From Apricaphanius iberus (Eukaryota; Chordata; Actinopteri; Cyprinodontiformes; Aphaniidae): DNA of 64,000 nt. Location of the stretch: NCBI GenBank assembly GCA_028564705.1, contig JAPXFQ010001150.1:186001-250000 (forward strand), read 5' to 3'. The stretch's first letter is position 1. Each line of letters opens with the position of its first letter. The translations under genes and the position numbers were made by a program. Positions 1 to 64,000 of the stretch are shown piece after piece. The notes under the pieces were generated by a model, which was not told where the DNA came from, did no database searches, and was given only the letters and a program-made list of their open reading frames with translations.

Positions 1-600
1 TGAGCACCCAGAGAGCTATCTGGTCTGGCAAGATACATTTTACTGTTTTGTACATTTTAACACACACACAACAAGAGATATAGGGCCTGATTTATCAAGA
101 TTCTTGATAACGAATGCAAAATTGAGTGCGGCGATAAAAAAATTGCACAAGTGGGTTGTCCTTAATTTGCGGGGGATTTACTAAGATTGCGTGAGCAATT
201 CACATAAGGCAGAGGAGTTTGCGGCCGCTAATGCAAGCTGCATTGTGGCTAGAGAGAGAAAGAATATGTGCATAGATTCATGATGCATATTTGTGACCAA
301 AAAAAAGGGGGGGGGCAACACGTGTATCAATTCTTTGCACACATCTTATTGCAGGGTTAGACTGATCAAAACTGCAGCATGTCCAGAACTAGGTGGCTAA
401 AATATCCTTATTCTGCTAATATTGTTGAAATGCATCACACTTTATGATGGCCTCTATTGAATGTCAAGGCAATAGAAAAAAAATGTAATCTTGAAAATAT
501 GTAATCTGAGATGTATGAATTTTATTTTTAAAATGTCATATATAATGCAATTTATAATTGTGGTATTTTATATGATTGCTAGGTTTTATTAATAGTACTC
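1..600. other. Non-coding A+T-rich flank
   Basis: No credible coding region is seen. The stretch at 85-250 has the 'gatttatcaag' / 'gatttactaag' style often found near ends of fish DNA transposons, but I could not pair it with a second terminus. There is a homopolymer junction (A run followed by a G run) near 300-316. Confidence 0.4.
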
Positions 601-3345
601 CAGGAAGGAGTCTACTACGGGAGAAACTAATGAGGATCCACTAGGATCATAACTCACTGTGTGCTCAGCGCGTCTTCACCATGAGAGCGTAGTGAGTTAT
701 GATGCATCTTTGGGGGGAAAACAGGTCAATATTTACATAACTGTCAGGTTTATGGCCATTAGAGTGTTAGTTATGGAATCTCTGCGCCCCCCGGCCTATG
801 GTCCTGACCGGGGCTTGGCCAGTGGGGGGGCCACTGCCGCCGGCTGGGGGGGATGTGATCGGCGGGCACTGCTGCCTTTCCCATCTCCCTGGCCTGGTTC
901 TTGTCGCTGGCTCCCCAATGGCCCTTTGCCGTGGCCTGTGCGTCGGGGTGTCCGCAGGTGGCCACGGCGGGTGGGCGCCGTCTCAGCCATATTGACACTT
1001 GACGTAGGTCCTGGGCCTTGGTCCAAGCACTCTGTGGGGTGCTGGGTCGGGCCCTTTGACCGGTGTCGGTCGGCCTCCGCGGTTGGCTGACCGGGTGGTG
1101 GGGTGTGGGCTGGTGGATGGAGTTGCTGGGTTTGGTTGCCTCCCGGCCATCGGGCGGTAGTAGCAAGGCTGGTGGATGACAGCCTGGGGGGTTGGCGGCC
1201 TGGGGTTTCGGATTGCCCTGGGCTCCGCGTGGCATGTCCAGGGTATCCGAGTTGGTGGTGGGCTGGGTTACTGCCTCAGCGTTGGGGCCCTTGGTGTGCT
1301 GGCTGTGCTTGGGGCCTCTGTTGTTGGCTGGGAGGCATTTACCTCTAGCACATGTACTCTCCCTAACCGGGGTGCACTTGGACGGGGGGAGGGTGGGCTA
1401 AACTCAGCCTGGGTGTCTAGTGTCCTGTGTTTTTTTAGTAGTCTGAATGTTGAAATTGATTTAGGTCTTCCCCTCGGATGGGGGCGGTGGATGTGCTTCA
1501 GCGCTGAAGGCAAGATCCCTTATAGGGGACCTCACCGGTGGTGCCGGTGCCCATCGCTTAACTGCATCCAGACAATGATGGCCTAGGGTGGGAGATGGGG
1601 GTGCCTGGCAGCATTCCCATGTCCTGCCCCTCTGTTTTAAGTGCACATTAGAACAACACGCAACAACACCACAATCGAGCGGGGGGAGAGAGGCTGGGGG
1701 TCTTTCCACACCCCTGTTTTTTAGGCCATCAGGGGTTGGAGCCCAGATGGCTTATCAGGCCGTCTGGTCGGGGACCTGGGCTGGTGGGCTACTCTTGCCA
1801 AGGTGGGGGTCTTGGTGGTCTGCTTGTCCCCATCTTGGTGGGTAAGGGGTTCGTCTCCCAGGTGCAGGGCCAGGTTGCTCTATAGGGGCATCTGTCCCTG
1901 GGCCTGGGAGTATAGAGTATGTATGGGGCGTATGAATGAGTGTACAGTGTATGTCTTGTATGTCTCCGTCTACTTGTCAGGTTGGATGTTTGGCACTGTG
2001 CATCTTTTTTCCGCTCAGTCACTCCCTGTCGGTGACTGATGCCCCTGCACGCTGGTCGATGGTGGTTCTCAATGCATTGGGGCTGGGGGCGCGGATACGA
2101 CCCGGCTCGGTCCTCGTGCATGCCTGGCTGGTCCGGGGTGGGCTGGTGTGACGGGCGGCCACTGTTTCAGGTCGACATCCTCCTTGGATTGCCTGGGGCA
2201 CCTCTTATGGGGGTGCGGCTGTTGAAAGGTAGGTTGGTGCCGTTTGGTGGGTCGTGGGGACCGTGTCTGGCGCTCAGTCATCCTGACGGTTCTGTGGGTT
2301 CCGCGGCCTGGTCTGTTCATTTGGGGGGGCTGTCCATCATTGGCTGGGCCCCTGGTCTCGGCGCTCTGGTGGGGCGGGATCTGGACCCGGGTGCTGGTAG
2401 ATCTAGGTGTCCAGGTGCTGGCTTGGCGCAGCCTGCGAAGGGCGTACATCCGCTGCAGCTTTTACTGTGGCTCCCTGCCCGGGCGTAGCCGGTCTCCGGC
2501 GGATCCCTTGGGCTCATCCCTACGATATCCCGGGCCCCTGCATTGCGGCTGGTGGGTGTTCCCCAGGGGCTTCCATCTGTTCCTCTCTTGGTGGGTGATC
2601 GGCCCTGCGCTGGTCCGCCTGTGGCTCCTGCGCTCTCTGGGACTCTGGACGCGTGCGTCTCCTACCTCCTTTATGTCTGCATCGATTCCTGTAGGACGGA
2701 TCGACGGTTCATTACACCAGCTATCAATCACTTGCATGTGGAAACCTAATTCACACCTACATGCTCGCACACACACATAAGTGTGGGGACATTGGTGAGT
2801 AAGGACATATCTTGAGCTGAGGTTATCGTCATTAGTTAGTTGTTACCAGGAGCTTACCAGAAACATTATTGTTGTGTTCATTAATCCATTTTTGTGTGTA
2901 GTAAATGTCTAATTCGTAGTTTATATTACTAGATCCGTTTGGTTAATGTTGTTCTGTTCTATTGGTGTTTTTTGTTTATTTTGTTTTCCTACTTCTCTGC
3001 CGTCCAACAGAGGTGGAGGACTGGGATGTTTTCTTGTGTTCTTTGTTTACCTCCCTGTCTTCTATCGTCAGTTCACAATTCTACCGGTCCTGTTTCTCTT
3101 TTTCATCTTCTTCCTTTCTTCTTTCTTATCTCAAATTCGTGTCCATAACTTCAAGAAATTAAATCCACAGTAATCACTAACAAAGATTTGTCATACATAT
3201 ATATCAAGTGTAGTATTATAGCAAAACTGTAATGCTCTACTTGGGAAAGTAAATCTTTTGGGCTTGTACTTGGTACTCAGACACCAATTCTGAGTAGCAA
3301 ACTGCTAGACAGGACACATAAAAAAAAGGGAAAAAAAAGAGTGTT
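601..3345 (+). repeat. Long GC-rich unclassified dispersed repeat, copy 1
   Basis: This 2.7-kb block is far richer in G and C than its surroundings over about 780-2700, then turns T-rich. Parts recur in the window: the phrase around 1890-1930 ('cctgggagtatagagt') is matched near 31760 and, more loosely, near 56745. The 3' portion ('ttaaatccacag', then 'agacaccaattctgagt' near 3281) is matched at 33355-33480 and, reversed, at 29020-29110. Many overlapping open frames occur on both strands, as expected for GC-rich non-coding DNA; none resembles a known protein. The orientation follows the shared order of blocks. The class is unknown; it could be a non-autonomous retroelement or a large DNA element. 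Confidence 0.6.
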
Positions 3346-5940
3346 AGTTACTCCTTGGTTATATTGTGTGTGAATTACATTTTTCGTTTGTTAATAGTAA
3401 ACCTATGTTGAATGTGGTAGCGCAAAATCACACTGTGCCTGGAACGCCTACTTCTTTGCCTGGTCTCCTCCCAATATTTTGCATCTTCTTACAGAAACCC
3501 CCAGATTGCATATTCATCAAGGGAAAATGGATTGCGTGTGTCTTGCTGTGGGTTTAACACGCGCAATGCTCTCTGTGCCGTGTTGATAGGTCAGCCTCAG
3601 CCTGTTTTTGCAGATTACAACGTGAGGTTAAAAATCAAGTATATTTCCAAGTTTACTGTTAAAATACACTTCCAATAAAATGAGTATTGGCTAAACTCGT
3701 TACTGTTTCTATGTTGAGGCAGTGGAGAGTGTTATTGGCAGCTGCTGAAAGTAACTAATAAAGTAACTTGTAATCTAATGTAGTTACATTTAAAATATTC
3801 AGTACAGTAACTAAGTTACTTTTGGAAGGAATAATGAGTAGTCAGTAATCTGATTACTTTTTAAAAGTAACTCTGGCAACACTGCGCTTCAGTAGGATTT
3901 AACAGGTGACAGTAACTAGCTTAACACAATATATTGACATGTATTAACTAGTCATTTAGCTAACATCTGCATGCAACCGCACAACTCAACTTACAGTTGT
4001 TTCGTTAAAACAGCAAAGTTTCTTGCCTTCTGCTGGTTTGCTGAACATGCAGCTCTCTGCATCAGACTCCAGGTGGAGATTCACCAGACACATATACGTG
4101 TATGATGCATTTAAAGACAGGTCGGAAAACAAGTTACCCTGTAAAAACGAGAGAAAAAAATCCCAAAACATTTCTGTATTTTTTTACATTTTATTTAGGC
4201 TTTTCTGGTTTGTTAAAAAAAGCACATAGGTCATAGAGAAAAAATAATACATAAATAAATTTTGCAACTTTACGGGGTGCTTTGACTCACCTGTTAGAAG
4301 CTCTATGGTTATGATTGGATCAGATTATTTTTCCATTTAATTCCAGTTATTAGAATTTATTTTTGCTTTCATATTTCTACTCTTCTATTTTGTTGTTTTT
4401 AACATGCACTTCCCTCTTTCTACTTTCCTCTTACATTTACAGATCTTCCTCACCTGCTGGTAATTGTTTCTGAAATCAAACTAATTAGAAATGCTTATTC
4501 CACAAGAGCTTTAGGGTTATCCCTCTTGATCGCTCAATGGGTATGTTTTGTTCTGTGCTTGAAGTCATTACCAAATCAGAGTTCAGCAAACATCAGGTAA
4601 GAGCAATTTGGCATTTGACTCGACAGGACTTTGCTCCTCTTGTTTAGTTTTTGTGGAATGTGTGCGTGTGTGTGTCCACGGGCACACGTGTTTGAGCACG
4701 AGACCTAAAATTTTGTGTATGTTGAAACATGAAGTACCTACTGGACAACTTGGCTTCAAAGGGTTTTCAAAGGATGTCAGGATCATTAAGGGCTGTTAAT
4801 ATTTTGTGCCTTTGTTGTATAAGCATTAAAAGCATTTTTGGCAAAGTCGATCTTAATCACTGCTTTGTTGGACATATTTTATAGCAGTTTGGTGTTGGGT
4901 TTGGACCAGTTCTAACTCATTTATTTCCATGAAAAGCAAAAGAGATTTACTTTCAGTTATATTTTCTAAGTTGTTTGGTTTGTTAGTCACAAAATGTTTC
5001 TGGCACAACTTTACCAACTCCCAAGGTGCATGTAGGTCAAAGATCTGGTGCGATGAAGATTTAAACACAACACTTAAAACATGAGGAAGTAATTTTGCAG
5101 ACCACCTTGTTGTACTTGTGTTTTTTCTGCTTGGGGCTTTCATAAATTCAGGAATATTAAAGAATTAATTGTAAAATATTGACACACCCTTTAAATTGAC
5201 CAAAATTTAAAGACAATTTTAAAGAGACAGGGTTTTTATCACCTTTCAGGACTTTAAAACCCCAGAAAAACCCTGATTATGCACCACCTATAAGGCAATA
5301 TTAAATAGGAGTTTTTCATAAACTCTCAATATACTTTAAGTGTAAAATCATTTAAACACCATGTTAGTGGCAGGATCAATGTAAAGGGGTTTCTTACTTG
5401 CAAAACATTGTATAATACGCCATGCTGAAGCTAGGAAATCTGGAAAACCTGTAGGATTGCGGCCCTCGAGGACTGGAGCTGAACACCCCTGGTTTAAGCA
5501 CTACGTTACAACAACATACTTCCCAGGTTTATATGGACATGGTCAGATGTATGTGAGTCAAGTTAACTTGATGCTGAGAGGGACATATGAAGAATGCAAA
5601 AAATAAAGATTTCAAGATAAAAAAATTTCAAGATAAAAAAAAGAATTAAAGAAAATGTTTTCACTCAGACAGCAAAAAAAAACCCTATATTTGAGATTAA
5701 AGAACGCTTTGAGAGGTTTTTGCTTGGAAAATTTTTCTTTAATTTGAAATATATTTTTTTATATACTCATAAAAAATACTTTCTATAATAGCTTTTTTGG
5801 TCTCAATTATCACAATATTTTGCTATTAGTGAGACTTTTTTTTCCTCTCTATAATTGTTCCTATCAAAATAGTTTTCCCTCCCAGATCGCTTTTTTTCCT
5901 TTATTAAAACCACATATCTAGCTCCATATATACACAGTTT
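3346..5940. other. Non-coding stretch with short repeat remnants
   Basis: No gene is supported. At about 3740-3880 there is a small repeat made of recurring 'aagtaact' and 'agttact' words in both orientations, ending 'ggcaacactg', typical of short fish MITE-like repeats. At about 5455-5495 'gcggccctcgaggactgg' resembles a common DNA-transposon terminus. The rest is A+T-rich sequence with poly-A and poly-T runs. Confidence 0.4.
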
Positions 5941-5949
5941 TATTTGTAT

Positions 5950-6460
5950 AGGAACTTTGCTCGTCTATCTTTCTGAGTGGCAAATTTTTCAATGACTCTG
6001 GTGTTGAAATCAGGGATGTCCCGTGTTAGTTTTTTCTCTATAGAAAGCATAGCCGAGCATTGAGGCGATCTTTTGTATTCCTGAGGAAAGTTTTCTGTCT
6101 TTTTAAAGTCTAAAAGCACCTCTCTGATTCAGATGTTGTCATCGGTGTGGTGATGAGGATGTTGAGAAGACTTACAGTTTCAGTAAATGTGTTCTGAAGG
6201 TTATTCTCCATCAGAACCTGAAAGAGAGCCAGCGCACCACTGCAACTCTGGAACTCCTCGCTGCAGATCAGGGACAGTTATATTTTAAGTCTGGCCTTGT
6301 CCAGTGAGGGATAGGCTTCCACTGTGGTATCCAGCGCTGAATCTGGGAACGTCTTGTGGTGTTTTGGGAACAAGTCTCCTTGCAGCAGAGTGGCACTGAC
6401 CAGGTGTTTGGTGAAGGAAAACCGCTCCTTGGCATGGCACATAATGGTGTCACATACCTA
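5950..6460 (-). pseudogene. hAT (ZMYM1-like) transposase, C-terminal dimerisation region, broken
   Basis: Read on the minus strand, 6110-5950 contains a peptide with AMLSIEKKLTRDIPDF followed by NTRVIEKFATQKDRRAK. This is the conserved end of hAT-family transposases of the ZMYM1-like group. The preceding residues (DRLNAR) lie in another frame, so there is a frameshift near 6065. Further upstream on the same strand (6450-6260) is a peptide with 'ALDTTVEAYPSLD'-like content in an interrupted frame. In intact relatives this region follows the catalytic core directly, but here it is about 2 kb away from the core at 8400-9190 because other repeats, including a LINE-tail copy at 6966, lie between. 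I infer a single dead hAT copy. Exact boundaries are uncertain. Confidence 0.65.
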
Positions 6461-6965
6461 TGAAATTATATACAAATAAAAAATAGGTAGGAAGTAGGTT
6501 TTGAAATTTTATTTATAACGAAAGGCTATAATTCTCCTTTACTTTCCTGAATACCTATAATTGTGTAATGAGCCAATAAGGCTTACACTATATATTCATA
6601 TCATAACATGACAATGTATATTTCAGTCAGTAGCACTATTGCGGCCAATGCGGTGATAAGTTGTTGTGCCTTCTATCCATTTGTCAGCAGGGGCAAGTAT
6701 TTACCTGCAATGCCAAATGGTGTTGCCTGTCTTCTCCCAATGTCCTCCGTTTCTTCGTGGATGGCTCCTGTTCAGGTCCCCGGTACTCCTGAACCTCAAC
6801 TAGAGAAAGGACAGCTTCACTGATGATACAGAAACAATTTGTAAGTTCTAAAAGTCATTTCTGTAATTCGGTTACTGTATAAGATAGATACATTCGGTAT
6901 ATATTTATTTATTTATTTATCTTACTCCATCCTTATTTTATTCCATATATATATATATATATATA

Positions 6966-7560
6966 TTCAATTCAATTCAGTTTATTTATATAGCGCCGTT
7001 TCACAACAGATGTCATCTCAAGGCACTTTACAAGAAGAGTTATTACAATACAATGTTTAATTTAGAAATTAGAGAACCACAGAAGATTGCGTCGTGTAAT
7101 TCTCAGCAATCCCTCACACTGAGCAAGCACGAAGCGACAGTGGAAAGGAAAAACTCCCTTTTAACAGGAAGAAACCTCCGGCAGAACCAGGCTCAGCACA
7201 AGCGGTCATCTGCCGAGACCGTCTGTGGTTTGGAGAATACAGAACAGAGACACAGAACAGAGACACAGAAAGAACAACAGAACTGATGCAGAAGTTTGTT
7301 GCAGGATGTGGAGAACTTTCCGTCACTGCAATGCCATCTTAGTCAGGGTCGTCAAGCAGGGCGGGTCAGGAGCACCTACTGTAGGAGGAGACTAAGAGAA
7401 AACTGGTTAGCGCTTGAATTGACAGCACATCATGTAGTTGGGGAGAAGTAGGAGAGAAAGTAGGAACAGACCCTAATAATGTCCTCCAACAGCCTAGCCT
7501 AAAGCAGCATAGCTACTAGCATTAACCTGTCTCCTAGCTACTAGGAGACCTAGCTACTAA
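6966..7560 (+). repeat. LINE-tail-type repeat (TTTATTTATATAGCGCC family), copy a
   Basis: It starts with 'ttcaattcaattcagttt' and 'atttatatagcgcc', continues with 'cacaacagatgtcatctc' and 'aaaaactcccttttaacagg', and ends near repeated 'agctactaggagacc' words. Closely similar copies lie at 30236, 51158 and, reversed, 50430-50670. It is non-coding; short open frames across it are products of the repeat. It sits between the two surviving parts of the hAT transposase and probably inserted there. A (TA)n run at 6945-6964 lies just before it. Confidence 0.75.
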
Positions 7561-8329
7561 CACTTTCTACCTGGCTTACATTAACCTATCTCTACTATAT
7601 ATACTATATATATATACACATATATATTTTTTGCCACCGGAGATGTTAATTTCCCTGAGGGAGTCATCCCAAAAGCAATAAAGTTAAGTCTAAGTCTAAG
7701 ACATATAATCCCAGGACTGCATTAAATCATAAGTCCCTGTATTTACACATTTCAAACTCATCATATTGTTACAGATAAATTCATTGTTTTAACAAGATGA
7801 GAGATTAAACATTAAGGGCTATATAAAGTCTATTCAAAGAGAATTAACCCACTGATGTATGAATTATTAAAAAACAGCGCCACATTTTTCCACATTAAAC
7901 ATTTTACATCTGCAGATGCAGAGTGATGCTTTTCTCTATTTTAAGCTTATTTGAATTTTTATTCAGTTTATTTATTTTCATCTATAAAGCTATTTATAAA
8001 GTAATATGCTGTCATATTCATATGATATAGATATTCTATAAAAACACAGCTTATCATTTTCTATTTATTTATCACGGAGGCAAACATGATAATTACAACG
8101 TATGTATCTATATAAAATTTTATACTATATCTATTTACTTTCCAGTGAGTGGCAGAGTGTTAGATGACGCACTGATTTTCAATGAAGTAAGCAATTTACA
8201 AATATATCAATTATACATCCATATCCATGTACAGATTAAAAAACAGCCTTAGTTTAAATAGACTTACACTGTAGTGGAAAGGGATAACATTTGGTAACAC
8301 TGTGCATACATGCATTGCTTACCCGATAA

Positions 8330-9190
8330 CCTGCATGTTGTCAATGAATCTCTGGATGATTCCTGAGATGTAGACAGAATCTATGTTCCTTTTCTGCAGC
8401 TGGTTTTACAGCATGTCCACATGTTGCATTATTTTGTGGAAGAGGGCCAGGAAAAAACAGAAAGCATCATATTCCAGCATTCTCACATAGCCACCAGCCT
8501 CTCTCTTCGTGGGGCCGTCAAATTCAGCTCTGTCCCGGATGGTCTCAAAACACTTCAACAGATCCGCCTTGTGTTCATACACTGTGTTAACAGCGCGAAT
8601 GTTGAAGTTCCAGCACGTTGCCGATGCACTTGGAAGTCGATGCGCCATCACTTCATCAAGCACTGCTGTTCTCTTGCTTGACTTGAAAAAAAACGAAGAA
8701 AATCCCTCTATGTCAGAAAAACAGTGACTGATCTGTGGGATGTAGGATGTTGCTTGTTGCATTACAAGGTTTAACTGGTGGGCATAACAGTGAACATAGT
8801 AAGCATTTCCATAGGTGTCCTGGACCATACGCTGAACTCCTCATGTGGCTCCCCTCATCACTGATGCCCCATCGTAGGCCTGAGCGATCAGCTTCTTTTC
8901 TTGTCCCTCGGGAAGGATGGTGTGCAACCTTTCCAATAAGGCACCAGCAATTACATCCGCATTGGTAACAAAGAGCTTAATAAACTCAAAAAAACACTCC
9001 TGGACATTATGGGTGTTGTCAATGTATCAATGTGTCAACGTCAGGACTAACTGACAGTGTGTGGAAATGTCGGTAGTTCAATCAGCTTGAATGGCTAAAA
9101 AGTCAGCTGTTTTTACTTCATCCAATATTTTTTATCTCAGAACTGCCAGCATACAGTCCGGTAACTCATTTTGTACCGTCTTTGATGTGC
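8330..9190 (-). pseudogene. hAT (ZMYM1-like) transposase, catalytic region, broken
   Basis: The open part at 8828-8406 (140 codons) includes the motif CYAHQLNLVMQQA, then 'LPSASATCWNFNIRAVNTVYEH' type sequence, which is characteristic of ZMYM1-like hAT transposases (RNase-H-like catalytic domain with its insertion). Upstream on the same strand, 9190-8830 continues the domain ('LIAQAYDGASVMRG') but is crossed by stop codons, for example after 'QAD' and in 'LTLTH*'. The product would cut and rejoin transposon ends in the nucleus, but this copy cannot encode it. It is continuous with the N-terminal part at 9192-9809. Confidence 0.75.
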
Positions 9191-9191
9191 C

Positions 9192-9809
9192 TCAAAAAAC
9201 AGTTGCATTTTCAGGGTGATCGTTCAAGTCCCGGTCAATGGAGGCCATCAAGTCGACTAAACCTCTGAAAATTCCTGGGTTTTCAGAACTGTCCCTTTCA
9301 TCATGTCCCCGCAATGCAAGTTCAAAAGCACCACAAAACTTAATACAGTAAATGAGTGTAGATAAAATATGACGATTCTTATCAACCTTTTCATTGTGCT
9401 TTCTTACCACAACGCAGTGTCTTTTATCCAGCCGCGCTGCTTTGCTAATTTTTCCTAGCATGGCTAGCTTGATGCAATTTTCCATATGAACTTTTGAAGG
9501 TTCATGCATTTTTATGCATTCAGAGAGGTGCTTCAAGTCGGTTTGTCCTGACTGTGTCCACGTTGAATCACATTTTTCGCTTTTAAAAAGAATGCAGGGG
9601 AAGCAGAAAAGTGCATTGACTATTCCACAGCCTGTCAGCCACGATTTTTGCTCGAACCAATGCCTGCAAAAACTCCGGTTGTAGACCTTATTTTTCTCCT
9701 TTGACTGCTGGTTAATGATAAGGTCAGACTTGTCGGGTCCCAACTCCTTAACCAGGATTTTCTCCTCCATTGGTCTACTTGTAAATGGGTATATAAATAA
9801 GGATCTCAC
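9192..9809 (-). pseudogene. hAT (ZMYM1-like) transposase, N-terminal TTF-type zinc-finger region
   Basis: A 205-codon open frame carries the features of a TTF-type zinc finger preceding an hAT transposase: 'NRSFCRHWFEQKSWLTG', then 'NALFCFPCILF', then 'KHLSECIKMHEPSKVH'. It continues into the helical region with 'RKHNEKVDKNRHILSTLI' and 'LALRGHDE', a hallmark of the ZMYM1/DUF4371-containing group. The frame closes with TGA at about 9192 just where intact family members would enter the catalytic core, which is found on the same strand below 9190. No intact start or promoter was identified. It is a decayed autonomous element rather than a host ZMYM gene, because of the stops and the later frameshift. 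Confidence 0.75.
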
Positions 9810-9839
9810 CGAATTTGGTGAAAACTATTCTTCGCCATA

Positions 9840-12120
9840 GACTATATCCATATCGCTCGTTAACTTTGCCATCATTACTATGACTGACCGCGAAAGCCTC
9901 AAAAGGAAAAAAAACCTTAAATCTCAGATTTTTCTGCTGCTAAAATTCTGAGTGACTGATTGGCTGCATGTTTATTAATTTACCCTAGCAACAGTACATG
10001 ACTTTCCATTTGGCTGCACTGCAGGAGCACTTTTTCTCAGCGCCCCATGACAGAAACGATGCAAGTCTGTATGTGGAAATTCGCTGGTGAATTAAAGTCA
10101 CTAGGTGGGAAATGTGGTATATGTTATTTATATTGCATGTAGGCACACACTGTGGGAAAAGACAAATTAAAAAACGTAATTTGTAAAAATAGATTTTACA
10201 TTTTTACCCCCTCTTATCAGGGAGGGCGGTGCCCCAGCGCCCCCTATTGGCCGGCCGCTACTGCCAGCCCGGTATATAAAAAAATCGGTGGGTGTTGTTT
10301 GCACCCGTTTACTAAACATTCTGAGATGATACAGATCAATTAATTAACCACACAATCCTGTTATAAGATCACATAAGCAGCTTGATAAATGGCTAACACA
10401 ATTTAGAATTAGCATGTAGCCACTTACTTCTCTGTCCATCAGGCGTCTTTGTTCTTTAAACTAGCTGCTGTTCTTTAGGAATGTAGAATAAAATCCTGTA
10501 ATCCATGCAGCCAATTGGGCGTTTTTATAGAGAAAGTAAAAAATCCCCAAAAAAAAAGTTATTTAAGCTGCCAAAAAATAAAGCAGCCATAAACTTTAAG
10601 GAGGAGGAGGGTGTGTTTGAACTCTATTACAGGTAAGCCGCTCTGCCTGCAGCGGCGGAGCAGACACCTCAACACCCCCTTGTTTTCAACCAGTGATGTC
10701 ACTAGCTGAACACTCGATTTTTAGGAGAGGGAGGGGCAGCTGTTCAGAGGGAAGTTTTCAGGAGGATTACTCAGAGATGCGTGAATTAAGCCAAAAACCA
10801 CTGGTGGTGTTTTTTATGAGAAACTTGCACTACCATATGGTTGAAAACTCCAAAAACTTGATTTTGCATGATATAGTCTCTTTAAGCAAGTCAACGGTGC
10901 TACCAAATGTACCAACGTACACTGTAATTTAGACTCTAAATGGCTAATTCACCTGACTGCATATCATCCAAATAACAACTGAAAACTTATCTCCTCACTA
11001 AGATTTTGAGAAAACCCCATATAAGTATTATTCTGAGACTACTCTACAGTCTTACAAGTTGAAACATTTGAAGAAACTAAAGTAAAATAATTCTAAAGAC
11101 CTGTTTTCTTTCACTTTGTGTTGATCTATTGTAAAGACATTGTTTACTAGATCCCAACTTATTTTGTCATTCTGCTATGTCTTTGAAGTGGAGGTAGAAA
11201 GCTGAGCCTGGCATTAGCCATCTTACTCACCCCAGGGCCCGACACCAATATGTGAATGCTGCTGAAATGAACAATACTGCCTTTACATTCTTTACACAGA
11301 GCCATCAGTCACTGGTTAAACCTAATGAGAGGATGTCTATATGTGGGAGGAAGGGTTGACATAGACATCTCAGAAACACACTCATGGAAAATGTGATACT
11401 AATGGATACATACATATGTACTTATTGTTCTTGACATCTATGTATAATACCAACAAATTCTAATTTTAGCGAAGCAATTTGGTTCTGTGTTCAGTTCAGG
11501 GCTTAATGCTAATGTTCTATGTGCTGAAGTATAGTGTATGCTTTAGCTTATTCATCATTCCATAGTTGTATTGATTGTTGTATAGATCTAGAAAATTAAA
11601 TTAAAAAAATGGCATAGATTATAAAAATACTTTATTCATACCTCGTACGGGATATTTAAAGTATGCAGAAATTTATATATTTACAATTCTGGTTTCAGAT
11701 AAATGAACCAGGTAATGATAGGGTACTCTGGGTTTCACGCTTTGATAGACTAGTGATCTGTCTGGCAAATCTAGATAAACATATTTCTAATGTACCATGA
11801 ACCAAGTTTAGGTTCTACTCCTATTTTGAACTTCAGGCCCTGAGCAACCTGCAGTGTCATGCTACGTGGCAACATACATCATGCTGGCATTCTTTTGGTT
11901 GGTGACAGTGAGGCAGGCAGAGTAAAAGCAGCATGTGCTGAATGAGCAAAGAAATTGATGACAGTAATGCTGCAGCACAGTAGAATTTGTAAGTACTGTA
12001 TTGTTTGACTGTGTTACACATTTTATTGCTGTTCTGTTTTTGTTGAAAAGATGTTATTCCTACTTCTGCGGTCTCGTAACTACTGGAAGGAGGAGTGGAG
12101 AGCAAAGACTGGTAATACCT
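9840..12120. other. Non-coding stretch with dispersed repeat remnants
   Basis: No gene is supported. About 10200-10280 has a GC-rich terminus-like phrase ('gcgccccctattggccgg'). About 10680-10900 resembles a widespread fish repeat ending 'atgatatagtctctttaa'. The remainder (10930-12120) shows no structure I can name. Confidence 0.35.
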
Positions 12121-12137
12121 ACACTCTAAAAAAAGAA

Positions 12138-12550
12138 AAGTTGATTGAACTTAAAAAGATAAGACAACCAGCTGCTCAGCTTTTTTGAGTAAACTCAACT
12201 AAAGGCTTTGCATTGTGTGAGCCTAAATAATGAGGGTAAATCAAAGCGGTATCTCAAATTCAACAAATTGAAGATATTTGGGTCAGGTCTACTCATGTCT
12301 TTGAGCCTATACAACTTATGTTGTTAGGTTGAAAATATATTTGATGAAGTTGAGCCAACTTGTTTACACAAATTGGCTCAACCTAACTGTGTGAATAAGT
12401 CTAAACAGTAGTTTTACGTTTGCCAAATGCAGTATTTCAACTTTGATTTACCCTCTTGATGTAGATTGACTCAACACAAGCCTGCCTGTTGAGTTTCCTC
12501 AATTATGCTTTGCAGCTGGTTGCCTTATTTTTTTTTAAGTTTGCTCAACT
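12138..12550. mobile_element. Palindromic foldback MITE
   Basis: The two ends are inverted copies of each other: the left arm contains 'aagacaaccagctgct' and 'gagtaaactcaac' (12160-12199), the right arm 'gttgagtttcctcaa' and 'gcagctggttgcctta' (12488-12530). Inner parts also pair, for example 'gagggtaaatcaaag' near 12232 with 'ctttgatttaccctc' near 12440. The whole unit of about 410 bp can fold on itself. It is non-coding and is a non-autonomous DNA-transposon relic; the parent family is not identifiable here. Confidence 0.7.
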
Positions 12551-12659
12551 ACTCATCATTCATACTGACAACTCGAAGCACTTTTTACACTCACTAAAGG
12601 GGAACACATTTATGCAGCAATACTGTAGGCATTAAGAGCATCATAGGTAGGACAAAGCT

Positions 12660-12770
12660 ATTGAATCTACCAACCTCCAATTAGAAGAAGCAGGAATTGA
12701 ATCTACCACCCTCCAATTACAAGCCCACTACCCTACCTACTGAGCCACAGTGTCCTATAGATCTTTCATG
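12660..12770 (-). repeat. Decayed tRNA-headed SINE fragment
   Basis: On the minus strand the sequence reads as a tRNA-like head with a 'tggctcagtagg' A-box-like phrase and a later 'gattcaattcc' B-box-like phrase (plus strand 'ggaattgaatctaccacc' and 'ctactgagccacagtg'). It resembles the better copies at 20131 and 48395. It is too diverged to be a functional tRNA gene. Confidence 0.45.
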
Positions 12771-14835
12771 GTACCTTAATTGGGAGTGTGGTAACCTAAA
12801 ATAAAACTAATTGTACTGTTTAAATGGGTTTTTTTCAGTGTTTTACCCTAATATTCAACGATGTATCCTTACAAGAGTTTGCAAAACCCTTTTAAGGTAT
12901 TAAGAAGGAGCAAAATCTACCTCTGCGGTTCTCTTGGTCCAACAAACATACGTTGATTTTGACTCAAAAGCCAGTTACAAAAGTTGGTTTTCCTGCATTT
13001 CACAACAAAAGTATCAAAGTTAACACAACTTTCTCTATTTGCAATGACCTAAAACCTATGCAAGTACTTACAACTTATATGTTACAGCATGCAACTACCT
13101 TAGTTTTTCAGTCTGACTTACATTACTCCCCATAATCAATTTTCACAACTCAAAAGAGATTTTCATGTCAAAAAAGGGTAGTCTTTTTTTACACCGAAGA
13201 CAACACAGGAGGAATTTTGCACTTATTTTAGACTACAAAGGATTTGTAACTTAAATCGTTTTATTTTAATGTATGTGTTAAATAAAACGTTTTAAGATAC
13301 TTTTCTGCCCATCAACATGCACATGCTGATCTTTGAAAGTTCCATCTTTTGAATGCACACACGTGCATGAACACACAAACACCTGCTTGGATGGCTCAGG
13401 TTCAGGTCTTTAGAAAGTTGACATGCCGACTCATTCTTTCTCCTCCCTAAAATTTACCCTCCATCTCCTTTGTTGTCTAACTTTTCTCCCCCATAAAAAG
13501 CCTTTAGTCCACACAAACAGGACAGCTTACACACACACACATATGCACACACACACAGAGACACACTCTTTCTGTCTTTTTAGTTGGTGTAAGATGTCAC
13601 CTTAGTCGCTGTAATTACGCAGAAGGTGCTGATAGCATTTCTCTCACCTCTTTTCACAAAAAGGTCTGTGCATGTTGTGAGGGGGGAGAAGCTGGTAGAT
13701 AATGGGGTTAGTGTTGTTTGGCTGTGAGCTACTCCTTTTGTTGCCCGTCAGTTGACTGAACTTTTTATGCAAGAACACAGGTAGGATGGGTAAGGGGAAA
13801 CTGATGTTGGGTCTACATAAAGTAACCCCTTTAAAGGGATATTCCACCCCTAAGTGAAATTCTGTCTGCTGCCGTATTCCCCAGAGTTAGATAAACAAGA
13901 AAAAATATTTGTAATGAGCCCAGTCACTCTCCTAATCTGGCAGCAGTCCATTTGATTTAGCTTAGCATAAACAATTGAAGTGCCTAGAACTGGCAACCGG
14001 ATTACGAGGCAAACTGCTAACCCCTGAGACACCGTCCCCCAAACTCTCACTAAAAACATCTGGATGGTTGACATCTTCACCACATGGAGCAATGTCCCCA
14101 GCAGCCCTCATGAAAAAAATGACTGGATAAACACTACATCGTCTTTTTTAAACACAAGCTCTGTTTTGATATTTTTTTGGACCTACTTTCCATGTAAACT
14201 GCTCATAAAGCCTGCAAAGCATAATACATAGCTTATTTGCTATAATGGTATATTCAATGCGTCACTTTCCACACGGTGCAAGGCAATTGGAAAGAAGTGT
14301 TGAACAAGTCATTGAGGTAAGTCAGATCATTCATTATCATATATATGTCAGAATGTATACTGTTCATCCAACACCAAATGGAATAAGACAGTAACAGACA
14401 GCCAGATAAACATGCAGAGGCACAGCAATTATGTGGTCATCTATAGGGATTAAGCATCCACATTTTTGAAGTCACCATGATCAAAATGTGTAAATCATCT
14501 TCTCTTATCTTGACACCTGACAACTTATGATGTGTTCACGAACCCTAATCATGGTTCAGACCAATGCATTCCTGTCAGAAAAGTCATTAGTTATAATAAT
14601 TTTTCCTCAATATTTTGTTGGCAAACAGGATTGTCTGTACTCCCAATTTTAAAAAAATGGCAAAAAAAAACACATGTTGCAAGGTTAAATCTTTAAAAAG
14701 TTCCAAGTCGAGCTTTGATATGCAACAAGAAGAAATGGGAGTGAGACAAAATTTTTGAGCAATTTATCCAAAAAAACAACACCTAAACTGAAATAGGATG
14801 TTTTACAGCATGCCCACCCTACCCCTGAAGAAATA
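12771..14835. other. Non-coding stretch with repeat remnants
   Basis: No gene is supported. About 13840-14100 contains a widespread fish-type repeat ('aaagggatattccacccc') that includes a faint minus-strand tRNA-like head near 13985-14040. A short CA-rich patch lies at 13531-13565. Nothing else recognisable was seen. Confidence 0.35.
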
Positions 14836-15165
14836 TCAAAGTTCCAAACAATAACGGTCGAGTGACTCATTACTGCAATGAGTCGCTTTACCATTAATGT
14901 TGATCACTTCACACATTTGTTGCAGCATGCTTGATGCAAACATTTCCATGAGGTGAGTGTAAAGTTCTCTCCAAGTGGTAAAGGCGGCCACATGAAGGGC
15001 ATCTATCGTCTGGAACTGCTGTCCATTTTTGTAAACTTCCCTTGCCATCCTTCCCCAAAGGTTCTGTTGTAGTTGCCGATCCTGCTTCACCTCTTTGCAA
15101 CGCAGAATGAACTGGCTTACCATAGAAGGTATATGGGACCCCGTCAGCCTGTCTAATCCTCCCAA
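14836..15165 (-). pseudogene. Tc1-like transposase, C-terminal fragment
   Basis: A 109-codon frame contains NLWGRMAREVYKNGQQF, then 'TIDALHVAAFTTWRELYTH' and 'EVININGKATHC'. The N-L-W-G block sits at the third acidic position region of Tc1/mariner DDE transposases, where 'NPIENLWG' is usual, and the following W and 'VINxxG..T' segment is the usual C-terminus. The upstream catalytic portions are absent or unrecognisable in the flanking 15170-15360 sequence, so this is a truncated relic. Confidence 0.7.
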
Positions 15166-17340
15166 GCAGGTTCTGCAGAGAATCCCCCTAAGCCTGTGTC
15201 GAGAAAGATTCGTCCTACCTCTAACAGCCTTCTTCCAAGCGTGTCACCCCGCTTCCTCTGATGGTTTTGCCCGACTGAGCAGCCCAGCAGCCAGCAATAG
15301 ACCCGCAACCAGGACCATTAACGGCAGCTCTTTCTCTTTGACAACTTGCACTTGGTAACCGGGCTGGATTCACTTTCGTAGCTTGGACAGTAAGCTCCAG
15401 GGGTGTTGTTTTAAAATGTGGCTCTAGGCAACCGATAAAAAATAATTTGGTTAAATACAAGCTCCAAGAATTTTTTACTAATATTAAAGAATCCCTTAAA
15501 GGTGACAAGAATTAATCATTTGAAGGTCCACAACTTTCAGTTTAAGTTTGATTGCTTCTTTAATTGCAAAAGATACAGGGATACTGCCAAAGTTGAGAAA
15601 GAGTAGATCCATTAAAAAAAATCTAATCAAAATTATATTTCCTTAAAACTGTGGCTGAGAAGACTGTTGATTAAATAAATTTAGATTGAGAGAGAGAGAG
15701 AGGCTCGTAGCCATCTTTGTAGACCCTCCTGTGAAAATCCCTTTGTGCACTGAATGGAAACCTTGTTGAAATCCAGCATTCCCTAACTGGCAGTCATCAG
15801 TCCCATAAACAATAAGGGAACCCTGATAATGGATGATAGAAATTCTCAAACTGAAAAGAAATATTGAACAGGAGTCCAAAAGTTAAATCCATCAAAAATG
15901 GAAACCACAGTGTGAGCAGCAATTTTTAGATTCCAAATCTAGAAGCCTCAACCCCTGTTGGCCTGTGGATTGTCCCCTAATAAATGCAGAAACTCCATCT
16001 TGTAGTCGAGGCTTTGTTTCTCCCAAAAATGCTGTGTTTTTGCTGTAAGTTCTTGCACAATCCCTGTCTGATGTTGACTCAAAGCTCTAGTAGGGAACAA
16101 CCAATAAGGTGTTCCATAGATCGTTCATATATACCTTCTAAGCATCACTTGTATACGTGACTGCTACTTCTACCAGAATCTTAACTAAATACTGGTCCTA
16201 ATAATATAATTGTTCCTGTGTGTCTTCATGAACATCGCTGACCGTTGACTCTTGTGCTGACCCGACATACTTTCCCATTCTAAACCATCTAGATCCTCTT
16301 TCGCCGTTCTGAAACCGTTTGTGCACACCTTTGCATCACACTTGAACTAGTCTGCAACCCGCAGCTAGATCTCGCTGTTTTCCTCTCATTGTTAAGGGCG
16401 TGTTTCCTAATATAAGATTAAGTTCTTCTTTATCCTCCAGGTTAAAACTTATAATCATGCTTTCACCTTCCTTTCCATTAGCCCATATCCCTCTGTCCGA
16501 GTCAACTTCTTGTTTTTTTCTAATGCATCACAGTTTTACAGTTTTCTTTCCCTTACTTAAATTAATGTTATATCTTAAACATTTTTAAAGGAATCATAAT
16601 CTAGATCACACAAGCTCACATTAAACATCACATTATTTCATTTTAGAACTATAATTGTTCATAAGGTCTCTTTATTGACAAGTACATTTTAACTGTTGGG
16701 CTGCTGCAAAGATTGTAAGCTCTTTCTGCTTGTCCTCCACTTCTGCTTTTTAAAAGCTATACTCAGTCTTCCACCTCAGTCCTTTCCTCTTTTTTCTCAG
16801 CTTTGGACATTTCATTCTGATGCAAGCATTGTTACACATTTCTCTGTTAAAAAGGCCTCTTTAAGAGATATAAAAATCCTAATTGAAATAAAGCATTCCA
16901 TTGATTTACAGCTAAATAAAATGTTTTTGATAATATAAATAATCTTTCTAATGACTTCTTTCAAATTCAATTTCAGTTTTATAGCCAAGACAATTTAGAT
17001 CAACCTTACCTTATTGAAATTATCTTGTGACTACAATTCTTATGATAACATAAAAAAATAAAAGGATTAAAGCAGGGTTTGCATAAGGCAAAATGCACAA
17101 TAATATTATTGATGGTGTCAACATCTTAAGCTGTTATGTTTAGATGTGTCTTTCTATTAATAATTTAAGTACATGTTTAGAATGTAACATTAAATAGTGA
17201 TTTATTGACAGAAAAACTTCTTAACATAGTTTTATGACTTAGCCATACCCAAATAAATTGAGATTGAAGTTAATATCCAGGCTTTACTGTTTCAAATGTT
17301 GCTTCTCTTTCATTGTTTAACCCAATTTCCAGTATGTTAT
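15166..17340. other. Non-coding stretch
   Basis: No coding region is supported. A short GA-rich run ('gagagagagaga') lies near 15688. The remainder is A+T-rich sequence without recognisable elements. Confidence 0.35.
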
Positions 17341-17344
17341 AATG

Positions 17345-17720
17345 AGATGATCTTAGTTTTTTTGTAGAGTTCTCATTTGGATTTAGATCAGGGGAAAACG
17401 TAGGATGGTCCAAAAGAGTGAATTTATTCTCCTGAAAAATGTATTTTGTTGGGGGAATGAGAGATGCTCTCTGTAACCTCTGGATGCAGTCAGCTTCTGT
17501 TTAAACCCCTGCACCTCCTAAAACTCTACTGTCCAACTGAAGAAAAAATCACCCCAGACAATAATGGCCCCCCCTCCACTGTAGTGTGGAAAACATTTCA
17601 GGTAGGACGGGCTTGTCATACCGGTAATATTGTAAAAAATCAGGACCATCAAGGCTAATTTTTTTCTCATCAGAGAATAAAACTTTCTTACGTGCCCCCA
17701 TAGGAAAAATATGTTGCTCA
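17345..17720 (-). pseudogene. Tc1-like transposase, central catalytic fragment
   Basis: Minus-strand translation in shifting frames gives 'VLFSDEKKISLDGPD' (17690-17645), then a 'GGGA..IVWG' block, and finally 'HPTFSPDLNPNEN' (about 17415-17380). These match two acidic motifs of the Tc1/mariner DDE domain: the SDE block and the SPDLNP block. Frameshifts and stops separate them, so the copy is dead. It is not contiguous with the fragment at 14836-15165, which covers a later part of a similar protein, so the two may be different insertions. Confidence 0.7.
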
Positions 17721-18700
17721 TCTGTTGTTCAATCTCACCTGTTGAGATCAGTTTCAGCATCTCATATTTGTTTCATTCTGTGTTCATTTATTACTGAATT
17801 ATTTCTCCTAAGGGTCCCTTAGGAGCAAGAGATAAGCTTAAACGAGAAAACAAATGTTTCTCAAATCTGTCTCTTTTGAAGCTCCGGAGACAAAAATGTG
17901 ATTCTTGTTTGGGGGTCTTAACTACTTTTAGGTTTTTTTCTGATTTCTTTGTCATGTGTTTCTCCTAAAATTCACAAGAAGCAAAAAATGAGACAAGAAT
18001 CCGACTAAAGACCATTATTCAGAAACTGTTAAGGGACACACAGGACATCAAACCACTACACCCAAGGACAACTTACATGTGCACATGTAGAATGATCCTG
18101 GGCTGGGATTCGAAACTTGGTCTTACTGGGTGAAAGGCAGCAGATAACTAACCAAATAAATCAAATTAACTTGGGTAGAAGCATAAAAATGAGTAGGTGA
18201 AAAAAAGTAAAATGATTTTTTTTTAGTTTTGTTTAAGAAAAGTGGGAGCAATGAGCAAACTTCTGTATTCCTAATAAATAAACTCAATCAACTATTTGAA
18301 TAAATAAAGGCACAAGAAACACACATATATATATATATATAAAACCCAGGGCACCCAGAGGAGGGAGGGCTTCCACCCAAGCACTACCTAGACAGCACCC
18401 AGGCAGCTACAGCCGACCACCGACCCCGAGGCAGAGGGCTCCCATAGAGGAAACACTGGGAGGAAGATTGAAACAAGTTAAAATATAAAATAAATAGTAT
18501 AAAATTAGAATAAGTAGTGAAAAATTATAAAAATGTTAAGACTGATAATGTTTTAAATTATCAAGTGTAAAACACTGATAAGATAGAATCAAAATCAAAA
18601 TGCAAAGCAGTTTAACAATAAATATTAATAGTCAGTTAAAACCTAAACTAAAAATTAAATCAAGTAAAACATGCGGACCGATTAAACATATATTAATAAA
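17721..18700. other. Non-coding stretch before LINE 3' end
   Basis: No gene is supported. A faint tRNA-like minus-strand remnant lies near 18050-18150 and a short TA repeat at 18324-18341. The part from about 18480 to 18700 is A-rich and may be the 3' untranslated part of the LINE that reads leftward from 21480. Confidence 0.35.
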
Positions 18701-20130
18701 TAATAATCAGTTAAAAGCTTGGTTAAAAAGGTGAGTATAGATCCTGCTCTTAAAAACATGAACGTTCTCTGCGGCCCTGAGGTCCTCTGGCAATCTGTTT
18801 CCAGAGGTTAGGGCCTTAATAATTAAAAGACGCCTCACCATGAATTCGTGTCCTGACTTTGGGGATGATAAAGAGACAGCTGCCAGAGGAGTGCATGATG
18901 GTTCATATGATAAAAGCATTTCTGAAAGATAAGAAGGCCCAAGACCATTAAAACACTTAAAAACCATTAAAAGAACTTTAAAATCGATCCTAAAACATAC
19001 GGGGAACCAATGCAGTGATTTTAAGACCGGTGTAATGCCCTCCCGCCTCCTGGTCTTCATCAGGACACGAGCTGCTGAATTCTGTAAAACCTGTAAACTT
19101 GAGGTAGTGTTTATGGGAAGACCAGAAAGCAGAGCGTTACAGTAATCAAGTCTACTGGTGATAAAAGCATGCAGTATTGGCCCGAGAGATAATGGGGCGG
19201 ACTGTTGCGATGTTCTTTAGATGAAAAAAAACTATTTTTGTAATGTTTTTAATGTGAGGATAAGAGTCAGCTTAAAGTCAAAAATCCCATCTAGGTTTTT
19301 CACTTGTAACAATGGATTAAAAGACAGTGATTGTAGTTTTGGTAAAAATGTCTTTGTCTGAGGCTCAGGACCGATAACTAAAACTTCAGTTTTGTCCTGG
19401 TTGAGCTGTAGAAAGTTTCCTGTCATGCAGGATTCAATGTCTAAAATGCAGTTAAAAAGTGCATCCATTGGCCATGTGTAGTCAGGAGACATGGAGATGT
19501 ATACAACTGTGTATCATCAGTGTAAATGTAAAAGTTAACTCCATGTCTTCTGATGACACTGCCAAGAGGGAGCATATACAGGTTAAAAAGCACTGGGCCT
19601 AAAACTGAACCCCGGGGCACACCACATGTGATCTTGCGGACCTTACAGGAACAGGTATCTAAACTTACCATAAAAGTCCTGTCTTTGAGATATCATGTGA
19701 ACCACTTATGAACAGCACCAGAGAGGCCGATCTGTTTTAAATGGGTTAAAAGAATAGTGTGGTCTGCTGTATCAAAGGCAGAGCTTAGATCCAGTAGAAC
19801 CAACACTGTCACTTTATTAGCATCGTAGTTTAATCTATAATCGTTTAAAATATTTAAAAGAGCCGTCTGAGTGCTGTGGTTCATCCTAAAACCAGACTGA
19901 AATTTCTCTAGGACAGTATGAGTGTTAATAAAATAATTAAGTTGAATTAAAACAAGTTTTTCTAAAACTTTGCTTAAAAATGGTAAGTCAGATACCGGTC
20001 AGTAGTTGTTTAAATCATTACAATCGAAATTGCTTTTCTTCAGCAGGGGCCTCACTACTGCGCATTTAAAGGCGGCAAGAAAAAACCCCATCCGAGGAGA
20101 GCAATTCATTAAGGTTAAAATCTCCTCTCT
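18700..20130 (-). pseudogene. L2-like LINE, reverse transcriptase and C-terminal region, broken
   Basis: Minus-strand segments in several frames follow the order of an L2-clade reverse transcriptase. At 19884-19693 is 'VLVLLDLSSAFDTADH' (first catalytic Asp); at 19671-19441 come 'GVPRGSVLGPVLFNLYM' and 'YTDDTQLY' (the Y-x-D-D active site). At 19492-19232 is 'QLNQDKTEVLVIGPE' and at 19060-18707 'LKSLHWFPVCFRIDFK' with the end 'VFKSRIYTHLFNQAF'. Frame changes separate these blocks, so it is not functional. The product would copy element RNA into DNA at nicked chromosomal sites. A SINE at 20131-20390 separates it from the upstream endonuclease part. Confidence 0.8.
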
Positions 20131-20390
20131 GGGGGTGATTGTGGCTCAGTGGTAGAGTAGTTGGCTTGCAATCGGAGGGTCGTAGGTTCAATTCCAGCTT
20201 CCTCCTCCACATGTCGATGTGCCCCTGGGCAAGGCACTTAACCCCCAAATTCTACATTGTCCTACCAAGCCATGGTGGGTGTTGGTGTATGAATGCGAGT
20301 GTGAATGGGTGAATGTGGCCTCAATGTAAAGCGCTTTGAGTGGTCAGTAAGACTAGAAAAGGAGTATATCAATTCAGCCCATACCATCTC
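20131..20390 (+). repeat. tRNA-headed SINE, copy A, inside the L2-like LINE
   Basis: The head has an A-box-like 'tggctcagtgg' (20152-20162) and a B-box-like 'ggttcaattcc' (about 20187-20197), the two internal promoter elements of RNA polymerase III. The body runs through 'gcccctgggcaaggcactta' to a tail 'aaagcgctttgagtggtcag' and 'gagtatatcaattcagccc'. A closely similar copy is at 48395-48639. It interrupts the minus-strand LINE, so it inserted later. Confidence 0.75.
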
Positions 20391-21480
20391 TCAGTGATTC
20401 ATAAAATCGTTTGAAAAAAATGGGTGGGAATCGGGTCCACAGCACTTGTGGTAAGCCTCAATGAATGAAAATTTTATCAAGAGTCCCAGCTTCGACCAGG
20501 ACAAAACTGTCCAGTGTTTCCTTTGGTAAAGGCAGACGCTCAGATTTGTCTAAGACCATGTGACTTTGAGAGGATAAAATATTACATCTGATGGTGTCTG
20601 CCTTTCCTCTGAAGTGGTCTGCAAACTCCTCACATAGTGTTTGAAGGGGTTTTCTGAAATGTTTTAGAGGTATGATTTATTATTTTTTCAATGCTGGAAA
20701 ATCGAATTTTGTTCTGAGATCATTCTGGAAAAGTATGCATTCTGGAATGTTTTAAAGCATTATTGTGTGTTTTAAGATGTTATATGTATATCTGATGATT
20801 TATTGTGATTTTATTTTTCCTCCGTTTCCTTTCTGCCACCCTGCAGCTCCTCTAATTTTTTTAAGGGCTTCAGTTCTCCATGGTGTTGTACGTTTTGAAT
20901 GTATGTTTACAGCTTTAAGTGGAGCCACCAGGTCGAGAGCAGACTTAAACCTACTGTTAAATTCACAATAAAATCACAGGGGGCAGGTAAAGGTACAGGA
21001 GGAAACTTTTTTAAAAACTTCAAGAAAACCTGCAGGCACTTCAGGGGTTAGATGACGCTTCCTGACAGTTTTCACAGAGGTCTCTAATTGGATAAAACTG
21101 GTGATTTTGAAAAACACAGTAGTGGTCAGAGACAGTAAAGTCAACAACAGAGGACACACTGGTGGACAGGCCATACGTGGTGACCAAATCCAGAATGTGT
21201 CCTCTGTTGTGAGTTAACTGCATGACATGCTGACTAAAATCCATATAATTAAAAATATTTTAAAAATCTGTTGATAATGGATCTAAAAGGTTATCTATAT
21301 GTACATTAAAATCACTAGCTAAAATTATCCTTTCAAAAGAGTTGTGCAAAATTGATAAAAACTGGGATAAAAAACGCATTCATTTTCTGAGGCCTATAAA
21401 CTATGACACATAAAATCTGAAGGGTGCTAAAAAAAGTGGTAAGATCATCAAGTAAAACATATATTCATAGATATATTCAA
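20391..21480 (-). pseudogene. L2-like LINE, endonuclease-proximal region, broken
   Basis: The segment 21244-21041 reads 'QLTHNRGHILDLVTTYG' followed by 'VDFTVSDHYCVF', the C-terminal part of the APE-type endonuclease of L2/CR1-superfamily LINEs; 'SDH' carries the conserved catalytic pair. Only fragments remain in frame between 21040 and 20391. A near-parallel stretch is at 47355-48000. With 20130-18700 it makes one element of about 2.5 kb without the SINE. Confidence 0.7.
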
Positions 21481-21489
21481 TTCATCAAT

Positions 21490-21895
21490 GCTTGAATTGA
21501 AGTGAATTGAATAATCCTTTATTTTCCCACGAGGGGCAATTCAGTTTTACAGTACAACCTGTCCAAGATCATTACATCCAGGTCACTGTTGGGCAGTGCA
21601 GCCGCTTGTACGTGGCGCTCCCATGTATTCAGGAAAGAGTTACACATCAGTCGGGGGGTTTCACGTGATGAGAAAAAAAACGCTCAACTGTGTTGTGGGT
21701 CCGGACTCACAACACAGGTAATAGAAGAAAAAAAAAAAACATAGAGAAGCACATATTTCAACGTTCACAATGATGACATGAAGGACGGTTAGACGGGTTC
21801 AGGAGCCCCTGGTCGACAATCTGCATGCAGCGCTCAACTCTAAGCGCGCAGCCAGACCTGTCACCTGGGGGGGGCAGGAGAGCTCCGGAGCTTGA
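21490..21895 (-). repeat. LINE 3'-region fragment, left arm of an inverted pair
   Basis: Read on the minus strand it contains 'caacacagttgagcg' at the 21680-21700 end and finishes near 21510 with a 'cccctcgtgggaaaataaa' tail. The part from about 21667 to 21875 is an inverted copy of 23427-23640. A third related copy is at 47045-47350. These copies share 'acctgtgttgtgagt'. Confidence 0.65.
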
Positions 21896-22229
21896 TATCA
21901 GTGTTCTCAGTGCATTTACCTAACCAAGTTGAAAAGGAACTATGATTGAAATAAACAAAAGCAAACCATTTCAACTTATCTTTGTGTTTCTTGACACTTT
22001 ACTTAATTTTCCTTTTATGTTAGATTTAAGGGGTGTTTTCATATTTTTATTAGCAACCATCCTATTCATACAAATAGCTAAATACCTATATGTACCTGTG
22101 TATGTTTATATATGAATATAACAATATACATGTAATTGAAGAAATTTAAAAGGGACCGGCCACGGTGTGCGCAGCCACTACCAACCCCAATAAGAGCTTC
22201 TGTTGACAAATTCAGCAAGGGCTTTACCA

Positions 22230-22830
22230 TATAAGACTGTGTATTACTGTATTGTATCATGTAGTACTGTGTAGTACTGTAGTGTGCCATGTAGTACTGT
22301 ATTTTAACATGTAGTAGTGTGTAGTACTGTATTTCACCATGTAGTACTGTAGTACTGTGTAGTATTGTATTTGACCATGTGGTGCTGTGTAGTACTTTAG
22401 TGTGCTACGTAGTACTGTGTAGTACTGTATTGTACCGTGTAGTACTGTATTGTACAATGTAGTACTGTGTAGTACTGTATTTGACTATGTAGTACTGTGT
22501 TGTACTGTACTGTACCTTTTAGTATTGTGTAGTACTGTATTTTAACATGTAGTACTGTATTGTACCATGCAGTACTGTATATTAACATTTAGTACTCTTT
22601 CGTACTGTATTTTATAGTACTGTGTAGTATTGTATTTGACGATGTAGTGCTGTGTAGTACTTTAGTGTGCCATGTAGTACTGTGTAGTACTGTATTGTAC
22701 CATGTAGTACTGTGTAGTGATGTATTGTACCATGTAGTACTGTGTAGTCCTGTATTATACCATGTTGTACTGTCTAGTACTGTATTGTATCATGTAGTAC
22801 TGTGTAGTACTGTAATGTACTGTGTAGTCA
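22230..22830. repeat. Minisatellite of 'tagtactgtgtagtactgta' type
   Basis: About 600 bp consist of degenerate tandem units based on 'tgtagtactg' and 'tattgtaccatg', with a higher-order period of roughly 30-40 bp. AGTACT and GTAC palindromes recur throughout. Open frames on both strands are products of the repeat. A second block of the same repeat lies at 23645-23860. Confidence 0.9.
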
Positions 22831-22855
22831 GGAAGATATCTGGCTATCTGGATTT

Positions 22856-23140
22856 ATGTGGATCGGGTTCCTGCTGATTGGAATGGGCATGTACTGGATC
22901 TGCCACAAAATGGAGCAACAAGTACCGAAATTGGAGACAGTTCCAGTAGCCATTGGAAGGCTGAAGGAGCAGTCTGAAGCACGGATTTGTGCTGATGGAA
23001 CTCAGAACCTCACGCTTGGTGAGCTTGAGCACAGGCTAGGCGCTGCAAGAGGCGATCTAGCTGGCGCTTTGGGACTCACTCGCGAATTGTCATTGAACTT
23101 GGAGAAACTGTCCGTGTGGATTGGTGCAACTGGAAATTAA
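22856..23140 (+). CDS. Unassigned 94-codon ORF with membrane segment and helical tail
   Basis: I do not recognise this protein. From Met the first 18 residues are strongly hydrophobic (IGFLLIGMGMYWIC), like a single transmembrane segment, and the frame is open upstream for several more apolar residues without a clear earlier Met. Residues from about 20 on are amphipathic and rich in Leu and Glu ('LGELEHRLGAARGDLAGAL' and 'TRELSLNLEKLSVW'), suggesting a coiled coil. The amino-acid make-up looks like real coding sequence, unlike the repeats on each side. It lies between two blocks of the same minisatellite and within inverted copies of a LINE 3' region, so it may be the end of a mobile-element protein. 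Function is unknown. Confidence 0.4.
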   Translation: MWIGFLLIGMGMYWICHKMEQQVPKLETVPVAIGRLKEQSEARICADGTQNLTLGELEHRLGAARGDLAGALGLTRELSLNLEKLSVWIGATGN

Positions 23141-23424
23141 TGGAGTAATCTGATATTTAATTTGGTTGAATTAGACTAAAAAAGAAACCACTGACAGACT
23201 GAAAGGGTAGAGTAGAGTTTTTTTTTGTCTCTCCCTGCTTTCCAAATAATTATTGTTTTGGCTTCATGTAGACCTTCAACTTGGTCCGTTATCAATGCCT
23301 GTGAAGAAAAATGTAAACAGAGTATCCTCCACCCCGCACACATGTCAAAACTGACACACACACACTCACATGGAACAGACACACACACACTCAATGTCTC
23401 GCTGTCTCCCAAGCTCTACTGCCC

Positions 23425-23645
23425 CCCCCCAGGTGGCACGTCTGGCTGCGCACTTAGAGTTGAGCGCTGCATGCAGATTGTCGACCAGGGGCTCCGGAAC
23501 CCGCCTAACCATCCTTCATTTCATTATTGTGAACGTTGAAATATGTGCTTCTCTATGTTTTTATTGTGTTTTTTTTTTTCTATTACCTGTGTTGTGAGTC
23601 CGTATACGGATCCACAACACAGTTGAGCGTTTTTGTTCCCGTCAC
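23425..23645 (+). repeat. LINE 3'-region fragment, right arm of an inverted pair
   Basis: It contains 'gcatgcagattgtcgacc' (23469-23486), whose reverse complement occurs near 21810-21830, and 'attacctgtgttgtgagt', whose reverse complement occurs near 21705. The copy ends at about 23645, where the second minisatellite block begins, so the true LINE tail is missing. Confidence 0.65.
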
Positions 23646-23860
23646 CGTGTTGTACTTTGTAGTACTGTATATTAACATTTAGTACTCTGTCGTACTGTAT
23701 TGTACCATATAGTGCTGTGTAGTATTGTATTTTAGTCTGTAGTACTGTGTAGTATTATATTTTTCAGTGTTGTAGTGTGTAGTACTTTATTGTACCATGT
23801 AGTACCCTGTAGTAATGCAATGTACAATGTAGTACTCTCTAGTACTATATACTGTTGTAT
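23645..23860. repeat. Minisatellite, second block
   Basis: Degenerate units of the 'tagtactgtgtagtactgta' type continue for about 215 bp after the interruption at 22840-23640. This suggests that the array was once continuous and was split by an insertion, or that it was duplicated on both sides. Confidence 0.85.
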
Positions 23861-25440
23861 TAGGCCTTCAATTTATAGACTGTGAGATTAAATTTGATGA
23901 TCTCTGATCAAAGGTGCCCCGTTGCCGAGCAACAAATGACAGTGACAGCTGCAGCTGAATGTCACACACTCAATTTGCATCTCCCTAATCCCCCTTTTTA
24001 CAAAAAAAGTGCTCCGAACAAATCGTTCCCATTCTAAAACTGTACAAAGTATGGGAAAAATTCTTGAAGTGTGAGCGAGATTTATCCTTCTTCGATAATC
24101 TCAAAGCACAACTCTCTACCTTATTCACAGTCCGAGAACAAACGAGAGAAAGATGAGTAAGAACATCTCTCGGTTTCAGAAAATCCTGAGCAGTCACATG
24201 TTAGAGTATAGGAGGAAGGTCGTCAGACTGGGTTCCACTTTGAGTACTCTGGAGCTTGCTGAGAGAAAAACGTGAGACATAGGCACATTTTGAAATGATC
24301 GTGAGAATCAGAAAGGGTAAGTCTATTCAATGACCAAAACTCATGTTACTAGTCTGAAAGATATGACCGAGACGGCGAGTTAAAATATTACCATCAGGTT
24401 CCAAAATGACATGGCTGAACACTGCTTAACGAGCTGCTCCACTCTAGAAATGGCGCTTTGGGGCAATCTTTGGGTTGAACAAAGTGAAATTGTGAAAAAA
24501 ACTGTAACAGCTATCAACATCTGGTATTCAGTGCTGAACAGAGCAGGGATGTAGCTACACCTTGAATTTCAAACTAGGTTGCTAGGTTGTTGTATGGTGA
24601 CACAGTAAATCCTCAAAAATAGTGGATTTTCATGATTTTTCAGTTCTGGCTTCATTCATTTTATATGTGATTTTTGGGCGTGGTTTTTTCTAATTACGTC
24701 GCCATGGTTACTCCAAACGCCAATAAAAGTAAAAGTAGCCCGGATGGCGTGATCAAGCCGGTCGTTCTAATATATATATATTGTGGTAGTACAAGCTACG
24801 GTACGACCCGCATTAATTTACGAAAATTTTCAAAAGTGAATAGTAATAGGTGCCTGCCCATGCAAATGGGCAGGCAATGTATTGCACTGCTCTCCTTGCA
24901 TTGCATTGGGCAGACCCCGATGATCATATTTTAAGTTTACAAAGAGATCCCTTGATTTATTTTAACTGACAGACAAAGAAGAGAAATAAGTATGAGGACA
25001 AACTTTAGAACCATGTTAGAGCAAACATAACAAAGACAAATGAGGTTGAGTCGAGATAACTATTTGAGTAATATTTCAGAAGTGGTACAAATAGCAGAGT
25101 TCTCAGAATAGTATGGTCCTGATCTCAATTATGTCTGTGAGCGATGAGAGACAGAACATGCATATTGGTCACTGGGACATAACTGAAACAGGAGTTTGAA
25201 ATAAGGATATCAAAATAAGACATACTTGAGAGCAGCACAATATGTCTCATTTTTTTCACATCTAAAATCAGGAAAAGAGACAGTTGTGTAAGAATTTTGA
25301 GATTTCACACTGTACTCACAGTGAGACTTATTTCTCAGGAGAGACATTTGAGAACAATGAGAAAACCACTTTAATCTCAATTACTAAACTCATATCAGAG
25401 AGATGTAAATGTGACAGAAATGAGATCTCATCTTCATTTT
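23861..25440. other. Non-coding stretch with dispersed repeat remnants and a hairpin
   Basis: No gene is supported. About 24640-24930 resembles a dispersed fish repeat; within it 24851-24876 forms a perfect 11-bp stem (TGCCTGCCCAT with its complement) around a 4-base loop. The remainder carries many 'gagac' and 'tctcat' words but no clear element boundaries. Confidence 0.4.
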
Positions 25441-25745
25441 TGCTTCGATATCAATGTCCCATGTTTGGTGCTCTCATGAAAAGCCCAAACAGTCAGTTCT
25501 GTCGTGAGGATGTGAGACAAGCCTCAACTCTAACAATGTTTAAATCCAGGCTGAAAACTGTTCTTTTTACCCGTGCATATGACAATTGAAAGTATTTTAT
25601 CGTCACTCTTGCTTTTTATTGTAATTAATTATTTTTAAGTTTATGTTTTTTTCTGTTTATCTGTTTTCTTAATCTATGCAGACTGTGAAACACGTTGAAT
25701 TGCCTTGTGTATGAATTGTGCTCTACAAAGAAATTTGACTTGCCT
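25441..25745 (+). pseudogene. L2-like LINE, 3' end fragment
   Basis: The frame ending at 25589 finishes with 'TLTMFKSRLKTVLFTRAYDN', the typical C-terminus of L2-type LINE proteins, comparable to 'KRELKTFLFRKAYF' at 42890. It is followed by a 150-bp untranslated tail with 'ttgccttgtgtatgaattgtg' character and no further coding. It is a 5'-truncated insertion. Confidence 0.65.
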
Positions 25746-26640
25746 TGCCATCAGGTAATGACTGTGAAAAAATAAAATAAAAAGTTTGAATTATTTTTGG
25801 CACAATACTGCTACCTCTCAGTGACCAAAAACCAACCACACAAACAAACAAACAAACAAACTGGATTTTAGCAGTAAATTCTTTTTACATTTTATTAGAT
25901 ATTATATTTATTCATTTAAAATTAAGTTTAGCTGTTTTGCAGCCACAGCCAATTAGGCTATTTGCGTCTTTCTGTTATAAATATGCAAAGTATTGTAAAC
26001 TGACAGTCATTGCACTCCAAATGGAAAGCTTTTATCCTTGTAGCCATAATTTTCGGGGAACCCATCACAACATATAATCAAGCTAACATCATGTCAGATA
26101 CAACCAACACCAACACTGTAACTGTGAGAAATGACCTAACTAACATGATACAGGCCCTGTCAAATAATGGACAAAACAAAAAAAACAGTGATAGAGGATT
26201 TGTTTTGTTTTTTATATCGTTGCAGTGTCTTTTAATTTTTTTGTGATTTTCACATACCTTGAAAGGCTTTCAGCCAGATGCTTTATGTTTTCTAGTTTGC
26301 TGTTGACATTGTTGATGTGCGGCGGTGTAGCTTCTTGAGACCTGCCAGCAAAGTTTACACTAAAATGTAAGAATTTTCCCACCTGGAACCCTCACTAACC
26401 TTTGAAAAAAATATTTTTGTTGGAAATGAGAATATGCCCCTTCATTCATTGAAACCGAATTACAGCGGCTCCAGCAATCACTGGAGTTTGCCTGCAGTTT
26501 GACACCAGATGCATTGCGATGCGACTCTATGACTAGGGTTGCCAGATTTAATCTTTTCCCCCCTTTTAACCACCATGGCTTTTGTCAGGAATGCTCGAAT
26601 GAAATCTAGCATCACAAAAAAATGAACTGCGGCATTGAAT
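25746..26640. other. Non-coding stretch
   Basis: A (CAAA)n run lies at 25839-25860. A 78-codon frame at 26010-26246 starts with a hydrophobic segment, but I see no family resemblance, splice context or codon signal to support it. Nothing else was recognised. Confidence 0.35.
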
Positions 26641-27132
26641 GCCATGTCCACATTGTAGCCGGGTTTTTTTTTTTATCCGAAGATTTTCCTCAGCTCCTTG
26701 AAAAAAAAATCTCCATCCACACGTAACCGGATAAATGCGTTTTTTAGCACATTCATAGACGTGGCAAACCTGTAGGGCGCAGTAGTTCTCCCCAGCCCTA
26801 TCAGGGCAAGAGAAACTTTATATCCTCTATCTTCAGCACGCAGCAGTCATACAGTTTATAAAATGCATTTTTCGAGAGTAAACACAGGTCGCACATGTGG
26901 TGTTGGAGCATTTTTTGTTGCGGATAGTGGCGTTACGGCTCTTAAAACTCCGTTTTCAACCGTCCACACGCAGATACTGAAAACGGAGAAAGCGCAAATC
27001 TCCACGTTGGCCGGAGTTTTTAAAAAGCTTCGTTTTTGGTGCCGAAAACCTCCGGCTACGTGTGGATAACAGACCAAACCGTAGAAAAATATCTCCGTTT
27101 TGTGAGATACCCGGCTACGTGTGGACAGGGCC
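26641..27132. mobile_element. Non-autonomous hAT-like MITE
   Basis: The left end ('tgtccacattgtagccgggt', 26646-26665) and right end ('acccggctacgtgtggaca', 27109-27127) are imperfect inverted repeats. Inner copies of 'ggctacgtgtggataac' (27053) and 'atccacacgtaaccggat' (26714) add further symmetry. The 'ccacacgtagccgg' termini are those of a common fish hAT-type MITE. It encodes no transposase; the short frames inside are shadows. Confidence 0.7.
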
Positions 27133-29010
27133 TTAGTTACGGTGGTCCTAGCTCTCTTCAGGTCATTGATCAGCTTCCACTGTATAGTTCTGAGGTGTGT
27201 CTTATGTTTTCCAGATTAAGTGTACTACACCAGATGAGAACTTGAAAGGAGCCCAAGGTCAAGGGAGACTGTCAGTGATACTCCCTAGACGTCACCCTGG
27301 ACAACTTCATTTCTCTTTCTATCAATCAGTTTATTTACTTCCTGATGATTTTACAAAGATGACATTAGCATTTGGGATGTAAGGGTTTAACTTTGGTTTA
27401 ATAAGTTGAAAAGCTCTATAAATGGCACTGCCAAAAATGTAAAAATCATTTTTTGCAGTCTTGTTCTATAGTAGGTTTTTAAGGATGAATCACTCTTAAT
27501 TATTTTTTATTTATGTCAGGATAAATGAAAAGATTTTATGGACAGTAAGTGCTGTAATCTTCACGTGGTCAATTTCTTCAACATGTTTTTTTTCTGCTTC
27601 CTTCTAGACTTATGCAGAATAATTACTAGCATAAACACCATGTGAACAGGTCTTTGTACAGCTTCTCATGTTCATGTTGTCTTCCCTTGTCCTTTTCGTC
27701 ATTTCTCCTTCACTTTTTTTTATTTCTCAGTATTTTGCCACTCCACCTGAGTCAGTTGACCTTTGACCTCTGTCTTCTCGCCCTAAGTGTGTGTGAGTTT
27801 TGCTGGCTGGCGCTGGCATATTGGCTTCACAGCAGTGATTTTTTTTTTCACTCCTTTGATGCTGTGATGCACGGTCAGTAGATCTGGGAAAATAACTATT
27901 GTTCTTTGACTAGGAAACACAGCAAATGTTGTGTTTGTGTTTTCACACTTTATCAGCTTTCTCTGTTTGTTTTGGTTGGTGCTGTGTTTTCCTTCCCTTT
28001 CAGAACAACAAACAAATGCAGCAAGTATTTACTACTTTTTTTGTTTTATCTTAATAATGTGTTGCCCTCTGTGCAAAGCTATCTCCTTAGTAAACAAGTA
28101 GAAAACAAGTAGGGCCAATATTATCAGATGTTATTGTTGCCTTGTACATAAACTAAACAAACCTCTAAATAATGCTCTGACAAAAAAGGAACAAGCTGTT
28201 CTTTATTTTACTGTGTTCATCTTCTTCTATTTTGCTGAAATATAGTAGGTTAAAAGTTGCCCCTTTCATACCACCAATTTTAGCAGCTTTAATTATTTTA
28301 TGCAAACATAATAATGACAACATACTGAGCAATTAAATAAGGTATAATTAAAGTTATATCAGCAAAATAAACTCCAAACTAACACCTCTGAAATTACAAG
28401 GACATATAAGACACATCACATTTAAATTGCTAGTTTATATTATATATTATAGTGAAAATTAACTGTTTTTTGTTTTTATTTTTTGTATTTTGTATTTAAG
28501 ATATACAAAAAATAGAAATTTGATATATGCAACACATTTAGTAAAAGACAGATATGTTTACAATAAAGAAGCAAAACTTGTTAGATAGCAGATTAAGTTT
28601 TTCAGGACTGGGCATAAAAATACAAGCTTCAATGCTGTAACCAATTCTCTTTATATTTATTTAGACTCTAGGCCAGACAGTTTTTCAGCTTCATTTTGGT
28701 CAAAAACTAATTCCTCAATCATATTGATGGTCGAAAAAAACTAGGGGTGAGAAAATCCTAATCACATTTACTTGAAATGATAAAAGTATTTGAATTCTAT
28801 CAGTCTGGAAAGGGATAAAGGAATTTTCTAGACCATTAGTTAGGTATTTTCCATTGAACTAATACAATAATTTAACTCTTGAAAGCCTTTATCCACCATT
28901 GAATGAAACATTAAAAAGTTTATCAGAAAATATTTAGATAATCCTCAGGACTTTAGGGAGAATATCAGCAGTTTTATGAAACAAACATGGAACGTTTTGT
29001 AGCATGTGTG
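27133..29010. other. Non-coding A+T-rich stretch
   Basis: No gene or element could be defined. It is T-rich around 27640-28110 and strongly A+T-rich around 28140-28960. Confidence 0.35.
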
Positions 29011-29710
29011 TTCTTTTTTTTTTAGGTGTCTTGTCTGGCAGTTTGCTACGCAGAATTGGTGTGTGAGTACCAAGTACGAGCCCAACAGATTTACTTTCTC
29101 AAGCAGAGCATTACAGCTTTGATAACTGGTGTAAGGAGCCGTCAACCCTTCCTGCAGAAGTTGACGCAGACTTAAAGAAGGTCGGAGATATTACCTCCAG
29201 ATTGCCCCAGAGTCCAGGAGCCACAGGCGGATAAATGCAAGGCCGACTGCCCCCCAAGAGATACACAGACGGAAGCCCCAGGAGAACACCCAGCAGCTAC
29301 AATGCCGGGTCCCAGGAGATTGCAGGGACAACACTAAGGGCTCCGCTAGTAACCGGCTACACTAGGGAGGGTCCGGCCCAGGACCCGGAAGCCACAGGGA
29401 TCAGGGGCGCCCTGCCCACCAACAGGGCCCCGACCAGGGATCGGCTAACAAGGGTTCCCTGCCGCCGCTGCAAGGCAGAAGGGGCCTGCAGCCAGCTGAT
29501 AGACGCCACAAGCCACCGCCACGCCGGGCCAATCTACATCGCCAACAAGACGGCTTAATATACCTCCTTGACCCCAACCCCTGGTGATCGAATGAACAGG
29601 TGCCTGGTAAGACCCTTAGCCCCTCCCACCCCAACCCCCCAAATGTGGCGTTGTTGCGTGTTGTTCTAATGTGCACTTAAAACAGAGCATGTGTGTCCTG
29701 CTACATATGG
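29010..29710 (-). repeat. Long GC-rich unclassified dispersed repeat, copy 3 (reversed, internally deleted)
   Basis: On the minus strand 29110-29020 repeats the 3' end of the copy at 601-3345 ('agacaccaattctg' type block). The part at 29635-29700 repeats its 1600-1660 region ('gttttaagtgcacattag'). The middle has been lost or replaced. The 107-codon frame at 29235-29558 is rich in Arg, Thr, Ala and Gly and lies in this GC-rich repeat; I do not support it as a gene. Confidence 0.55.
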
Positions 29711-29864
29711 TGTAAAACTAACCCGGACATTTCAGGAAAGAACAACAAACCAGTGGTCAAACATGGTGGTAATCTGCGTTAGGATTGAAACGACTTGCTG
29801 TAACTGATCAAGCCAAAAATTCAGCTCTCTTCCAGAATGTCCAGCCATCAGCTCAAGATGTTGG

Positions 29865-30185
29865 ATTAGAATAGAATAGAAAAAATTTCTAATTGTCCCA
29901 CAAGGGGAAATCTGGTTATAACAGAAGCAAAAAAACAACCCAAATATACAAACAGAACAGGACACAGAACAGAAACACAGACAATTTTTACACAAAAAAT
30001 CTTCACATCATGGACATCATGCAAGCCTAAAAAGCCCCTGTAGTGGGAAAAAATGTTTAAATAAAGAGGTGAAAAAGATTCCTTCAGTTCTTGGAGGTTT
30101 AATTTGAACTTGTTTGTACAAGCAACGAGGAACAGGATCTCACAGTATTGCCAGGATCCGTGTAACAGCTGACCTGCTCCCAACA
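29865..30185 (-). repeat. LINE 3'-end fragment
   Basis: Read on the minus strand the segment ends at about 29870 with 'cccttgtgggacaattag' and a short TTCTA-type tandem tail, a layout like the LINE tail at 21510. Upstream the frame 30186-29866 is open, but I cannot match it to a LINE domain. It ends just before a LINE-tail-type repeat in the other orientation at 30236. Confidence 0.5.
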
Positions 30186-30235
30186 ACTAACAAAGCCTTT
30201 TTATAGATTTAGACAACCTTGCTATTGTCTACAAC

Positions 30236-30815
30236 ATTCAATTCAATTCAATTCAGTTTATTTATATAGCGCCATTTCACAACAGATGTCATCTCAAGGC
30301 ACTTTACAAAAAGAGTTATTACAATACAATGTTTAGTGTAGAAATTACAGAACCACAGAAGATTGCGTCGTGGAATTCTCAGCAATCCCTCATACTGAGC
30401 AAGCATGCAGCGACAGTGGGAAGGAAAAACTCCCTTTTAACAGGAAGAAACCTCCGGCAGAACCAGGCTCAGCACAAGCGGTTATCTGCCGCGACCGTCT
30501 GTGGCTTGGAGAATACACAACAGAGACACAGAAAGAGCAACAGAACCGATGCACAAGTTTGTTGCAGGACGTGGAGAATTTTCCGTCACTGCAATGCCAT
30601 CTTAGTCAGGGTCGTCAAGCAGGGCTAATCCGGAGCACCTACTATAATAGAAAACAGGTTAGTGCTTGAATTGACAGCACATCATGCAGTTGGGGAGAAG
30701 TAGGAGAGAAAGTAGGAACAGACCCTAATAATGTCCTCCAACAGCCTAGCCTAAAGCAGCATAGCTACTAACATTAACCTGTCTCCTAGCTACTAGGAGA
30801 CCTGGCTACCAACAC
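30236..30815 (+). repeat. LINE-tail-type repeat (TTTATTTATATAGCGCC family), copy b
   Basis: Near-identical over several hundred bases to the copies at 6966 and 51158: 'atttatatagcgccattt', 'gcaatccctcatactgag', 'cggcagaaccaggctcag', then 'agcagcatagctactaac'. The two overlapping open frames inside (30329-30669) are conserved only because the repeat copies are similar. Confidence 0.8.
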
Positions 30816-31194
30816 TCTGTCTTAGTCCTCCTGACCCGTGGACGGGTCAGTAAACATTTCTCCATGGTGAAGTCTCCAGACTCTTAGGCATCTTCGTGTT
30901 GATAGGAAACACTCAATCTTAAGACACATCAGGACATCCAGTGCTCCGAAAGTCGGTTCCATGGCAAAACAAGACGTAGGGATCGTAATATCAGTTCATT
31001 TGACCTAACCTAATATGATAAAGTGTCACACAATCAGACTATCACTATATCATGAAGAATTAGCACACAGTTCTTTCAGTATATAAGAATACACAGAAAA
31101 GATCATTCTTAATATAATTTCTTCCATAGCAGCGCCCCATGAGACAATCTCTAATCTCCCATTCATCAACAAGATTATTAAAAAAGATGTGTTT

Positions 31195-31715
31195 CAACAG
31201 TTAAATAAACTCCTAACAATGATCAACCATTTTGATCATTTTAAGTCTGGTTTCCATGCTCATCACAGGACCCAGATTGCCTTCATCAAAGTTTTCATAT
31301 CTACATAAATACAGACTGTAGCAGAACCAGAGTGCTGGTTCTACTAGACCTCAGTACGGCATTCAACACTGTTGATCATAATGATGGGAGAGCTGGGTCG
31401 GAGTCTCAGATACAGTACTTGGCTGGTTGGGGTCTTACCTTAAGAACAGAAAATTATTTGTGTCAATACGAAATTTCTCATCAGAACAAAACACAGATCG
31501 CATGTGGGGTTCCCCAGGCCTCCTTCCTGGGACCTCTTCTGTTCAATATCTACATGATCCCACTAACTCAGATTATAACAACCAATAAGATTAATTAGCA
31601 TAACTATGTAGATGACACTCAGCTGTGCATTACAATGTCACCAAGTGACTTTAATCCCATCCAGACCCTAAAATAATGCATTAAAGAAATCAATAGCTGG
31701 ATGTCCCATAACGTT
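31195..31715 (+). pseudogene. L2-like LINE reverse transcriptase fragment
   Basis: Plus-strand translation gives 'VLVLLDLSTAFNTVDH', then 'GVPQASFLGPLLFNIYM' and, after a stop, 'YVDDTQLC' and 'INSWMSHNVLQLD'. These are the first catalytic Asp block, the GVPQ block and the Y-x-D-D active site of an L2-type reverse transcriptase. A stop lies between the GVPQ and YVDD blocks. It is truncated at both ends and is abutted at about 31715 by a copy of the GC-rich repeat. Confidence 0.75.
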
Positions 31716-33490
31716 CTCCAGCTGGACAGGTTGCTCTGCTGGGGCATCGGTAACTGGACCTGGGAGTAAAGAGTGTGTATGGGGCATATGAGTGAGTATA
31801 CAGTAAAGGCCGACCTGATATATCGACCAACACTTGTTTTAAAAAGCAGATAATAAAAAAGATTAGGCATCTCTGTGGCCAGCTGCAGCCACTCCTTGAC
31901 TGAAAGAAGGACCTCCACACACTCCTAACCACAGTGAGCCAGCTCCCTCATATTTTACTCTTAAGTTTAGTGTTTAGTCTTTGACTGTACCATTTTTATA
32001 TGTATTTTAGATTTTATTATTTACTAGCATTTGGTAGTGGGCTTTACTTTGTGGGGATTTTTCTTTGATACTGTAAATCCAGATTCTACCTAAACCAGCT
32101 AGTACCACCATTATTCTGAATACTGTTTGAAATTATTTTATTTTGTACACTTAAAGAAACTTCCACATCGGTTGGCCCCTAGTGTACATCATCCTTTCTT
32201 CGGTGTCTTGGTGTGCTGGTGAAAATGTATGAGCATAAGAGGGAGGGTACGTTTTACTGTGTCTGTGTCTACCTGTCACGTTGGGTCCTCAGCTGCCCTC
32301 TCGTCTGGCGCTTTTCAGGCCCTATATCTAATGAGGGCCTACTTCCCCTCCGTCACTCCCTGCCAGTGACTGATGCCGCTGCCCGCCGGTGTACTGGGGG
32401 CCCAGATGCGGTCTGGCTTGGCTTTGGTGCATGCCTGGCCGGGCCTGGGTGGGCCGGTGTGTTGGGTGGCCATTGTATCGGGCCAAGGTCCTCCTTGGGT
32501 TGTTTAGGGCACCTCTCTTCTGGGTGCTAGTTTTGAATTGTTGGGTGGTGCAGGTCGGTGGCTCGGCGGGGATCGGATCTGATGCTTTGATCTGCTTCCT
32601 GTTTTGTGGGTTCCGTGCCTGGTCAGTTTATTGGTGGGTTTGTCTGGCCTTGGTTGGGTGCCTTGTCTCCGCGTTCTGTGTGAAGCAGGATCTGGACCCG
32701 GGAGCTGGTAGATCTTGTTGTCTAGGTGCTGGCTGGGCGTGGCCGGGGTGCTCATTTGTTCGCTGCAGCTATTGCTGCGGTGCCCCGGTGTGGGGGATGG
32801 GCTGGGGTGTCGGCCGGCTGTCTGCCTGTGGCTCATGGGCTCTGGGGCCATCTGGGCGTCTTTATCGCCGGCCTCCTTCATGTCTGGGATGATTCTTGCA
32901 AGACGGATTGATGGCTCCTCACAGCAGCAATCAAACACTCGCATGGAGAAACCTTATACGCATCAGCATGCTCACACACACATAGGTGTGGGGACATCGA
33001 TATCCAGAGATATATTCTAGGGTTGATTATCAATTATCAATAGATAATTGTCGCCAAGAGCTTTTCAGTGACATTGTTGTATTTATATACCCATTTATTG
33101 TGTGAATGTGTAGCTCTTAGTTCAAATTAGTGGGTTTGTTTTGTTAATGTTACTCCGTTTTATTGGTTGTCCTTTTTTTCCACCTCTCTGCCGTCCAGTG
33201 AATGTGGAGGACTGGGATGTTTTCTTATGCTCTCTTTGTTCCCATTCCTCCCTTGTATCGTCAATTCACACTCCTATCTCTCCTGTCTATCTTTTTCATC
33301 TTCTTTCTTTCTTCTCTCGTGTTTTTCCGTTTGCTTGTCCGTAACTTCAAGATATTAAATCCACAGCAATTCCCAATAAACATTTTTCACACATATATAT
33401 CAAGTGGAGTACATTTTTTGGGCTTGTTGTGGGTCCTCAGACACCAATTCTGAGTGCCAACCTGCCAGACAGAACACGTTTAAAGAATAA
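31715..33490 (+). repeat. Long GC-rich unclassified dispersed repeat, copy 2
   Basis: It begins with the 'aggttgctctgctggggcat' block matched near 1870 and runs through 'cactccctgccagtgactga' (2020-like), a G-rich centre at 32380-32880, 'cacacacataggtgtgggga', and the T-rich part with 'ggaggactgggatgttttct' (33205). It ends with 'agacaccaattctgagt' near 33450. The order is the same as in the 601-3345 copy. Between about 31800 and 32200 there is sequence not seen in copy 1. It is non-coding as far as I can tell. Confidence 0.6.
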
Positions 33491-34265
33491 AAGAAATAAA
33501 GAGTGGGTCAGATTTACTCCGTAGTGATGTAAAATACTTTTTACCAGTAAAGTTAAACATTTGATGGAAGTTGTTGCCGTTTAGCGTGGAAAAACAGTGG
33601 TTAGATTTAAAGAGCAACTATACTTTTACAAAGTAACAGGTTGGTTAAGATAGCTTTTTATTATAAAATAAAGTAACAATTTGACGTTTAAACAGGTTAT
33701 CTTTGACCAGTGTTTAAATTAGTTTAATAATCTGAAACATATTAGTATGACTAAAAAGGATAACAGAATAAAAGTGTAAGGTGGTGATTATGTTTTTAAG
33801 TAACTATATGGTTTCTTAAGCCTGTTTATAAGGACAATGCCTGCATCGGTGAGCTTTTTGGTCGGTTATAAGTGCCCAGTCTGTGTGATGCAATCAGATA
33901 AAGTGGGATAAAGGGGGGGGGGGTGACCGGGCTGTGGATGTGAGACGGAAGAGTACATGGTAAACAGACAAAATAGCTTGAACATAACTTGATTGAAGCC
34001 TTCCTCCTCAAATCATATTGTGAGCCGCTCCAAAAGATGGCTGTCCCTCACAGTCCAAGTGAACTGTCTGGTTCAGTTCTAAAAGCAAGAAGCCTCTGAA
34101 GCACTGTGTCACTCCAGTTCGTCGTTTCAGCTGAAAATGTTAACAAATGCTAACTGAACTCACCATGTGCACTTGCATTTAAATACTGTTCCCAGCTGCG
34201 GCTCAGCGTATGTTCCACACATCATCATGACATCACCCTCTTTTGCGTCAAAGCGTTGTGGCTTC
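33491..34265. other. Non-coding stretch
   Basis: No gene or repeat boundary was identified. A run of G lies at about 33906-33914. A+T-rich elsewhere. Confidence 0.35.
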
Positions 34266-34545
34266 ATTTATAATCAGAATCAGAATCAGTTTATTGGCCA
34301 AGTATGTCACATACAAGGAATTTGACTCCGGCAAACTTTTTTCTCCAGTACAGAACTTGAATAAGTGAAATAAAAAAAATAAAAAAAGAAAAATAAGAAC
34401 AAAAATAAGTAAAAATACAAATAAATATCAGATCGTAAATAATAAAGGATAATATATACACCAAGCCGGGGTTATTTTACAGTGAGTATGTACAGAAGTG
34501 CAGAGTTATAGTTTATTGTTTTGTGAGTGCACTCACACACTGTGA

Positions 34546-36546
34546 CTAGACAGAGTTCGTCAGAGCGACAGCCTGGGGGAAAAAACTGTTTTTGTGTCGG
34601 GTGGTTTTGGCGTACAACGCTCTGTAACGCCGACCTGAGGGGAGGAGCCTAAACACATTGTAGCCAGGGTGTGAGGGGTCAGAGGTGATTTTCCTGGCCC
34701 GCTTCCTGACCCTGGCCCGGAATAGGTCCTGAATGGAGGGAAGATCGGTTCCTATGATCCTCTCTGCAGTCCTGACTGTTCTCTGCAGTCTGTCCTTGTC
34801 TTGCCTTGTGACGGATCCGAACCAGACAGAGATGGATGAGGTCAGGACAGACTGGACTATTGCTGTGTAGAAGATGATCAGCAGCTCCTGGGGCAGGTTG
34901 AACTTCCTGAGCTGACGCAGAAAGTACAGCCTTTGCTGGGCCTTTTTCCTTAGTATGTTGATGTGTGAGGTCCACTTCAGGTCCCGTGTGATGGTGGATC
35001 CTAGGAACCTGAAAGACTCCACTGTGGGGACTGGCTTGTTGAGGATCATGAGAGGAGATGTTGATGGTGGTCTCTTCCTGAAGTCCACTGTCATCTCCAC
35101 AGTTTTGAGCGGGTTTAGCTCCAGGGGGTTCTGACTGCACCAGAGAACCAGCTGTTCCACTTCCTTTCTGTACACAGACTCGTCGCCGTCGCGGATGAGT
35201 CCAATGACGGTGGTGTCATCTGCAAACTTCAGGAGTTTCACAGAAGGGTCCCTCGACGTGCAGTCAGTGGTGTAAAGGGAGAAGAGCAGTGGAGAGAGAA
35301 CAAATCCCTGGGGGGTGCCGATGCTAAGGGAACGGGAGCTGGATGTGAACTTACCCAGTTTCACCTGCTGCCTCCTGTCAGTCAGGAAACTGGTAATCCA
35401 CTGACAGGTGGATGGAGGCACGGTGAGCTGGGACAGTTTTTAGTGGAGGAGCTCTGGGACAATGGTGTTAAACGCAGAGCTGAAGTCCACAAACAGGACC
35501 CGAGCGTAGGTACCTGCAGAGTCTAGATGGTGCAGGATGTAGTGTAGAGCCATGTTGACGGCATCATCCACTGACCTGTTTGATCTGTAGGCGAACTGCA
35601 GGGGGTCTAGCAGGGGATCCGTGATTTCCTTCAGGTGGGTCAGTACCAGACGCTCAAAGGATTTCATGACCATAGATGTTAGGGCAACTGGTCTGTAGTC
35701 ATTTAATCCAGTGACTGGGGACTTCTTGGGAACCGGTATGATGGTGGAGCGTTTGAGGCAGGAGGGGACCTCACACAGCTCCTGGGAGTTATTGAAGATC
35801 TGGGTGAAGATGGGAGCCAGCTGGTCAGCACAGAATTTCAGAGAGGCTGGGAACACTCCGTCTGGTCCCTGAGCCTTTTTAATTTTCTGTCTCTGAAATA
35901 GCTGGCGCACGTCCTGTTCGCAGATCGTCAAGGCAGGTACGTGGGTGGTTTGGGGTGAAGCTGGGTCTTTTGTGATGGAGATGGTGGGGGAGGTGGGAGG
36001 TGTGAAAGTCTTTTCAAACCTGGAAAAGAAGTCGTTGAGGTCCTCAGCCAGGCGGGGGCTCTCCACAGGGTGGGGGGATGGTCTCCTACAGTTAGTAATG
36101 GTCTGCAGGTAGCTCCAAACTGCAGAGGGGTCGTTAGCAGAAAAACGGTCCTTAAGCTTAACACTGTAGTTCCTCTTTGCTGCTTTGATCCCTCTTGTCA
36201 GCTGGTTCCTGGCCTGCTTGTACAGGTCCCGATCCCCACTCCTGTAGGCCTCCTCCTTGTCCTGGCGTAGCCGTCTCAGTTCTGCAGTGAACCACGGTTT
36301 ATTGTTTTTGAATGAGCAGAAGGTTTTGGTCTGCACACACATGTCCTCACAAAAGCTGATGTAGGATGTCACAGTGTCAGTCAGTTCATCCAGGGATGAA
36401 GCCGCTGCTTCAAAGACGCTCCAATCAGTGCAGTCAAAGCAGGCCTGTAGCTGCATCTTTGACTCATCAGTCCATCTCCTCACAGTTCTTACTACAGGCT
36501 TAGCAGATTTCAGCTTCTGCCTGTAAGATGGGATGAGGTGGGACAC
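34546..36546 (-). pseudogene. LINE protein, reverse transcriptase domain (one stop)
   Basis: Two open segments in the same frame, 36546-35440 (368 codons) and 35421-34546 (291 codons), are split by a single TAA at 35440-35442. The first contains 'KKAQGPDGVFPASLKFCADQ', 'IPVPKKSPVTGLNDYRPVAL' and 'VLFVDFSSAFNTI' (first catalytic Asp). The second contains 'GTPQGFVLSPLLFSLYT', then 'LLKFADDTTVIG' (the F-A-D-D active site), the thumb region and the C-terminal 'LFRLLPSGRRYRALYAKTTR'-type block. All catalytic residues I can see are present. The upstream link to the endonuclease is out of frame. Confidence 0.9.
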
Positions 36547-37379
36547 GTCACATGTTGTTTATATTTAGGCAGTTCAAGTTTGAGATTAGCTCTGTTAAAA
36601 TCCCCGAGAACGATTAGCAGAGAGTCCGGGTGATTTTTCTCCACGTCTGTGATCTGATCGGCGAGGTGATGTAATGCCTCCGTCACACACGCCTGCGGTG
36701 GAATGTATACAGCGACCAGCACAAACGAGGCGAACTCCCACGGTGAATAAAATGGTCTACAGTTTATGAAGAACGACTCAAGGTGAGGGCTGCATGTCTT
36801 CTTTAACACTGTGACATCTGTGCACCAACCTTCGTTAATGTAGAAGCACGTTCCACCTCCCTTTGATTTCCCAGTCAGCTCCGCGCAGCGGTCCGCTCTG
36901 AACAGCTGGAAGCCTGGCAGCGTTAGAGCGCTGTCCGGGATGAGTTCACTGGACCAGGTTTCAGTGAAGCAAAAGGCGGCAGAACGACTAAAGTCTGAGT
37001 TCTTGGATAGGAGAAGGAGCAATTCATCCATTTTGTTAGGCAGAGAGCGGACGTTCCCCAGGTGTATGGATGGGAGAGCGGTGCGTAATCCCCGCTGTCA
37101 CAGCTTGACGAGCACACCAGCTCGTTTCCCGCGTCGTCGTCTCCGTCTAAATCCACAGAACGCTGCTGCTCCTCCGATCAGAATCTCCATAAAGCAGTCA
37201 GGTTGTGTAAAGACCGGTGAAAAAAGTCCGGCACTGGATAGCCCAATTTTTAAAAGTTCCTCTCTGCTAATTTTAATAGCAGAGGGAGTGCAGAAAACTA
37301 CGCAAAAGAGTAAAACAGTAACTAGTACCAGAGAGCGAAGTGCCGAGGCGTCCATACGCGGCGCCATCTTGATCACCAT
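36510..37379 (-). pseudogene. LINE protein, N-terminal leader and APE endonuclease domain (one stop)
   Basis: The frame opens at 37379 with a short leader containing the hydrophobic run 'LRSLVLVTVLLFCVVFC' and a basic 'RRRRRRGKR' patch. It meets a TGA at 37098-37100, then continues in the same frame from before Met 37031 with 'FCFTETW' and 'ADRCAELTGKSKGGGTCFYI' (endonuclease catalytic Glu region) and 'LLIVLGDFNRANL' (the GDFN motif). The frame then passes into unrelated residues at about 36540. The usual last endonuclease segment with an SDH-type motif is not present at the junction with the next part, so a deletion and frameshift probably removed it. The domain nicks target DNA to prime reverse transcription; this copy should be inactive. 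Confidence 0.8.
37357..37370 (-). promoter_or_regulatory. YY1-like motif at the LINE 5' end
   Basis: On the minus strand 37370-37360 reads AAGATGGCGCC, which overlaps the first Met codons of the LINE frame. It resembles the YY1 core AAGATGGC. In mammalian L1 elements a YY1 site near the 5' end sets the transcription start; a similar role here is inference only. Confidence 0.35.
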
Positions 37380-37385
37380 TAAGAC

Positions 37386-37738
37386 CAGCGTTGCAGCAAT
37401 ATTGTGGTAATATTACTATCAAGCTTACCAGTATGAATGCAGCAATATTCTCTCCTTGCCACAGCACATTCAAAAGACGCACCGTACTGGCAGATTACCT
37501 CAATATGCTCCCACTGTGTAGTTTTTTTGTTTTATTGCTATCCTTGTGTATGCTGTTCAGTAGACAAACACATTTTATTAATGGATGGTCTTATTCTTTC
37601 TGTTGAAGTGATAAAGACATTTCAATGGATTAATTGCTACCTGCTTACTCTTTGTTTCTACATATTTTGCTGAAACTCAATCCAAGCTTGGTTGTTTACA
37701 TATTTAATGCCTAAGTATGTGTGTGTTGTTCTTTCAGG
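37386..37738. other. Spacer between the two inverted LINE copies
   Basis: A+T-rich. The start (37390-37490) is distantly like 62840-63010 ('ggtaatattac', 'gcaatattc', 'gccacagc') and may be a MITE remnant. No gene is supported. Confidence 0.35.
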
Positions 37739-38242
37739 GAACAGTCAGGACTGCAGAGAGGATCATAGGAACCGATCTTCCCTCCATTCAGGACCTATTC
37801 CGGGCCAGGGTCAGGAAGCGGGCCAGGAAAATCACCACTGACCCCTCACACCCTGGCCACAATCTGTTTAGGCTCCTCCCCTCAGGTCGGCGTTACAGAG
37901 CGTTGTACGCCAAAACCACCCGACACAAAAACAGTTTTTTCCCCCAGGCTGTCGCTCTGACGAACTCTGTCTAGTCACAGTGTGTGAGTGCACTCACATA
38001 ACAATAAACTATAACTCTGCACTTCTGTACATACTCACTGTAAAATAACCCCGGCTTGGTGTATATATTATCCTTTATTATTTACGATCTGATATTTATT
38101 TGTATTTTTACTTATTTTTGTTCATATTTTTCTTTTTTTATTTCACTTATTCAAGTTCTGTACTGGAGGAAAAAGTTTGCCGGAGTCAAATTCCTTGTAT
38201 GTGACATACTTGGCCAATAAAACTGATTCTGATTCTGATTTA
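37739..38242 (+). pseudogene. 5'-truncated copy of the CR1/L2-superfamily LINE
   Basis: The frame to 37974 encodes the C-terminal 78 residues ('GTVRTAERIIGTDLPSIQDL' to 'FFPQAVALTNSV') and is followed by the same 3' untranslated region and GATTCT tandem tail as in the 34268 copy. By eye the two are nearly identical, differing by single bases such as 'accactgacc' against 'acctctgacc'. Truncation at the 5' end is usual for LINE insertion. With the 34268-34770 segment it forms an inverted repeat of about 500 bp. Confidence 0.85.
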
Positions 38243-40380
38243 GCAGCTACAACAAACCAAGCGCTCCATTCTTCTCACTGTCTGTTGACACGTTTCCTAC
38301 CTCTAAATTACCTGGCCATGATTGTAAACCTTTCTCTCGTTTTCACAACACAAACCCAGTGCTCCCTCCCATACCTAACACCCTGGGCCAGCTTGTTTAC
38401 ATACTTTGTGGCTCTAAGTACATGTGTATGTTTGCACAGTGCTTCCTTTCTCTGACTACAACAAAACAAGCTCTCTACTCTTGAACATGACAGCTCACTG
38501 AAAAGCTGGTGGTGCCCTCTGAGGCTGGGGAGGTAGGAAGAGATGATTCATAACGACTTGTCATTCTGTCAGCAGACACACACACACACACACACATAGG
38601 CAGAGAGTCTCAGCCTGAGGGGACAATAATACTGCTGCTTTTAAGGAGTCCAACCTCGATCATCTTACATTCTCTTGCTCTCCCTTTTTTTTCTCTGCAA
38701 GTCATTTGTACTCTCCCCTCTTCCTCCCCTCTCTCCTTCTCCACCATTAACAGCTAAAGTTACTCTTCCTCACTCCACACCTCAGCTCCCACGCCTAGTC
38801 CAGGAGACCTCCTCCCATGTCCTTCAAAGCAAAAATGTGCTGTTTTCAGTCTGCGTTCATAGGTATTTCTTACTTTGCTCATACAGTTTTTTAAACTTTG
38901 GGGACGACAGAAAATATGGGGTATATTTACTAATATTTTAACTATATGCATGCAGATAATAAGAGGGGAATATGGCACGGGAAGTACCGTTTTTGTAACC
39001 TGGACCTTATTTCTTGCATGTGTTGTGTTCATTTACTTACACAAACAAGTTTGAATCACTTGGAATCTTTTGGGAGAAGTTTATATACTTCCCAATCAGC
39101 ATATATCCATTTAATGGGAGTTCACAGAGGCATTATCTGCCACAAAACGTCTTTATTTCACCAATGTTTTGTTATGAATTGCTAGCACTATTCTCCTGTG
39201 AGTTTGGAGAGCTTCAGAGGTGTTGCATGACAGGACCAAAGGCAGGCCTCCATCCATAAGGACTGATAATGACACAATGCATTCTTATGCTCCTCTTCCG
39301 TTAAGGCCAAAGCGGTCTGGAATGGGTAAATTTAGAACCTTTTGGCATGTTTCCATCACCTGTCCGGTCTGAGCTGACGTGTCAAAGTGACCCAACACAC
39401 TCACCTATGGAATGATTAGACTGGTAAAGTGATGTCACGCTCTCTCCTACCTAGCACTCTTAGCCTCTGATTGGCCTGAGGTGTTTGTTTGAAGTGATGT
39501 CTCAGAATGCATGGCTTCCAGCGAGTTCAAAATTTTGCTGGGGGAAACTACAGAAAGGAGCATTATTAGAATGAGTGTATATTCCCAAATGTTGAGCAGA
39601 TATACAACATTAGGAACTTGCTGCAGTGTGTTGTGCAAACATACAGTAAGACACTTAAATGTATGACGGCACAAATAACAGGCGATTATAAGGCATAAAA
39701 TGGCAGGCATAGGGCAAACTGTAAGCACTGGAAATGCTATACAAAAATGGACAACATGTACGGTGAAAGGCCAAATGCAGCTTCGGTATTTGGAATGTTG
39801 GAAAACTTTGTATAGATGTTTTTTGCCAGGTTGCCTATAGCAATGGAGCTGTGATCGGGGCTGTTATCGCCTTCCACACACAGGTTGGAGCAAGCTCCGG
39901 TGGGGTAGCAATAGAGTGGGCAAAGTTGTCTTGTGACAGCATGGAGAAGCCGCAGCGAGCCTGCAGTGTTGGGGAGGAACAAGACTGGTTGCCGCTGATA
40001 ACAGCACAGAAGCAGGAGGTCTCTGCGGTGATCAGAGAGCAAGAGTCGCCTGGATCGGGCTGGAAGGCTGCTGCTGGAGTCTTGACAGACTGGATGATCG
40101 CTGATTCAGTCATTACAGGCGTGAATAACACAGATCAGGATAATTATGAAATTATCAATGTTTTAGGCATGTGAGGTGAGTCAAAAGTCTTTTAACTTTT
40201 GAGAGTATCTGTGTTTACCATGATGACTTTGTGACTGGTTTTTGCTGGAGCTTTTTTGTTCAGCGCGCCCATGTCCTTCCTCCACTACTGTGCTTCTGAG
40301 ATGTTAATGGAAACACAACCATCCCGTTATAGGCCGTACTGACCCGATCCACTGGGGCAGACCCGACCCTAGTGGATCAG
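38243..40380. other. Non-coding stretch with microsatellite
   Basis: An (AC)n run lies at 38577-38597. The region 39740-40175 has open frames on both strands and less A+T than its flanks, but I do not recognise any protein in it; it could be part of an LTR or another element. No splice-linked exons were found. Confidence 0.35.
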
Positions 40381-40382
40381 CA

Positions 40383-41740
40383 TACAGTATTACAACATAT
40401 TGAAGAGTGATGGAGGTATGCATCAGACTTCAGCATTGGCTGGGAGCTGGTTCCACAGTAGAGGAGCCTGATAACTAAACGATCTGCCTCCCCTTCTACT
40501 TTTAGAAATCCCAGGAACTGCCAGTAAACCTGCAGTCTGAGAGCAAAGTGCTCTGTTAGGAACATATGGAACAATCAGATCTCTGATGTATGACAGAGCC
40601 TGATTATTAAGGGCTTTATACGTAAGAAGGAGGATCTTAAACTCTGTTCTGGATTTAACAGGGAGCCAATGGAGAGAAGCCAAAACAGGAGAAATGTGAT
40701 CTCTCTTTTTAATAGTCATCAGAACTCTTGCTGCAGCTTTTTGGACCAAATGAAGGCTTTTTATTGCATATTGTGAACTTCCTGATAATAAGAATTACAG
40801 TAGTCTACCTTTTAAGTAATAGACTAGATAGTGCATAGACTAGTCAGAAAGTTAGTGATCCAGGTTTTTATGTTTTCCAGGCATGCCTGTAATCTATCTA
40901 ATTTATTCGATTCATCAGGGTTTTTGGAAAAATATAGGTGGGTATCATTGGCGTGACTGTGGAAATTTATACCATGCTGAATAGGCAAGGGAATTTTATT
41001 TGTATAGCACACTTTCAACACAAGGTAATTCAAGGTCCTCTACATGATTCAGTGGTAAAGAAACCAAACATATGATAAAAGCATGGAAAGTAAAATCAGC
41101 AAAAATGTGAAAATTAAAAACAGAAAACATGAGATTCAATAAAAGAAAACATTTAGCATTTGATTAAAAACAGCAATTTAGGAAAAGCATTAAAAGAAAA
41201 TTTATATCTGTCTTTTTCTGTGAAAATACGGCTATCAGGTGGAGAAATCCTACTCCGAGCATGCACCAGTGTCTACAACCAGTCCAACTCCAAAACGGTC
41301 GTCTCAACAACAAACGGACTCAAACAAACCGTCAGTTCTTTCAGGCCAAAGAAGTCCTAGAAACCCCACAACAAATGGTTTTAGTAGTAACTTTAGGATA
41401 TGATTTAAACCAGCCTAGTGCTGTTCCCTTGATCCCTGCAACATGTTTGAGCCTTTCTATGAAAATATTATGAATGACTGTGTCAAAAGCAGCACTGAGA
41501 TCTAACTTGGCCAGAACAGTCACGACTCACAAGTCCAGTATCTGAGGCCATGTAAATATCATTAGTAACTTTCACCAGTACTGTTTTAGTGCTATGATGA
41601 GCTCTAAAACCTTACTGACATTTTTCAAACAGGTTGTTGCTGTTTTTGATGCTCACATACGTGATTAGAAACTATTTTCTCAAGGATTTTGGATAAGAAA
41701 TGAAGGTTAGATATATGTCTATAATTAGCCAAGTCATCAG
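40383..41740 (-). pseudogene. L2-like LINE (minus), reverse transcriptase and C-terminus, broken
   Basis: Minus-strand blocks occur in the expected order. At 41523-41341 is 'LDLSAAFDTVIHN' (first catalytic block); at 41033-40824 is 'HSHANDTHLYFS' (active site, with Asn where Asp is usual); at 40749-40423 is 'VQKAAARVLMTIKKRDHISP' with 'LASLHWLPVKSRTEFKILLL'. Between them frameshifts, deletions and an A-rich insertion (about 40985-41215, beginning 'ttttatttgtatagcac') break the frame. At about 41740 the element is interrupted by a plus-strand LINE, and it seems to resume beyond 43003. Confidence 0.75.
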
Positions 41741-43002
41741 AGTGACAAGTGACCTCCTTATGGCCACTGACTCCGGCTGCACTTCTCTGCTCATCCTTCT
41801 CAACCTCTCTGCTGCATTTGATACTGTTGACCTTCACAGACTCGGGCACTACATTGGTTTCTATGACAACTCCCTAAAATGGTTTAGCTCCTATCTTACA
41901 GATAGGACAGAGTATGTAGCCTTGGGGGAGGCAAAATCCTCACCCCACATTGTTACCTGTGGGGTCCCACAGGGTTCCGTACTCGGTCCAACCCTCTTCA
42001 CAGTCTACATGCTTCCCCTTAGTCGTGTCGTCAGCAGGCATGGAATTCACTACCATTGCTATGCAAACGACACACAATTCTATCTCACTATCACTCCCAC
42101 CGGGTCCCCCTCTTCCACCATTTCCTGCCTCACCTCCTGCCTGGAGGAGATCGGGGCACGAATGGGTCTAAAACAGAAGCCATCCAAATCGGAACGCCCC
42201 ACCAACTACGTTTTTCTCCTATTAAATCTGTTTCATTCCTTGGTAATACTATTCCCCTCTCTCCCTCCGTTACTAACCTTGGGGTCAAGTTTGACCCCTA
42301 CCTTTCTTTTGACAATCATGTCACCTCAATCTGCAAATCTCAATCTGCAAATCTCTTTTTTTCACCTCCGCAACATCTCTAAACTGCGTCCCTCTCTTTC
42401 CCTGTCAGCTGCGGAGAAGCTCGTCCACGCCTTTGTCTCCTCCAGGCTGGACTACTGTAATGCACTCCTGTTGGTAATCCCTGGCAGGAGCCTTCAAAAG
42501 TTCCAGTTTGTGCAGAATAGTGCTGCCAGTGTCCTAATGGGGGTGCGGAAACATGAGCACATTACCCCCATTCTCCAATCCCTTCATTGGTTCCCTGTTC
42601 ACCTCCGCATAGAATACAAGATCCTCCTGCACACCTACCACTGTCTGCACAGTGCGGCCCCCACATACTTCACTGATCTCCTTTCCCCACACACCTCCAC
42701 CCGGACCAGAGCAGGCCAACGGCACCATGGTACACTTAGGACACGGCTCAAGACCATGGGCGACAGGGCTTTCAAAGCATCCGCTCCTCCTCTGTGGAAT
42801 TCCTTCCCAGAACAACTCAGAGCCCCCAAGACCGCGGATGTTTTTAAAAGGGAACTAAAAACGTTCCTGTTCAGGAAAGCGTATTTTTAAGTTTCTGTGA
42901 ATCTGTTTTTATTGATATTTTTATCTGTTTTGTAGCACTTTGAATTTAATGTCAAATGTATAATGCATTATAAACAAAATTTATTATCATTATTATTATT
43001 AT
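41735..43002 (+). pseudogene. L2-like LINE (plus), truncated, nested in a minus-strand LINE
   Basis: A single open frame spans 41700-42890. It carries 'LLILLNLSAAFDTVD', 'VTCGVPQGSVLGPTLFTVYM', 'HYHCYANDTQFYLT', 'RLDYCNALL', 'SLHWFPVHLRIEYKILLHTY' and a terminal 'KRELKTFLFRKAYF'. The active site reads Y-A-N-D, not Y-A-D-D, so a catalytic Asp is replaced by Asn, and the middle part (about 42170-42400) looks frame-shifted relative to the family. The 3' tail ends with an ATT tandem (42977-42999). The element lacks the endonuclease and the start of the polymerase, a normal 5' truncation. The first codons of the open frame, from 41700, belong to the host LINE. Confidence 0.8.
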
Positions 43003-43310
43003 CTTGATCAAGGGAAGGTTTCTTAAGTAAATGTTTAATTACAACAACCTTAAGGTCCTGTGGTACATATCCATTTTAAAGATAGATTCATCTAAATGGG
43101 CCAGTAGCCAGAGGGAACACTTCCTTAAATAAATTGGTTTAGAATGGGTCTTACATACAAGTTGAAGGTTTCGATGAAGCTACTATTTTTGATAATTCCA
43201 AAACGATGACTAATCAAAGCATTTACTTAGACAGAAAAAAATCATGTTTGGGAGGATGCCAATGATTTTATTTTCAATATAATTAATTTTATTTATAAAG
43301 AATACCATAC
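43003..43310 (-). pseudogene. Continuation of the interrupted minus-strand L2-like LINE
   Basis: From 43003 the sequence ('cttgatcaagggaaggtttc') resumes with a character like the region left of 41740, which is how a nested insertion would look. Only weak coding resemblance remains, so the right limit near 43310 is uncertain. Confidence 0.4.
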
Positions 43311-43600
43311 GTTTTCTCCCAGAGCCAGCAGGGCTCTGCCTCTCATCATGAACTATCATCTGCACCTGTGCCAGTTACACACACCTGATTCTCTTACCTT
43401 GTGTATTTTAGCCTTTCTCGTCTCTTCATTCCCGGCCGGTTCATTGTGATGTGTTGCTGTTGGTTGTCACGTTGTGCAGACTTTACCCTTATGTGTGTTC
43501 CAGCCATCCATCGCCTTCATTAAACCACTTTTTGCACCTTTAATCCACGTCCGCGCCTGGGTCCTTTCTCCAACCAAAAGCCAAAACCTGACAGAATGAA
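43310..43600 (+). repeat. LTR-like fragment
   Basis: The segment has the look of the right part of a fish retrotransposon LTR: 'catctgcacctgtgccagtt', later 'ccttcattaaacc' and an end 'aaaacctgaca' at about 43593, immediately followed by 'gaatgaaccgg', where a primer-binding site would lie. No left TG end or target duplication was identified. It could be a truncated solo LTR. Confidence 0.45.
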
Positions 43601-43674
43601 CCGGTCAGTATCAGGTATCAAGCAAGTATCAGGGCCTTCTGGAATTCCCATGATCCTTATGCTGTTATGCCATA

Positions 43675-44145
43675 ATGGCACTAATGCAGGGTTACACACA
43701 AGTTTTATACAGCTCCAAAAGTTTATATTCCCCTGTTAGAAGAACAGGTTTTGATACTCTTCATACCCTTAACCCCAGCATCTCAAACCGCCTACACACA
43801 ATTAAGGACGCACTGAACTTGATTATCATAAAAGATTTAAATATATCCAACATCTCAGTAATTTTTATTGCATTATCAGACCATTTCTTTGTTGTCTTTG
43901 AAAGTATAATCTCTGCCAAACGATCTAGCTACAATGAGACCACTATAAAAAAGCATTTTCTCTGGGACAGTTTAGTTGAAGCCTTTAAATATATTTACCC
44001 TCCTACCACATCTCCCAAATCCAACTCAGTAAACAAGCTGTTAGACAACTTCCTCATGAAAACTTCAGACATCATTGATTCCATAAGCAGTTTTCAGATA
44101 CACATATTGAAATATACGCAGACAATTCCATTCGGTCTTTAATCA
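43675..44145 (+). pseudogene. LINE endonuclease C-terminal fragment
   Basis: The 155-codon frame contains 'LNLIIIKDLNISNISVIFIA' followed by 'LSDHFFVVFE', the pattern of the end of an L2-type APE endonuclease, and then a linker with 'SVNKLLDNFLMKTSDIIDSI' typical of the start of the inter-domain region. The frame ends before any reverse transcriptase. It is a plus-strand relic separate from the nested LINE at 41735-43002. Confidence 0.6.
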
Positions 44146-44593
44146 TAGTTGTCTTTTCAAATATTAAAACAATCTAGCCAATGCACAGTTCCTTCTTCTG
44201 GAAGCAGCGCAGGTTCAATTTAATTATTATATATATATATATATGCCATCCACCATAGGTAAAGAGAGGTTCTATGGAGCGCAGCAGCCAAACGACGTAT
44301 CAGTTCGAGCCCTGAAGCCAGCAGCACGTATATTAACAAACAATCACAGAGAGCCTAGCGCTAGTATCGATGCTAAGTAGCTTCGGAGGGAACTACCTCA
44401 GCTTTTGTTTCCTTATTCACGGTGTGTTTTAAACATATAGGCTATAACTTATGACTTTTATACCACTTCAACGTTGTGGTCTTCCAAACTGCGATATATT
44501 GATTTTAGCTTCCTCTGTTTCTCTCAGTATGCTTCTGTGTGCGCACATAGCACGCAAGAATTGCAGTTTCAACTCGTCACGGGGCGAGGCGTG
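44146..44593. other. Non-coding stretch
   Basis: A (TA)n run lies at 44227-44243. No gene was recognised. Confidence 0.35.
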
Positions 44594-46340
44594 CAGCGCC
44601 GGCGCTCCACCCACGCATTTCACATACTGTGCGTAGGGCACCAACCTGGCTGCAGGGGCACCAACTAAGATTATGAAAAAAAATAATAATAAAGACAGAT
44701 TAAGTATAAAAAAATATGTCAATAGTCCGCAATATAAAAAGAAAACAAGTCGTCGTTTCCCTTCCCACGCTCCCCCCGCCACCCCGCAATAGGTCTGTTG
44801 TTTTTTTAACCCAGACACCTGTGGTTGTCTTCGAAAAGACATCAGGAACTGGCTCAGAAAAAAGAAAAAACAGCGGGATGATGCTCTTGCATCGTTTGCA
44901 GGTAAAACAAAGTTTTAATGACATTGTTAATTTTGTAATATTCTGAAACTTGTGATCATGTTTAGACTTGAGGTGCCCTACGTTAAATTTCGGACTTGCA
45001 ATAGTGTTATTAATTTATCTGTTGTCAGCCAAAAGTTTTGTAACTATGCTGCATTTCAGGAGATTAATTTGGTGTTTTTCATGCACTGCTTCGGAAGCAT
45101 TCCATGAAAAACGCCAAATAAATGTTTTGACTTTATCTGCGCTGTTTGGGCGCATTTTGTTTTCCTCTCTGTTAAAAGTCGGGGACACTGCATCACTCTG
45201 TCCTGCTTCCCATCCTCCTCATAGCAGCTGTGAGGGAGGGAGACAAACTCAGAGAACACTTGGAGGATTTTACTTTTGGAGAAAAAACATAGCAAATCAT
45301 CATCTTTAAATTCTTTAAAGAAAAAAAATGGTTAATAAAAAAGAAATATCAGGCTTGGATCGAAAATAATTTTGTCTGAACAGTGGTGTTAAAGGTTTTT
45401 TAATGTAAAATATGGACCTTAATGTAAAGATGTTCTGAAGAGTTGGAAGATTGTTTTTTGTTTTGTTTTATTAAGTTCCTCCTAATAAATCTTCCTCAAG
45501 AAAAAAGTTTCTTCTGTGAGGTCAGATGTCTGCACTGTTTTGAAACCGAAAGAAATAAAACATATTTGTCCACCCAAATGCTTAAATAACTATCAGAAAA
45601 ACAAAACAAAAAACTGTCAAGATAAAGTAAGAACTTTTTTTTTTAAATCAGCAGTTGTGTGTTATTAATCATGAGTTAACTCTATGGACATGAGTTATCA
45701 TGATTAAATATTTGGCCCATCTGTAACTCAGATTTAATATGCCAAAAAATAAAAACCTTTATCAATTAGGTATTTGCCCTATGCTTATACATCTGTTGCT
45801 GATGGTGTAATTTGAAGAAAAAAGGCAATTTTACAGTCACATGCCAGTAATTTATAAGCCAACATAAACCTATAAATAATATATTGCAATTTTTCTGTTT
45901 TTTGTTTTTTTACAATTACTTAAAAATTGATTTCAGTTTAAAACAAATATGACACATTTTCTTTGTGTTTTTGAATGCAGGCTCAATGTACAAGTACATA
46001 AAAGGAGGAATTCAAGCGGAGGACAAAATTCAGATCAACCATCCACCAGCAGTTTAAGTGCACAAGATCAGCCATCAGGTCTATAGCTTCTCCTTAATAC
46101 TAGTGCTTATGTGAATAATGTGAATAAGAAGGCGAAGTTCCTGTGTTGAGTATGTTATATTATGTAAATATTAAGCAGGCTTTTGTACTGATGTATAGTA
46201 TTTATTGAAGACAAATTACTAATAATAAATAGAGGGATGCACTTCCACATACTGTGGTATCATTCTTTTTTTGGTGGTGGTTGGGGGGGCACCACAGAGC
46301 ATTTGTGCTTCGGGCACCCGAATGGCTAGCACCGGCCCTG
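44594..46340 (+). mobile_element. Candidate hAT-type element with imperfect terminal repeats
   Basis: The left end reads 'cagcgccggcgctccaccca' and the right end, on the minus strand, 'cagggccggtgctagcca'; 11 of the first 13 bases agree. CAGGGCCGG-type ends are common in fish hAT elements. Further inside, both ends carry 'ggtgcccc' or 'gggcaccaac' words. An 8-bp target duplication could not be confirmed. A possible exon at 44730-44900 and a second at 45981-46078 may encode an N-terminal piece; no catalytic domain is seen, so the copy would be non-autonomous. Confidence 0.45.
44820..44900 (+). pseudogene. Possible first exon of a transposon protein
   Basis: One frame reads 'RKDIRNWLRKKKKQRDDALASFA' with a GT donor-like junction ('ttgcag|gtaaaac') at about 44900. 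The basic 'WLRKKKKQ' resembles the start of hAT/ZMYM-like proteins ('I-R-x-F-F/W-x-K-K' pattern). A candidate second exon follows an acceptor 'tgaatgcag' at 45980 and ends near 46078 before 'gtctat'; it is rich in Ser and Gln. Splicing and identity are inferences. Confidence 0.3.
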
Positions 46341-46849
46341 GGGACGAGTGTGTCTGAGAGAGGGAGGGCGTCTCTGTGAGACCATGCCTGTGATGTACAC
46401 AATGGAAAAGATGTACCGCTATGAGCCAATCACAAAATTCAAATGCTGTACCTCACGATTAGTAAGAGCAGCAGACTAAGACCTTTTTAGACCAAAAAAT
46501 GTAGAATTTAAAAAGCTAACACTAAAATGTAAAAAAATACCCAGAAACTGAAAGATTGCATTGGTAATGAGCAATTTATGCAGTGTATAAGCAAAAGAAA
46601 AGTTGTTTTGGGGCTTAGTTACATTTTAAAAATGGTAAGTTACATACAGGTCAGAAGTTGTAAAAATCATTAAAATATAAATTGCTCTTTTTCTGCAGGA
46701 AAAACCCACGTCCAAAAGGATCATTTCATAATCTCTAAAGAATACATAAAACTGCTTAAAAACAGTGGTGATAGGGTTCAAAACACAAGTGGTAGACTTC
46801 ATTGAGGAGAAAAGCCTGTGAATATTCTCATTCACCCGGGTCATGGTTA

Positions 46850-46995
46850 TCTCAAGGAAATTTCAATCGAACGCAACTGGACTTGGTAATTTGTCTTGGA
46901 AGCCGTTTCACCTCTTATCCAAGAGGCTTCATCAATTCATGCTTGCCGCTGACCAGGCTGGGACTCATCCAACATCGAGGAGAACTTTATCAAGA
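46850..46995 (+). repeat. Dispersed repeat fragment
   Basis: The phrase 'ttggaagccgtttcacctct' followed by 'ccaagaggcttcatcaattc' is a widespread vertebrate repeat motif, here about 145 bp. It is non-coding in this context. Confidence 0.4.
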
Positions 46996-47044
46996 GGCCC
47001 ATCCTTCCTGATGTGTCATTGTTAATGTCTGAATATGTGCTTAA

Positions 47045-47350
47045 ATGTTTGTTGGTGTGGTTTTTTCTATTACCTGCGTTGTGAGTGCTGTACGGACCCA
47101 CAACACAGTTGAGCGTTTTTTCCCCCTCACCGTGGAACCCTCCCCTACCAGATGTTTACTTCTCTATGTTTCATAAACGGGAGCGCCGCTCGGTGGCTAC
47201 ATGCCCAACAGTGACCTGGATCTGTTTGTTGTTGTTGTTGTTGTTGTTTGTAATGATCTTCGACAGGTTGTACTGTATCTGTAAATTCCTTGTATGCATC
47301 ATACTTGTATGTGTCATACTTGGCGATTAAAGCTGATTCTGATTCTGATC
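47045..47350 (+). repeat. LINE 3' end with GATTCT tail
   Basis: It shares 'ctattacctgcgttgtgagt' and 'cacaacacagttgagcg' with the inverted pair at 21667 and 23427. It ends with 'tgtcatacttggcgattaaa' and a GATTCT tandem, like the LINE tails at 34268 and 38242. A TTG tandem lies at 47226-47249. It links the inverted-pair sequence to a LINE 3' untranslated region. Confidence 0.65.
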
Positions 47351-47354
47351 TTCT

Positions 47355-48000
47355 ATCAGGACAAAACTATCACGTGTTTCTTCTGGTAAAGACACAGTCA
47401 GATTTGTCTAAAACCATGTTACTTTGAGAAAACAGAATATTACATCTGATGGTGTCTATCTTCCCTCTGAAGTGGTCTGTTAACTTCTCACATACAGTGT
47501 TTGAAAGGGGTTTTCTGAAATGCATTAAAAGTATGGTTAAAAATGTTGCCTATGATGCAAAAACAGAATTATATTTATGCTTTGAGATTATTCTGGAAAG
47601 TATGCATTTCTTAAATTTCTTACTGCATTAGTGTATGTTTGAGCAGCTCCACCCTGCAATTTCTCTTTAGTATTCTGAGGTTTTCATTTCTCCACAGTGA
47701 TGCAACTCTGGAGTGTAATCTTTTAATTTATAGTGGAACCAGCAGGTCAAGAGTGGATTGAAGCCTACTGTTAAAATTATTCACAATAAAATCTCAGGGG
47801 CAGGTAAAAATATAGGAGGAAACTTGAAAATTTCGATGAAAACCTGCAGTCACTTCAGGGGTTAGATGTCGCTTCCTGAGGGTTCTCACAGAGGTCTTCA
47901 ACTGGATTAAACTGATGATATTAAAAACACAGTAGTGTTCCGAGACAGCAAGTCAACAACAGAGGATACACTGGTGGATTATACCATACCATACGTGATG
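47355..48000 (-). pseudogene. L2-like LINE fragment, endonuclease-proximal region
   Basis: Plus-strand phrases ('aggacaaaactatcacgtgt', 'tcagatttgtctaaaaccat', 'cagaggtcttcaactggatt', 'gtgatgatcaagtcc') run parallel to 20500-21190, so this is the same part of the same LINE family in the same orientation. No open frame of the endonuclease survives. It ends at about 48000, where the tail of another LINE begins. Confidence 0.6.
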
Positions 48001-48394
48001 ATCAAGTCCAAATCAAACTTTATTTATAAAGCGCTTTTCAAACACAGTTTCTCAAAGTGCTTTACAGATTTAAAAAGGCCACACAACCCCCCAGCACCCC
48101 CTTCAAAAACCAAAAATAAAATCATGTCAACTACATCCCCTCCCCACCCAACCCATCAGCCAATCACACACATACACACTTAAAAACTACAAAAACAACT
48201 GGCTGGTTACAGATGAGCCAGGAAAAGCCATCATGGGAGCCATCTGCATCAGCAGCAGCAGATCAGCGGCAGCAGCCAAGGCAAAGCCTGTTCCAAAGGA
48301 AAGGGCCATAATAATGGAAGGACGCCTCACCATGAGTCTGTGTCCTGACTTTGGGGATGATAAGGAGACGGCTGCCAGAGGAGCACAGAGACCA

Positions 48395-48639
48395 GGGCGA
48401 CTGTGGCTCAGTGGTAGAGTAGAGTTGACTTGCAATCGTTCGATTCCAGCTTCCTCCAGTCACATGTCAATGTGCCCCTGGGCAAGGCACTTAACCCCAA
48501 AAAACATTGTCCTACCGAGCCATGTTGGGTGTCGGTGTATGAATGTGATTGTGAATGGGTGAATTTGGCTTCAATGTAAAGCACTTTGAGTGGTCAGTAT
48601 GACTAGAAAAGCGCTATATAAGTTCAGTCCATTTACCGC
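48395..48639 (+). repeat. tRNA-headed SINE, copy B, inside the LINE
   Basis: A-box-like 'tggctcagtgg' near 48405 and B-box-like 'gttcgattcc' near 48440 head a body with 'gcccctgggcaaggcactta' and a tail 'gcgctatataagttcagtcc'. It interrupts the LINE between 'gctgccagaggagcac' and 'cgatggttcatatgg', which are joined in the 18880-18915 copy apart from small differences. Confidence 0.75.
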
Positions 48640-48713
48640 GATGGTTCATATGGTGTGACATTAGAAAGGTTCAATCCTCTTACTCAGCTCTTAGACCGTT
48701 GTTCTTATTCTAA

Positions 48714-48911
48714 GGTACAAACAAGAACAAAACCAGTTGCCCCATCACCAAGGACAACAGGCGTCACTGCCAGGCATGCCGCCTCAAACGCTGTGTGGAC
48801 ATTGGCATGATGAAGGAGTTCATTGTGACCGACGAGGAAGTGCAGCGAAAGAAGGACCTGATTCAATCTTATTATCTGGTGTTACACAGCTCCTGTGAAT
48901 GTCTTTCTTAG
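48714..48911 (+). pseudogene. vdr: Captured vitamin D receptor DNA-binding-domain fragment
   Basis: A frame open from 48714 to a TAG at 48909 reads, from 48744, '[17 protein letters not shown]', then 'VDIGMMKEF' and '[15 protein letters not shown]'. These 41 codons (48744-48866) match the second zinc finger, the following helix and the T-box/hinge start of the vitamin D receptor; 'GMMKEF' and 'TDEEVQRK' are specific to that receptor among the NR1I group. In the intact receptor this region contacts DNA and RXR in the nucleus. Here three of the four finger cysteines are present (48738-48740, 48768-48770 and 48777-48779), and the first is replaced by Asn (AAC at 48720-48722). There is no first finger, start codon or ligand-binding domain. 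After 'LIQ' the similarity stops. No disabling mutation lies in the 41 codons. Confidence 0.85.
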
Positions 48912-49101
48912 CATTATACTAAGTGTCCCTTATTGTTATCTATCTCCTGATTGTTTAATGCTGACTACAGCAGTGAAGTGAAACATCCACATCCTGTGTT
49001 TACCTATTCCATGTAGTTCTGTGATTGGTCTTGTTGTTATCCTATCATAACTGTATGATGTAATGATCGGACAGAAGCTGATTCTTAGGGTGTGGCTAAC
49101 G

Positions 49102-49109
49102 GTATATAA
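49102..49109 (+). promoter_or_regulatory. TATA-box-like element of the LTR-like insertion
   Basis: The bases 'gtatataa' stand 128 bp before the right end of the insertion, in the position expected for an LTR promoter. Use is not shown. Confidence 0.4.
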
Positions 49110-50424
49110 ACTCATACATCTGTCTGAAGCTTGGGGGTTCTCACTAGGAGACCCTCCCGTGCATGTACGAATATGACTGACACTTTTGTTTTATTCTCTC
49201 ATCCAAGGCTTCTCAGACACCCAGATTTCCATGACATATGGTAAAAGCATTTCTGAAAGATAAGGCCCAAGACCGTTAAGACACTTAAAAACCATTAAAA
49301 GAACTTTAAAATCGATCCTAAAACATACGGGGAGCCAATACAATGATTTTAAGACTGATGTAAACTGCTCCCACCTCCTGGTCTTCATCAGGACACGTGC
49401 TGCTGAATTTTGTAAAACCTGTAAAGTTGAGGTACTCTTTTTGGGAGGACCAGAAAGCAGGGCCTTACAATAATCTACTGGTAATAGCATGCACAAGCGT
49501 CTCCGTATTGGCCCAAGAGAGAATGGAGCGGACTCTGGCGATGTTCTTTAGGTGATAAAAACCTATTTTAGTGATTTTTAATGTGGGCCATAAAATTCAG
49601 CTCAGAGTCTAAAATCACACCCAGGTTTTTCACTTGTAAAGATGGATTAAAAGACAGTAATTGTAGTTTTGCTAAAAGTTTATCTCTCTGAGCCTCAGGA
49701 CCGATAATTAAAACCTCAGTTTGGTCCTGGTTGAGCTGAATAAAGTTTTTTGCCATCCAGGATTTGATGTCTAAAATGCAGTTAAAAAGTGCATCCATTG
49801 GCCGTGTGTCATCAGGAGACATGGAGATGTACAACAGCATAACTGTGAAAGTTAACTCCGTGTCTTCTGATAGCACTGCCAAGAGGGAGCATGCAGAGGT
49901 TAAAAAGTACTGGACGTAAAACTGAACCCTGGGGCACACCAAATGCGATCTTATGGACCTTAGAAGAACAGGTATCTAAATGTACCATAAAAGTCCTGTC
50001 TGTGAGGTAGGATGTGAACCATTTGTGAACAGCACCAGAGAGGCCGATCTGTTTTAAACGGGTTAAAAGAAAAGTGTGGTCTACTGTATCAAAGGCAGCG
50101 CTTAGATCCAGCAGAACCAACACTGTCCCCTTTTTAGCATAGTTTAATCTAAAATCATTTAAAATCATTAACAGAGCCGTCTCGGTGCTGTGGTTCATCC
50201 TAAAATAAGATTGAAATTTCTCTAGGATGTTATGAGCATTAATAAAATCATTAAGTTGAACAAAAACAAGTTTTTCTAAAACTTTGCTTAAAAATGGTAA
50301 ATTAGATACCGGTCATTGTTTAAATTATTCAAACTATTCAAATCTAAATTGCTCTTCCTCAGCAGGGGCCTCACTACCGCTTTAAAGGCGGCAAGAAAAA
50401 ACCCCATCTGAATGGAGCAATTCA

Positions 50425-50672
50425 TAAAGTTATTGATATGTAATCAGTGGCGAGATTTCGTTCCATCTGTTTTGGGTGTAGTGGAGTTTACCACTGCATG
50501 CTTGCTCAGTATGAGGGATTGCTGAGAATTCCACGACGCAATCTTCTGTGGTTCTGTAATTTCTACACTTAACATTGTATTGTAATAACTCTTTTTGTAA
50601 AGTGCCTTGAGATGACATCTGTTGTGAAATGGCGCTATATAAATAAACTGAATTGAATTGAATTGAATTGGA
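50425..50672 (-). repeat. LINE-tail-type repeat (TTTATTTATATAGCGCC family), copy c, reversed and shortened
   Basis: On the minus strand it starts at 50672 with a 'caattcaattcaattcagtt' run and contains 'atttatatagcgccattt' and 'gcaatccctcatactgagc', then stops near 50500. It abuts the upstream end of the L2-like LINE. Confidence 0.75.
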
Positions 50673-50760
50673 GCACTCATTGTTATAAAAAAAACTCCAT
50701 TAAAACCTACATTGTGAATTACAATACTTGTAACAAAGAAAATAAAGATTTCACTACCGA

Positions 50761-50910
50761 GGACCACCTTACAGATTCAGAATTTAAGGGTTTATTTTAG
50801 CCATGGAGGAACAAATGGTCTGGAGAGAAGTACCGTTGGAGACCCGCAGGAAGACTCAGTGTGGGGGTGCAGTCTTCAGGAATTCGTCTTTCCGAGCCCA
50901 ATCAGGACCC
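50761..50910 (+). repeat. Direct repeat flanking the recombinase element, copy 1
   Basis: The segment 'cagattcagaatttaa', 'catggaggaacaaatggtc', 'gtaccgttggagacc' and 'gaagactcagtgtgggggtg' is repeated with few changes at 51605-51752. The two copies are in the same orientation and are separated by GC-rich sequence and a LINE-tail repeat. They may be the terminal or internal repeats of the element to the right. Confidence 0.7.
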
Positions 50911-51157
50911 CCAAGATGGAACCTGAAAGAGAGAGATGTAAGAAGACGTGGTACAGGAGTGAACCGGAGCGCAGAACAGGGAGGCTGCACATGATGGATG
51001 CTGCAAAGAATGGGAGGGGTCGAAGGGGTGGGTCAGCAGGACACATAGAGAAGAGGCGTCTGCAGGACCCAGAGGAAGGCGGGTTGGCAGGACCCTGAGG
51101 GACGGGAAGGGAGGGCTGAAAACAAATGAGAGTTGAGAGTGGAGTTAGGACTGATTA

Positions 51158-51530
51158 ATTCAATTCAATTCAGTTTATTTATATAGCGCCATTTCACAAC
51201 AGATGTCATCTCAAGGCACTTTACAAAAAGAGTTATTACAATACAATGTTTAGTGTAGAAATTACAGAACCACAGAAGATTGCGTCGTGGAATTCTCAGC
51301 AATCCCTCATACTGAGCAAGCATGAAGCGACAGTGGGAAGGAAAAACTCCCTTTTAACAGGAAGAAACCTCCGGCAGAACCAGGCTCAGCACAAGCGGTT
51401 ATCTGCCGCGACCGTCTGTGGCTTGGAGAATACATAACAGAGACACAGAAAGAGCAATAGAACTGATGCAGAAGTTTGTTGCAGGACGTGGAGAATTTTC
51501 CGTCACTGCATGCCATTGTATTAGGAAATA
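51158..51530 (+). repeat. LINE-tail-type repeat (TTTATTTATATAGCGCC family), copy d
   Basis: Nearly identical to 30236-30620 through 'ttgcaggacgtggagaattt', then it breaks off near 51522. It lies between the two direct repeats and so probably inserted between them later. Confidence 0.8.
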
Positions 51531-51604
51531 CAAATCAGGTTTGAGGTGTGCTCCTGCTCCTGAACCTAAGTTAACCTGTTAACTCCATTTCACTTGCAAG
51601 GACC

Positions 51605-51755
51605 ACGCTACAGATTCAGAATTTAACGGTTTATTGAAGGCATGGAGGAACAAATGGTCAGGGGAGGAGTACCGTTGGAGACCTGGAGGAAGACTCAGTG
51701 TGGGGGTGCAGCCTTCAGGAATTTGTCTTTCCGATCCTACTCAGGACCCCCAAAA
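51605..51755 (+). repeat. Direct repeat flanking the recombinase element, copy 2
   Basis: Matches 50761-50910, including 'ggaggaacaaatggtc' and 'agactcagtgtgggggtgca'. It borders the end of the recombinase frame at 51826. Repeats in this place are known in Ngaro/DIRS-type elements, but the arrangement is not proven here. Confidence 0.7.
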
Positions 51756-51825
51756 AAGGACTTGTGTTTAGTGTTTAGCAGAGAAGCAAATGAACATGAG
51801 GCAGATCATGCAGATTATTGCGATT

Positions 51826-52480
51826 CTAAGATTGATATGCTAAAGACGACCAACGGCTTAAGATCTGGATGATGTTGTCCGAGATCCCTGACCGGATGAC
51901 TGAGGTGGCTGCTACCAATGCATATTGAATGGATGGATAAGAATTCTGGGGAGATACCGGACCGATGAAGAATCTGGCGTAAGTTACTAGTGAACCAGAA
52001 CCTGGTAGCGAGACTACCCGATTCTGTGATGAAAAGCGGGTCGAATGGTGAGGCGTTACCAGATAAACAGAACTGAACATAGTGGGTTCGTAGGGGCTGA
52101 GGTGGGAACGGAGGCGGAATAAGTGGATTTGGACGGATGTGCAGAGCTGGTCTGTTTAGATGAGGGTGTCCTGACTAAGAATTGATATGTCTTTTTGAGA
52201 CTTTTCAAAAACATGAATATGTGGCTATGGTCAAGGGCTGGACAGGGGCTACCTCTTGCCTGCTTGATGAAGAGACTGATCGCTGACAGATAAGATTTAA
52301 TGGTAGCTGTGCAGATTTTTGGATTAAATGGAAGTGAGATATAAACTGGCAGATTGAGAGGAGAATAAGAGAGGGAAAAGAAAGCCCATACGTTACATGA
52401 AAGGCCTTGACGGCGTTCCAGCCGGACAAGTAAACAGAGAGGGTACAGGGTGAGAGACTGTCGAGGATGAAGTTCAGAGA
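51826..52480 (-). pseudogene. Tyrosine recombinase of a DIRS/Ngaro- or Crypton-like element, broken
   Basis: Minus-strand frame 52429-52205 gives 'LSGWNAVKAFHVTYGLSFPS' and 'LSICQFISHFHLIQK', like the N-terminal SAM-like domain of eukaryotic tyrosine recombinases. Frame 52080-51826 gives 'YALVAATSVIRSGISDNIIQ' followed by 'ILSRWSSLAYQS', matching the catalytic-domain end in which 'G/SRWSS..Y' precedes the catalytic Tyr. The expected His-x-x-Arg reads Q-Y-A-L, so these residues are lost, and the codon in the position of the catalytic Tyr is TAG (51826-51828). Frameshifts lie between the parts. The enzyme would insert element DNA by strand exchange; this copy is dead. Confidence 0.65.
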
Positions 52481-52493
52481 TACATTGTTAAGG

Positions 52494-53740
52494 TTATGGA
52501 GCTGAGGAGTTAATTGAAGATTGTGGTTGAAAACGGTGGGACTGGAGTTGGGTTGAGGTCTGCAGGGGTAGCCAAGGATCTAAATTTTTGAAAAGAGAAA
52601 TGAGAGAGAAACAGCAATACAGTTTAGGTGACTGGGGACATGAGCTGCACGGAGTATAAACTGATGTTGGGCCGTGGGGGCCCGGGAACGGAGGGGGGCA
52701 ATGGAGGTGCAAGCGATGGCAGGGTGGGAGGAAGTGCCACAAAGACTGCAGGACAGGGGAGCCTGGGCCGTAAAAATGCTGCAACACAGCACAGAGTCAA
52801 GCATGCCTCAGTATGTCGTTGATTGAACTGATCTAGCTGGCCTGTGGCCTGAGCGGAGAAAATGGTGTGGTAGGAGTGGAACACTATGGTAATCGACCAG
52901 TTTGGGACACCAGTTGGGGAACACTGAGCAGACTGAGTCCCGATAAAGGGAAAAGGTCAGGGTGAACTCAACAGGATTGAGGTTCCTGGAGCAGGGGGTT
53001 AGGGCAGGGCCTAACTCCCTAAGTCATCATCCCCTGAGTGCCTGGGAAGGTAGGGGGATGTTGAGGGCGGGGTTGAGGGCAGGCCGGTAGAGGGTTGAGA
53101 GAAGGACGGCAGGACTGGCCTGAAGAGCCATTGAAACGGTGGGCGCAACGAAGGAAATGGAGGGGATCATGAATAAGGGGAAGTGGGGCCAAAAGCGAAC
53201 TAAAACGGGGGAGGAAAGAAGGGCTTGAATGAGAGGATAGATGGGCACGAGTGGAAGGTGCTATCTGTGAGGACAGCGAAAAGAAAAGATTGGCCCAAAA
53301 AAGTCAATTCCTGAAAAGAGGGAGCCGGCAAAGTGTGACATAGCGGCCCGCCCCCAGCAGGGAGTGCTATGGGTGCCGGGCCCAAAAAGACGGGGAGGGG
53401 AACGGCAGAAGCAGGAAGCTCTGGACAAAGTGGGGATGCATGGGGTGGAGGAGACGGAAAAAAGAGCTTGAAAAGATTGAGCTTGGTAGCGGGGCAGCTG
53501 AAGGGGATACTCTTGTCCCACAGCACACGCTGGAGCTGTGCCACTGTCTAGCTCAACATGTCGGGGTGGCCGGAGGCGGCGACCAGGGAGCACCTAGCCT
53601 TACCGGAGACTCCAGAGCAAGCGGCCTGGGCACTTGCTGATATCCTCATACCTAAACACCTACCCATGTGCCCGCCCCAAAGCATGATGCTAACCATCAA
53701 TTGGTCTGGACCACCAGTGGAGTCGAGTCAGACGGTTTAG
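52494..53740 (-). other. Probable remaining body of the recombinase element
   Basis: The minus strand has overlapping open frames rich in Pro, Ser and Leu (for example 53593-53261, 53544-53200 and 52884-52624), with a purine-rich plus strand. The start 'MAQLQRVLWDKSIPF' does not match any domain I know. It could be an upstream region or a degraded gag-like part of the same element. The limits are guessed from the change in base composition near 53750. Confidence 0.35.
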
Positions 53741-53824
53741 TTGCAGAAGTACAAGATGGATTTTCGTGGGTGTGCAAAACACCAAATGAGAACCCAGCTC
53801 ACAGCACAAGGTTGACAGACAGCT

Positions 53825-54035
53825 GCAAAAGCTGCTGAAACACTCAGTTCTCTTAAATCAAGACTAAAAACCATCTATTTGGGGGTGCCTTTGAGGAGTG
53901 TTTTCATGTAACATGTTTTGTGTGTGTTTCATGCTTTATGGCTGTTTTTACTTAATCCCATAATTATGTAAAGCACCTTGAATTACCCTGTTGGTAAAAG
54001 TGCGCAATAGAAATAAAATGTCCTTGCCTCGATAA
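53825..54035 (+). pseudogene. L2-like LINE 3' end fragment
   Basis: Plus-strand translation begins 'AAETLSSLKSRLKTIYL', the C-terminus of an L2-type LINE protein, followed by a non-coding tail with 'aagcaccttgaattaccctg' and 'aaataaaatgtccttgcc'. The layout is like that at 25500-25745. Confidence 0.6.
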
Positions 54036-54590
54036 TGTGAACAACTGACCATTATAAACAATTCAAAAACAACTTTTCACCATTAATGGTACATTGCATA
54101 CAGTATGTCCTGAGTACCTGAAAACAAATATGTAAAAATGTAAGGTTGGATAAATGTGGATCTGTAACACCAATAGATAGTATAAATCCTAAACCCTGAA
54201 ATACGTACAGGGATACATGCAATTATAGTACTGCAAAAAACTCCTTATTGAAGTATGAAACTGAAAATTTTCTATACTTCTTCTGAAGAACCTCCCTCAT
54301 CAATTCAAACGTATAATGTGTTTTGGCTTTTTACAGACCATTTAATTTAGTTTCTCCAAGAAAACAAATGATCAGTTCCTGATCTATGACTTAAAGGTAT
54401 TGATCATTCAAATAAATATATTTTACAGAGATGTGTCAATGGTTCCAAAAGATCTATATTTACAAATAAATCAAGACTTCGCTATAATCTTTGTAAATCC
54501 CTTGGGAGAGTGTGCAATCGTCTAATTAAATCACATTGGAATCTTTGGCCAAAGTACCAAAATGTAAGTTTGACACACATATTTCCTAGG
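54036..54590. other. Non-coding stretch
   Basis: A+T-rich sequence without a recognisable gene or element. Confidence 0.35.
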
Positions 54591-54599
54591 CAGCACCAA

Positions 54600-54840
54600 G
54601 AAAATACCATATGCACAAGGAGACCTAGTATCTAACTGTGGGTCCACAGGATGAGTAGTTGTCTTCCACTCAGAAAAGTGTGGGTTCAAATCCACCTGCC
54701 TCCCGTTATTATTTGACAACGTGCTCCTGGTTGTGGAAGTTTTCCCTTGACTTGAGAAGTGGTGTATAAAATATGGATCTAAAGTACAGCACTTTGAGTG
54801 GTTGGTATGACTGGAAAAGTGCTACATAAATCAAATTAAT
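54600..54840 (+). repeat. tRNA-headed SINE, diverged copy C
   Basis: A B-box-like 'gggttcaaatcc' lies at 54681-54692, and the tail 'gcactttgagtggttggtat' with 'ctggaaaagtgctacataaa' is that of the copies at 20131 and 48395. The A-box is poorly preserved. Confidence 0.55.
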
Positions 54841-55330
54841 GTACCATATCTGGATCAAAATATTCTTCATATAGTTAAAGTGTGTAGAGTTACTTTTCTA
54901 TTTGCTTTTAACAGATTTGTTTACTTGTCTGAAATTGTGCACAATGAGTACATCACATAATATGTGAGAAAACTGTTTGAAAAATTATTTATTATTTTCT
55001 CATCTGTTTACATCACAAAATCCTGGTATTTTAAAATAGGCCTCTAGCCTACTCTATATGTATATATTTGATCTGGTTTTATGTTTTTTTATGTAATGTT
55101 ATACACCAAAACAGTTAGAGAATGTCTTAAGACTTTATAGGTACTGTGAAAAGAAATATTCGAGCACAGTTTAAGTAACATGTTTTCTATATTTATAGTA
55201 GGAATAAGGAAAATGAGATCTTCAGCTTTGTAAACCCAAGGAATTTGAATCTTGTTTGCAAAGGCAAGACAAAATCTAATATTTTTGATAAACTTTTTTA
55301 AGAAGTAGCAATCCTCTGGTTTCTGCAGAG
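54841..55330. other. Non-coding stretch
   Basis: A+T-rich, nothing recognised. Confidence 0.35.
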
Positions 55331-55760
55331 TCATACCTCAAGAGAATTCACTTCCTCTCCCCTTGATTAGGTTTTGTTCCTGTCTTTCTCTATCCTCCTC
55401 ACAACAGAACAAAGTAGACAAAACTCACCACACTCATTGAGAAGGCTGAAGCAGTAGGAAAGAGGATATTTAAAGAGGGGGAAAAAAGGAACAGGGGGGG
55501 CTTTTTGCCTGGAGGTTAAAGGTCAGGGGCCCTTAAACCAACACTTGGTCCTCCAAAGCTCAAAGCAATTACCTCTCATGGGGAGAATAGGCTCAGTTCA
55601 CCAACAGCTCCAATTAATGGTGCTGGACATGGCTGAAAGAGAGAGGCCACAGACACAATCACAGACACTTATTGAGGGGCCCTAGACCCTTCACTCACTT
55701 TCTCACCTAAATAGAGAGAGAAAGAGACAGAAAGAGAGAATACGAAGGAAGAAGAATTAA
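55331..55760. promoter_or_regulatory. Candidate regulatory island with a DR1-type nuclear receptor site
   Basis: This patch is not repeat-like by eye and has balanced base composition. AGGTTAAAGGTCA at 55513-55525 is a direct repeat of two half-sites with one base between them, the type bound by HNF4 or PPAR-RXR. 'caattaatggtgctgg' at 55612 holds a homeodomain-type TAAT core. A conserved non-coding element is possible, but conservation cannot be judged from one sequence. Confidence 0.25.
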
Positions 55761-56559
55761 AAGTGCAAATTAACTCTTTTTTTAAAGGTTTTTCTCCATG
55801 TTGGGTCGAGTCATCTTTTCATTCGGATAATGAGGCTGTCTTTACTTGGCAGATCAACTACATAATACTCACATTCATGCCACATGACACACTTGTCTCA
55901 CCTTTGCTGCACTGGCCACCAGTAATTGGCTGTTGCACATGCAAACGGTTGTTGATGGCTGCTTGTTTTAACATAGGATTCTGCTACTGCTTAGGATGCT
56001 ACTACTTTGAGGCAGAAAGCTAAATATTTACAGAGTTATCAGGATTATCTCATCTGTGTTGGTTTTTGATTGGGCTGAAAAAAAGTCCTTGACATCATTT
56101 GGTTGTAAACCTCTAGGAAAAGTGTTGGGGGTGTTGTAAAAATCTGATTAATTCTGCTGCCTAATGATTATAATCAACTGATCTGGATAGTTAATGTGCA
56201 ACTTGCGTATCAGTAGTAATAGTTGTGTTTCTCTCAATGAGTAACACCTGTTTCTGGCTCGGGTCTTAGTTTGCACTCACCAGCCTTCAGCTCCACTTGT
56301 TGAAATCCCTCTTCTTGATATTACACCCCTTAACCTAGTTCCTCAGTGCCGCAGTGTGTCAATAAGGTTCAGTGCAAGACAGGCAAAATCTGTTTGGGCT
56401 GTAAATTACACTTTACAGGCCCATTTTAAACTACCCTGTGTCCTACCTCTGATCTGTCTTTTGTAGTTTAAAATACTTTTGCGACTGTCACAAATAACAT
56501 CCGCATCTAAATGAAGGAATACATTTGAAAAAAATGATGTGTGAGATACATGGGGTCTT
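55761..56559. other. Non-coding stretch
   Basis: No supported gene. The 86-codon frame at 55763-56023 shows no family resemblance. Confidence 0.35.
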
Positions 56560-57250
56560 CCCATAACCCCTGTTGTCTGGTCACTATCTCGGGTTGACAG
56601 CCGGGAGGAGGAGCTGGTGGTCAGGGTCTGCTGGTGGGATGTTCTCGTATTGTAGGGGCTATGGCAGGCTGCTTAACTCCACCCCAGAATTAAGGGTTCA
56701 TCTCTTGGGTCTAGGGCCTGTTTGCCCCTCTGGGGTATCAGTACCTGGGACTTTAGAGTGTGTATGGTAAGTGCAAGTGTGTGTATAGCACCCATTTTTA
56801 TGTGTATTTACAAAAGGAGTATGTGTTTCAACTTTTGTGTGTATAGGGATGACATAGGGTGATAGTTTCTGTGTGTCCCTGTTTATCCGTCAGGGTAGGT
56901 CTCAGACTTCCCCCTACCAGATGTGGGGGCTACTTCCCCCCTTTCACACTCCCTGCCTATGGCTCATGACTGGTTCTCAGTTTCCAGGGCTGGGTGCTTT
57001 GGTGTTCAACCACTGTGGCTGTTTGGCAGAGCTTGGGCTCCCTGACTTTGTCACGGCTCTGCTGCGGGTTGGTGTTCCTTTGGGTCTCTGGGTCTGTGGC
57101 TGGAACTGCTCTGGTGAGCTCTTCTCTTAGACCCACAGAGAAGAGGGCTAAAACTTAACATTAGTTGGTTCCTGCGGGCTACCATTGTCTTAGCTCCTCT
57201 GTAGCTCCTTATGTTTCCCCATATGCGAGATAGAACACACAAACAGATCT
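56560..57250 (+). repeat. Long GC-rich unclassified dispersed repeat, copy 4 (partial)
   Basis: It carries the block 'ctggggtatcagtacctggg' with 'ctttagagtgtgtatgg' near 56730-56766 that matches 1880-1925 and 31738-31785. The following 'ttccccc...cactccctgcc' near 56930-56970 corresponds to the 2015 and 32340 regions. It is more diverged and less GC-rich than the copy at 601-3345. Confidence 0.5.
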
Positions 57251-58260
57251 TCACTCAGGTATGAATTCAGGTGTTCATAGATACATCCTATTTTCTGCTG
57301 CACTTACCACTAAATACATTGTTTTATTTTCTTAAAGGTGTTAACTATTACTGTGGTTTTTTTTTGGGTTTTTTTAAAAGTACGAGCTAAATATGTTATT
57401 GCAGAGTGCAATCTCAAAGTGTAATTTAACGGAAACAATGACAGCTTATACAGAAAAGGCCTTTGACATTCCCTGCATCTAAATCCTTAGTATTTACTAT
57501 ATGCTACGTAGCAACTGTTACTCGCCCGTTAATGTGGTAAATACTGCATAGCAAACAATCGCATAATAGGCATGTAGTCTGACGAATTGCTCCACCATTT
57601 TGCATGTCCTTTGACCCATATGACTTCTGTTGACCCAGATGTTTACGTAACGTTCGCCTGTGGTCCCGCCATCCTCTAGCTGTTATTTTGTCTGGTATGA
57701 CTTAAAAACTTAAATGTTTGATCAGTCAAAAACATTTACAGTAATCAGTAACATTGCTTCACGTACATTTATCCGCCGAAACTGCGGCGGTGTCAATGGT
57801 TGACAGTTCGTCTGTAGCCATTTTTAGCCAGGTCCTTCTTCTTCTATGATTTCGGGGCATCCTTTGCATTGTGGGATAGCATAGCATCCACCGGCTGCTT
57901 ACTGTGGTGGTAGTACACTTTCGGGAACTTTCTGTATACTGGTCAGATCCATAATGGAGATTTGAATCTACTACATTGCTCAAATACTCCTTTTCACCTG
58001 CTACGTAGCAAGCGTAGTGCAGCCGTTATGGGTGCTAAGTGCGTGTGCGCGGTTTTTATTTGGGCAGCTTAATGAAGCTTCAGCCATGCGTTTGCCCCCT
58101 GGTGGTTGGCAGACTATTGGTTGAGGCAGTGTATGATGAAAAGGCGTGCAGTGAAGCTCGCATTTTGAATGTAAATATTGTTCACGATCAGGTTCATTTA
58201 ATTGTGGCCACCAAAATCGTGATCACGTTCAAAATCTGATTAATTGTGCAGCCCTAGTTC
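57251..58260. other. Non-coding stretch with DNA-transposon remnants
   Basis: 'gctacgtagca' occurs at 57504-57514 and again at 58000-58010. The sequences beside them ('tggtaaatactg' and 'atggatctg...') suggest a diverged inverted or foldback element of about 530 bp. At 58212-58256 the minus strand reads 'ctagggctgcacaattaatc', like an hAT terminus. No transposase is seen. Confidence 0.4.
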
Positions 58261-58267
58261 TGAAGAA

Positions 58268-58679
58268 TATACACTACAGACCAAAAGTTTGGACAAACCT
58301 ACCCATTCAATGTGTTTTCTTTATTTTCATGACTACATTGTAGATTCTCAATTAAGGGCATCAAAATTATGAATGAACACATGATATATGGAATTCCTTT
58401 ATGTACTTAAACAAAAAGGGTGACATAACGGAATACATGTGTTATATTTTAGATTCCTCAGAGTAGCCACCTTTTGCTCTGATTACTGCTTTGCATTCTC
58501 TTGATCTTCAAGAGGTAGTCACCTGAAATGGTTCAGGTCCGGTGACTTTGGAGGTCACGTTATTTCACAGTTTTTGGTAAAGTTTATAGTTTTGATGCCT
58601 TCAGTGAGAATCTACAATGTAAATAGTCATGAAAATAAAGAAAACTCACTGAATGAGAAGGTGGCCTGTACTATATACA

Positions 58680-58680
<1 letters not shown>
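58268..58680. mobile_element. Tc1-type MITE
   Basis: The left end is 'tacactacagaccaaaagtt', the typical Tc1-like terminus of fishes, next to TA. Inverted inner arms pair closely: 'ttctttattttcatgactac' with 'attgtagattctca' at 58315-58350, and 'tgagaatctacaatgtaaat' with 'tcatgaaaataaagaaaac' at 58605-58645. The right outer end is shortened ('gaaggtggcctgtac'). No transposase is encoded. Confidence 0.75.
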
Positions 58681-58730
<50 letters not shown>

Positions 58731-58745
58731 CATATATATATATTG
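58676..58745. repeat. (TA)n microsatellite
   Basis: About 65 bp of TA dinucleotides with CA and GT interruptions, directly at the right end of the Tc1-type MITE, whose target is TA. Confidence 0.95.
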
Positions 58746-59595
58746 ATCAATTATTGCAATTGCCAACTATTATTGCAATAAGCGTAAATTTAGAATGCTT
58801 CTTGAAGGCACCACAACTGCTAATACAGTGTACAGACAATCTGCATCCCCTCCTTCGTAAGGAGGGGTTTGAAAGATTAAGATAAAGAATGATGCTTGTG
58901 TGGTTTTTAAAAAAGAATGATGGGTACTATATCCATGCACATTTCTTTTTTCTTTTTCAATTCATGTCGAAGATAAAACAACGTATTTTATGACTGGGTG
59001 AAATCAGCTTCATCTCTCTGGGTGAAATGAACCGAGGGTGGTGTATGACATGTGATCATGCTGTCTGAGCAGATCCCTCCCCTGCTGATAGACGGTTCAG
59101 AGCAGAGCAAGTCAGGTCTCTATGTGCACGAATATCAGTGACAAAGTGTCACAGAAAGTAGCTGAGGGTGGTTAGAAATGTTGCTAGATTTGTCGCTAGG
59201 CGCTTTTTGGTAAAAATATCGTTAAAGTGATAGTCTGGATCTCTAAATGAATTACACATTTTAAGATTTGTATTAAATTGACCTCCTGGCATTAAAGGCT
59301 GATGTAAAATAAGTCATTTTCTGAATTATAACATTACGGGTAAGTCCCGCCTTCCTGTATCTCAGCTATGGCTCAAAAGCCACGGTGCCGTCCACCTGAA
59401 CCAATCAAGTGATGCCAAGGGCTGTCAATCGTCACGAACGCTGTGTGCTCGTAACTGTGTCCATGCTCAGTTTTCTGTTTTCACAGAGCCTCCGAATCAA
59501 GCCTCAGCCAATATTTTCAAACCAAAAAAGAGTCCTCACCTCCGATAACTCCATGGTTGACAGGTTATATTTAAACAATTCTCTGACCAGTGTCT
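58746..59595. other. Non-coding stretch
   Basis: No gene is supported. The frame at 59409-59987 runs through this into the SINE-like remnant and is not considered a gene. Confidence 0.35.
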
Positions 59596-59700
59596 TGCCC
59601 AAGAAAACAACAGCCGAGATGGACAGAGCTGGGATTCAAACAAGCAACCCACTGATTAATGAGACCAATTCCTACCACCTGAGCTACAGTGACCCCTTAC
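59596..59700 (-). repeat. Decayed tRNA-headed SINE fragment
   Basis: Plus-strand 'gctgggattcaaacaagcaa' and 'cacctgagctacagtgaccc' are the reverse of a tRNA-like head with 'tgtagctcaggtgg' as A box and 'gtttgaatccc' as B box. No mature tRNA fold is supported. Confidence 0.5.
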
Positions 59701-60138
59701 ATAGTTTGTTTGTTTTTCTACACCATTTTTGTGACTTCTGTCTTTTGGAGTCCAGATTTACACTCTCATCCCTTCTGACAGAAGCCTGCAGATTCATATC
59801 AGGTTTAGTTAAAGACACAAAAAGTTTTTATGTTTATTTTTTAAAAATCCGTGTTTTGGAGTTCCAGCAAACTTTTACTGGTTCTGGATTTGGTTCATGT
59901 GGAGTGAGACTCATGGCATTCACCATCAGTGATAATCATGGCACAGATCTGTTAACACTGAGGTTAGGAAGAGGTGAATTTGATTAACAATCATCCCAGA
60001 ACCACAATGACATTTCACGATTTAATTAGATTTAATTTGATGCTTGGCTGGAGACACAAAACCTTCAATGATACTGAGTAAGTGCAACCAAAGACTCTGT
60101 GTTTGTTTATGTATGTTTAAAGAACACACATACACACA

Positions 60139-60170
<32 letters not shown>

Positions 60171-62160
60171 AACACACACACACATGGAGAACAACGTATT
60201 TCTAACCATATTAGGACATTGTGTTGACTTCTGTTTATCTCAAACTCCTAAACATAAAAAACGTAACAGTGACATTCTAATCCTTACCTTTTACCCTAAA
60301 TAGTGGGGTTTTATGCTTTCACCACACAAGCTTAATACTTAACACTGAAAATCTGTTTTTTATTGTTTAGAGAAGTTGACAGCATTGTGAAAATGTGCTG
60401 AACATATGCAACATTTGGACTATGTGATTGAGAACAGTAGCAGCAAGTCATCATCATAGAGAGACACCCTTGGTACATTGTCTCACATAACAGTCCCATC
60501 TAGTACAAAGAATACTCTTACAGCAGTTGTATTTGTTCTTTCTGTGTCTCTGCTCTCTCTTATTAAACCCCCGGTCAGTCATGGGAAGTGGCCACTTCTA
60601 TTGAGCCATGCAGGTTCTGGTTCTACTGAATTTCCAATTTTTTTAATGTCAAATCAATTAATGATATATTGAATCCTTTGGAGTTATAATAGCTCTGATT
60701 GACATATCAGAACATAAAATCTGTAAAATATCCAGATATTTCTGGTTTGAATCCCTAAAGAATCCCATGAGAGTAATTTTCTGCATAAGTGGGATTAAAT
60801 GTGTTTGCAAACAAAACAGCAATTTCACCTGTTGCATAATTTAGTTAGAAAAAGCAACTGTACAGTAAAGTCCTATTCTATCCAAATTACTATTCCCTCC
60901 CCTACCAAAACCATTTTCTGAAGCAAGTTTAAACCTTAGTACTCTGATCAGTTAGTTTGGGCCTTTTTCTTACAGTTTAAATGGTTGGGCTTTAAAAAGG
61001 ACCCTACAAAATTTCTGTGTTTCCTGAGAAAATATCTGGTGGTGGAGGCCGGCCGGCCTTCAGAAAACTGCAAGACCTACAAAAAAACCCACAAAAATAA
61101 AACAGGATTGCTAGTTGGAAAGGTAAACCAGGACATGGTTCTGTAAACAGGCAAGGCTAGCGGAGGTGTTAAACCTAGTTTATACTACTCTGTTTTGATG
61201 GAGACGGATTGACGCAATGAAAACTTAGCACCCCCTGCTGTCATGGTCGAGAATTGCTTTGCAACTCTGAAAAATCAATGGAGAACGATGAAAAAGAAAC
61301 AGAGTACTATAATCTAATAATGTCTCTGTCAATACGTCTGCGTGCAAATTAGCTGTTGGAGAAGTATCAACTAGGCTTTATTCAGTGAGCATCCATTGGT
61401 TTAGTTTCAGCATCCCCATGCTCAGCCAGGACCAGCTTTGGGGAGCCGCCTCATATGGAACCATCACCTTATGAGCAGAAAATGAAGCAGCAATGCTTAA
61501 TGAAAGATCACAGATGCTTCCTCCTGTCTGTCCTGCAGTGCTTCTGTTTATCTCTGAAGTTGCAAAGACTCAGTTTGGGTGCTTAGAGACAGCAGGAGGT
61601 GCTTTGCCAAATTGTTTAGAAATGCAACTATAGTAACCAAATTTAACTTTGATTTAATTTACCGCAAAATGTGTCTAATTAATCTCAAAACAAAACTGAC
61701 CAGGTATGGAACAAGTATTTTTAGATTCACTCTGATGTGACAATTGTTGTCTGGTATCCATCACATATAAATCAGCTTGTAAAGCTTTAAAGGACTTAAC
61801 AAAGTAAAGTTTTTCTTCTGCATGAAATCTTAACGAAGATAGAAAATTATTTTGAAAAAAACTTTCATTACACTGAATTAAAACTAATGAAAACTGCAGT
61901 CATTAACATCTTTTCTAAGCTTGCTAATTTTCAGATGTATTTAACACTTACTGACTATACAATAATTCTTTTGCTCTGTATGTTTTCTTTAGTTGTTTAT
62001 CAAGCGAGACAAATAATACAAACGATGATCAAAACTATAGAAAAAGGAGCTCATTAATATCTGTGTCTCTAAAACTCACAATTTTCCTGTGTGTTCAGTA
62101 CAGTGAAGGTTCAAAGTTCCAACTGAGGCTTTTTGTGCTGTATGTGCCTTGGTTTCCTTC
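59701..62160. other. Non-coding stretch with a (CA)n microsatellite
   Basis: A (CA)n run of about 55 bp lies at 60127-60185. No gene, exon or defined element was seen in the remainder; 'gcaccccctgctgtcatgg' near 61229 is a common fish repeat phrase. Confidence 0.45.
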
Positions 62161-62164
62161 ACAG

Positions 62165-62525
62165 TCACAAACTGTGGAGTGACAGTTTGGAAAGGGTAAC
62201 TAAATCAGCCAAAAAGACAATTGGCTGCCCTCTGCCACCGACACCATCGGCAGCTATTGCTGCATCACGAGGGTAGGAAAATCATGGCTGACCAGCAACA
62301 TCCAGTTCACCTCTTCATCCGGCAGCCCCCAAGGAGGAGATACAAGAGCCTGGGAGGCTTTGAAAAATAGTTAAAAAAAACAGCTCCCTGCTTCAGACCT
62401 ATTCCTACCTATATGTCTTATTAATTTCTTATCAGTTTTTATGCGTACCCCTTGAGGGCTAACTACAATTTCATTGCATAGTTAACTGTGCAATGATGAT
62501 AAAGACTTGGAATCCTGAATTTTTT
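62165..62525 (+). pseudogene. CR1/L2-superfamily LINE 3' end fragment
   Basis: Plus-strand frames give 'KKTIGCPLPPTPS' near 62210-62250 and 'HQHPVHLFIRQPPRRRYKSL' near 62295-62355, matching the thumb end and the 'HP..HLF..LPSGRRYRS' block that precedes the C-terminus, also seen as 'LFRLLPSGRRYRAL' in the 34546 copy. Frameshifts intervene. The tail ends with 'caatgatgataaagacttgg'. Confidence 0.6.
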
Positions 62526-62835
62526 ATCAAAGATATGTTTGTCAGGTTGAACTGTGATATTAGATTTGATAATAGAGGAACTATCTGGTATTTCTTGTCT
62601 GTCTCATAGTTAATCATGTGGTCGCATGCTGATTAGTAAAAGCTATGCTTAACCTTGTACTTAGTTTCCCAGTTGTTTCACTCTAAAGCCTGTTTCAAAA
62701 GACAGTGTAGGCATCAGTGCACCTTTTGGTCATTCATAATTGGTCAGCCTGTGTTGGCAATTTTTTATAGTGTTGTACTAGCATTTTAAAAATTGTTGCA
62801 TCAGGTTTTGTTAGGGTAAGGCGTAATCTTCATCT
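62526..62835. other. Non-coding stretch
   Basis: Nothing recognised. Confidence 0.35.
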
Positions 62836-63015
62836 ATAATTGCAGGGTTGTGGGAATATTTTGGCATTATTAATATTAAGTATGCCGACAAAAATCCTAC
62901 AATATTCCTGCATCACCATATTGCCACAGCGCTTTTATAAGACACACCATGCCGGTAATATTACGCTAATATGTTGGCATGGTGTGTTTGAAGACACCTA
63001 CAATGGAAAAAGAGG
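62836..63015. repeat. Palindromic MITE-like segment with stem-loop
   Basis: ACACACCATGCC (62942-62953) and GGCATGGTGTGT (62976-62987) form a perfect 12-bp stem around a 22-base loop containing TAATATTAC (62956-62964). A related sequence without the full stem is at 37390-37490. It is probably part of a DNA-transposon relic. Confidence 0.45.
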
Positions 63016-63234
63016 GATTCATTTTCCATAAGAAGTCTGTTTGTTTATGAAAGCGTTAAATGCTTCAGATACACTGAAAAAAGTGTATTTGGCTTTAGTC
63101 AATGTAAGGTAATATTTTACATAAATTCAGTGTGAGTTAAGGATCCTAATGCAATAATTTGGTGGCAAACAACTTGAAAATGTCCAACTAAGGGCAAAGT
63201 GATTTACTTATATGATCCAACGTGCTGAAATGAA

Positions 63235-63445
63235 GTAGAACCAACTAGCGGTGATCCGAGGGCCAGTACCCTGCAAACTTTAGTTTTTTTCTCTGCTTCA
63301 AAACACCTGAATCAAATAATCAGGTCATTAAAGGTACTATGGATTCCTGAACTGAATACTGAGATATTAAGCCATTTGATTCAGGTGTTTTGAACCAAGG
63401 ACACAACTGAGAGTTGGGGGAACACTGACCTTCAAGGACTTTAAT
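63235..63445. mobile_element. Small palindromic MITE remnant
   Basis: 'caaaacacctgaatcaaat' (63299-63317) and 'atttgattcaggtgttttg' (63374-63392) are inverted copies. The outer parts 'gagggccagtaccctgcaa' and 'ccttcaaggac' are like fish hAT-type termini. Confidence 0.55.
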
Positions 63446-63456
63446 TGTAGACCTGG

Positions 63457-63845
63457 GGCCGTATTCACAAAGACTCTTATCTGACTGCTAGATGTTACTC
63501 CTAACTCGTGCTAAAAGGTCTTACGTAGGACTTGTCGTCTAAAACCTATTCACAAACGCACTAAGAGCTACTTTTACGTAGAACAAATCCCTAAAAGTAA
63601 GCTAAGAGTGACGTCTTGTTGCTATGGAAAACGTAATTTCCTCTGCATGAGTAAATAGACAGACAGCAGTGTGATTGGTTGTTGAATGACACGTGTGAAA
63701 CCAGGAAATGGAAAACTTCAATGTCGATAAAAGCGTAATTATGAACAACGCAAATAGCAGAAACAATGCATGATGACATCTTTGTGTCGGCCACAAGACT
63801 AATACTTCATACAACTTACACACAATAGCCTACTTACAGAGAGGG
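63457..63845 (+). mobile_element. Harbinger-like terminal fragment
   Basis: 'gggccgtattcacaaagact' at 63458 followed by 'ctcctaactcgtgctaaaag' is the typical left end of fish PIF/Harbinger-type elements, where 'cgtattcacaaa' is the terminal repeat. 'ctattcacaaacgcacta' inside repeats part of it. No transposase is seen before the window's right side. Confidence 0.5.
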
Positions 63846-63884
63846 TGAAGTTTAAAAACGAAAAAACGTGAAATGTATCATATT

Positions 63885-64000
63885 ATGTGACACACTGGCG
63901 TCCTACCCAGGGTGTACCCTTCCTAACGCCAGCTGATAGCTGGGATAAGCTCCAGCCCCCAACTCCACGCAACCCTGAATTGGATGAAAGCGACCAATTA
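63885..64000 (+). repeat. Dispersed fish repeat, truncated by the window edge
   Basis: 'actggcgtcctacccagggt' and 'gctgggataagctccagccc' are phrases of a very widespread fish repeat, which runs to the end of the window. Confidence 0.55.

Follow-up and report, generated by a model that had tools for sequence, protein, structure and literature searches.

The window analysed here is a 64,000-nucleotide stretch of the Apricaphanius iberus assembly (C676:186001-250000), and the genome searched with parts of it comprises 1.195 Gb. At positions 48654-49236, the window contains a 583-bp insert that begins with TGTGACA and ends with CCATGACA, that is, with the TG...CA termini of a long terminal repeat (LTR), and that has TATGG on both sides. 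Inside this insert lies a short piece of vitamin D receptor (vdr) coding sequence. The features of the locus, in window positions, are these:

48649..48653, no strand: left copy of the target-site duplication TATGG, from the flank sequence and an empty-site relative near 18900
48654..49236, plus strand: solo LTR with TG...CA ends, of a multicopy family, from its ends, the ends of its relatives, and the duplication
48654..48664, plus strand: shortened 5' end, from alignments of family copies
48714..48911, plus strand: open frame of 65 codons plus stop (codons 48714-48908), running from LTR through the vdr piece and back into LTR
48723..48739, plus strand: left junction, where AAGAAC of the LTR is followed by about 5 extra nt and CCAGTTG
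48734..48819, plus strand: piece of vdr exon A (second zinc finger), 85/86 identical to C147:1045035-1045120 (query 35-120, 99%)
48819..48820, plus strand: exon-exon junction, where the host gene has a 1589-bp GT...AG intron
48820..48865, plus strand: piece of vdr exon B (start of the hinge), 44/46 identical to C147:1046710-1046755 (query 121-166, 96%)
49103..49109, plus strand: TATA box TATATAA, from the sequence; TATATAA is also present in 32 of 39 other copies
49162..49163, plus strand: point of a 14-nt deletion that removes the AATAAA typical of most copies, from alignments
49237..49241, no strand: right copy of the target-site duplication TATGG, from the flank sequence

The flanks of the insert belong to a repeat with a relative elsewhere in the window, aligned at 18904-19683 (83.7%) and 18799-18891 (87.1%). 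The relative near 18900 lacks the insert; flanks and relative agree through the insertion site except for a single base, the last of the duplication. The original prediction had called this empty-site match exact; the site is indeed empty and the flanks do match, but one base differs. Another repeat, of roughly 240-250 bp, occurs at 48395-48632 and 20133-20382 (83.4% identical), with a short match also at 54770-54829. Its copy at 48395-48632 stops about 20 bases before the LTR, and both it and the LTR break up one and the same older repeat, a nested arrangement of insertions.

A genome search with the insert returned 1222 first-look candidates. Scoring covered 40 of them, namely the window copy and the 39 best-matching others; counts for the LTR family are therefore lower bounds. 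Over most of query positions 212-583 the 39 other copies are 84-90% identical, and 37 of them match query 1-78 as well, some in part only. Both LTR ends were found in 28 of the 39, and TG...CA-type ends occur in the relatives too. After a simple motif test had set aside 8 of the 28 two-ended copies for shared internal-type flanks, the flanking 5-mers matched at 4 or 5 of 5 bases in 14 of the 20 copies kept, as against 5 of 380 mismatched pairings. Downstream flanks resembling GTTTT..GGCGTCAC, similar to a primer-binding site, are common to five of the 39 (L031, L032, L042, L044, L052), and polypurine-like upstream flanks resembling CCCAAAGCGGTGGAA are common to six (L026, L027, L028, L041, L045, L053). 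A full copy of the family without the insert is 524 bp long (L005). The sequence at 48654-49236 is a solo LTR of a multicopy family. In frames beside LTR places on six contigs, domains were detected in 1 of 7 and then in 6 of 10 (10 analysed of 30 listed); these domains (endonuclease, RVT_1, and aspartyl protease) each lie on the strand opposite to the adjoining LTR, and so are not evidently genes of this family.

Several details set the window copy apart. In most other copies, about 23 bp more precede TGGGACATTAG, where the window copy has TGTGACATTAG; the shortening may have arisen by a deletion that joined the similar 7-mers TGTGACA and TGGGACA. Near the 3' end, AATAAA is present in 33 of the 39 other copies and missing from this one. 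The position of the TATA box at 49103 gives the orientation of the LTR and places the vdr piece in U3.

The vdr sequence occupies 132 nt at 48734-48865 and has the same sense as the LTR. When 48700-48900 served as the query, all of the 13 candidates were scored, and vdr sequence was found only in the window and at one further locus, on contig C147. There, exon A ends AAGGAGT, a 1589-bp intron runs from gtaagt to ctttgcag, and exon B begins TCATTCTG; the LTR reads without a gap, AAGGAGTTCATTGTG. The two exon pieces, of 86 and 46 nt, are thus joined exactly at the splice junction, and together they are 129/132 identical to the host sequence, with two of the three differences altering the residue. 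E-values against the 1.195-Gb genome of 8.4e-35 for one exon piece and 5.5e-12 for the other exclude a chance match. Host exon A scores as zf-C4 and the product of host exon B can be aligned to VDR chains as far as the beginning of the ligand domain, which identifies the C147 locus as a vdr gene. Because the intron is absent and the exons are joined precisely at their splice sites, the piece derives from spliced mRNA of this gene.

The same evidence bears on a duplication of the vdr locus at the DNA level, by segmental duplication or gene conversion into the LTR. Such an event would account for the high identity and for nothing further, and the missing 1589-bp intron and the exact joining of the exons refute it, leaving it a negligible probability. 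Nor is the insert part of the vdr locus itself, given the missing intron and the location of vdr on a different contig. In these respects the original prediction, of an LTR insertion with genuine vdr coding sequence inside, is borne out by the TG...CA ends, the TATGG duplication, the zf-C4 match, and the exon matches on C147.

Two vdr paralogues are expected in fish. A second vdr-like exon is present at C1070:458239-458322 (L065), and its 28 residues are 93% identical to the piece. As a donor, this gene was rejected, with 66/83 nt identical compared with 85/86 for exon A on C147; the comparison with the host vdr genes that had been proposed at the outset thus singles out the C147 exons, at 129/132. 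Of exon A, the piece lacks about the first 45 nt; of exon B, it takes in the first 46 nt. With a partial exon at either end, it is not a full retrocopy. Moreover, neither poly(A) nor a target-site duplication of its own was seen at its borders, and we rejected a LINE-type retrocopy of vdr on both grounds.

At the left junction, LTR and vdr share the overlap CA[A/G]TTG (CCAATTG in the LTR, GGCAGTTG in vdr), and about 5 extra nt stand just upstream; at the right junction the overlap is 1-2 nt. The junction signatures of the window copy are LTR-CCAGTTGCCCC on the left and GATTCA-ATCTT on the right. In the alignment, most copies read AAGAACCAATTGTATG...GACAAATCTTGTTATTATC where the window copy reads AAGAACAAAACCAGTTGCCCC...GATTCAATCTTATTATC. 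Between the junctions, native U3 sequence has been lost, about 28 nt when judged by eye and about 40 nt if measured as the gap that separates the BLAST pieces. This replacement also speaks to the concern that a cDNA fragment was misjoined into the contig during library preparation or assembly. That only a single such copy was found, in assembly sequence, would be in keeping with an artefact. Against it stand the 3/132 mismatches between scrap and host gene, two of them residue-changing, the replacement of native sequence, and the position of the scrap within a contig of 580 kb, between two LTR halves whose duplications match. We regard an artefact as quite improbable.

The original prediction went further and held that the element had spread the receptor fragment through the genome. 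The many copies of the LTR family (40 scored from 1222 first-look candidates) would be in keeping with a vdr-bearing subfamily. None of the 39 other scored copies carries the piece, however; alignments show native U3 wherever the region is present, and one copy (L057) starts only downstream of it. At eight places outside the 39, only 31-33 bp of LTR sequence beside the piece matched, with no vdr. With all 13 candidates of the 48700-48900 search scored, vdr was confined to the window and the host gene, and a protein search (68 candidates, all scored, with 8 matches) found no other place that joins both exons. The proposed genome search with 48654-49236 accordingly recovered copies with the same type of ends and with 5-bp flank matches, while the receptor fragment was seen in 0 of 39. 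What we found is a single vdr-bearing copy, not a receptor fragment that has spread, and a dispersed vdr-bearing subfamily in this assembly is very improbable.

Two other copies were considered in this connection. The window copy has a 7-bp deletion near 48886, after GGTGTTACA, in common with a copy on C1738 (L012, match 1440581-1440612), which is among the eight places outside the 39 and was examined over its full length. Despite this deletion, the C1738 copy has native U3 and no vdr, and we rejected it as a sister copy; the common deletion is perhaps the result of recurrent slippage between ACA repeats. Another copy (L056, C754:70929-71818) is enlarged in the same part of U3 by about 384 nt of unrelated sequence, flanked by a short duplication, CTTGACTTATGACAT. 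A tRNA gene was looked for in this extra stretch and none was found. The stretch presumably represents a common fish repeat, and with its short flanking duplication it was rejected as a second U3 capture.

As the explanation for the scrap, we favor, with moderate confidence, template switching, in which reverse transcriptase moved onto vdr mRNA and then returned to element RNA, followed by integration and collapse to a solo LTR. Under this proposal, vdr mRNA would have been present in the particle where element RNA was being reverse-transcribed. As the minus strand was extended through U3, the enzyme would have left element RNA at CAAATCTT and entered vdr mRNA at GATTCA; after 132 nt, with the exon junction included, it would have gone back to element RNA at CA[A/G]TTG, so that about 28-40 nt of native U3 were passed over. 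Both LTRs of the new provirus would then have received the scrap when U3 was copied, integration would have created the TATGG duplication, and LTR-LTR recombination would have left the solo LTR. Several observations support template switching: the exons are joined exactly at GT/AG splice sites with the intron absent; scrap and LTR have the same sense, a requirement for a switch from one RNA to another; native U3 is replaced, with a short overlap on the left and 1-2 nt on the right; the divergence of the scrap resembles the private divergence of the LTR; and three private indels are what jumpy cDNA might show. Capture by template switching at microsimilarities also has published precedent in LTR elements (PMC5408686). 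On the other side, the searched assembly yielded neither a second LTR nor a sister insertion bearing the scrap, and the order of events proposed here, capture before integration, is a putative one.

Some of these traits do not discriminate between mechanisms. The replaced segment, the short overlap, and the extra nucleotides would equally fit an RNA-derived repair patch, and to that extent they count against template switching as the preferred account. In a patch, a break in the U3 of a resident solo LTR would have lost about 28-40 bp, and spliced vdr cDNA would have been end-joined into the gap. Class 2 templated sequence insertions have templates that include multi-exon spliced cDNAs and lack duplications and poly(A) (PMC5110952). 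As described there, they show microdeletion, microhomology, and non-templated nucleotides, and experimental cases measure 73-414 bp, with a median of 191 (PMC5110952). The scrap has the corresponding traits: poly(A) and a duplication of its own are absent, a little native sequence is deleted, and about 5 nt have been added on the left. A patch would have required a chance hit inside the LTR, and the divergence of the scrap is not below the private divergence of the LTR, although neither point is strong. A repair patch accounts for the locus almost as well and is the main rival, though we hold it less probable than template switching.

The divergence estimates behind this argument are as follows. 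Scrap and donor differ at 3/132 sites (2.3%, 95% interval 0.5-6.5). Private divergence of the LTR, counted where at least 80% of relatives agree and using 34 of the 39 relatives (five incomplete or enlarged copies were dropped), amounts to 11/426 columns (2.6%), or to 7/422 (1.7%) once four columns beside the junction or the 5' deletion are dropped by hand. With only three substitutions in the scrap, the rates do not differ (Fisher p 1.0 for 11/426 and 0.71 for 7/422), and the capture is thus not visibly younger than the LTR copy. The rates fit, without proving, a capture at about the time when this copy was made. Private indels of at least 3 nt number three in the window copy and average 0.77 in the 39 others, only one of which has as many, a count that is biased because the comparison set is the best-matching 39 and that comes from an alignment which misplaced the 5' part of the window copy (a 65-column gap compared with about 23 nt in the other alignment).

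The coding potential of the piece appears slight. Within the 48714-48908 frame, residues 8-50 correspond to positions 50-92 of 1kb2_A, a chain of the VDR DNA-binding domain (E 1.2e-21), and the frame matches Pfam zf-C4 (E 4.7e-9). The two C4 zinc fingers with all ligands that a functional VDR DNA-binding domain possesses are not both there: finger 1 is absent, and finger 2 keeps three of four zinc ligands, the first being missing. Judged by spacing, human C66 is the counterpart of the first cysteine in the piece, which leaves C60 missing (zinc-ligand residue numbers from PMC4923942). No in-frame ATG stands ahead of the vdr part in this frame, and because the piece lies upstream of the TATA box, a transcript begun at this LTR would exclude it. 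Taken together, the missing ligand, the lack of a preceding in-frame ATG, and the position relative to the TATA box make a receptor-like product from the LTR unlikely, and the dominant-negative or chimeric-protein effects that had been suggested are not favored. The intact frame lends no support to selection, as 88% of random sets of three substitutions leave the 41 codons open. Judged from its sequence, the solo LTR with its vdr scrap is most likely an inert fossil at present.

Even so, the locus offers a clean record of host mRNA rewritten into the germ line inside an LTR, in which the donor, the splice junction, the replaced segment, and both junctions can be identified. Capture in U3 would put host coding sequence in the promoter region of an element, and replication would copy it to both LTRs. 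By extension, pieces of U3 might in general be replaceable by packaged host mRNA through a double switch and be multiplied in both LTRs, in which case the window copy would be the sole member seen in this assembly of a vdr-marked lineage whose other copies would be carried by relatives or by other individuals; we put this forward as an unlikely, speculative extension. A single inert-looking copy does not demonstrate that a nuclear-receptor fragment has spread or acts on its host.

The capture of host mRNA by LTR elements is already known, and it is the location inside U3 that is unusual. Among the literature matches listed, a set whose scope leaves the main LTR-retroposition paper outside, there is no report of a host mRNA piece in the U3 of an LTR or of vdr in an LTR. 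The maize element Bs1 holds its gene fragments internally, a difference from the present case. It resembles the window copy in that cellular gene fragments are contained in an LTR element (PMC5408686), and metazoan cases of host-mRNA capture by LTR elements have been described as well (PMC5408686; PMC8277862). In LTR-mediated retroposition (Tan et al., 2016, as cited in PMC5408686 and PMC8277862), an mRNA joins element cDNA and comes to be flanked by LTRs; spliced host mRNA and LTR-element sequence are likewise joined in the window copy, apparently at short similarities, whereas the captured sequence here lies inside U3 and is only 132 nt long. Class 2 insertions resemble it in being short pieces of spliced RNA that lack poly(A) and their own duplication and that have a small deletion and a short overlap at the junctions; they are described at seemingly random breaks (PMC5110952), while the acceptor here is an LTR. 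Finally, crocodilian endogenous retroviruses, which captured KIT-ligand and nectin3 host mRNA, are likewise vertebrate LTR elements containing host mRNA (PMC4299795); theirs forms long internal open frames under purifying selection, in contrast to the short and probably non-functional scrap within one solo LTR in A. iberus.
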